Origin: Deltaproteobacteria bacterium
GTDB lineage: Bacteria; Lernaellota; Lernaellaia; JACKCT01
DNA: 42,199 bases
Direction of reading: 5' to 3'
NCBI GenBank assembly: GCA_020845895.1
Contig: JADLEX010000073.1
Location: 1 to 42,199 of the forward strand
Below are positions 1 to 42,199 of this stretch, piece by piece. Every line of letters begins with the position of its first letter. The first letter of the stretch is position 1. Position numbers and translations under genes: made by a program. The notes beneath the pieces are model-generated. The model saw only the letters and a program-made list of their open reading frames with translations, was not told where the DNA came from and did no database searches.

Positions 1-504
<504 letters not shown>

Positions 505-587
505 AAACCTGGTGCGGGGGATCAGCTCCCCCGCTAAAGCTCCATGACAAACATGGTTGCTCGCACGTTAGCGTTACGCGTACGTCA

Positions 588-607
588 CTATTCAGTTTTC
601 AAAGACC
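588..607 (-). promoter_or_regulatory. rRNA leader element (boxA-like)
   Basis: On the minus strand the pre-16S leader contains GGTCTTTGAAAACTGAATAG about 85 nt before the mature 16S end. CTTTGAAAACTGAATA-type sequences are common in bacterial rRNA leaders, and TCTTTGA resembles boxA, the Nus-factor antitermination site. I see no clear boxB or boxC. The assignment rests on motif resemblance only. Confidence 0.4.
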
Positions 608-655
608 GACTTGGACCTTCGATTTTCCCACGAGTCAGACGCGCTCGGACCTTTG

Positions 656-684
656 ACTTTAGCCAATCCCAATTCCCGTGTCAA
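656..684 (-). promoter_or_regulatory. rrn promoter, proximal (sigma-70 type)
   Basis: On the minus strand there is TTGACA (684-679), a 17-nt spacer, then TAAAGT (661-656). The -35 is a perfect match and the -10 matches at 4 of 6. It lies about 150 nt upstream of the mature 16S end. It is the inner of two tandem promoters with the same -35 box and the same spacing. Confidence 0.8.
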
Positions 685-821
685 GCCAAAACCGTCTTCG
701 TCTCCGCATTCGCGTCGATTTCTGACGGGTGGGTATGACGGGGCGTGCGCCCCTTGTGGGAAGTGGGCAGGTCCGGATTCGCGTCGTTTGGGAAAGATCC
801 ATCGCCTCGCAGCGGGGCGTA

Positions 822-850
822 TATCTACGGAAATCGGCCGTGCGTGTCAA
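822..850 (-). promoter_or_regulatory. rrn promoter, distal (sigma-70 type)
   Basis: On the minus strand there is TTGACA (850-845), a 17-nt spacer, then TAGATA (827-822). It lies 166 nt upstream of the proximal promoter and has the same -35 box preceded by GC. Tandem strong promoters are typical of rRNA operons. Between the two promoters there is a GC-rich palindrome, GGGGCGTGCGCCCC, around 739-752. The rest of the 505-998 gap shows no coding potential. Confidence 0.78.
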
Positions 851-998
851 GCACCGTATTTTTGCCGTCGTATTTTTTTCAAAAACGCACGAAACGCCCG
901 TCTGCCAAGGGTTTCGCGCGTTCGCACCCCGGCGCGGGACGCCGAGCCCGCCGGTCGGCGCGGACTTTTTTTCGCCTCCCGGCCCCTCGCGCCGACCG

Positions 999-2528
999 TT
1001 ATTCGTACTCCACCGTGGTCAGCACGATCGCCGAGTTCGTGCCGCAGGCGTCCCGCGCGCGAATCCTCCAATCGCGCGTGACGGGCGCGGCCTCCGCGCT
1101 GAACAGGATGCCGACCGCCACGCCGTCCGTGTCGAACCACGAACAGCCGATTTCGTCCGGGCCGTATGGAGTACCGACGTCGATCCAGTTGCCGTACCAG
1201 TCATAGGACAATTGGCCGCCTTCCCAATCACAATCCGGGTTCGCGTACGCGAACAGCATCGCGTAGCAGTCGCCGACCGGCACGGTCCAGCCCTCGAGCG
1301 GATCCCAGTCGTAGAAGTCGATCAGTTCGTCCGTGGCGCAGTCGTAGTGCGCGATCCACAGATAAAACAGCAGCGGTGGGTGATTCGACGGGCAGTTCGC
1401 ATCCGGTGAAATCGCGTAGATCGAGTCCGTGACCTCGGGCTCCGGGCCGACCGCTCCCTCGATCAACACCACCAGCGCCATCCGGTCCGTCGTCACCCAT
1501 CGCGAAAGCTGACCCCAGATCGATCCCAGGTTGAACGTGTAGTACTCGAACTCGGTCGTGGAATGAGCCTCGTCGAGATCGAGCGGAATCGAGGGGAACG
1601 TTACCGAAACGATCTCGTACCAGTCGTCCACCGGCCGCCCGGTGTCCAGAGCCCATTCGCCTTCGATGTACGGGTTGTCCGGATCGTCCCGATTCACGCA
1701 CAGGTCCAGCGCCTGATTGAATCCCGAAGTCCCCTGAAGTTGCCAGCCGTTGCATCCGGGCTGCGTGGTCGTGGTCGTGGTCGTCGTGGTCGGCACGCTC
1801 GTCGTCGTGCTCGAGGACGTCGTCGTGGTCGAACTCGTGGTCGTCGTCGTCGTCGAGCCCGTATCCGTGGTCGTCGTCGAGCCCATCGTCGTGGTGGTCG
1901 TCGTGGTCGTGGTCGTGGTTGTGGTCGCGCAGGTGTCCGTACTCTCGTCGCATGTCTCCCACGCGTCGCACGGATCGCCATCGTGAACGCACGCCTCGCT
2001 CCCTTCGTCGCACGACTCTCCGCCGTTGCAATACAGCCCGTCGTCGATGCACGGATCGCCCAGCGAACTGCACGCGCGGTTGATCTCGTCGCAAATCTCC
2101 AGACCGTTGCACCAGACGCCGTCGTCGCCGCACGGCGTTCCCGAATGCACCGCGCAGGATCGGTCAAGACACGAGTCCTCGCCGTTGCACCAGATGCCGT
2201 CATCGCAAAACACGTCGTCGTTCGCCGTCCAGTCGTCGACCGCGTCGCCGATCCGGCACACTTCGCACGGATTTTCCGGGTTCATCTGCGCGTCGCCGAA
2301 ACACTCCCCGTCGATCAGGCAGCCTTCGCACGCACCCGTATCGTCGTCCGTCGTATCGTCGTCCGTCGTATCGTCGTCCGTCGTATCGTCGTCCTGAACG
2401 TCGTCATCCGTGTCGTCATCCGTGTCGGTCCCGTCGCCCGAATCGTCGTCGCCGGACGATCCGGCGCACGCACCCAAAACGATCGCCAACAACGCCGGCC
2501 ACGCGAGGCTTTTCCACATATCGAACAT
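999..2528 (-). CDS. Cys-rich, Thr-rich surface lipoprotein with Asp-repeat spacer
   Basis: A secreted lipoprotein of 509 residues. Hydrophobic residues 7-20 end in a lipobox, LGAC, so Cys21 should be the lipidated N-terminus. Next comes an Asp/Thr spacer of DDDT-type repeats (about 26-64). A Cys-rich block follows (about 68-200) with three tandem modules of the form DDG-(I/V/L)-(W/Y)CNG-x-E-x-C. A Thr/Ser-rich, mucin-like linker (about 201-258) leads to a C-terminal domain of about 250 residues with no match I recognise. The Cys modules resemble repeats common in myxobacterial and related extracellular proteins. Function is unknown; cell-surface binding or adhesion is a guess. The first ATG is used; an in-frame ATG three codons later would also keep the signal peptide. 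No strong ribosome-binding site precedes either. Confidence 0.8.
   Translation of the reverse strand: MFDMWKSLAWPALLAIVLGACAGSSGDDDSGDGTDTDDDTDDDVQDDDTTDDDTTDDDTTDDDTGACEGCLIDGECFGDAQMNPENPCEVCRIGDAVDDWTANDDVFCDDGIWCNGEDSCLDRSCAVHSGTPCGDDGVWCNGLEICDEINRACSSLGDPCIDDGLYCNGGESCDEGSEACVHDGDPCDAWETCDESTDTCATTTTTTTTTTTTTMGSTTTTDTGSTTTTTTSSTTTTSSSTTTSVPTTTTTTTTTQPGCNGWQLQGTSGFNQALDLCVNRDDPDNPYIEGEWALDTGRPVDDWYEIVSVTFPSIPLDLDEAHSTTEFEYYTFNLGSIWGQLSRWVTTDRMALVVLIEGAVGPEPEVTDSIYAISPDANCPSNHPPLLFYLWIAHYDCATDELIDFYDWDPLEGWTVPVGDCYAMLFAYANPDCDWEGGQLSYDWYGNWIDVGTPYGPDEIGCSWFDTDGVAVGILFSAEAAPVTRDWRIRARDACGTNSAIVLTTVEYE
2338..2394 (-). repeat. 15-bp tandem repeat coding DDDTT units
   Basis: Nearly four head-to-tail copies of a 15-bp unit (TCGTCGTCCGTCGTA on the plus strand) encode the DDDTT spacer of the lipoprotein. 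The copies are almost identical at the DNA level, so the array could change length by slippage in 5-residue steps without breaking the frame. Confidence 0.85.
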
Positions 2529-2615
2529 CCGCGCGAGAGTGTGATGGACAGACAGCTTTTCGAGCGCGTCGAAATTGTCAACATTCGTCGAACAAAAATG
2601 CGAGTAATCTCACAT

Positions 2616-2924
2616 TTATCCGCGAATCAGCCCCGGATCGGTCAGGATCTCTCCCACCGCCTGTGGGGTCACCGGCTTCACGAAGTATCCGTTGCATCGC
2701 CCACGGGTTGCCTGACGAAGAATTTCGGCGTCGTCGTGAATCGTGGCCATGACGATCTTCACGGACTTTTCAGGAGGCACGTGGCCATGCTTTTCCATTT
2801 CTCGGATCTTGGCGAGCGCTTCTTCGCCGTCGGAAGCCACGGCGGCTACGAATCCCGCCCGTTCGACAATCGATTCGACGATACGCAGAAGAATGGGATC
2901 GTCGTCCGCGACGAGTACGCGCAA
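2616..2924 (-). CDS. Receiver-domain protein lacking the phosphoacceptor segment
   Basis: A stand-alone receiver (REC) protein of 102 residues; the family is usually about 120-130. The N-terminal acidic triplet DDD is at 7-9. The second half is recognisable: KIVMAT with the conserved Thr near 61, and the conserved Lys in VKPV near 83. Between helix 2 (DGEEALAKI) and the KIVMAT strand only a short REMEK-type linker remains. The strand that normally carries the phosphoacceptor Asp, plus the following MPxMDG loop, is missing. This looks like an in-frame loss of about 25-35 residues. The start is TTG: it is the only start codon after the in-frame TGA that ends the kinase gene 21 nt upstream, and GGGAG precedes it. 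It is probably cotranscribed with the kinase. It may be a phosphorylation-independent pseudo-receiver or a decaying gene. Confidence 0.75.
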   Translation of the reverse strand: MRVLVADDDPILLRIVESIVERAGFVAAVASDGEEALAKIREMEKHGHVPPEKSVKIVMATIHDDAEILRQATRGRCNGYFVKPVTPQAVGEILTDPGLIRG

Positions 2925-2945
2925 TTCGGCTCCCGAAACTCGTTT

Positions 2946-5323
<2,378 letters not shown>

Positions 5324-5327
<4 letters not shown>

Positions 5328-7555
5328 GACACCCTCCGGTCTTCCGCACCGTAATAGGACTCGGGGACGGTATAGCGGGGACGTTCTCCGAGGCGCAGGT
5401 GCAGTTCGTTGATGACCGCTTTGAGTTCCAGCACGCGGTTTTCACGTCCGCGCATCAGACGGTTCATCCGCTCAAGTTCGGACACCGTTTCGACGAGTTT
5501 TTTCTCGTACGCCTTGCGGGCGATATCCGCCCCGATGCTGCCGGCGGCGACGAGCAGAATCGCGTCGTCCTCCTCGATCCGGGTCGATTCGCCTTTCATC
5601 AGGTCGAAGCGGATGAATCCCCACAGTCGGGCGTCCACGTGCACCGGCACGAGAATGACGCATGCCTCCGACCATTCCTCCGCGCGTCCGCCGGACCCCG
5701 TGCGAATCACGCGACCGTCTCCGAGCGCGTCGATCGTCGCTCTCAGGTCGATTTCGCCCATTCGGTCTTCCCGTGAGCCTTCTTCGCCCCCGACGTCTTC
5801 GTGGGCGATCCACCGATGACGCCGCTCGACAACGGGCGACGTCGCCGTGACGGAGCTCAGGATTTCGCAAATCTCCACGCGCTCCGCTTCGATGGCGGTT
5901 CCGAGCACCGCGAGGGCGTCGGACATCGCGGCGTGATGGTCGGATGACGAAATCAGCAGATTCGAGGCCGTGGCGACGGCTTCGAGCAACAGGCCACGAC
6001 GGACGAGTTCGACCTCCACGCACTTTTGCGCGGTGATGTCGTCGAAGACGTAGTACCGGCCGATGAGGACGCCGTCGCCGCTTTGAAGAAGCGTCGAATA
6101 GGTCTTGACGGTGCGCCCGTCCGTCAGGCCCCATTCCTCATCGATGACCCGGTCGTCGCCGGCATCGAGCAGCGTATCGGCGAACACGCGCGCGACCCCG
6201 GCGTCTTGCAGCGTCGCGCCCACCCGATCCCGAAGCTCCGTCAGTGTGGGTTCGCACAGGTTCGACTCCGCGTCGTAGGCCGATCCGGCCCAGATCTCGC
6301 AAAAGAGACGGTTGTGATAGAGCACGCTCCCCCCGGCGCCGTCCACGAGCAGAAATCCGCTGGGGGTTCGCTCGGCCATCAGGCGAAGGATGTGCTCGTT
6401 GCGACGCAGCGCGTCCTCCGTCATGCGCATGAAGTCCATGTCGCGCGTGGTCCGTTCGAGCAGTCGGTGGATGTCGCCGGCGAGCAGGCCGATCTCGGTC
6501 GGGTCCTCCGAAGAGAGCCGATGCGTGACGTCCTTCGATTCGCCGAGGGAGTGCATCGCCCCTTTCATCTCCACGATGGGGCGCACCACCTGACGGCGCA
6601 GCACGAATCCGAACGCGAGAAACACCGCCACGCTGACGCCGATGACGGAGCCGTGCATCAGCAGGAAGAACCGTTCGGCCTGAAGCTGAACGGTTCGGGG
6701 AATGATCGCGTGCGCGACGTATACGGGCTCGCCGCGGTCGTCGGCAATCGCCGTGTACGCGTCGATCGTCTGGCCGTCGCGGACGTCGAAGCTGCGCTCG
6801 CCGGCACGCAGCCCGGCAGGATCGCCGGATCCGTCGTGTTGCGAACCGGCATTCCATCCGCGAAACAGGACCCGAGTCTGCTCGGAAAGCCGCGCCGTCA
6901 ACCGGCCGTCGAGGAATTTTCCCATGATGAACGCGCCACGGATCGGTCCCTCGAATTTGCCGTTGAGCTGGGGCCGCGAAGCCAGGATCATCGGTCCGAG
7001 GCGCGTGCCGACCACGCCGGAATACCGGTCGGTCGTATTCCGGAAATCGAAAAAGGCCGACGGGTCCCGTCCGAAAAATTCCCGCAAATCGGCGAGGGGC
7101 TCGATCAGACGGCCGTTCGGGCCGTGAATCTCGCCCCAGACGATGTTTCCGCTCCGGTCGATCATGCCCATGAGGGCGATCTGACCCGCCGCGAAGTACT
7201 CATCCACCAGGTTATCCGCGACAAATTGCGCGAGTTCGGGCGATTCCGGCTTCTCGATCAACTCGTAGGGGTCGTCCCACGCCGACCACTCGCGGCATTT
7301 GAGATCGAGCGATGCGGATTCCTGCTCGATCGCGTTTTCCACGCGTTCCAGGTCATCGAACAACAAGGACTGTTCGAGCCGCTCCACGGAGGGCTGGAGG
7401 ATCGAAGTCTGAAATAGAATCAGCAGGATGACGTTCACGCCCAGAATCAGGGCGACGAATCGGCGGATGCGCTGTTCCAGCGGCAGTTTCGGCCGATGAT
7501 CCGGCTCCGAAAAATCAAATGCGCCGCGTGCATTCCTCGGCGAAAACGCCCGCAT
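5324..7555 (-). CDS. Membrane sensor protein: extracytoplasmic CHASE4-like, HAMP, PAS, GAF (no kinase core)
   Basis: A 743-residue sensor. TM1 is at about 33-50. A periplasmic domain (about 55-300) has the CHASE4-like pattern [13 protein letters not shown]2 (about 300-320) leads into HAMP (about 321-372), a PAS domain (about 395-510) and a GAF-like domain (about 545-690). The last 50 residues are a coiled coil of the [13 protein letters not shown] type. That segment usually sits just before the HisKA domain, but here the protein ends and a separate kinase starts with a 4-nt overlap. So this reads as a sensor kinase split in two. The ATG at 7555 follows GGGGGAGG at close spacing; an in-frame GTG at 7618 would add 21 unlikely residues. 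The signal sensed is unknown. Confidence 0.88.
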
Positions 7556-7631
7556 CCGGCCTCCCCCAACACATCGATCCCCGCCGTTGCCCGGCGGCGG
7601 ATCGCGATCCATCCACACCTATCGAAATAAT

Positions 7632-7710
7632 CCGCGAATCGCGGAGTTACGCGGTTTTGTTATCGACCTTATGGGAGTAACCCTGAAGGGTCATCTAGAA
7701 ATTTTTCTAG
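7632..7710. promoter_or_regulatory. Cluster of three inverted repeats upstream of the sensor operon
   Basis: Three perfect inverted repeats lie in the 7556-7778 gap: CCGCG-AAT-CGCGG (7632-7644), ACCCT-GA-AGGGT (7680-7691) and CTAGAAA-TT-TTTCTAG (7695-7710). They sit 77-155 nt upstream of the sensor gene start, in an unusually AT-rich pocket. They could be operator sites or leader hairpins for the signalling operon. No convincing -35/-10 pair was found. Confidence 0.35.
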
Positions 7711-7778
7711 GCCCCATCGCGGCCGCGAACCGGCGAGAGAAATAATGGCCTATTTTCAATATCTTACGACAAAACACA

Positions 7779-7800
7779 AAAGGCGGCCGGAGCCGCCTTT
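7779..7800 (-). terminator. Rho-independent terminator of rny
   Basis: The hairpin AAAGGCGGC-CGGA-GCCGCCTTT has a 9-bp stem and a 4-nt loop. It begins 25 nt past the rny stop, and on the minus strand it is followed by TGTGTTTTG. The AAA/TTT flanks could also let it act in the other direction. Confidence 0.8.
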
Positions 7801-7824
7801 CGATCGAATTTGGGAGGATGCCGC

Positions 7825-9387
7825 CTAACGCGCGTATTCCACGGCGCGGCTTTCGCGAATGACCACCACGCGGATCTGGCCGGGATAGGTCATCTCCTGC
7901 TCGATCTTGCGCGCGATGTCCTTGGAAAGCACGAGGCTGCCGTCGTCGTCCACCTTTTCCGCCTCGACCATGACGCGAATCTCGCGGCCGGCCTGGATGG
8001 CGAAGGTCTTCTCGACGCCCTCGAAACTCTGGGCGATACCCTCGAGGTCGTTGAGCCGCTTGATGTAGCTCTCGAACATCTCGCGCCGTGCGCCCGGGCG
8101 CGCGCCGGAGAGCGCGTCGGCCACCTGCGTGATGACGTCGAGGGCGCTCTCCATCTTGATGTCCTCGTGATGGGCGCCGATGGCGTGGCAGACGTCGGGG
8201 TGCTCGTTGTACTTGCGCGCGAGCTCCATGCCGATGAGCGCGTGCGAACCCTCGACCTCGTGGTCCACGGCCTTGCCGATGTCGTGCAGAAGCCCGGCGC
8301 GGCGCGCGATCTTCACGTTCAGCCCGAGTTCCGCCGCCATGATGCCGTTGATGAACGCCACCTCGACCGCGTGCGAGAGCTGGTTCTGCGAGTAGCTGGT
8401 GCGGTAACGCAGTCGGCCCAGCAGTTTGATGAGGTCGGGGTGCATACCGTGGACGCCCACGTCAAACGTGGCCTGTTCGCCCGCCTGCGCCATTTCCTTC
8501 TCGATCTCCTGTTCGACCTTCTGGACGATTTCCTCGATGCGACCGGGGTGAATGCGGCCGTCCTGAATGAGCTGCTGCAGGACGCGCGACGCCACCGCGC
8601 GGCGGACCGGATTGTGGCCCGACAGAATGACCGCTTCGGGCGTGTCATCGACGATGAAGTCGATGCCGGTCGCCGCCTCGAGCGCGCGGATGTTGCGCCC
8701 TTCGCGGCCGATGATGCGTCCCTTCATCTCCTCGTTGGGCAGATGGACGACGCTGACCGAATTCTCGTTGACGAAATCGACGGCGACGCGCTGCGTGGCG
8801 AGGGCGATGATCTTCTTGGCGTTTTTCTCGGCGCTCTCGCGGGCTTCTTCCTCGATACGCCGTACGGACTTGGCGGCCTCGTGTTTCGCCTCGGAGATCA
8901 CCGACTCGACGAGCTGCTTCTTGGCCTCCTGCGAGGTCAGGCCCGCGGCTTTCTCGATCTTCGTGTACCAGTCGTCCACGAGGGCCTGATATTTCTTTTC
9001 CTGCTGCACCAGCGCCTTTTCACGAACGATGACCGTCCGTTCGCGCTGCGTGATCTCCAGATCCCGGCGGTCGAGCACCTCGCTTTTTTTCTCGAGGACG
9101 TCGTTCTTCTGCTTGTTTCTCAGTTCCTGATTTCGAATTTTTTCCCGAGATGCCTGCGCTTCGTTGTCGAATTGCTGACGCAGCTCCAGTTGTTTGGCCT
9201 TGCCCTTGAGCTCCAGTTCCTTTTCGAGCGTGGCCATCCGTTCGCGGGTTTCCTCTTCCCGCCGACGAATGAGTTCCTCGGCCTCCGCCATTCTCTGCCG
9301 GCCGGCGCCGCGGGCGAGGGTCTTGCCGATCCCCAGTCCCGCCGCGAGCGCCAACACGACCGCTACGGCCGTGACAATGGTTCCCAT
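7825..9387 (-). CDS. rny: Ribonuclease Y
   Basis: A 520-residue membrane-anchored endoribonuclease that starts mRNA decay, at the family's usual length. The N-terminal membrane helix spans about 2-20. A long charged coiled coil (about 25-200) follows. Then comes a KH RNA-binding domain with [10 protein letters not shown] (about 221) and an HD phosphohydrolase domain with LLHDIGKA (about H367-D368). The C-terminus is the typical ESRAVEYAR-like end. The ATG at 9387 is chosen because a perfect AGGAGG precedes it at 6 nt and the membrane helix follows at once. The frame stays open upstream to 9612, but that extension is Arg-rich and not RNase Y-like. Downstream of zapA and 6S RNA on the same strand. 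Confidence 0.97.
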
Positions 9388-9747
9388 GCGGACCTCCTGT
9401 ATGTCAAACGCGGGGCGTTCGTCGATCCGACGACGAGACCGCCGCGTGCGTGCCCGACCGAAGTCGGTCCAATCGAATGATGGGGAGCAAGGGAGAAACG
9501 CCGTCGAGTCCCGGCCGCGCTTGCGAACGGCCCGCGACCACTCCGCGCCTTCGGCGAAGCCGGTTCCACGTTGACGCGCGACCCGCCCACGCAAGGCGGC
9601 CCGGTCGCACACGCATCCGCGTCGAATTCATGATTCGACGGGTCGCGGCGCGCCGTGCGCGTCCATTCGATCGGTTCGCGTCATCTCCCGGACGACGCGA
9701 TCCGGAACCAGGTCCGACGTCACTCCCGGCCTTGTCCGAAGAAAAAG
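9388..9747. other. Non-coding spacer between 6S RNA and rny
   Basis: About 360 nt without a credible gene. Two hairpins are visible: GACCGA-AG-TCGGTC near 9456-9469 and GTCGAA-TTCATGA-TTCGAC at 9621-9639. Neither has a T-run. In several proteobacteria a 5-formyltetrahydrofolate cyclo-ligase gene lies beside 6S RNA; none is present here. Confidence 0.5.
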
Positions 9748-9932
9748 AAGATCCCCCGCGCAGCCCGTGTCTGGTTAGCTTTGAACCTGTTGACGAGCAA
9801 CAGGCGGGTGCCGCGGCGCGGGTTCAGGGACATCCACGAGTGGACATCGCTCACCCCCGCAACGAAGCGGCTCCCTGATCGTGAGAGATGGCTCAAAACG
9901 CAACCCAAATCACGAAGCCGGCAGGGGATTCC
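9748..9932 (-). ncRNA. ssrS: 6S RNA
   Basis: 6S RNA binds the sigma-70 RNA polymerase holoenzyme by mimicking an open promoter. The call rests on position, between zapA and rny, a classic 6S site, and on fold. A terminal stem pairs ATCCCCTGC (9929-9921) with GCGGGGGAT (9759-9751) on the minus strand, enclosing 179 nt. Inside are a hairpin TCCAC-TC-GTGGA and a 3'-side hairpin CCTGTTG-CTCGT-CAACAGG, the latter followed by GTTCAAAG. Length and closing-stem style fit the 6S family. Exact ends are estimates. A covariance-model search would confirm it. Confidence 0.8.
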
Positions 9933-9962
9933 TTGTTCGTTCGTCTTTGGCTCTCCTCACCA

Positions 9963-10241
9963 TCACAGTTTGGAGTCGATATATTCAATCAGATCGTCGC
10001 ATCGCTGCTCGATCTGGGAGAACACGGCGCGCTGCTTGCCGAGGGCCACGAAGTAGTCGTCCGCGATGTTCAGGATCGCGAGCAGGGCGACGTTCAGGTC
10101 CGTCATGCCCGTCGACTTCCCCTTGACCTCGTCGACCTTGCCATTGACGTAGTCGACGACCTCCCGGAGATAGTCCTCATTGCCGTTCGCCTTCAGGGGC
10201 AGCGTGCGTCCCAGAATGACGGCGTTGAAGGTCTCGGGCAT
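9963..10241 (-). CDS. zapA: Cell division protein ZapA
   Basis: A 92-residue cytosolic protein. ZapA binds FtsZ and bundles its protofilaments at the division ring. It shows the family pattern: an N-terminal strand and helix (VILGRTLPLKANGNEDYLREVVDYVN, read here as short segments), then a long C-terminal coiled-coil helix (NVALLAILNIADDYF and on to the end). The length is typical. The ATG at 10241 follows a GAGG element. It is first in a zapA - 6S RNA - rny series, with a strong promoter about 45-70 nt upstream. Confidence 0.92.
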   Translation of the reverse strand: MPETFNAVILGRTLPLKANGNEDYLREVVDYVNGKVDEVKGKSTGMTDLNVALLAILNIADDYFVALGKQRAVFSQIEQRCDDLIEYIDSKL

Positions 10242-10283
10242 CGCCTCGTCTTTCGTTCAAATCGCCTTTGTCACCTGCGGGCC

Positions 10284-10313
10284 ATTATTTGCATCAGCGC
10301 CCGAACCTGTCAA
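10284..10313 (-). promoter_or_regulatory. zapA promoter (sigma-70 type)
   Basis: On the minus strand there is TTGACA (10313-10308), an 18-nt spacer, then AATAAT (10289-10284). The -35 is perfect and the -10 matches at 5 of 6. The predicted start lies roughly 35 nt before the zapA ATG. It points away from the glyA promoter on the other strand. Confidence 0.75.
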
Positions 10314-10425
10314 TCAACGCGCGACGTTCCGCCCGAAAAACCGTGACTTCCGGTGAGCCGGAAGGTTGTCGGCGCGCCGCGTCGTCGCCGCGCGGCGATC
10401 GGCGAGGAGACTCCGTCGAAACCGG

Positions 10426-10454
10426 TTTACACCCCCCGCGCCTTTTCCTATGAT
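10426..10454 (+). promoter_or_regulatory. glyA promoter (sigma-70 type)
   Basis: TTTACA (10426-10431), a 17-nt spacer, then TATGAT (10449-10454). Both boxes match consensus at 5 of 6. The predicted transcript start, near 10461, leaves a leader of about 35 nt before the ATG at 10496. I see no riboswitch in the leader. Confidence 0.78.
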
Positions 10455-10495
10455 CGCCGCCCCTACCAATCCAACCGCCCTCAACGGGAGACTTC

Positions 10496-11743
10496 ATGTC
10501 GGTCGAGAACGTGCGCGAGATCGAGCGGACGATCGAGGAACACAACACCTGGCGAGACCACTGCGTGAACCTGATCGCGAGCGAAAACGTCGTTTCGCGC
10601 CGCGTCCGCCGCGTCCTCGGATCGGATTTCGGGCATCGCTACGCTGAAGGACACCCCGGCAAACGGTATTACGAAGGCACGCAGTACATCGACATGCTCG
10701 AAGCCCGGGCACGCGAGGGGATCCTCGCGATTTTCGGATGCCGGCACGCCGACGTGCGCCCGTACTCCGGCAACGTGGCCAACGAGGCGGTTTTCTCGCG
10801 GTTCATCTCGGGCGACCGGGCGGTGATGGTCAACTCCACGCCCGGCGGCGGACACATCAGCCACCACAAGGCCGGATCGGTCGGCAAGTTCACCAAGCTC
10901 ATCGTGGACTTCCCCCGCTCCGAAGACGGCTACTCGATCGACGTGGCAAAGGCGCGCGATCTGATCGACGAAACGAAGCCGACGTTCGTGATCCTCGGCA
11001 AGAGCATGATCCTGCTGCCCGAACCGGTCGCCGAGATCGCCGAAATCTGCCGCGCGCGCCATATCGTCCTGCACTACGACGCGGCGCACGTGCTCGGCCT
11101 CATCGCCGGCGGTCAGTTCCAGAAGCCGCTCGAAGAGGGCGCGGACATCATGACCGGTTCGACGCACAAGACCTTTTTCGGCACGCAGCGCGGCGTCATC
11201 ATGTCGAATTGGGACGACGAGCAGTGGAAGACGCTCGACCGCGGCGTGTTCCCCGGCTCGACGAGCAACCACCACCTCGACACCCTCGCGGCGTTTTCGC
11301 TCGCCGTCGAGGAATGGAAGGCGTTCGGCCGCGATTACGCCAAGGCCGTGGTCGAGAACGCCCGGCACTTCGCGGAGGCTCTCGCCGCGGAAGGCTTCGA
11401 CGTTCAGGGCAAAAGTTTCGGCTTCACGCGCAGCCACCAGGTGATCGTGTCGGTGAAGGACCAGGGCGGCGGCAAACCGGTCAGCCGGCTCATGGCCGAC
11501 AACAACATCATCTGCAACATGAACATGCTGCCGCACGAGCCGCTGAAAAACGCGATGAACCCCGAGGGCCTGCGACTCGGCGTGCAGGAGATGACGCGGT
11601 TCGGCATGGGCGCGGCGGAGATGAAGACCATCGCGTCGCTGCTGGCCACGTGCGTGCTGCGCGGCGAGAACGTCAAGGCGCGCGTCGAGGAATTCCGCGG
11701 TCAGTTCCAAATGGTGAAATACAGTTTCGACGCCGCAGAGTGA
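10496..11743 (+). CDS. glyA: Serine hydroxymethyltransferase, archaeal-type
   Basis: A 415-residue PLP enzyme that interconverts serine and glycine and passes a one-carbon unit to a folate-type carrier. Family motifs in order: NLIASEN near the start, HRYAEG.PGKRYYEG, PGGGHISHHK, DAAHVLGLIAGGQF, GSTHKTFFGTQRG with the PLP lysine at about K225, and FPG.TSNHHL. The HTFFG-type active site, LG.QE.TR.GM and the C-terminal KYSFD resemble archaeal enzymes such as those of methanogens more than E. coli GlyA. GGGAG precedes the ATG. It is a single-gene unit, divergent from zapA. The one-carbon carrier used cannot be told from sequence. Confidence 0.88.
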   Translation: MSVENVREIERTIEEHNTWRDHCVNLIASENVVSRRVRRVLGSDFGHRYAEGHPGKRYYEGTQYIDMLEARAREGILAIFGCRHADVRPYSGNVANEAVFSRFISGDRAVMVNSTPGGGHISHHKAGSVGKFTKLIVDFPRSEDGYSIDVAKARDLIDETKPTFVILGKSMILLPEPVAEIAEICRARHIVLHYDAAHVLGLIAGGQFQKPLEEGADIMTGSTHKTFFGTQRGVIMSNWDDEQWKTLDRGVFPGSTSNHHLDTLAAFSLAVEEWKAFGRDYAKAVVENARHFAEALAAEGFDVQGKSFGFTRSHQVIVSVKDQGGGKPVSRLMADNNIICNMNMLPHEPLKNAMNPEGLRLGVQEMTRFGMGAAEMKTIASLLATCVLRGENVKARVEEFRGQFQMVKYSFDAAE

Positions 11744-11958
11744 CGAGCCCGCGCCGCGCCGAATTCCGCGAAAGTCCGTGCTGACCGAATCGCGCGAGAT
11801 GGTCACTTCTCGCGCCGTTTCGTATTGACGCGCGACGGGCGGAACCTTATCGTGCACATCCGTAGCGCGTCATGAACGGCCATTTTCTCGTGTTTTCGCG
11901 GATTTGAATGAACACGCGTGCCGGAGCGGCGCGCGGCGCCGGTCTGGGAGGATGAATC

Positions 11959-13284
11959 GTGGCGACCGTTGAAGAACTCGAAAACCTGCTCGACGACCTG
12001 GACATCGATCGCGACCTCGCCAAGGCCGAGCTCGAAACGGCGCAGGGAAAGATCGAGAAGGCCGAAGCCCGCAAGGACAAGGTCAAGCCCGAGATCTATC
12101 AGAAGGTCGTCGGCGAATACGTCGCGGCGCGCGACGCCGCGCAGGCGAAGCTCGACGAGATCGAAGCCAATATCGCCGCAACACACGCCGAAATCGAATC
12201 GACCAAGGCCGCGGCCGAAGAAGACGCCCGTCGGGCGGAAGAAGAAGCTCGCCGCGCCGAGGAAGAAGCTGCCCGACGCGCCGAGGAAGAACGTATCGCA
12301 CGGGAAGAAGAGGAACGTCGGGCGCGCGAAGAAGCCGAGCGCATGGCCCGAGAGGAAGCCGAACGAGCGGCGCGCGAAGCCGAAGAGCGCCTCCGGGCCG
12401 AGGAAGAAGCGCGGAGCCGCGAAGAAGCCGAACGGGCGGCCCGCGAGGACGAAGCGCGCAACGCGGAGGCGAATCGACGGCGCGAAGAAGACCGTCAGGC
12501 CGCGCGCGAGATGATCGCGTCCCTCGTTTCCGACCGTGACGCCGTCATGGCCGAGATGGCGGGTCCCCAGAACGAGATGGAAGAGATCGAGTTCCGCAAG
12601 GAGATGGGCGAGTTCGAGTCGGACGACGAGTACGACGCAGCCGCCGCATCGGTGCGCGAAAAGCTCGCCGGCCTCAACGATCGCATTGCGGGGATCGACG
12701 TGCAGATCCGCGAATTGGCCTCCGCCCACGGCGTGGAATCGCCGGTCGGCCCAGCGCCCGGCGAGATCGAATCTCCCGCCGCCGCCGCGGAACTCGCGCC
12801 TGCGGAAACGGATGCGGCGATCGAGACACTGCTCGAATCCGCTCCGGTTGCCGAAGCCGCCGTCGAGGAGGTCGAGGAATCCGCCGAGGCGGAGGACCTG
12901 CACGAGGAGGTTGTCGAAACCCTCGAGGGCGACTGGAGCGATGTCGAACGCCGCTTCTTTGAAAGCTCCGCCGATCACCGCTTCTTCGTGAATCCCTGCC
13001 TCATCATGCACGACGCGAACGGGCGCGAGCGCGTGTTCGAAATGGCCCACGAGATCACCACGCTGGGCTCCGCGGGCATGGGCGAGGTCGATGTGATGAT
13101 CGAACACGCGTCGGTGGACAAGAAGCACGCGCGCATCAAGCTCGAGCATGGGCGCTACATCATTAAAGACCTGGGCAGCCGGAAGGGCACGTACGTCAAC
13201 GGAAAGCGCATCAAGAAGGAACGGCTGAACCACCTCGACAAGGTGAAGATCGGCGACGTCTTTTTGCAGGTGCGCTTGATGTAG
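11959..13284 (+). CDS. Coiled-coil protein with C-terminal FHA domain
   Basis: A 441-residue cytosolic protein with no signal peptide or membrane segment. Residues 1-75 are helical. Residues about 85-185 form a very regular Glu/Arg/Ala coiled coil (REEAER-type heptads). A second helical stretch (about 186-255) has GEFESDDEYDAAAA-like sequence, and an acidic Ala/Glu-rich linker runs to about 340. Residues about 350-441 are an FHA domain with SVDKKHARI, DLGSRKGTYVNGKRI and IGDVFLQV. FHA domains bind phosphothreonine peptides, usually made by Ser/Thr kinases. No kinase lies nearby. The start is GTG with GGGAGG seven nt before it; the ATG at 11952 is out of frame. A scaffold or regulatory role is inferred. 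Confidence 0.88.
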   Translation: MATVEELENLLDDLDIDRDLAKAELETAQGKIEKAEARKDKVKPEIYQKVVGEYVAARDAAQAKLDEIEANIAATHAEIESTKAAAEEDARRAEEEARRAEEEAARRAEEERIAREEEERRAREEAERMAREEAERAAREAEERLRAEEEARSREEAERAAREDEARNAEANRRREEDRQAAREMIASLVSDRDAVMAEMAGPQNEMEEIEFRKEMGEFESDDEYDAAAASVREKLAGLNDRIAGIDVQIRELASAHGVESPVGPAPGEIESPAAAAELAPAETDAAIETLLESAPVAEAAVEEVEESAEAEDLHEEVVETLEGDWSDVERRFFESSADHRFFVNPCLIMHDANGRERVFEMAHEITTLGSAGMGEVDVMIEHASVDKKHARIKLEHGRYIIKDLGSRKGTYVNGKRIKKERLNHLDKVKIGDVFLQVRLM

Positions 13285-13305
13285 CGCGCGTTTTGTCAGG
13301 AACGT

Positions 13306-13332
13306 AAAGGGCCGTCCGTCCGGGCGGCCTTT
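13306..13332. terminator. Terminator between the convergent FHA and alkC genes
   Basis: A hairpin pairs AAAGG.CCGTCC with GGGCGGCCTTT through one bulge and a 4-nt loop. It is followed on the plus strand by CTCATTTC. It begins 21 nt after the FHA stop and ends next to the alkC stop, so it may serve both genes. Confidence 0.65.
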
Positions 13333-13333
13333 C

Positions 13334-14443
13334 TCATTTCACGTCGAATTCTCCGACCGGAAAAACAACGCCGTTGATGCGCAAGTCCATGGCGTGCCGG
13401 CCGGGATAACTCCGCCGGGTGGTCATCGGCTCGAATGAGACGTTCGCCCGCAACGTGATCGTGACTCCCGCATCGAGTTCGAGTCGACGGAGCTTGAACA
13501 CCTTCGGCCGGCGCGTCCCGTTGGACTTGACGAAATGCACCGCGAAATCGATCAGGAGATCCTGTGCGACTCGGCTTTCGCTACGCAATTCGATCCACGC
13601 CTCCACTCGCCCGCCGATTTTCACACGCGGCGGATCGAATCGGACCGACGCGACGCTGACGCGCGGTTTCGCGCCCGCGCCGAGAATTTCGAGAGCGCCG
13701 GGGTGCCCCGCCTTGACCAGCGAACGCAGGGCGTGGCCGACGATCCACTTTCGGCCGCTCGGAGCGCCGTCCATCCATTTCCGGCACAGATCGACAAGAC
13801 GGTCCGGGTGATCCTTCCCGATATCGTTCATGCAATTGGCGACGGATCGATGAACGTATCGCTCGTCGTCGTCGCGAAGCAGTTCCAGCAGCTCGATGAC
13901 CGGCGAGGGGTCAACCTGAAAATCCCGAAGTCGCGGAGCCCAGGGCAGCCGGGGGCGAATGCCCTCGGAGACGAGACGGCGCACGTGCGGGTCGGCGTCG
14001 GTGGCCCAGGTCTTGAGGACGCTCAACGTTTCGGCCGGGTATCGGACAAGGAATGCGCGGATACTGCGTTCGGCGGAAAAGCGTTTCGTCAGTTCGTACT
14101 GGGCCGCGATCGACGACTCGAAGTGATCCAGGCCGTGCCGTTCGACGAACATCACGTGCGGCAGCATGCACAAAATTTCGTAGCCGAAATCGTCGGTACG
14201 GGTGAGAGGGGGCGGCAGCGAACGGACCACGATATCGATCGCTGTTGCGTATTCCTTCGGGAGGCGCCGATGCATGGCATCCGCAATCCACGCGGCTCTC
14301 TGGAGAAGTTCACGATCGGCGAGGCCGGAAATGGCATCGCGCGCAAACGCGTCCGCATCGAAAGACGCATCCACGCCGCGCAGAGCCCGACCCATCGCTC
14401 GGATCGCGGTTTCGTTCAGAATGTCTTTGAGATTCGCCGGCAC
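13334..14443 (-). CDS. alkC: DNA alkylation repair protein AlkC (HEAT-like glycosylase)
   Basis: A 369-residue member of the AlkC/AlkD superfamily, which removes alkylated bases (3-methyladenine, and 3-methylcytosine for AlkC) using a HEAT-like helical scaffold. Residues about 130-250 carry family signatures: a Trp-Ala-x-Asp segment, HVRRLVSEGIRPRLPWA, and RYVHRSVANCMNDIGKDHP. Residues about 265-369 look like an all-beta Ig-like domain, as in the AlkC branch. The GTG start lies 7 nt past the stop of the DHFR-like gene, so the two are probably cotranscribed. The N-terminal 100 residues are less conserved. Confidence 0.85.
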   Translation of the reverse strand: MPANLKDILNETAIRAMGRALRGVDASFDADAFARDAISGLADRELLQRAAWIADAMHRRLPKEYATAIDIVVRSLPPPLTRTDDFGYEILCMLPHVMFVERHGLDHFESSIAAQYELTKRFSAERSIRAFLVRYPAETLSVLKTWATDADPHVRRLVSEGIRPRLPWAPRLRDFQVDPSPVIELLELLRDDDERYVHRSVANCMNDIGKDHPDRLVDLCRKWMDGAPSGRKWIVGHALRSLVKAGHPGALEILGAGAKPRVSVASVRFDPPRVKIGGRVEAWIELRSESRVAQDLLIDFAVHFVKSNGTRRPKVFKLRRLELDAGVTITLRANVSFEPMTTRRSYPGRHAMDLRINGVVFPVGEFDVK

Positions 14444-14450
14444 CGCCCCG

Positions 14451-14993
14451 TCACCCGACTCGGTAACGAACCTGCACGAGGCCCGTCGGCCACGACCGGC
14501 ACTCTTCCAGCTTCAGGCCGTGCTCGAACCCCCGGGCGAACAGCGGGATCCCGTCGCCGAGCAAGATCGGGATGATCGAAACCGTGAGGTCGTCGATGAG
14601 ACCCGCGTCCAGGAACTGCCGGATGACCGCGCCGCCATCGATATACGCGCGACGCATCCCGCGCCTCGCGAGCTCAGCGACGATCTCGGCGGGGGCGCCG
14701 CGAAGAAACTCTTCGTCGTGTTTCGGTTCGGCTTCGCGGTGCGTCAACACGAAACAGGACTTTTCCCCGTACAACCACGTCGAGAATCCGCATGCGACGT
14801 CCCACGTGTTCCGTCCGAACACGACCGCGTCCACCGTGTTGAAGAACGCGAAAAATCCGAAGTCTTCGTCGGGCATGTCCACGCAGTCCAGCCAGTCGAC
14901 ACCGCCGTCCGGGCGGGCGATGAATCCGTCGAGGCTCATGGCGATGAACACGGAACATTGGGGGCGTTGCGAGATGTTCTTCGATGTCGTCAT
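14451..14993 (-). CDS. DHFR-fold protein (RibD C-terminal / YyaP-like)
   Basis: A 180-residue protein of the dihydrofolate-reductase superfamily, RibD C-terminal branch. It shows FIAMSLDGFIARPDG at the N-terminus, VVFGRNTWD in the middle, AYIDGGAVIRQFL, and LTVSIIPILLGDGIPLF near the end, all of which place it in the fold. The substrate is not known for this stand-alone group; an NADPH-dependent reductase is likely. It precedes alkC on the same strand with a 7-nt gap. The ribosome-binding site before the ATG is weak. Confidence 0.85.
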   Translation of the reverse strand: MTTSKNISQRPQCSVFIAMSLDGFIARPDGGVDWLDCVDMPDEDFGFFAFFNTVDAVVFGRNTWDVACGFSTWLYGEKSCFVLTHREAEPKHDEEFLRGAPAEIVAELARRGMRRAYIDGGAVIRQFLDAGLIDDLTVSIIPILLGDGIPLFARGFEHGLKLEECRSWPTGLVQVRYRVG

Positions 14994-15070
14994 GGAGTTC
15001 TTTTACCCGGAGGGATCACGTGAAAAAAAGCGGGGCGCGGTCACGCGAAAAGCGTTCGGCGAGAGAAAAC

Positions 15071-15095
15071 GGGCACCGAGAAAACCTCGGTGCCC
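15071..15095 (-). terminator. Terminator downstream of tRNA-Trp
   Basis: On the minus strand GGGCACCGAG-GTTTT-CTCGGTGCCC forms a perfect 10-bp stem followed by GTTTTCTC. It starts 9 nt after the end of the tRNA and separates it from the DHFR-like/alkC pair. Confidence 0.85.
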
Positions 15096-15103
15096 GACAC
15101 GTT

Positions 15104-15176
15104 CACGGGTGGAGAGAATCGAACTCCCAACCCCCGGTTTTGGAGACCGGTGCTCTGCCAGTTGAGCTACACCCGT
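15104..15176 (-). tRNA. trnW: tRNA-Trp (anticodon CCA)
   Basis: A 73-nt cloverleaf. Acceptor ACGGGTG (15176-15170) pairs with CACCCGT (15111-15105). The D-stem GCTC/GAGC is present. The anticodon stem CCGGT/ACCGG encloses loop CTCCAAA, giving anticodon CCA. The T-arm has GGGAG-TTCGATT-CTCTC. The discriminator base is G and the 3' CCA is not encoded. A weak promoter-like TTGATT/TGATAA pair lies about 35-60 nt upstream. A strong terminator follows directly. Confidence 0.96.
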
Positions 15177-15352
15177 ATACCGACCGCATTTTCCCAGGCC
15201 AAAGCCGCGACTGCTTATCACGCGATATCTCGAAAATCAAGCGAAACGGGCCTGCGGACGGGGTCTCGCACGGACACTTGCGTTGCGATTGCGACCCCGG
15301 ATGTCGCACGGCTATTGTACGGTCGATTCGAGAGTCTCTTCGGAGGGAAACC

Positions 15353-16555
15353 ATGGGCTACGGGGGAATCGTCACCGGGGTGGTGCTCGCCACAGTGGCG
15401 CAGATGCCGGCGCAGTTTTCGACGCGTGACGTCTCGGATCATCCCACGATGCTGGCCACGCATCCCGAGCCCCGGCACAGCCATTACCACGCATTCGTCG
15501 GCAAGGAGTTGAAAGTGCTTTGCGACGGACGTGGGCAACTGGTGCTCGAAGAAATCCGCAAGCAGACCGCGCGTGGTTCGGTGTGGCGCAAACGCGACGC
15601 TGAGCCATCGAATCACCACGCCCGGGTTGCCACGACCGCCGCTCCCGATGACGCGGGCGACCGAGTGGGGATTGGGCCGCAATACTCCGGCGACAAGCCC
15701 TTTACGCGGGCAATGCGCCTCCATCAGAGCCGCTACCGGGCCGAGGTTCTGCGCGCTCCCTACGGCACCGGTCCCGAAGTCACGAGCGCCGCACATTACG
15801 GGAACATGCTTACGGTCGAGGATGGGAAGCGGGGGCTCAATTTCCTGACGCCGCAGATCTACGAGATCGCGAGGCGCCGCGTCTCACGGGCGACGGGAAT
15901 GGTCGCGGAATTCCGGCTGTACTGCAACATGCTGTCGAGCCAACCCATGTGCTTCAACCTCTTCGGGCCGCTGGTCGACGATCTCGATCTGGCGACGACG
16001 CTGTGGAAAAAGCTTCTGCCGGGCGAGGTCGAGCGCGTCACGCGCGTCGAAATCGAATGGAATCCGGAGCCACGCTTCGAATACCTCGACGATCGGACCG
16101 CGTTTGACGCCTTTGTCGAATACGAACGCCCAGACGGGACGTCGGCCTTCGTCGGCATCGAGACGAAGCTGACCGAACCGTTCTCTCAGAAGCACTACGA
16201 CAACGAGGCCTATCGCCGCTGGATGCGCGTCGACGACACGCCCTGGAAACCCGAGGCGTGGAATCGCGTGGACGACGACGTACACAACCAACTCTGGCGC
16301 GACCACCTGTTGGCGGTCGCGGTGCGCCGCCACGCGTCGTCGAAGTACACGCATGGACGTTTCATGCTCGTTCGGCATGGCGGGGATACGGAGTGCGCGC
16401 GCGTTGTGGTCGGCTATCGCGAGCTACTGCGCGATGGTGACGACACGTTCATCGACATGCCGCTCGATCGGCTCGTCGCCGAGTGGATCGCCGTCGCGTC
16501 CGAAAGCCACCGAGACTGGCTCGAACGATTTCGTGCTCGCTACCTGGATTTGTAA
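15353..16555 (+). CDS. PD-(D/E)XK nuclease-like protein (PGN_0703-type)
   Basis: A 400-residue protein. The catalytic-type pattern lies around residues 240-275: DAFVEYERPDG, a spacer, then VGIETKLTEPF. That matches the D/E-x-K core of the PD-(D/E)XK fold. The whole-protein layout resembles the PGN_0703 family of putative restriction endonucleases. Residues 1-110 are Arg/His-rich with no clear domain. GGAGGG precedes the ATG at 5 nt; the frame is open further upstream but runs through the tRNA gene. No methyltransferase lies nearby, so a classical restriction-modification pair is not supported. It is convergent with the FAD oxidase gene, 9 nt between the stops. The family call is tentative. 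Confidence 0.6.
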   Translation: MGYGGIVTGVVLATVAQMPAQFSTRDVSDHPTMLATHPEPRHSHYHAFVGKELKVLCDGRGQLVLEEIRKQTARGSVWRKRDAEPSNHHARVATTAAPDDAGDRVGIGPQYSGDKPFTRAMRLHQSRYRAEVLRAPYGTGPEVTSAAHYGNMLTVEDGKRGLNFLTPQIYEIARRRVSRATGMVAEFRLYCNMLSSQPMCFNLFGPLVDDLDLATTLWKKLLPGEVERVTRVEIEWNPEPRFEYLDDRTAFDAFVEYERPDGTSAFVGIETKLTEPFSQKHYDNEAYRRWMRVDDTPWKPEAWNRVDDDVHNQLWRDHLLAVAVRRHASSKYTHGRFMLVRHGGDTECARVVVGYRELLRDGDDTFIDMPLDRLVAEWIAVASESHRDWLERFRARYLDL

Positions 16556-16564
16556 GCGCCGTCC

Positions 16565-18169
16565 TTAGGACTGCGGACGATCGACGAGCACGCCCGGATT
16601 CATCACCCACGACGGATCGACCGTCGTCTTTACGCGCTCCAGCACCTCGCCGAAGAGCGGATTGCGCTGCGTTTCGAACCATCGACGATGGTCACGCCCG
16701 ACCGCGTGGTGGTGCGTAATCGGTCCACCGTTCGCGATGATCGCGTCCGACGCCGCTGCCTTGATCGCGTCCCACTGCGCGATCTCGTCACCTTCGCGGC
16801 CCGGCGCGACGACCGTGTAGTAGATGGCCGGGCCGTCGGCGTAGACGTGTGTGAAACGCCAGAAGACGAAACCCGCGCCGCACTCCTTCATTACCGCCGA
16901 GACCGCCGCGTTCATGACCGCGTCGTGAAACGCCGCAATGCGATCCCACGTCGTCGCGGTCTCAAGCGTCTCGGTGATGACGCCGCACCGCGCGAGCCAG
17001 TCGCGCACGTAGGGTGCACGGATGAACCGATCTTTCCACGTCGCGCCCGCATCCGGGTCGCCTTCCGACGCCCCGCTCCCCGCTCCGTCGCTGACGCCGC
17101 CGTGCATCGCAGCGATCTCCAGCGCACGGCGAAGCTTGTCGACCTGGGTGTGATCCGAGGACTCGAATCCGAGGAGAAGCACCGTACGCGCGCCGTCGCC
17201 GATGCCCATCGTGAACGCCTCGAGCGCCGAGATCAGGCGGCAGTTGGCGGGATTCAGGCCCGACTGCGCGATGGCGCGCACCGCGTCAACCGCGCCGTCC
17301 TGTTCGTCGAAACGCACGACAGCGCCTTCGCGAAACGTCGGAATCGCCTGAACGCGCATGGTCGCCCGCGTGATGACGCCGAAAACGCCCTCGGAGCCGA
17401 TCACGAATCGGTTGGCGTCGGGGCCGTCGCCGGTGCCGGGCAGTTCGCGCGTCTCCCAGATTCCGCGCGGCGTGACCAAGCGCACCGACTGCACGAATTC
17501 GTCGATGTGCGTGTAGAGGGTGGCGAAGTGCCCGCCCGCGCGCGTGGCGATCCAGCCGCCGAGCGTCGAAAACTCGAAGCTCTGCGGATAATGACGAAGC
17601 ACGAGACTGTGCGGGCGCAGCCCGTCGGCAAGATCCGGCCCGTAAATGCCCGCCTCGGCGCTCACAGTTCGCGACACGGCGTCGATGCGTAGGATGCGAT
17701 TCAATCGGCGCAGGTCGCAGACGATCGCGCCCGCGTAGGCGTCGCCGACGCGCGGCTCGACGCCGCCGACGACGCTGGACCCGCCGCCGAACGGGATCAG
17801 CGCGACCGCGTGGTCGGCGCAAAAACGCATGAGCGCCGCGATGTCGGCCTCGTCGCGGGGATACGCCACGTAATCGGGCGCGGGTGAGAAGTCTCCGCGC
17901 ATGGCGCGCACGACGTCGCGCCACGCCCGCCCATAGGTGTGGTTCGCGCGGTCGAACAAGGCGTCCGTACTGTACGCCGCGAGCTCGTCGGCAAGGGCGA
18001 AACGCGGCGCGCGAAGCGCGAGATCCTCGACGCGCGGGATCGGGCGCTCGCGCAGCTCGATTCCGCCGAACGCCTGCGTGAGCAGCGCCGCGTATCGCCG
18101 CTTCATGGCGTCGGGAACGGTCTCGTCCGCGTAACCCCATCCGAATACGTTGCGTCTCGACCAGTCCAC
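16565..18169 (-). CDS. FAD-binding oxidase, alkyldihydroxyacetonephosphate synthase-like
   Basis: A 534-residue flavoprotein of the VAO/PCMH family. The N-terminus has FGWGYADE. The FAD-binding part (about 100-280) has PFGGGSSVVGG, STLGGWIATRAGGHFATLYT and FVIGSEGVFGVITRATM. The C-terminal part has FWRFTHVYADGPA, ITHHHAVGRDHR and DPSWVMNPG. The HHHAVG motif is characteristic of AGPS-like enzymes, which in eukaryotes make ether-lipid precursors; bacterial homologues have few proven roles. The GTG start at 18169 is preceded by GGGAGG. The upstream open frame continues through REP DNA and is not coding. It stands alone, convergent with the nuclease-like gene. Confidence 0.85.
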   Translation of the reverse strand: MDWSRRNVFGWGYADETVPDAMKRRYAALLTQAFGGIELRERPIPRVEDLALRAPRFALADELAAYSTDALFDRANHTYGRAWRDVVRAMRGDFSPAPDYVAYPRDEADIAALMRFCADHAVALIPFGGGSSVVGGVEPRVGDAYAGAIVCDLRRLNRILRIDAVSRTVSAEAGIYGPDLADGLRPHSLVLRHYPQSFEFSTLGGWIATRAGGHFATLYTHIDEFVQSVRLVTPRGIWETRELPGTGDGPDANRFVIGSEGVFGVITRATMRVQAIPTFREGAVVRFDEQDGAVDAVRAIAQSGLNPANCRLISALEAFTMGIGDGARTVLLLGFESSDHTQVDKLRRALEIAAMHGGVSDGAGSGASEGDPDAGATWKDRFIRAPYVRDWLARCGVITETLETATTWDRIAAFHDAVMNAAVSAVMKECGAGFVFWRFTHVYADGPAIYYTVVAPGREGDEIAQWDAIKAAASDAIIANGGPITHHHAVGRDHRRWFETQRNPLFGEVLERVKTTVDPSWVMNPGVLVDRPQS

Positions 18170-18212
18170 CGTACCTCCCGCGACACGCCCTGTCGCTTGC
18201 GGCGCGCCTGAC

Positions 18213-18236
18213 GTAGGGGCGCGATTTATCGCGCCC
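18213..18236 (+). repeat. REP element A (GTAG + palindrome)
   Basis: GTAG (18213-18216) is followed by the perfect inverted repeat GGGCGCGAT-TT-ATCGCGCCC (18217-18236). It differs from element C only in the 2-nt loop. It lies between the oxidase gene and the RAYT gene, in opposite orientation to element B, forming a BIME-like pair. Confidence 0.85.
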
Positions 18237-18290
18237 GGTTCAATCGCACCCCGCGCACCGCGCATCGGGCCGCCAACGCGTTACCGTGCG

Positions 18291-18313
18291 GGTGCGATGA
18301 ATCGCGCCACTAC
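18291..18313 (-). repeat. REP element B overlapping the RAYT stop codon
   Basis: On the minus strand GTAG (18313-18310) and one T are followed by the imperfect palindrome GGCGCGAT-TC-ATCGCACC. The TAG of GTAG is the stop codon of the RAYT gene. It is inverted relative to element A, about 55 nt away. Confidence 0.8.
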
Positions 18314-18930
18314 AACATCGGCTCATCGCCATCCGTCGTTGCATCCGGGTTGTCCCGATCGATATTCCAGCGGATCGGATTTTCAATGATGTACTTTCGA
18401 ATCCGTTTCATCTCGTCGTCGTCGCGAATGACGCGCTCGTAATAGTTCCGCTGCCAGGCGAAGGCTGGGTCGACATGTTCGCGGATCTCGCGCGCGGTTG
18501 TCGCCTTGAATGCGCGAACGATATTGCCGAGGGTCGGAGCGCGAGCGCTGTGCGCGGTCGACGGCGAATTGGCCGCGATGGCCTCGGAATTGGGCGCGAT
18601 GAATCGCGCCCCTACGACCGTCCGAACCGTCGACGAATCGGGCGCTCGGTCGTACGTATCCAGTTCGTTGATGAGGATTCCGTGGATGTGATTCGGCATC
18701 ACGATGAAATCCGAGAGCGCGATGTGACCGAATCGACCAGGCAATTCGGACCACCGAATTCGTGCGATCTCTCCCGCAGTTGTCAGCCGGACTTCGTCAT
18801 CGAAAACGTCTCCGAATAGACAGAGACGCCCGGACACGCAAAGCGTCACGAAGTAAGCGCCGGGCAGGGAATAGTCATACCCACGCAATCGAATCGATCG
18901 CCGGCCGTGAATGCTCGGATCGAACGTCAT
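18310..18930 (-). CDS. REP-associated tyrosine transposase (RAYT, Y1 family)
   Basis: A 206-residue Y1 (HUH-type) transposase related to IS200/IS605 TnpA. The N-terminus has the family pattern RLRGYDYSLPGAYFVTLC. The metal-binding motif is MPNHIHGILI (about 77-86). The catalytic Tyr is in RNYYERVIRDDDE (about 164-176), followed by KYIIENPIRWN. RAYTs are domesticated enzymes that act on REP palindromes marked by GTAG. Four such palindromes surround or lie in this gene. One (element C) is inside the coding sequence, read in frame as VVGARFIAPN (about 105-114), in a poorly conserved linker. The stop codon is part of element B. ATG start with a weak ribosome-binding site. Confidence 0.92.
   Translation of the reverse strand: MTFDPSIHGRRSIRLRGYDYSLPGAYFVTLCVSGRLCLFGDVFDDEVRLTTAGEIARIRWSELPGRFGHIALSDFIVMPNHIHGILINELDTYDRAPDSSTVRTVVGARFIAPNSEAIAANSPSTAHSARAPTLGNIVRAFKATTAREIREHVDPAFAWQRNYYERVIRDDDEMKRIRKYIIENPIRWNIDRDNPDATTDGDEPML
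18592..18615 (-). repeat. REP element C inside the RAYT coding sequence
   Basis: On the minus strand GTAG (18615-18612) is followed by the perfect inverted repeat GGGCGCGAT-TC-ATCGCGCCC. It sits in the RAYT gene on the coding strand. The frame stays open through it, so it adds residues without breaking the protein. Confidence 0.88.
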
Positions 18931-18938
18931 CTCTGTTC

Positions 18939-18964
18939 CGCAGGGGCGCGAATCAACGCGCCCC
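18939..18964 (+). repeat. REP-like element D upstream of the RAYT gene
   Basis: GCAG is followed by GGGCGCG-AATCAA-CGCGCCC. It is a divergent relative of A-C: GCAG replaces GTAG and the loop is longer. It lies between the RAYT start (18930) and the stop of the lipoprotein gene (18979), so it may also act as a terminator-like hairpin for that gene. Confidence 0.65.
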
Positions 18965-18978
18965 CGGTCGGCCCCGGA

Positions 18979-19866
18979 TTATTCCGTACAGGCTTCGGCG
19001 AGGTAGTCGAGACCGAAGTCATCGGCGAACTCGCTGCACTCCTCAATCGACGGAATCTCCCAGTCGGCCTCGGCCGAGATCACGAGTTCGAATTTCTTCA
19101 CGGTCAAATGCCACGCCACGAGTTCCTCCAGCGACGGGCAGTCTCCCGGGATGAAACTCACGAATTGCGAGACGATGCACAAGCCGAAGACGTCGATCAC
19201 CGCACCGATATCCGCGCCGTTCTCCGCATCGCCCACGCGGTAGATCGACTTGTAGCCCACACCGAACGACTCGGATTCGTTGAGCGCGTCCACGAGGTGC
19301 GGGACGTCGTCGATCGTCAGCTCGATCGACTCGCCCGGCTGCACGATGAACTTGCCGTCTTCATCCACGCGGGGGTCGGAGAACGGGATCATCACGCTCT
19401 CGTCCCAGGCTTCGGCGAGCTCGCCGTCGCCCATGAAGATCTGAAACTCGACCGGCACAGCCGCCATTTCTTCAGTGTCGTTCGAGACCTCGAAGTTCAC
19501 GCCGACCTTCGTGACCTTCACGACGCCGCGAATACTTTCCGCGATCTGGTTGTCCGCCGAAACCGAGAGCACGCCCGGCTGAAGGATTTCGAGCGACGCG
19601 TCGCGCAGCTCGTCCTCGACGTCCTTCATAGCATCTTCGATGTCGTCGCTGTCGAATACACTGCTCGGGATGTAATCCTCCGCGAGATCTTCCAGCGACG
19701 ACGAGAGCCCGTCGAGCGTCACGTCGGACGGATAGAAGGGCAGATTGAAGGGCACGAGCGGCAGCGTGCCGGTCGCGCCAATGCCGTCCTCGCTCACGTC
19801 CACATCGTCACAGGCCGCCGCGAAAACCAGCAGCGCCGACAACAGCAAAAATCCCAAGCGTTTCAT
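18979..19866 (-). CDS. Predicted lipoprotein, function unknown
   Basis: A 295-residue lipoprotein. Hydrophobic residues 4-17 end in the lipobox FAAAC (Cys near 19). The mature part is acidic. It has a helical stretch with SSLEDLAEDYIPSSVFDSDDIEDAMKDVEDEL, quoted here as the segment at about 55-90. Beta-rich segments follow (VKVTKVGVNFEVSN, VEFQIFMGDGE), and paired Cys near the end (CPSLEEL, CSEFADD, ACTE). I recognise no family. The ATG at 19866 is preceded by GAGAGGG and gives a clean signal peptide. The outer-membrane protein gene ends 75 nt upstream on the same strand, so the two probably form an operon. Confidence 0.8.
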   Translation of the reverse strand: MKRLGFLLLSALLVFAAACDDVDVSEDGIGATGTLPLVPFNLPFYPSDVTLDGLSSSLEDLAEDYIPSSVFDSDDIEDAMKDVEDELRDASLEILQPGVLSVSADNQIAESIRGVVKVTKVGVNFEVSNDTEEMAAVPVEFQIFMGDGELAEAWDESVMIPFSDPRVDEDGKFIVQPGESIELTIDDVPHLVDALNESESFGVGYKSIYRVGDAENGADIGAVIDVFGLCIVSQFVSFIPGDCPSLEELVAWHLTVKKFELVISAEADWEIPSIEECSEFADDFGLDYLAEACTE

Positions 19867-19940
19867 TTCATCCCTCTCCTGGCCGCGCGCAGCGACCGAA
19901 TCCGTACGTCCCACCATCGTTCGCCGCTCAGGCGGCTGGT

Positions 19941-20576
19941 TCAGAAATAAATATTGATGCCGCCCAGGATGTCCAGCGTCCCGAGATTCTTCTCCATGAA
20001 GAACTCCCGCGTCGGCGTCCCGGACGTGTATCGCCCTTCCAGTCGAAATGCCACGAAATCCGACAGCATCCAGTCGAAGCCGCCGAGGGCCGCCCAGTGG
20101 AATACCCATTCCTCGTCCGAGTTCTCCACCGCGATCAGCCGCTCGGTGCCCTTGCGTTCCATGACGATGTATTTGTACCCCGCCGCGCCGCCCACGAAGG
20201 GATTCACCGTCCATTTGCGAAACGGCTCGAAACGCAGCGTTCCCCACACCGGCATCGCCCGCCAAAAGCTCGTGCCGGGCACGTCGAGCTCGATCGTCTC
20301 GCCGTCCTTCCACAGGCGCTTGGGCGCGCCCTGCCCATATTCATAGGACAGATCGCCGGAGATCGAGAAGACGTAGAGGAAGTAATACTTGGCGTTCGCC
20401 TCGATGTGCATGAGGTAGTCGAACTCGTCCTTGACCTCGCGGTCCACGGGCAGGCTCGGCCCCGCGACGATTCCCGCCGACAATCCGCAGCGCGCCTCGG
20501 TCTTCGCGAACGCGGCGGGCGCGGCCGCGAGCGCGGCCAACAGGAATGCAACGATGGCGATGCGTCCGGACTTCAA
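19941..20576 (-). CDS. Predicted outer-membrane beta-barrel protein
   Basis: A 211-residue secreted protein. Residues 1-24 are a Sec signal peptide (FLLAALAAAPAAFA, cleavage before KTEA). The rest alternates aromatic and polar residues as in small eight-strand barrels: AKYYFLYVFSISGDLSYEYG, VNPFVGGAAGYKYIV and FVAFRLEGRYTSG (given as short segments). It ends in Phe (NIYF), as outer-membrane barrels usually do. It comes first in a two-gene unit with the lipoprotein. Ligand or role unknown. Confidence 0.75.
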   Translation of the reverse strand: MKSGRIAIVAFLLAALAAAPAAFAKTEARCGLSAGIVAGPSLPVDREVKDEFDYLMHIEANAKYYFLYVFSISGDLSYEYGQGAPKRLWKDGETIELDVPGTSFWRAMPVWGTLRFEPFRKWTVNPFVGGAAGYKYIVMERKGTERLIAVENSDEEWVFHWAALGGFDWMLSDFVAFRLEGRYTSGTPTREFFMEKNLGTLDILGGINIYF

Positions 20577-20682
20577 CGATCGGGGCCCTTTCCGCCGCGC
20601 ATCTTACACAATGCCCCCAAACCGGCCAAGCGCGGCGACCGTTCCGGTTGATCGCGACGCCGAAACCCGGTACGTCAGGCGC

Positions 20683-21042
20683 ATGACGTATTCACATCGC
20701 ATTTCGATCGATCACCTGTGGGGACTCACGGCCGGGCTGCTGCTCGGCGCGGGGGCGGCGGGCCACGCGCTGCGCCTCGTCACGCTCGCGGGCACGCCGC
20801 TCGGCGCGCGGCACGCGGTCGCGGGATTCGCGATCCTGCTCTACACGCTCGCCGGAGTCCTCGCGCTGCTCCGCCGCCGCGAGGGATTGTGGATCGCGAT
20901 CCTCGGCCCGGTCGGCGGCGTCACCGCCGTGACCCTCGCACCGAACGCGCACATCGACCTTTTCCAGATCGTTCTCGCAATCCCGCAGATGGCCGCGCTG
21001 GCGCTGTCGGTGTGGCTGCTGCGGGCGCGGCGATTCGGCTGA
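20683..21042 (+). CDS. Small four-helix membrane protein, unknown function
   Basis: A 119-residue integral membrane protein with about four hydrophobic helices (near 13-35, 46-62, 68-84 and 92-112) and Arg-rich loops (LLRRREG, LLRARRFG). I recognise no family. The ATG at 20683 has only a weak CAGG upstream. The frame is open further upstream, but that part lacks coding character. It is convergent with the large helicase gene, 24 nt between the ends. Confidence 0.55.
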   Translation: MTYSHRISIDHLWGLTAGLLLGAGAAGHALRLVTLAGTPLGARHAVAGFAILLYTLAGVLALLRRREGLWIAILGPVGGVTAVTLAPNAHIDLFQIVLAIPQMAALALSVWLLRARRFG

Positions 21043-21066
21043 CCCAGGCGGATACGCCGCCGCCCG

Positions 21067-24000
21067 TCAGCCGGCCGACGCCTGCCGGATCCGTTCGATC
21101 ACGCGGACGCGATCCCGGTGCCACTCGCGCGCCGTAACCCGCAGGTGACGCCAGCGTCGGTGATTCAACACATTCGGAACATGGACGTACTTTTCGTAAA
21201 CATGGGTCGGCGCGCCGCCATCGTCGCACAGGACTGCGAGCGAGTATTTTCGCGAATCATCGCCGTGCACCACGGCGACCGGAAGTCGGAATTCGGACGT
21301 GCCAACCGTCGTCTCCACGGGCAAACCGGCTTTTTCGAGATCGAGGGCGATTTGATGGTGCAGTGGAAGATACAGTTCGTCCGCGTGAGTCGTCCCGCCG
21401 CCGTCGACACGCCGTTTGGTCTGATCGTTCACGAGTGAGAGGATTTTTTCGGCTTGGTTCCGTCGACCTTCGCCCATGTGATGCGCGAACTCTACAAACG
21501 CCTTGAACAGGCGGGGGCCGTCGTTCCGCGTGTTCGCGACCGACAGCATCGACGGGTCGAACGAACTGACAACCACCACCTCGACCTTGGCACGCGACAC
21601 GGCAACGTTGAGCCGCCGTTCGCCGCCCTTTTGCCCGAGCGGGCCGAACCGGGCCGGCACGTACGTTTCCTCGCTTCCGTCCCGCTTTTTTCGGATCGTC
21701 GGCGCGTAGCCGAGGGAAAACACAATCACATCGCGTTCGTCGCCCTGTACACCTTCGAGATTTTTCACGAACGGCCGCGCGTCCATCTGCTCCGCGGACG
21801 CGGCGGCGTCATAGACCCTGGCGAACGCGGCGTCGGCGCTGCGCCGAACGTCGATTTCATCGAGGATGGCACGCCGCTGCGAGATGTTGAACGTCACGAC
21901 GCCAACGCTGAGGTGATCGGGACGCAGCAGGATCTCGCCGACGACATCGACCACGCGTTTTGCCTCGGGAAGATTCACACTCTCCGCCCACACCCCGTCG
22001 GGCACCCTCACCCAGCGCACGGCGGGCGGCGCGGATCGGCTGAGCGTCGCGGGAATCGTGAGCAGCGAACCGCCGTACATCGAGTGGTTGGAAAACGCGA
22101 TGAGTTCCTCGAACAACGCGCGATAGTGCCAACGCAGCGGCGCGCCGACACCGACATTTCTCGCAAGCACCAGCAACGATTCGGACTCGAACACGTCGAG
22201 GGGTACGTCCCGATCCGTCTCGTCCGATTCGTCGGCTTCGATGCCGGACGCAGCCTTGAAAAACGAGGTGGGCGGCATCTGTTTGTCGTCGCCCGCAATC
22301 ACCGCCCGCCGGGCGCGCGTCAGGACGGGGAATCCATTTTCCACGGTGCATTGCGACGCTTCGTCGATGATGAGCAGATCGAAGATCGGCTCACGTGGAA
22401 ACAGAATCGCCGTGGTCTCGGGAGACATCAGCCAGACCGGCACGATGTCGAGCAGTCCCTCGCGGGCGTACCGTCGCACGAGAGTGCGCATCGGCATCAC
22501 GTTTCGCTGCTTGCGGCACTCGCGGACGATGGTCTCCCGCACCGTCTGTTCGGGCGTGCGCCGCGCGCGGGGTTCGGCGGGATTGACCGCCATGAGGCCG
22601 AAGCGATCCCCCTCGACCGCGATGCGCTCGGCCTCTTCGCGGGCGATGGCCTGATGGAGTTCCAACAGACGGGCCGACGCCTGCTCCAGGCTCCCCATCG
22701 GGGGTGCCTGATCGAGGATACGCAGGTCGAACATGGCGTCTTCGCATTGCGCGAGCCACGCTTCGGCCCAACCGCGGCGAACGGCGTCTGCCCAGTCGCT
22801 TGGCGACGCATTCACCGGACCATCGGCCAAACCTTCGGCCAAAGACGTCGCGCCCGCGTACAGACTCGCGATCGCTGTCAGGACCCGATCCGCCTCGACG
22901 AGCCGGTGGGCGTCGGAACCGAATGCGTCGCGAAGTCGCGCGAGTTCGGGGCTCGCCATCCCGACGGCGTGCGGAAACGTCGCGGCGACCGCGGCAACGG
23001 TCGATTGCGCGGCATCGAACGCGTCGGCCAACTCCACGGCCTGTCCGCACCGCGAAATCCAGGATAACCACCCGTTCTGCGGTTCTGTCGCGCCCGGCTC
23101 GATCGGCCAGGCGTCGACGCGCTCCAATTGCCGCTTCGAAATCGCGAGTTTCGATGCGAGATCCCACCAGTGTGTGATGCATCCGATCAGTTCCAGCAAT
23201 TCGCCCGCGTCGCGCGGAAGGAGCGTTCGCGCGCGCAGAATCTGCAACGCGGATTCCGCAGCCCTCCACGCCCGCGCGGCACGAATGCGCCGCTCGAGCG
23301 CCGCGACCAGTTCGAGCCTGATCTTCGCCTTGGCCTGCTCGGGCCACTGGCGCACGAGCGTGTTGCGGATGATCCGCTTGGCCTTTCGCCAGGATGGGCG
23401 AAGGAACCGGAAAAACGATGATGCGAGTCGGCCGGCGACCACAACGGCTTCGGTCAGTTCCGTCGATTCATCGATCTGCACGCGCGTCGACTCGGCCGCG
23501 GCCGCGGCGCGCTCGCCGTCCGCCTCTTCGAGCCCCTCGTAGGGGACCGGCATCGCCACGTGCAGCCGGTCGCGAATCGCCGCGGTCTCGGCCGCACGCG
23601 CGAGCCGGTCGCGGGGGGATTGAAGATCGGCCGGCGAAATTCCGGCGAACGATGCACGCGGGGCGAACAACGCGCCGGATCGATATGGGCTCGATGCCGT
23701 CCAAAACCCGGCGTAGGGGTGAAGATCCTTCACCATTTGCGTCAATCGGCGCAGGTCGTCGCGGCCGATGGATGCCAGATCCGGGAGAGCGACCGGAGGT
23801 GTCGCGATCGACGCGGCCATCGTGTGCAATTGCCCCACGGCGAGGCCGCTGAGCGTAGGCGTCGCGAGAATCCGGTCGCGCGTGGCGAGCTGATCCTCGA
23901 TGTCGCGGATCTCGGCCCGGAACTGTGACATCTTCGCGTCGCTGAACCGTCGGCGATCCGAAGCTTCCAATCGATCCGCGACGTGCGTGTACAGAGCCTT

Positions 24001-26754
24001 GCGATCGTCGTGAACGTCGTGAACGACGGCGGCGAGGTGCCCGATGCCCGCGCCATCCATGCGCTGCTTCACGACGTCGAGCGCAACGCGTTTTTCACAA
24101 ACGATCGCCACCCGTTGCCCCTTGGCGAGCGCGTCGGCAACCAGATTGACAATGGTCTGGCTCTTTCCCGTCCCCGGAGGACCGTCCATCACCATCAGCC
24201 GCGCCGCCCGCGAACGCAAAACCGCCTCGCGCTGGCTCGGATCGGAATAGACGATGGGCTGGTCGGGTGAATCGGACAATGCCGGAGGACGAAATTCCGG
24301 TCTATACGAAGCGGGCAGAATGTCGCACGCCGCGTTGAGCGACGTTTCGAGATTCGTCGCCGACGACGGATCGAGTTTCTGGAGCAGTTCATCGTAGTCC
24401 TGAAGCAAGTCCGAACTCGATTGCGGAAAAAACCCAACGATGGCGTTTTCCGCCAGCGCAATGCCCTCCGGCAGCAAACCCGCCGCGGCGACATTCAATT
24501 CCTCAAACGGAACCAGCGTGCCGGTCAGGGGCTTCGCGTCCAGACCCAGATCGCGCAGCGCGTCGAGCAGTGTCTCGGCGCTCACGGCGGCTTTTTCGTC
24601 GAGCGTTTGCGCGAGTTCGTCGGTGAACGCGTAGTTTTTCTTGGCGAACAGCAGACGGATGAGCGCCTGATTCGCGATGGCCGGATCGGATTCGCGCCGT
24701 CGAAGCACGTAGGTGCCCGCGCCACGTGCGTCGGAAACGAGAGAATACGGATGCAACACCAGCGGGGCGCGCACAAAAAATCCGCCGACGTTTCCGACCA
24801 GAAACGGATATCCGACAAACAGGTCGCGACATCCGGTTTCCTCGACCCGCGCCCGGAACTCGCGGTCCAGATTGCGCAGGGTCCGCGCCGTGTCGGCGGC
24901 GACCTTGTGCAGACCGGCTTCGTCGCCGCTCAGAAGGGGAATGACGTTTTCGGACCACAGCAACGCCACGATGCGCTCGGACCGTCCGTCGATGATCCGG
25001 TCCAGCGAAGCGAGATCGAAATGCCGGCCGGTGACGGCTTTGTACAGGCGCACGCTGGGGCTGCGGCCGTCGCCGCTCACAAGCCGCTCGCGCAGATGCT
25101 TGAGCGCGCCGGCCAGCGCGTCGCGTGTCTTGACCTCGGCCAGCCCCCGCGCACGCGCCGCCTTCTCCTCATCCTCGCGTCGTTTGCGTTCGGCCTGCGT
25201 CAGTCGAAAAACGAGCGACTGATCGAGACGCACCGCGCCGTCGGCGTCGGCGACCGGCGGCGATTCGACCTCCAGCCGATGCTCCTGCACGGACGATTCG
25301 ATGGTCGCCGTGGCGGTTTCGTCCCACGACGCTTTCCCGAGAATCCGCGCCAACCGGCGCAATCCCACCGCGCCGCCGCCGCGACGCGCGAGACCCGCGA
25401 ATAATCCCGCGAGCGCCGTTCGCGCTTCGAACTTGCCCGGCGGCAACGATGGAAGCGGGCGTTCGACGGGCCGGTCCACGCGCTCGATCTTGAGCGCCCG
25501 CGCGGCGGCGGTCAGCAGATAACGGAACAAGTGCTCCTGCTGCAGGCTGCGACCGACCGCCGCCAAAACGTCGAGCTCGCGAACGTGGATTTCGCGATCG
25601 GCGAGAATCACGTGCATCATGATGTTGAAGACGCTGGCGGCGACCGGCTCACCGCCCGCGATGGCGACGGGCAGCAACTCGCCGAACCGCGCGAGCGCCT
25701 TTTCGCCGTCGAGCAGATCCTTCCAGCCGGGAACCACGGTCGAAAACGTGTCTTCGAGCGCCTTGGTCTCCGTGTCGTCAAGGCTGTCGTCGGCCATGGC
25801 CACGAGCGAAGCGGCGCACAGCGCGAATTCCTGGATTTCGGGCGCCGGCGTCCCATCGTCCTGAGTTTCGTAGAATCTCTCCGCGGAACCGCCGAGAATC
25901 GTTTCGAGCACGTCATCCACGTCGGCGAGCGTTCGTGTTCCCGGGCCGCGGCCCGTGGCGGCGCAGAAGGCGTCCGTCTCCGAAAACAGCAGCAGCGCAT
26001 AAGCCCGCAACAAGTGTTCGGGATGCGAGCCGAGCTTTTCGGTTTCGGCTTTTTCCGTTTCGCCGAAGAGCACTTTTGCCTGTTCGATGTAGGCGGGGGC
26101 GTCGCCCGCGAGTCGTTCGGCGGGAAGTCCGGTCACCATGGCCATCATGAGCCGGATAGGGTCGTCGAGCGAACCGGTGGCGAGTGCCGCAAAACGGTCC
26201 GCTGTGAATTCCATCGCCATCGAGACGCGCGAGGCGAGGACACGTACGGAGTCGGGGAGCCGGTGATCCCACGCGATAGCCGACGCGAAATCCATGGCCA
26301 AACGGCGCTTTGTCTGCGCGAATGCGTTGGTGTGCGCGAGATGATGGCCGAATTCATGGCCGAACAGGGCGATGAAACTTCCCCGGTCGAGCAGCGTGGA
26401 CCACTGACCCTGAAGACTGATGAATACCACGTCGGGGCAGATGAAATTCGCCGCGCGGGCTTCGCCGCTCGCCTGATAAATCTCGATCGCGCGATCGAGT
26501 CCGAGTGCGCCGGCCGCCGATTTGGCGTATTCGAACACGTCGGGCGCCATGTTTTCGGAGAGTTTCACGTGCGTCGTCAGCAGGCGTCGTCGAATACGTT
26601 CGGAGTCGTGTTTTTCGAGATTCACAGCCCCACCGGAATTGAAAATGCCGGTGGCCAACAACGAGTCGGCGAACACGGGTTCACCCCGAAATCGAAACCT
26701 CTCCACATCGATCGCACGTTTTTCCGCGCTGGCCATCGCAACGTCTTCGGACAT
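21067..26754 (-). CDS. M48 metallopeptidase - TerB-like - SF1 helicase - nuclease-fold fusion (candidate defence protein)
   Basis: A single 1,895-residue polypeptide, with no signal peptide. Residues about 1-230 are an M48-like zinc peptidase: HEFGHH at 133-138 and a third-ligand motif EFTAD at 182-186. Residues about 310-400 are helical and TerB-like (ADDSLDDTE, LADREIHVREL). Residues about 540-700 resemble the DUF4011-type region before some helicases (VGYPFLVGN, VRAPLVLHPYSL). The SF1 helicase follows: Walker A GPPGTGKSQT (858), DLLIIDEASQ (1459), GDDKQMPP (1488), LRWHYRA, EGVQGDERDVIVFSLGY and RRLNVAVSRAK (1713). Residues about 1790-1895 resemble the Vsr/REase fold that ends such helicases, but the expected first acidic residue reads Pro (FRLPVAV), so it may be inactive. 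ATG at 26754 with a poly-G ribosome-binding site. It stands alone. Antiphage defence is inferred. Confidence 0.88.
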   Translation of the reverse strand: MSEDVAMASAEKRAIDVERFRFRGEPVFADSLLATGIFNSGGAVNLEKHDSERIRRRLLTTHVKLSENMAPDVFEYAKSAAGALGLDRAIEIYQASGEARAANFICPDVVFISLQGQWSTLLDRGSFIALFGHEFGHHLAHTNAFAQTKRRLAMDFASAIAWDHRLPDSVRVLASRVSMAMEFTADRFAALATGSLDDPIRLMMAMVTGLPAERLAGDAPAYIEQAKVLFGETEKAETEKLGSHPEHLLRAYALLLFSETDAFCAATGRGPGTRTLADVDDVLETILGGSAERFYETQDDGTPAPEIQEFALCAASLVAMADDSLDDTETKALEDTFSTVVPGWKDLLDGEKALARFGELLPVAIAGGEPVAASVFNIMMHVILADREIHVRELDVLAAVGRSLQQEHLFRYLLTAAARALKIERVDRPVERPLPSLPPGKFEARTALAGLFAGLARRGGGAVGLRRLARILGKASWDETATATIESSVQEHRLEVESPPVADADGAVRLDQSLVFRLTQAERKRREDEEKAARARGLAEVKTRDALAGALKHLRERLVSGDGRSPSVRLYKAVTGRHFDLASLDRIIDGRSERIVALLWSENVIPLLSGDEAGLHKVAADTARTLRNLDREFRARVEETGCRDLFVGYPFLVGNVGGFFVRAPLVLHPYSLVSDARGAGTYVLRRRESDPAIANQALIRLLFAKKNYAFTDELAQTLDEKAAVSAETLLDALRDLGLDAKPLTGTLVPFEELNVAAAGLLPEGIALAENAIVGFFPQSSSDLLQDYDELLQKLDPSSATNLETSLNAACDILPASYRPEFRPPALSDSPDQPIVYSDPSQREAVLRSRAARLMVMDGPPGTGKSQTIVNLVADALAKGQRVAIVCEKRVALDVVKQRMDGAGIGHLAAVVHDVHDDRKALYTHVADRLEASDRRRFSDAKMSQFRAEIRDIEDQLATRDRILATPTLSGLAVGQLHTMAASIATPPVALPDLASIGRDDLRRLTQMVKDLHPYAGFWTASSPYRSGALFAPRASFAGISPADLQSPRDRLARAAETAAIRDRLHVAMPVPYEGLEEADGERAAAAAESTRVQIDESTELTEAVVVAGRLASSFFRFLRPSWRKAKRIIRNTLVRQWPEQAKAKIRLELVAALERRIRAARAWRAAESALQILRARTLLPRDAGELLELIGCITHWWDLASKLAISKRQLERVDAWPIEPGATEPQNGWLSWISRCGQAVELADAFDAAQSTVAAVAATFPHAVGMASPELARLRDAFGSDAHRLVEADRVLTAIASLYAGATSLAEGLADGPVNASPSDWADAVRRGWAEAWLAQCEDAMFDLRILDQAPPMGSLEQASARLLELHQAIAREEAERIAVEGDRFGLMAVNPAEPRARRTPEQTVRETIVRECRKQRNVMPMRTLVRRYAREGLLDIVPVWLMSPETTAILFPREPIFDLLIIDEASQCTVENGFPVLTRARRAVIAGDDKQMPPTSFFKAASGIEADESDETDRDVPLDVFESESLLVLARNVGVGAPLRWHYRALFEELIAFSNHSMYGGSLLTIPATLSRSAPPAVRWVRVPDGVWAESVNLPEAKRVVDVVGEILLRPDHLSVGVVTFNISQRRAILDEIDVRRSADAAFARVYDAAASAEQMDARPFVKNLEGVQGDERDVIVFSLGYAPTIRKKRDGSEETYVPARFGPLGQKGGERRLNVAVSRAKVEVVVVSSFDPSMLSVANTRNDGPRLFKAFVEFAHHMGEGRRNQAEKILSLVNDQTKRRVDGGGTTHADELYLPLHHQIALDLEKAGLPVETTVGTSEFRLPVAVVHGDDSRKYSLAVLCDDGGAPTHVYEKYVHVPNVLNHRRWRHLRVTAREWHRDRVRVIERIRQASAG

Positions 26755-26919
26755 GTTTCCCCCCCGGTTCGGGCTTTGCTCGAAAACGCACATTGTTGAT
26801 CGCGCCGCCTCGGGCAGCGACAATCCGTCATGGTTCGATCATGAAACTTCGCGCGCGGGCCGTTTCGTCTAGGCGTCGGCCCGAACGACCCAAATGAAAC
26901 TGTTCATCAGGCTACTGCC

Positions 26920-26949
26920 AGTATACGACGCATGGGGTCATGCATTCAA
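26920..26949 (-). promoter_or_regulatory. Predicted promoter of the peptidase-helicase gene with overlapping inverted repeats
   Basis: On the minus strand there is TTGAAT (26949-26944), an 18-nt spacer, then TATACT (26925-26920). Two inverted repeats sit in the spacer and over the -35: GCATG-GGGT-CATGC (26930-26943) and GCATT-CAATC-AATGC (26942-26956). They share two bases. They could be a repressor site. The leader would be about 160 nt. The gap 26755-27037 holds no other credible gene. Confidence 0.45.
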
Positions 26950-27037
26950 TCAATGCGCTCGAACGGATACAGGCTCAAATTCCGGACGCGATAACCTGCT
27001 CGAGATTTCTCCCATCCGCACCCGCGGGAACCGGCCG

Positions 27038-28630
27038 TCACGACTCTCTCACGCGGATCGCGTACTCCCCGCTGACCTCCACGTCGATCCGCCAGCCGCC
27101 GTCCACGCGAATGGGCGTGACCACGCCGATGCCCGTGCCCGTCACGGTCGGCGATGTGTCGATGTCCGACGGCATCCACAAATCCGCGACGCCGGGCGCG
27201 TCGGTCGTCCCCTCGACGAGCAGGTCGCCGTCGCACGGCGTGGCTTCGAGGCGCGTGAGACGTCCCGGCGCGGCGCGAGGATAGGCGCGGTTCAGGCATT
27301 CGCGGATGGGAAATCGCGCGTTGCCGCAAGCGGCCTGTTGCTGTTCGATCCATCCGGGGGTGGGCGGCCACATGACGTTGTGTGGGTCGCCGCACTCCTG
27401 CTCCCACTGCCACCACGCGCCGCCGGAGTGCCGATACGAATCTTCGAGCGCGGCGAACCTTCGCATCCAGTCGTCGGCTTCCGCGTCGCCGCCGAAGTGG
27501 TTGTACTCGCCGTACCACAGCGGCGCGCCGTAGAGGCGGCCCACCAGATCGAACAGGAGGAATCCGAACTCCAGCGAGAGCGGGTTGAAGATTTCCATGT
27601 ACTGGTGAACGGCCCACGCCGCGTTGTCGATTCGCGGGACGAACGCCGAGGGGATGCCGTCGACGACCGGTTCGAAGAAGAGGATGTGTCCCGCCGTGCC
27701 CGCCTCCTGCTCGGCCGCGCGAATCGCCGCTTCGGCGTCGAGGTAATACTGGCTCAGACCCTGGTACGTGGCGAGGACGTCGGAGCCCCGACCCGGCTCG
27801 TTGATCAAATCGTAACCCGCCACGCGCGAATCGCCGGCGAATTCGGTCGCGATCGTCGCCCACAGATCGACGAGCTCGTCGCGAATGCCGTCGGTGTTGT
27901 CGTAGAAATGATCCCACGCGCGGATCACGGCGGGGCTCTCCTCGCGTCGTCCGGGCGTGCAGGTGGGTTCGCCGTCGGTGATCGTCGCCCACTCGGGCGC
28001 GCCATCCCACCCGCGCTGATGGCTCGTACCGGGCGGGCAGACCTCTTCCGCGGGCGTGAAGACGAACTTCGACCACGCGTCCTGATGCATGTCGATCACG
28101 ACGTACAAGCCGCGCTCCCCGGCGTCGTCCACGGCGGTGCGCACGCGCGCAAGGTAGTCTTCGTCAAACGCGTCGCGTTCCGGCTCCCACGCGGACCACG
28201 TGGTGACGAGACGCACGACGTTGTGGCCGAGGGCTGCGACGTCGTCCCAGTCCTCGTCACTCAGTTCCGCCACGGTAGGAAGCGTGGGATCGGTCTCGAA
28301 GTAGTCGCCCAGGTGGTTGAAGTTCACGCCGCGCAGGAGTACCTCGCGGCCGAGATCGTCCGCGATATGGGCTGCCGGACCGGTCACGGCGCGCAGACGC
28401 GGAGGATCCTCGTGCGTCGCGGAATCGTCATCGCCATCGTCGTCGGGAAGCGGCGGCCACGTGTCGTCGTCCGCGTCGTCGTCAATCGCGTCGTCGTCGC
28501 CCGTGTCGTCGTCGATGGCATCGTCGTCATCCGGCGACGTCGAGTCCCCATCGCCGGATGATCCGCACCCGACGAACAACCACACGCCCAGGACGGCGAA
28601 CACGAAACCGCGTAAGAAGTGACCGGTCAT
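27038..28630 (-). CDS. GH5-family glycoside hydrolase lipoprotein (endoglycoceramidase-like)
   Basis: A 530-residue surface lipoprotein. The signal peptide ends in the lipobox LFVGC, and an Asp-rich DDDD/DDDT spacer follows (about 28-70). The catalytic domain has LRGVNFNHLGDY, VIDMHQDAWS, the acid/base Glu at about 278 in YDLINEPG, and the nucleophile Glu at about 375 in LWYGEYNHFG. The NEP/GEY pattern and the HQDAWS motif fit the endoglycoceramidase-like branch of GH5. The last 80 residues look like a beta-sandwich. The substrate could be a glycolipid or glucan; sequence alone does not say. The ATG at 28630 is preferred, but a GTG at 28642 is possible. A single gene, transcribed away from the TPR gene. 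Confidence 0.82.
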   Translation of the reverse strand: MTGHFLRGFVFAVLGVWLFVGCGSSGDGDSTSPDDDDAIDDDTGDDDAIDDDADDDTWPPLPDDDGDDDSATHEDPPRLRAVTGPAAHIADDLGREVLLRGVNFNHLGDYFETDPTLPTVAELSDEDWDDVAALGHNVVRLVTTWSAWEPERDAFDEDYLARVRTAVDDAGERGLYVVIDMHQDAWSKFVFTPAEEVCPPGTSHQRGWDGAPEWATITDGEPTCTPGRREESPAVIRAWDHFYDNTDGIRDELVDLWATIATEFAGDSRVAGYDLINEPGRGSDVLATYQGLSQYYLDAEAAIRAAEQEAGTAGHILFFEPVVDGIPSAFVPRIDNAAWAVHQYMEIFNPLSLEFGFLLFDLVGRLYGAPLWYGEYNHFGGDAEADDWMRRFAALEDSYRHSGGAWWQWEQECGDPHNVMWPPTPGWIEQQQAACGNARFPIRECLNRAYPRAAPGRLTRLEATPCDGDLLVEGTTDAPGVADLWMPSDIDTSPTVTGTGIGVVTPIRVDGGWRIDVEVSGEYAIRVRES

Positions 28631-28826
28631 CGCGGGAGTCACCCCTCAAGTGAATGACGACCGTTCCATCATTGGCGATGCGTGCCGCCGGTGCAAGAAT
28701 CCGTCGGGCGCGACGCGAATCTTCCATGCGCGACGCCGCGTTTCGTGGTAAACGGGGAGATGGGAATCGGGACGTCTTCGCGACGATCCCAATGGCTTGG
28801 ATTTCGCGATTGCGGGGGAGCGGCTC

Positions 28827-30416
28827 ATGACCGGTGATTCGAAGGGCGTCCAGGCGTCGCTCGACCGGGGCGCCCTGGAGGAAGGGCGGCGTTCGATCCT
28901 TGCTCGGATCGCCAAGCTCGAGGAGCGTCGCTCCACGGCGAAGCCGGAGATCCTCGACAAGCTGCTGGCGGAACAGAAATCCAAGCTCGCGGATGTGGAC
29001 CGGCAACTCGCCGCCGCCCCGCGCACACCCGCTCCGACTCCCGCACCGACTCCCGCTCCTGCACCCACGCCCGTTCCGACGCCCGTTCACGCTCCCGCTC
29101 CAACTCCCGTTCCCACTCCAACTCCCCCGCCCGCTCCCGTTCCACGGGTCGAATTGCCCGAGACGGCACCCGCGCCGGAGCCTGAACCGGAGCCCGAACC
29201 GATTGGCGAACAGCCGCGTCCGTGGGATGTTTCCTTTGGGTCGCGTTTCGACGACGAATTTCCTCCCAAGAAATTTCCGTGGGCGCTCGTCGTCGCGGGA
29301 GCGGTCGTGCTCGCCGTATTGGCACTTGGGTACGCCTACATCACAAAAGCCGGCGTTTCCCCGGCACCCAGCGCGCCGCCCCCGGTCGCGGCGGCGTCGC
29401 CAACGCCTTCTCCGACGCCTACGCCGACACCGCCGCCGGTTGATCATCTGGCGAAGGGGACGGAGCTTTGGTGGACCCGCGGTCCCGAGAAGGCGGCCGA
29501 GGCGTTGGTCGAACTCCGCGTTGCGGCGAGTGCGTCGCCGCCATCCGCGGAGGCCGAGGCTCGCATCGCGGAAATCGAGTTGCTGCTCGCCGCGCAGACC
29601 GGGCGCGACCGCGAGGCCATTGCGAAGGCTTGCGAAGCGGCCGAGCGGCACTTCGCCGCGCCGTCACCGCCGGCGTCCGCCGGTCGTGCCAGGGCGACTT
29701 GCGAATACGCGCGAAAGCGATACGGCCCGGCGCTCGCCGCGGCGACCGCGATCCTGTCCGTGTCCGGCGACGCTCCGCCCGACGCCGAGACGCACCTTCT
29801 GATCGGCCGAATCCATCAAGCGAATCGCCAGGGAGACAAGGCGCTGGCGTCGTACGAAAAAGCCGCGTCGCTCGGCCCGCGCTTGTTCGAAGCCCGGCAT
29901 CTCGCGGCCGAGGTTCGCGCCGCGCGTCGCGACTTCAAGGGAGCGATCGAGGCTCAAACGGCGGCGCTGGCGATCGCCCCGCAAAGCGAAATCGCCGCGA
30001 AGAAACTCGCTGAGTACAAGGCCGCGCTGAAGCCGGGCGAGGACGAAGAGGACACGACGAACGAGGACGCCTTCACGCAGTATTATCAAACGGCTGTCCG
30101 AATGCGGAATGAGGGCCGATTCGCCGAGGCCGCCGCGCAACTCGATCAGGCGATCGCCCTACGTCCCAACGCGTCGCTGCTGCTGACCAAGGCGCGGTGG
30201 GTGGCGGACACCGACCCGACCGGCGCGCTCGAGGCCGCCAAACGCGCTTCGGCGGCGGGCAGCGACGAAGCGTGGTACTGGATCGGTGCGTTGGAGCAAC
30301 GCGCGGGACGCACGGGAAACGCCATCGCGGCGTACGAGGCCTACCTCGCCCGCAACCCCGGCGGGTCATACGCGGCCGAGGCGCAAAACGCGCTCTCGAA
30401 GCTCAAGGGGCCCTGA
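28827..30416 (+). CDS. TPR protein with Pro-rich linkers and one membrane helix
   Basis: A 529-residue protein. Residues 1-65 are a coiled coil (ARIAKLEERRS, LAEQKSKLADVDRQL). A Pro-rich linker of PTPAP repeats follows (about 66-135). A single membrane helix lies at about 162-182 (ALVVAGAVVLAVLAL), and a second Pro/Thr-rich linker after it. From about 215 to the end it is Ala-rich helical with TPR-like units (LLIGRIHQANRQGDKALASYEKA; MRNEGRFAEAAAQLDQAIALRPN). There is no signal peptide. So the N-terminus is probably cytosolic and the TPR part periplasmic. The start at 28827 follows GGGGGAG; a TTG ten codons earlier is less likely. Partner unknown. Confidence 0.82.
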   Translation: MTGDSKGVQASLDRGALEEGRRSILARIAKLEERRSTAKPEILDKLLAEQKSKLADVDRQLAAAPRTPAPTPAPTPAPAPTPVPTPVHAPAPTPVPTPTPPPAPVPRVELPETAPAPEPEPEPEPIGEQPRPWDVSFGSRFDDEFPPKKFPWALVVAGAVVLAVLALGYAYITKAGVSPAPSAPPPVAAASPTPSPTPTPTPPPVDHLAKGTELWWTRGPEKAAEALVELRVAASASPPSAEAEARIAEIELLLAAQTGRDREAIAKACEAAERHFAAPSPPASAGRARATCEYARKRYGPALAAATAILSVSGDAPPDAETHLLIGRIHQANRQGDKALASYEKAASLGPRLFEARHLAAEVRAARRDFKGAIEAQTAALAIAPQSEIAAKKLAEYKAALKPGEDEEDTTNEDAFTQYYQTAVRMRNEGRFAEAAAQLDQAIALRPNASLLLTKARWVADTDPTGALEAAKRASAAGSDEAWYWIGALEQRAGRTGNAIAAYEAYLARNPGGSYAAEAQNALSKLKGP

Positions 30417-30690
30417 ACGATCGGATATTCACACGTGCGGAATCGATCCGCGCGTTCGCACATCGCCAGTGACGGGGAGCGATCATTCGGTCGTCTCGCC
30501 GAAAGCTTGACGACGCGGAAAAACACGACGTGACAACGGCGCCGTCCGAATTTAAGATCGGGATCGTCCAGAAACGTTCGAATTATTCGGGCAGACTTAA
30601 CGGCAGGCCCGATGCTGAGCTCGGCGACATGCGTGTCGCCCGGACGAACGTGACCGCGCGCGCATGATTCACAGAACAGGGGGAATCGAA

Positions 30691-30879
30691 ATGAAGAACG
30701 TGGAAATGAGCCGGGACGGCGACATCCTGACGATCAAGGTCGACCTGAGCCGGGAGTTCGGACCTTCCGCTTCCGGAAAGACGATCATGATCGCGACCAC
30801 GGAAGGCAATGTGTCCATACCGGACGACGATGAGAAAAAGATCGGTCTCAACATCTACAAGAAGAAACCGACGACCTGA
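30691..30879 (+). CDS. Small conserved protein of unknown function
   Basis: A 62-residue protein. Residues about 8-20 form a strand (DGDILTIKVDL). EFGPSASGKTIMIATTEGNV and KIGLNIYKKK follow. The GPSASGKTIMIA...G...IGLN.Y pattern looks like a small conserved family I have seen in Deltaproteobacteria, with no known role. The SASGKT string is too short and misplaced to be a P-loop. The ATG at 30691 follows GGGGGA at 6 nt; an ATG nine codons earlier lacks a good site. The 274-nt gap before it holds one tight hairpin, GGCGACA-TGCG-TGTCGCC (30623-30640). Confidence 0.65.
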   Translation: MKNVEMSRDGDILTIKVDLSREFGPSASGKTIMIATTEGNVSIPDDDEKKIGLNIYKKKPTT

Positions 30880-30890
30880 CGCGCTCTGAT

Positions 30891-30912
30891 GCGAGATCTT
30901 CCTCGATCTCGC
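30891..30912. terminator. Inverted repeat between convergent genes, possible terminator
   Basis: GCGAGATC-TTCCTC-GATCTCGC is a perfect 8-bp stem with a 6-nt loop. It lies between the stops of the small protein (30879) and the sigma-54 activator (30982). It has no T-run, so intrinsic termination is uncertain. Confidence 0.4.
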
Positions 30913-30981
30913 CGGCAGCGTGCGAACAACCCGCGACTCGAAGCAGCATGACCGGACGAAATTCCGGGAAGACGGTGGCTC

Positions 30982-32637
30982 CTACGCATCCGATCGATCG
31001 CCCCGTTTCCCGCCGATGGCGCCGTAACTTTTGAGTTTGCGGTAAAGCGTCGCCGATCCGATGCCGAGTTGCTCGGCGCTGCGCGTTTGGTTGCCGCCGT
31101 TCCGATCGAGAACGGACAGGATATATTCTTTTTCGACGTCTTCGAGCGACTTCACCTCGCCCGATTTCGCCGGGATCGCAATCGCCTGTCGGACTTCTTC
31201 GGGGAGATCGTCGAGTTCCGTACGCTTGACGCGCCCCAGTGCGACCGCGCGTTCCATGGCGTTTTCCAGTTCACGGACATTGCCCGGCCAGTCGTAACGC
31301 AGGAGCTGATCCGCCACACGCGGCGAAAGACTGGAGATCGGGCGTTTGAGTCGAAGGGCCGCCTCGGCCTGCAGGACGCGGGCGAGCGGGAGGATATCGT
31401 CCCGCCGATCGCGAAGAGCGGGCATGTGCAACTCCACGACGTTCAGCCGGTAATAGAGGTCCTTGCGAAAGCGGCCCGACGCGATGTCCTCGATCAGTTC
31501 GCGGTTCGTCGCGGCGATGACGCGGACGTTGATGGCCCGGGATTGGTTTTCCCCGACGCGGCGGATCTCGCGCTCCTGCAATGCGCGCAGGAGTTTGATC
31601 TGCATTGCCGGCGAGACCTCGCCGATTTCGTCGAGCAGCAGCGTCCCGCCATTCGCGGCCTCGAAGAGCCCCGGGCGGTTTTGCACCGCGCCCGTGAACG
31701 CCCCTCGCGCGTGTCCAAACAGCTCGCTCTCCAAAAGCGTTTCGGTGATCGCACCGCAGTTAACCGCGATGAACGGTCCGCGCGCGCGCGCGGATTGGTC
31801 ATGCACAAACCGCGCGATGCGCTCTTTGCCCGTCCCGCTCTCTCCCGTGATGAGCAGCGTGGTGTCCACCTTGGCGACCCGCTGGGCGAGATCGATCAGG
31901 CGTCGCATGGCGGTGCTCTTCGAGACCATTCCGAGCGGTTCATCGACTTCGCTCGCGACGCGGGCGAGCACGCGCGTCCTCTCCTGCAGCTTGTGTTCAA
32001 CTTCCTTGAGTGTCTCGGTGATCTGGTGAAGCGAGACGTCGAGCCAGCCGTTCAGGTTTTCGAGACGAAAGAAATGCAGCTCTTCCGCGCGATCGTCGCC
32101 CCACTCTTCGCGGGTTCGGCCCAGCAGGTGACACGCCGCGTCGCCCCGGCCGATGCAACGCTCTTCCAGGACGTAGATGTCCTGGCCCAATGTCCGACTC
32201 AGGTACCCGCTGGTCAGGCCGCAGATCGTCCAGCAGACGGGGGACTCGCTGCGTCCCAGGTGGGCGATGTGCTGCTCCGCCTCGTACGAACTCAACAGCG
32301 TTCGACCTGCTTTCGAAAGTGGATCGGCGTTATCGGGATCGAACCGGAACATCCCCGCCAGCATGTGGATGTGACCGCCGGCCATCCGTTGGTCCTCGTC
32401 ACTGTCCCACTTGTAATGAGCCTGCATCGCCTCGGCCATCCGCCACCCGTGAATGTAGCCGAATCGGGTGAGGAATCCCCGGGCGGTCGCGAGACCGAAA
32501 TGTTCGATGAGGTCCTTGCGCAGACTCCCGATCGCGGTCGTGTCGATGATGAGCGCGCGCTGACCCGCGAAGAGGATCGTTCCGCTCTCGGCGTCGTACT
32601 CCACCAATTCCTGAATATTCAGGTCGTCGATTCGCAT
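30982..32637 (-). CDS. Sigma-54-dependent activator with XylR_N and V4R sensor domains
   Basis: A 551-residue enhancer-binding protein of the XylR/DmpR type. An N-terminal XylR_N domain (about 1-95; YIHGWRMAEAM) is followed by V4R (about 100-185; CWTICGLTSGYLS, CIGRGDAACHLLG) and a linker helix. The sigma-54 AAA+ domain (about 235-460) has Walker A GESGTGKE near 265, GAFTGA near 312 and LLLDEIGEV. A C-terminal Fis-type helix-turn-helix (NQTRSAEQLGIGSATLYRKL) ends it. XylR_N/V4R domains bind small hydrophobic, often aromatic, ligands and de-repress the ATPase. No -24/-12 promoter or catabolic genes were found beside it, so its targets lie elsewhere. GAGGG precedes the ATG. Confidence 0.94.
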   Translation of the reverse strand: MRIDDLNIQELVEYDAESGTILFAGQRALIIDTTAIGSLRKDLIEHFGLATARGFLTRFGYIHGWRMAEAMQAHYKWDSDEDQRMAGGHIHMLAGMFRFDPDNADPLSKAGRTLLSSYEAEQHIAHLGRSESPVCWTICGLTSGYLSRTLGQDIYVLEERCIGRGDAACHLLGRTREEWGDDRAEELHFFRLENLNGWLDVSLHQITETLKEVEHKLQERTRVLARVASEVDEPLGMVSKSTAMRRLIDLAQRVAKVDTTLLITGESGTGKERIARFVHDQSARARGPFIAVNCGAITETLLESELFGHARGAFTGAVQNRPGLFEAANGGTLLLDEIGEVSPAMQIKLLRALQEREIRRVGENQSRAINVRVIAATNRELIEDIASGRFRKDLYYRLNVVELHMPALRDRRDDILPLARVLQAEAALRLKRPISSLSPRVADQLLRYDWPGNVRELENAMERAVALGRVKRTELDDLPEEVRQAIAIPAKSGEVKSLEDVEKEYILSVLDRNGGNQTRSAEQLGIGSATLYRKLKSYGAIGGKRGDRSDA

Positions 32638-32975
32638 GGCATTCCCTCATTTTGATGGATGGTCTGCCCATTTGATCGTTTCAGCAAGCATTTTTTCGCC
32701 GGGTTCGCCCGGAGCCCTCGTCGGGCGGTCTGCTTCCGAAGAATTCGAGGTCATCCATCCTCATCGGCACCACGTGATCGAAGACGCCGACGCATGTCCG
32801 CGGCGAGCCGTTGCACCCCCGTAATGATCGACGTCGGATCAATTTGATGCGCCCCGCCGGTCGTTGTTTCGGAACGCGATTTCTCAAAGGGCCGTGAATC
32901 CCGGCACTTCCACGACGGCGCGAGCCGGGCACGAGACGTGCACACGCCAACGCCGACCCACAAAAGGAGCGTTTC
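32638..32975. other. Divergent intergenic region without a gene
   Basis: 338 nt between the divergent sigma-54 activator and the Asp-repeat lipoprotein. The right end holds AAAGGAG, the ribosome-binding site of the lipoprotein. I looked for sigma-54 (GG-N10-GC) and sigma-70 pairs and found nothing convincing on either strand. No small gene is supported. Confidence 0.5.
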
Positions 32976-34595
32976 ATGAGACACTTTTTCAGGTTCGGAT
33001 TTCTGATGTTTCTCGCAACGGCGCTTTTCGCCTTGCCCGCCTGCACGGATGACAGCCAGGACGATGCCGAGGACGCGATCGAGGATGCCCTCGGGCTCGA
33101 AGTTGAATTCAACAGCGACGATCTGGGCGTATCGACGCCGGACGGCTGGAATTTCCTCTTCGCGGTGAAGCTGGAAGGCGACGACGTCAATCTCGTGGTC
33201 GACGACTTCAAGATCGATCTGACGCTGCTCGACGAGATCGACGGGATCGACCTGTCCGAAATTGACCACATGATCGCGATGGCGCGGGTGGACGGACTAT
33301 CCGGATTCGGCAAGCGCCTCCGCTACGCCAACAAAATGATCATCAAGGACAACATCCTGCGTCTGGACAACAAGGCCATCAGTCTGCTCGGCGATTCGAT
33401 CGGCCCTTCGGGCGAAGGATGGTACGCGATCTACTACGCCGATGTGCAAAACGGCTACATCCGTGGAACCGTGGAATGCAACGGCGATCCGATCGAGGGC
33501 GCCCCGGCGGTTGTGACCGCGGGCGGATTTTTCACGTATTCGGCCAGTGACGGCGCCTGGGCCCTGCCCACGCTCGCCGGCCTGCCCGGGGTCGTGACCG
33601 TGTCCAGCGATGAGTGCGTTTGCGCGTCGGCCGTCCCGGTCACCGACACCAACAAGAACCCCAATCCCAAGTCGGATGACCCGGATGACACCCCCAAGTG
33701 CGAGACCTTCCCCGACGACACGCCGACCATCGACGCCGAAATCTGCGTCTGCTGTCCGCCGCTCCCGGCTGACGATGACACCGCTGACGACGATACCGCT
33801 GACGACGATACCGCTGACGACGATACCGCCGACGACGATACCGCCGATGACGACACCACCGACGACGACACGGCCGATGACGACACGGCCGACGACGACA
33901 CGGCCGATGACGACACGTCTGACGACGACGACTCGGGCGGTATCGATTTCGAAAATGGATCGCTCGACGGTTGGCAGGTCACTTCGGACTGCGCGATCTA
34001 CGGCATCAGCGGCGATGCACACGGCGCCCCGTTCCCCGGCGGCTCCGAGGCCAACTACCTCTACGCTTCGTCCGGCGGCAACATGGTTCCGAGTTGCACC
34101 ATGACCCTCACGACCGTGGTCCCGGATGGAATGTCGGAACTGGAAATCAGTTACGACTTCATCAGTCAGGAGTACGAGGAATGGGTCGGCAGCGTGTATA
34201 ATGACATCTTCACGGTCATCGTTCAGGGTTCGCCCGAATACCTGGTCAACCGTACCGTGAACAACGTGGCTCTGGTCAACGATTGGTCGGAGATCGCGGC
34301 CGACTCTGCCGCGGCGACCATCGCCCAGATCGCGTCGTCGGTCGACGCCCAGTACAATCCGTCGGGCTCCTCGCCGCACAGCAACGGCCCGTACCAGTTC
34401 GACGGCCATCTCGTCTGGGGCGGCTCGGGCGATACCACGCCCCGCGGCCTGCCCGAGAACGACAACCTCGGTCGCACCGCCACGGTCGCGCTCCCCACGG
34501 ACATGTCCACGATCACCATCATCGTCACCATCTCCGACGTCGGCGACAAAATCTATGACTCCGTCGGCGCTATCGACTACCTCATGTTCAAATAG
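32976..34595 (+). CDS. Secreted lipoprotein with long ADDDT tandem-repeat linker
   Basis: A 539-residue lipoprotein. The signal peptide ends in FALPAC (Cys near 23). The N-terminal domain (about 35-265) is beta-rich and acidic, with several Cys toward its end (SSDECVCASAV, ICVCCPP). A linker of about ten ADDDT units follows (about 268-322). The C-terminal domain (about 325-539) begins FENGSLDGWQV and has GGSEANYLYASSGG, SYDFISQEYEEWVGSVYNDIF and IDYLMF. This is a carbohydrate-binding or adhesin-like beta-sandwich pattern seen in many secreted bacterial proteins. The AAAGGAG ribosome-binding site supports the ATG. Function unknown. The repeat linker probably holds the two domains apart. Confidence 0.82.
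   Translation: MRHFFRFGFLMFLATALFALPACTDDSQDDAEDAIEDALGLEVEFNSDDLGVSTPDGWNFLFAVKLEGDDVNLVVDDFKIDLTLLDEIDGIDLSEIDHMIAMARVDGLSGFGKRLRYANKMIIKDNILRLDNKAISLLGDSIGPSGEGWYAIYYADVQNGYIRGTVECNGDPIEGAPAVVTAGGFFTYSASDGAWALPTLAGLPGVVTVSSDECVCASAVPVTDTNKNPNPKSDDPDDTPKCETFPDDTPTIDAEICVCCPPLPADDDTADDDTADDDTADDDTADDDTADDDTTDDDTADDDTADDDTADDDTSDDDDSGGIDFENGSLDGWQVTSDCAIYGISGDAHGAPFPGGSEANYLYASSGGNMVPSCTMTLTTVVPDGMSELEISYDFISQEYEEWVGSVYNDIFTVIVQGSPEYLVNRTVNNVALVNDWSEIAADSAAATIAQIASSVDAQYNPSGSSPHSNGPYQFDGHLVWGGSGDTTPRGLPENDNLGRTATVALPTDMSTITIIVTISDVGDKIYDSVGAIDYLMFK
33774..33930 (+). repeat. 15-bp tandem repeat coding ADDDT units
   Basis: About ten head-to-tail copies of a 15-bp unit (consensus GCTGACGACGATACC, with synonymous drift to GCCGATGACGACACG toward the 3' end). 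It encodes the ADDDT linker. The first copies are nearly identical and the later ones vary mostly at third positions, which suggests recent duplication at one end. Confidence 0.85.
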
Positions 34596-35061
34596 ATCCA
34601 CCCGCCGGAAAAAAATGGGGTGTTCGCCAAAGTCCGTGGATACCTCGTTCCTCGGCCAATTGCGGCAGTCGCTTCGAGGAATGACGGGCCGAATTGTTTG
34701 CAAGCAAATCGACGTATTTTCAAAGACTTCCCAAATCTTCTTTCGAGGCTTTCATCGCGGTTCGACCTCTGCGTTTCTTCCTCGAAAACCAGGGCGGAGC
34801 CCTCTAGCCACTGACTTCGACGAAGAACCCGAATTTAGCGGAGGGTGCGCGTCAAATCAACGACGAGGAGGAACCAGGAGCGGCCGGTCTATTCGGCACC
34901 CCGTTGACTTCCCCCGGCCATTCCGCAACAACGCCGCTGCCGCCTCGGCGATGGTCGCCGCTAACCGTTTCGTGACGGCTCTCGCTTGGGTCGTGCGGGC
35001 GATTGTGTAGAATACCACCGTTTTTTCGGGCGCGTGTGCGCCGTGGGCAAAGGATGGGGCG
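34596..35061 (+). other. Non-coding region before the haem operon
   Basis: 466 nt without a credible gene. The composition is less GC-rich than the neighbours in the first 250 nt. A predicted promoter lies at 34986-35013 and a small hairpin, GGCGC-GTGT-GCGCC, near 35030-35043 in the hemE leader. No intrinsic terminator for the upstream lipoprotein gene is evident. Confidence 0.5.
34986..35013 (+). promoter_or_regulatory. Predicted haem operon promoter
   Basis: TTGGGT (34986-34991), a 16-nt spacer, then TAGAAT (35008-35013). The -10 matches at 5 of 6 and the -35 at 4 of 6 or fewer. It would give a leader of about 40 nt before the hemE ATG, which contains a short GC hairpin. Moderate support only. 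Confidence 0.45.
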
Positions 35062-36090
35062 ATGAACTGTCGGGAGCGCTTTTTGGCGGCGTGCAGGTGC
35101 GAGCCGGTGGACCGACCGCCCGTGTGGGTGATGCGTCAGGCCGGTCGTTATCTGCCGGAGTACCGCGAGCACCGCGCGGCGCACGAGTTTTTGGACGTCT
35201 GCCACACGCCGTCGCTCGCGGCGGACGTGACGATGATGCCGCTCGATCGCTTCCCCGAACTCGACGCGGGCATCATCTTCTCGGACATCCTCGTGGTGCC
35301 CGAGGCGATGGGCATCGCCGTGAGCTACCCCAAGGGCGGGCCGCAGATGGACCCGATCATCCGCACAGTGGCCGATCTCGACCGCGTGCGCGATCCCGAC
35401 ATCGACACCGACATGGGTTACGTCGGTGCGGCGATCGCCGAGGTCAAGCGGCGCGTGGGGCCCGACAAACCCATCCTCGGATTTTCCGGCGCGCCGTTCA
35501 CGCTCGCGTGCTACATGACGCAGTCGGAAAAGGGCGACCGGGGCCACGGCGCGCGGATGCTGATGCAGCGCGACCCGGATCTGCTCGAGGCGCTCATCGA
35601 CCGGCTCACGCCCGTCGTCATCGAATACCTGCGCATGCAGATCACGCACGGCGCGGACGCGGTGCAGCTCTTCGACACGTGGGCGGGCGAACTTTCCCCG
35701 GGGGATTACGACCGCTTTTGCGCGCGCTCGCACCGGCACATCTTCGAAGGGCTCGCCGATTTCGACGTGCCGCGCATCCTGTTCGTCAACGGCGCGGCGC
35801 CGTATCTGGAGCGCATGGCCGAGTCGGGCGCCGAGGTGCTGGGCATCGACTGGCGCGTCGATCCGGCGCAGGCTCGGTCGCGGATCGGCGAAGGCATCGC
35901 GCTGCAGGGCAATCTCGATCCGCTGGCGCTCTACGGTCCGCCGGCGCGCGTCGCGATCGAGGTGCTGCGCATGCACGAGCAATTCGGCCCGCGCGGGCAC
36001 ATCTTCAACCTCGGTCACGGCGTGCTGCCCGACACGCCGGTCGAGGGCGTCGCGGCGTTTGTTGAAACCGTCGCGCAATTAGGCGCCTGA
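35062..36090 (+). CDS. hemE: Uroporphyrinogen III decarboxylase
   Basis: A 342-residue cytosolic enzyme that removes four carboxyl groups from uroporphyrinogen III to give coproporphyrinogen III. Family motifs: PPVWVMRQAGRYLPEYR near the N-terminus, IIFSDILVVPEAMG with the conserved Asp near 74, GFSGAPFTLACYM, QLFDTWAGELSP, and FNLGHGVLPDTPVE near the end. The length is typical. AAAGGA precedes the ATG. First gene of a tight hemE-hemN-hemH-hemY operon, with 17 nt between it and hemN. Confidence 0.97.
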   Translation: MNCRERFLAACRCEPVDRPPVWVMRQAGRYLPEYREHRAAHEFLDVCHTPSLAADVTMMPLDRFPELDAGIIFSDILVVPEAMGIAVSYPKGGPQMDPIIRTVADLDRVRDPDIDTDMGYVGAAIAEVKRRVGPDKPILGFSGAPFTLACYMTQSEKGDRGHGARMLMQRDPDLLEALIDRLTPVVIEYLRMQITHGADAVQLFDTWAGELSPGDYDRFCARSHRHIFEGLADFDVPRILFVNGAAPYLERMAESGAEVLGIDWRVDPAQARSRIGEGIALQGNLDPLALYGPPARVAIEVLRMHEQFGPRGHIFNLGHGVLPDTPVEGVAAFVETVAQLGA

Positions 36091-36107
36091 ACGTGCGGAG
36101 CAGAACG

Positions 36108-37529
36108 ATGAGCGGACAGGTTCAGAACGAATTCTCGCCCGAGGCGGCGGCGAAACTGCCGAGCCCCCTCGACGTACCCGAGGCGATGTGGACGCGCTAC
36201 TCCACCCGCGCCCCGCGCTACACCAGCTATCCCACCGCGCCGCAGTTTCACGATGGCTTCGACCGCGACCGCGCGCGCGCGGAATACGAGGCGTGTCGCG
36301 AGCGCGACGCCATATCGCTCTATCTGCACATTCCGTATTGCGAGCGGCGCTGCCTGTACTGCGGGTGCCATCTGTTCATCAAAAAAGACCGCACGGTGGG
36401 CCGCGAATACGTCACGCGCATGCTGCGCGAGGCCGAACTCGTCACCGCTCTGACCGGGCGCGGGCGGCGCGTGCTGCAACTCGCGCTCGGCGGCGGCACG
36501 CCGAACTTCTTGCTGCCCGAGGACATGCGCCGCTTGATCGAGGGGCTGCGCGAGCGCTTCGAGTTTCCCGCCGACGGCGAGCGATCCATCGAGATCGACG
36601 TGCGCACCGTGGATGAGGACTACATCGACGGCTTGCTCGATCTGGGCTTCAACCGCTTCAGTCTGGGCGTTCAGGACCTGAACGTCGAGGTGATCGACCG
36701 GCTGCGCAAGAACCAGTCGTCGGATTACGTCGGCCGCGTGGTCGAGCACTTGCGTCGGCGCGGCGTGATGAACGCGCTCAACTTCGATCTCATGTACGGC
36801 CTGCCGGGCCAGACCGCCGAGACGATGGCGGGCTCGGTGGACGAGGTGATCGCGATGCGTCCGTCGCGCATTGCGCTCTTCGGCTACGCGCATGTGCCGT
36901 GGATCCGGCCGCATCAGGCGGGCGTGGAAAAGCTCGGGTTGCCGGGCGACGCCGAGCGCGTTGCGATCTGGGGCACGGCGTTCACGAAGTTTCAGGCGGC
37001 GGGCTACGTGCCGATCGGCATGGACCACTTCGCCGAGCCCGAGGATGAGCTGTATCGCGCGCAGATCCACGGAGTGCTGCACCGCAATTTCATGGGCTAC
37101 ACCACGCACCGCGGTCTCGATCAGGTCGCGCTGGGTGTGTCGTCGATCGCGGCGGTCGGCGCGGTGTACGTGCAAAACGAGAAGGAACTGACGAACTACG
37201 ACGCGACGATCGACCGCGGCGAATTGCCGTGGATCAAGGGCTACGTGCTCACCGACGACGACCGGGTGCGCCGCGACATCATCATCGATCTGTTCGCGAA
37301 CTTTCATCTCGACACGGCGGCGTTCGGGCGCACGCACGGCCTTCGTTTCGCGGATGCGTTCGCGCCGGAGATCGAACGGCTCGCGCCGCTTGTCGCCGAC
37401 GGGTTGCTGGAGATCACGGACGAAGCGATTCACGTCCACCCGCTGGGCCGGTTTTTCATCCGCAACGTGTGCATGGTGTTCGACCGCTACCTCGGCGCGG
37501 ACACGGCGCGTTTTTCCAAGACCGTCTGA
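36108..37529 (+). CDS. hemN: Oxygen-independent coproporphyrinogen III dehydrogenase
   Basis: A 473-residue radical-SAM enzyme that oxidatively decarboxylates coproporphyrinogen III to protoporphyrinogen IX without oxygen. The 4Fe-4S motif is CxxxCxxC at Cys78, Cys82 and Cys85, with the following Cys87 typical of HemN, in HIPYCERRCLYCGC. LALGGGTPNFL, EIDVRTV, RFSLGVQDLN, NFDLMYGLPGQT and GMDHFAEP support HemN over the HemW-like proteins. The ATG at 36108 has GGAG upstream; the GTG at 36093 is less likely. It shares the operon with hemE and hemH. Confidence 0.95.
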   Translation: MSGQVQNEFSPEAAAKLPSPLDVPEAMWTRYSTRAPRYTSYPTAPQFHDGFDRDRARAEYEACRERDAISLYLHIPYCERRCLYCGCHLFIKKDRTVGREYVTRMLREAELVTALTGRGRRVLQLALGGGTPNFLLPEDMRRLIEGLRERFEFPADGERSIEIDVRTVDEDYIDGLLDLGFNRFSLGVQDLNVEVIDRLRKNQSSDYVGRVVEHLRRRGVMNALNFDLMYGLPGQTAETMAGSVDEVIAMRPSRIALFGYAHVPWIRPHQAGVEKLGLPGDAERVAIWGTAFTKFQAAGYVPIGMDHFAEPEDELYRAQIHGVLHRNFMGYTTHRGLDQVALGVSSIAAVGAVYVQNEKELTNYDATIDRGELPWIKGYVLTDDDRVRRDIIIDLFANFHLDTAAFGRTHGLRFADAFAPEIERLAPLVADGLLEITDEAIHVHPLGRFFIRNVCMVFDRYLGADTARFSKTV

Positions 37530-37560
37530 GCGCGGCGTTGCGCGGGATAAGGATGGTTCG

Positions 37561-38571
37561 ATGACGGCGACACCGTTCGTCTCTCCGTTCGCTTCGCCCG
37601 AGGGCGCGATCGCGACCGGCGTGGTCGTGCTCAACATGGGCGCGCCGCACGACGACGCCATGGTCGAGCCGTTCCTCTACGAACTCTTCGCCGACCCCTA
37701 TATCATCCAGCTTCCGCTCGGGCGGCTGTATCAGAAGCCGCTCGCGCGCATGATCTCGCGCAAACGCGCGCCGAAGATGATTCCGATCTACCGCAAGCTC
37801 GGCGGCTCGCCGCTGTTGCCGCAGACGCGCCAACAGGCGCAGGCGCTGGAGCGGCGCACGGGGCTGCCGTGTTTTGTCGCGATGCGCTACACGCCGCCGC
37901 GCGCGGTCGACGCGATCGCGGAGTGCGTCGCTCGGGGAATCCGCCGCTTGGTTGCGCTGCCGCTGTATCCGCAGTTTTCGCGTACGACGACCGAGACGTC
38001 CCTTGTCGATCTTCGCGAAGAGGCGGCGCGCGCGGGCATCGAGGTCGTCGACGTGCGCGAGTATCCCGAGCACCCCATGTGGATCGAGGCGCTGGTGAAG
38101 CGCTGGGAGGAAGCGGCGGGCCCGGCGCTCGGCGCGCCCCTTCGCACGCACGTTCTGCTCGCCGCACACGGCATCCCGCGGGCATATGTGCGGCGCGGCG
38201 ATCCGTACATCAAGCAGATCGAGGCAACGGCGGCGAAGCTGCGCGCGCGCATCCCCGCCGATCTGCCCGTGAGCATCGCGTATCAGAGCCGCGTCGGGCC
38301 CGTGAAATGGACCGGACCGTACATCGACCACGAGATCGAGCGGCTCGGCGACGAGGGCGTGAAGCGCCTCATCGTCATGCCGATCGCGTTCGTGAGCGAG
38401 CATCAGGAAACGCTCTACGAACTCGACGTGACGATGAAGGAGATCGCGCACGCGCACGGCGTGGAGGACTTCATCCGCGTGCCGACGGTGCGCGATCATC
38501 CGCTCTTCATCGAGGCGCTGGCGGAACTGGTGCACGGCGCGCTGGCGAAGGGCGTGGGAGGAGCGGCATGA
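37561..38571 (+). CDS. hemH: Ferrochelatase
   Basis: A 336-residue enzyme that inserts Fe2+ into a porphyrin, here most likely protoporphyrin IX. Motifs: VVVLNMGAP at the N-terminus, YRKLGGSPLLPQTR, LPLYPQFSRTTT, catalytic His near 203 in LLAAHGIP, SRVGPVKWTGPY, and the metal-site Glu near 283 in SEHQETLYELD. AAGGA precedes the ATG, 31 nt after hemN. It overlaps hemY by 4 nt (ATGA), which implies coupled translation. Confidence 0.95.
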   Translation: MTATPFVSPFASPEGAIATGVVVLNMGAPHDDAMVEPFLYELFADPYIIQLPLGRLYQKPLARMISRKRAPKMIPIYRKLGGSPLLPQTRQQAQALERRTGLPCFVAMRYTPPRAVDAIAECVARGIRRLVALPLYPQFSRTTTETSLVDLREEAARAGIEVVDVREYPEHPMWIEALVKRWEEAAGPALGAPLRTHVLLAAHGIPRAYVRRGDPYIKQIEATAAKLRARIPADLPVSIAYQSRVGPVKWTGPYIDHEIERLGDEGVKRLIVMPIAFVSEHQETLYELDVTMKEIAHAHGVEDFIRVPTVRDHPLFIEALAELVHGALAKGVGGAA

Positions 38572-39944
38572 GCGCGATGCGCGACGTGATCGTGGTAGGC
38601 GGCGGCATCTCCGGGCTCGTCGCCGCGTGGCGGATTCGCGCGGCCGGGCGCGACGCGCTCGTGATCGAGGCCGAGGGCGAGGTCGGCGGCAATATCCGCA
38701 CCTATCGAGACGGCGATTACGTGCTCGAACGCGGACCGCACAGCTTCATGGGCGGCGCGGAGGCCATCTGGCGGCTGCTGGCGGATCTCAAGATGGAAGA
38801 CCGCGCGCTCGCGGCGTCGGCCGCCGCCGACAACCGCTTCGTGTACCGCGACGGGCGGCTGATTCCGATTCCGCTGTCGCCGGGCAAGTTCATCGCGTCG
38901 CCGCTGCTTTCGGCGCGCGCGAAACTGCGCCTGATGTCCGAGCCGTTCCGCAAGGGCGGCGCGAAGCCGAACGACACGGCGCTCGAGTTCTTCCACCGGC
39001 GATTCGGCGTCGAGGCGACGACGTTTCTCGCGGGCGTGTTCGTGTCGGGGATCTATGCTGGCGACCCGGCGCGGCTCGGTGCGCGTGCAGCGTTTCCGAA
39101 GTTCTGGAACTTCGAGCGCGACCACGGGAGCATGATTCGCGGTTCGATCAAGTTCATGCGCGAAAAGAAAAGGCGCCTCGGCGCCGAGGGCAAGACGTCG
39201 CGCAAGGGGCTCTACAGCTTTCGCGAGGGGCTCGGGTTTCTCGCGACAGCCGTGGCGCGCGAAGTCGGCGTGGCGAACATCGTTACCGGTGCGCCCGCCG
39301 AGGCGATCGAGAGAATCGATGGCGGTTGGTGTGTTCGCGCGGGTGGCGGCGAATACGAAGCGAGGGCGCTGGTTGTGGCCGCTCCGCCGCACGTCGCCGC
39401 GCGCCTCCTCGCGCCCATCGACGCCGAGGCCGCGCGCATCGCGGGGAGCATCCCCATGGCGCCGGTCGCCGTCGTGCATCTCGGCGGGCCGATCACGCCG
39501 AACCTGCCGTCCGGCTTCGGCGCGCTCATTCCCAGGCATTACAAGATCCGCACATTGGGATCGCTTTTCGCGTCGCAACTCTTCCCGGGCCGCGCGCCCG
39601 AGGGCAAGTTCCTGAACACGAGTTTCATCGGCGGCATGTTCGATCCCGACGCGCTGAAGCTCTCCGACGACGACCTTATCGTGCTCGCGAAGTCGGACCA
39701 GAAGCAATTGATGGGTCTCACCGTGTTCGATTACGCGAGCGTGCTGCGTTACACGCACGCCATCCCCCAACTCACGCCCGATCACCCGGAGCGGATGGAG
39801 GCGCTCGCCGCGCGCGTCCGCGCAGTGCCCGGCCTCGTGCTCGCCGGCAACTACATCACGGGCGTCGGCGTCGATCACGCGGTCGCGAGCGGCTATGCCG
39901 CCGCGGAGGGGATCGCGGCATTCTTCGGATCGACGGGCTCTTAA
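38568..39944 (+). CDS. hemY: Protoporphyrinogen oxidase (FAD-dependent, HemY/HemG type)
   Basis: A 458-residue flavoprotein that oxidises protoporphyrinogen IX to protoporphyrin IX. The FAD-binding GxGxxG lies in VVGGGISGLVAA at the N-terminus, followed by EAEGEVGGNIRTY and ERGPHSFMGG. FVSGIYAGDP and the C-terminal GLVLAGNYITGVGVDHAVASGYAAA are typical of the family. The ATG overlaps the hemH stop and has GGGAGGA upstream. It completes the route from uroporphyrinogen III to haem. Pairing an oxygen-independent HemN with an FAD-type oxidase is found in myxobacteria and relatives. Confidence 0.95.
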   Translation: MSAMRDVIVVGGGISGLVAAWRIRAAGRDALVIEAEGEVGGNIRTYRDGDYVLERGPHSFMGGAEAIWRLLADLKMEDRALAASAAADNRFVYRDGRLIPIPLSPGKFIASPLLSARAKLRLMSEPFRKGGAKPNDTALEFFHRRFGVEATTFLAGVFVSGIYAGDPARLGARAAFPKFWNFERDHGSMIRGSIKFMREKKRRLGAEGKTSRKGLYSFREGLGFLATAVAREVGVANIVTGAPAEAIERIDGGWCVRAGGGEYEARALVVAAPPHVAARLLAPIDAEAARIAGSIPMAPVAVVHLGGPITPNLPSGFGALIPRHYKIRTLGSLFASQLFPGRAPEGKFLNTSFIGGMFDPDALKLSDDDLIVLAKSDQKQLMGLTVFDYASVLRYTHAIPQLTPDHPERMEALAARVRAVPGLVLAGNYITGVGVDHAVASGYAAAEGIAAFFGSTGS

Positions 39945-39996
39945 CACGAGCCGCCAGCGCGCTCATAATCGCTTCGGATCTTCGTTGGAGGGCGAC

Positions 39997-41325
39997 GTGC
40001 GCGCGCGCGGGATTTATGTTTTCGTTCTGATCGTCGGTGTTGCGACATTTGCGAGCGGCGATGACGTGACCGGCGTGGTTTTTCACGACGCGGATCACTC
40101 CGCGCGGTCTCACTACGTGCTGCATCGCAACGCGACCGATGTTGTGCTGCCCGGCGTGGATGTCGCGCTCATCGACGCGGTCGGCGAGGTCGCGGCGCAA
40201 ACCGACGCCGACGGTGCGTTCGTGTTCGAGGGCGTCGCGGACGGCTTCTACCTGCTCGACACGCAGGACGGCGGGCACGACGCCACGTCGAGCAACGTCG
40301 CGCGCCGCGTGCCAGAGGCGATCCGCGAAGGCGAGCTCGTGATGGTGAGCTTGGGTGACAGCATCGGCGCGACCGGCACGCCGTATCCATCGCGCCTCGC
40401 CGATCTGCTGGGTGAACTCACGACGGTCGATCTGCACAATATCCATGTCGGCGGCAGCAAGAGCTGGGACTGGCTGCCGGGCGGGGGCGGCGACGGTCAC
40501 TATGAGGACCTGCTCGAACCGCTGCTTGAGGACGCGGACCTCTTCACGATCACGCTGACCGGCAACGACATGGAGGCTTACATCGACGGGCTCACGCCCC
40601 CGTATGACGTGTGGGAGGTGCTGGGCCGCGTGATCGATCATCCCGAGTACGTGCTGGAGTCGTATCCGCGGCTGCTCGACCTGATCGACGCGATTCGCAC
40701 GGCGAATCCGGGTGCGGACATCGTCTACGCGATCTACCCGAACTTCGCGAACAGCACCTTCATCTACGACCGCATCGGTCCGGATCTTCAACCGCTCGCG
40801 GCGGTGATCGTCGACCTTTACATGGGGATCGGCCGTGTGGTGGTGGCGGGCGAGACCGACGCGCTGCTCGCTGACATGGATGCGTTCTACGGCGACGCGT
40901 GGCTGGACGATTATCTGATCGACGAGGTGCATCCGAGCGAAGCGGGCTCGCAGGACTACGCGGAGCAGATGTTCATCGCGCTCGGCGGTGTGCGCGTGGG
41001 GGATGAGCCACTCGGGCTCGATCGCGAAATCGGCCTGTACGCGCCGGATCTCGCGCCGGCCGATGACGACACGGATGATGACTCCGACGACGATATGGAC
41101 GATGACACGACCGATGATGACGCGTCGGATGACGACGACGCGACGGATGACGATACGGTGGACGACGACGTGAGCGACGACGATTCCCTCGACGATGACA
41201 CGATGGACGATGACTCCGATGACGACCAAACGGACGATGATTCGGCTGATGATGATGCCTCGAACGATGACGACGCCACGGGCCAAGGCGGCGGGGATGA
41301 TGATGACGATGCGTGCGGCTGTTGA
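39997..41325 (+). CDS. Secreted SGNH/GDSL-like esterase with C-terminal Asp-rich tail
   Basis: A 442-residue protein. The signal peptide is at about 1-20 (YVFVLIVGVATFASG). A small beta domain, SdrD-B-like (about 24-95), precedes an SGNH hydrolase. Block I is MVSLGDSIGATG with nucleophile Ser near 119, block III is LTGNDME, and the C-terminal catalytic Asp/His is in DEVHPSEAG. Residues about 355-430 are a long DDDx tail, and the last residues are DDDDDACGC. Here the Asp-rich segment is C-terminal, not next to a lipobox as in the other proteins of the window. It may be a cell-surface retention signal; that is a guess. The GTG start is preceded by GGAGG. The substrate is unknown. Confidence 0.82.
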   Translation: MRARGIYVFVLIVGVATFASGDDVTGVVFHDADHSARSHYVLHRNATDVVLPGVDVALIDAVGEVAAQTDADGAFVFEGVADGFYLLDTQDGGHDATSSNVARRVPEAIREGELVMVSLGDSIGATGTPYPSRLADLLGELTTVDLHNIHVGGSKSWDWLPGGGGDGHYEDLLEPLLEDADLFTITLTGNDMEAYIDGLTPPYDVWEVLGRVIDHPEYVLESYPRLLDLIDAIRTANPGADIVYAIYPNFANSTFIYDRIGPDLQPLAAVIVDLYMGIGRVVVAGETDALLADMDAFYGDAWLDDYLIDEVHPSEAGSQDYAEQMFIALGGVRVGDEPLGLDREIGLYAPDLAPADDDTDDDSDDDMDDDTTDDDASDDDDATDDDTVDDDVSDDDSLDDDTMDDDSDDDQTDDDSADDDASNDDDATGQGGGDDDDDACGC

Positions 41326-42199
41326 GGTGGTGTTTACTCTGGCCCTGTCGACGATCGCCGCGATCGGGTGCTCGACCGATGACGGCGATGACGACTCTTC
41401 GACAAGCTCAGAGCCGGGCGACGACGACGCCACCGCCGATGACGATTCGGACGACGACACGGCGGACGACGACGCGCCGGACACGTGGCGGCTCGGCGAT
41501 CCGGTCACGGTTGTGCCGTCGGGCGGGCTGCCCGACGAGGTCGAATTGCAGGACGCCAACAACAACCTCGACGTCGTGCGTCACGACGGTCGCGTCTACC
41601 TCGCTTGGCGTACCGCGCCGACGCATTTCGCGAGCGACCGGGTCGTCGTGTGGATCGTGTCGAGCGAGGATCAGGAGAACTGGGATTTCGAGGCGAGATT
41701 CGATTACGACACGGATTTGCGCGAGACGCGGTTGCTGTCATTCGACGGTCGCCTGTTCCTGTACTTCGCGCTGCTCGGCACCGACCCGTTCGACTTCGAG
41801 CCCGGCGGGATGATGGTGACGGAGCGCGTGGGCGCGGGCGATTGGACCGAGCCGGAGGAGTTTTACGAGCCGGACGAGGGATTCATTCCGTGGCGGACGA
41901 AGGCGGTGGACGGCATCCCCTACATGCTGACTTACGTCGGCGGCGGATCGATCTACGACTTTTCCGGCGATCCCATCAAGGTTCACTGGCTGACCACCGA
42001 GGATGGCCGAACGTGGACGCCGGTCGTGCCGGGGGAGCCGGTGGTGCTGGAGGGCGGCTCGTCGGAGACGGATTTCGCGATCTTGGACGACAGGACGATC
42101 ATCGCCGTCAGCCGCGTCGAGGCGGCGGACCCGATGGGGTGGGGCTCGAAGATCTGCCGCGCCGAGGCCGACGCGCCGGGCGACTGGCAGTGCGTGATC
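41297..42199 (+). CDS. Asp-box (sialidase-like) lipoprotein, 3' truncated by the window
   Basis: The frame is open from 41297 to the window end with no stop, giving 301 codons. The N-terminus reads MRAAVEVVFTLALSTIAAIGC: a signal peptide with lipobox AIGC. A short DDD-type spacer follows (GDDDATADDDSDDD). The mature part has repeated propeller-like strands (VYLAWRTAP, RLFLYFALLG) and an Asp-box, TEDGRTW, typical of sialidases and other beta-propellers. The start overlaps the end of the SGNH gene by 29 nt in another frame, so the two are probably coupled. Three more ATGs lie within the first five codons. The catalytic role is unknown. Confidence 0.78.
   Translation, partial: MMMTMRAAVEVVFTLALSTIAAIGCSTDDGDDDSSTSSEPGDDDATADDDSDDDTADDDAPDTWRLGDPVTVVPSGGLPDEVELQDANNNLDVVRHDGRVYLAWRTAPTHFASDRVVVWIVSSEDQENWDFEARFDYDTDLRETRLLSFDGRLFLYFALLGTDPFDFEPGGMMVTERVGAGDWTEPEEFYEPDEGFIPWRTKAVDGIPYMLTYVGGGSIYDFSGDPIKVHWLTTEDGRTWTPVVPGEPVVLEGGSSETDFAILDDRTIIAVSRVEAADPMGWGSKICRAEADAPGDWQCVI

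Follow-up and report, generated by a model that had tools for sequence, protein, structure and literature searches.

The action of many helicase-based bacterial immune proteins is believed to culminate in the cleavage of nucleic acid. Giant MTES_1575 proteins with a transglutaminase-like peptidase were described by Anantharaman et al. 2013, who suggested that the transglutaminase-like domain serves in defence by cleaving proteins (PMC3710099). In this ProA-type architecture, the peptidase lies N-terminal to a DUF4011/SF1 helicase and the MTES_1575 fold; this peptidase is of the transglutaminase-like (cysteine) type, a HEPN RNase is present in some cases, and the C-terminus carries winged helices/DUF3320. 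Protease-HamA fusions of the Hachiman system have no HamA nuclease motif, and their protease is triggered by DNA sensing and ATP hydrolysis (PMC12799240). A further described system, Hhe, joins DUF4011 and an SF1 helicase to a Vsr-type tail.

We analyzed a DNA stretch of 42,199 nucleotides (hereafter, the window) from a genome that belongs to a small phylum of its own, and confirmed that a single gene encodes, in this order, an M48 peptidase, TerB-like helices, DUF4011, an SF1 helicase with a long helical insert, and an MTES_1575 nuclease fold. An initial annotation had placed this gene at 21067-26754, with the order M48, TerB-like, helicase, and nuclease fold and a full set of SF1 helicase motifs. 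The coordinates proved correct, on the minus strand, the domain order was borne out, and the full motif set is present. The open reading frame spans 26823..21067 on the minus strand, with its stop at 21067, and the likely start is the ATG at 26754, which is preceded by a G-rich Shine-Dalgarno-like stretch (GGGGGGGAAAC-ATG). Residue numbers are counted from the TTG at 26823; subtracting 23 gives the ATG-based numbering. The features of the gene are the following.

21067..26754, minus strand: whole gene, M48-TerB-DUF4011/SF1 helicase-MTES_1575 fusion, 1,895 aa from ATG 26754
25954..26601, minus strand: M48 zinc peptidase domain, residues ~75-290, assigned from Pfam M48 and invariant motifs
26341..26358, minus strand: HEFGHH, residues 156-161, zinc-binding/catalytic HExxH, found in 25/25 linked members
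26197..26211, minus strand: EFTAD, residues 205-209, third zinc ligand Glu, with E and D kept in 25/25
26005..26028, minus strand: SHPEHLLR, residues 266-273, M48 C-terminal HP...R motif, from the motif alignment
25474..25842, minus strand: TerB-like helical domain, residues ~328-450, Pfam TerB 21.2 bits, E 3.6e-4, sole family matched
24649..25086, minus strand: DUF4011 region, residues ~580-725, Pfam DUF4011 33.5 bits, cut-off 22.2, aligned residues 640-725
21559..24255, minus strand: SF1 helicase with long helical insert, residues ~857-1755, Pfam AAA_11/AAA_12/AAA_19 above cut-off
24160..24183, minus strand: Walker A, GPPGTGKS, invariant
22354..22365, minus strand: Walker B, DEAS, invariant
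21082..21354, minus strand: MTES_1575 (Vsr-type) nuclease-fold tail, predicted inactive, Pfam MTES_1575 40.3 bits, cut-off 38.2
21268..21291, minus strand: FRLPVAVV, Pro replacing the presumed catalytic Asp of RxD, from the active-site alignment
21223..21240, minus strand: LAVLCD, Leu replacing the presumed catalytic Glu of G[IV]ECDG, from the active-site alignment

The putative M48 domain of the window protein itself falls below the Pfam cut-off (PF01435, 16.9 bits vs 20.3), and support for its assignment comes from relatives, which score 22.1, 23.0, 23.3, and 29.7 bits, with one (L183) below the cut-off at 19.2 bits. Moreover, the HExxH, the Glu ligand in ExxxD, and the HP...R motif are invariant in a seven-row alignment, and the zinc site is intact in all 25 helicase-linked members, fused and split. 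The TerB assignment is likewise putative in the window protein and supported by relatives: the cut-out domain scored 21.2 and 22.7 bits in fused members (22.9 in L183) against a cut-off of 24.4 (PF05099), and a stand-alone M48-TerB relative lies above the Pfam cut-off for both M48 (55.6 bits) and TerB (32.3 bits). Sequence searches of the PDB with the M48 and TerB profiles returned no matches, and structure prediction for residues 24-660 and for the tail, made from two-sequence alignments only, gave mean pLDDT values of 36.8 and 49.3, too low for the models to be usable. For the helicase part, the nearest solved structures are SMUBP-2 and SEN1, and a motif alignment showed that the helicase motifs are retained across M48-linked members.

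Among named models, the nearest to the window protein are the anti-phage proteins ProA and Hhe and the candidate PDC-S37. Like ProA, the window protein carries a peptidase N-terminal to a helicase and nuclease fold, and its DUF4011, SF1 helicase, and MTES_1575 parts all exceed their Pfam cut-offs. Against the ProA model (NCBIfam NF058533), it scored 515.6 bits vs a cut-off of 1500, most of the match falling in the helicase part and the best stretch at residues 1099-1915, and its relatives scored 521-700 bits. Unlike ProA, it has an M48 zinc peptidase and TerB and lacks DUF3320; a profile of the ProA N-terminus matched nine related helicases and no M48-linked helicase. The open papers that we searched held no account of an M48-linked helicase. 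The earlier statement that no described system is known to have an M48 peptidase in this position agrees with this search, but a peptidase of another kind was already known in the slot (ProA, PMC3710099). The proposed kinship with Hhe, which shares DUF4011, the SF1 helicase, and the Vsr-type tail and differs in its N-terminus from the M48-TerB part, is supported by scores of 344 bits for NCBIfam NF042953, below its cut-off of 2000, and 230 bits for PADLOC PDLC02194. A PADLOC match to PDC-S37, which, going by its name, we take to be a phage-defence candidate only, reached 494 bits over the helicase and tail (residues 857-1915) and leaves out the M48 and TerB part. Protease-HamA Hachiman (HamMAB) has a similar outline, with a helicase sensor, a fused protease, and loss of the original nuclease site, but its protease is trypsin-like, its helicase is of another kind, and it includes an additional gene for an MBL-fold pro-nuclease that the protease activates (PMC12799240). 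No partner pro-nuclease gene of the HamMAB type was found beside the M48-helicase loci. SPRTN/Wss1-type DNA-dependent metalloproteases likewise tie an HExxH protease to DNA, but they belong to the SprT family rather than M48 and have no fused SF1 helicase.

A scan of a genome collection revealed a full-length fusion in Haloferula sp. BvORR071 (P0002) that is 60% identical to the window protein over its whole length. Searching 388 genomes from the Haloferula phylum yielded a third fusion (G242), and 195 genomes of another phylum yielded two more (L182 and L183), for a total of five fused genomes in three phylum-level groups, the four relatives lying in two groups other than the window's. Because the architecture is common to five full-length fusions, we do not consider the fusion a product of chance. 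In 20 genomes we found a split form, in which an M48 gene of about 400 codons lies directly upstream of a helicase gene of about 1,700-1,900 codons; these helicases carry DUF4011, SF1 motors, MTES_1575, and often WGR, and the two genes overlap by 4 bp in five loci. Seventeen of these genomes belong to the Haloferula phylum, nearly all to one order, and three to the other phylum, where one helicase frame (L116) is broken. An M48 of the window type occurs in 20 of 289 genomes of the Haloferula order, a count that takes in the fused form and distant matches. As a control, no DUF4011/SF1-type helicase was present near any of 12 inspected M48 relatives from other lineages. No M48-linked member was found in the viral contigs, phages, or plasmids searched.

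In the helicase tree, fused members and split members make up separate monophyletic groups. The two groups unite in one clade (100/98) when long-branched helicases are left out, and this joint clade becomes weak (92/62) once these are included; a tree of the M48 domain agrees, with weaker support (91/78). As all M48-linked helicases fall in one clade, the protease and helicase appear to be in a lasting partnership rather than an accident of one genome. The window protein is nearest to that of Haloferula, and this pair is closer (60% identity) than the corresponding RecA proteins (56%), whereas the reverse holds for G242, whose RecA is 67% identical to Haloferula's and whose fusion copy is more distant. 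Judged from these trees and identities, the two forms share ancestry and the fused form was transferred between phyla, while the split form seems to have descended mostly by vertical inheritance within the order to which Haloferula belongs. The Haloferula fusion gene lies just downstream of recA, and two near relatives (RecA ~97%) have a common gene order up to recA, with the fusion gene missing. In the window, codon usage of the fusion gene matches that of the other genes (r=0.96), and an empty-site test matched its flanking DNA, at ~70% identity, to different contigs of two same-family genomes (G001/G002), so the gene does not look like a contaminant. The fusion gene was absent from the same-family and same-class genomes searched.

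In the nuclease-fold tail, the presumed catalytic Asp and Glu, roles assigned from the PD-(D/E)xK pattern, are both replaced in the window protein. The Glu is lost in all 24 readable M48-linked members and kept in 19 of 22 related DUF4011 helicases without M48, among them seven of nine with a transglutaminase-like domain. The RxD Asp has become Pro in four of the five fused members (window, HALOF, L182, and L183) and is retained in most split-form members. Given the complete loss of the Glu in M48-linked members and its retention in M48-free relatives, the tail is probably a dead nuclease that binds DNA or serves as an adaptor, leaving the protease to do the work. A reading of the Vsr/REase-like tail of the initial annotation as a working nuclease is not supported; the fold is present, but we dropped the active reading because the active-site residues are replaced. 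Within the M48-linked clade the loss of the Glu was never reversed and the protease site never decayed, and, since this group is a single clade, nuclease loss may have been one ancestral event. At the sequence level, the fusion thus joins conserved protease and helicase sites to a degenerate nuclease site, and the whole clade seems to have swapped a nuclease for a retained zinc protease, in parallel with protease-fused Hachiman but independently of it. Loss of the nuclease Glu is also seen in three M48-free helicases of the DUF4011 type (L144, L143, and L050, which are Bacteroides finegoldii, Bernardetia, and a ProA with HEPN).

A kept motor, a nuclease fold kept in shape only, and a kept zinc site suggest that DNA recognition is read out as proteolysis. 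We infer a DNA trigger, coupling between helicase and protease, a protein substrate, and a role in defence along the following lines. Aided by the inactive tail as a DNA-binding adaptor, the SF1 helicase would engage abnormal or foreign DNA, and its ATP-driven movement would switch on, or supply substrate to, the N-terminal M48-TerB peptidase. The peptidase would then cleave protein, either a target of host or phage origin or whatever proteins are bound to the engaged DNA. That the peptidase is the output of a helicase sensor had been proposed from the window alone; our analysis supports this at the level of inference and makes it the likely output. We regard a helicase-gated zinc protease as about evenly poised between right and wrong. 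Its most likely use would be a suicide- or interference-type defence, like that of the related helicase proteins ProA and Hhe, and we place defence against phages or mobile elements somewhat below even.

A proposed check on such a role had been enrichment near known defence genes. Among 52 neighbours of 17 loci, a set without matched background, most were housekeeping or unremarkable genes, five scattered matches to PADLOC models occurred, and no defence-gene enrichment was seen; this is the pattern that the initial annotation had named as speaking against a defence role. With neighbourhoods that are not defence-enriched, the case for defence is left to helicase kinship and to patchy, transferable occurrence. 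Further points against defence are the lack of M48-linked members among the phages, plasmids, and viral contigs searched, the largely vertical descent of the split form, and the status of some DUF4011 genes as core genes, for example in P. aeruginosa (PMC10250203). No protein family was widely common to the neighbourhoods when antisense ORFs over the operon and near-kin synteny were set aside, and in the absence of a conserved third gene the cleavage target is probably not encoded beside the M48-helicase locus.

The housekeeping neighbours, with recA itself in Haloferula, are also what a role in repair of DNA damage or DNA-protein crosslinks could produce. In such a role, the helicase would move along DNA and present any obstructing proteins to the M48 peptidase, similar to what SPRTN/Wss1-type DNA-dependent metalloproteases do. 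Consistent with repair, the split-form M48 is weakly SprT-like (23.0 bits vs a cut-off of 25.6), descent within the order of Haloferula is mostly vertical, and a WGR domain (65.7 bits), which occurs in PARPs and binds broken DNA, is often present at the C-terminus of the split-form helicases. However, a Pfam search found no WGR in the fused protein of the window, the peptidase belongs to M48 and not to the SprT family, and the recA neighbourhood is not common to close relatives. Moreover, the patchy occurrence (20/289 genomes of the order), the gene transfer between phyla, and the named anti-phage proteins among the helicase kin all speak against repair, which we consider unlikely but still a serious rival to phage defence.

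Protein quality control or self-processing, in which the peptidase would trim the helicase, or else other proteins of the cell, with no part played by DNA sensing or defence, could draw on the existence of stand-alone M48-TerB proteins that adjoin a TerB gene outside any helicase context; a fixed partnership with an intact SF1 helicase across a large evolutionary distance makes it quite improbable. A restriction-type DNase, with the tail cutting DNA and the peptidase as an accessory or regulatory part, would fit the above-cut-off MTES_1575 fold and the RxD Asp kept in most split-form members, but with the presumed catalytic Glu lost in 24/24 members, the Asp gone too in 4/5 fused ones, and the peptidase site invariant, it is very improbable indeed.

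Returning to the helicase-gated protease, its fullest version is a bacterial DNA-triggered metalloprotease, undescribed and present in fused and two-gene forms in several phyla, that uses a dead nuclease as adaptor and answers foreign or damaged DNA with M48 proteolysis; we hold this version tentatively, as slightly more apt to fail than to hold. If confirmed, M48 peptidases would become one more output of helicase sensors, whether in immunity or in repair, and the peptidase slot of the ProA-type architecture would be exchangeable.

Several minor observations were made along the way. The N-terminal region of the split helicases (L045 10402-11058, the first ~220 residues of P0004) shows weak similarity to a protein-kinase C-lobe (E 0.003) and may be a degenerate kinase fold. 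Stand-alone M48-TerB proteins are adjoined by a small TerB gene (L186 7758-9470, L190 8369-10149, and L188 7169-8983), and this pair, which lacks a helicase, is conserved in several genomes of another phylum; Pfam matches confirm the pair in L186 and its small gene in L190. At L048 (G320:C143, 2843-12093), another M48 protein (P0012) has as neighbours a TerB protein (P0013), an HsdR-like gene, and a pair of Hsp70-like genes, which may together form a distinct M48/TerB/Hsp70 cluster. Within the window, a PDDEXK_13/REase-ARP nuclease gene (276 bits) lies at 14984-16555; its called start overlaps a tRNA-Trp on the opposite strand (15103-15177), so the true start should be further in. A gene at 18310-18930 encodes a protein whose PNHIHGI motif is like that of REP-associated transposases, with no Pfam match. 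Finally, the genes at 999-2528, 32976-34595, and 39895-41325 encode secreted-looking proteins with long D/T-rich (TADDD) repeats, and the DNA of the TADDD-repeat proteins recurs many times in related genomes.
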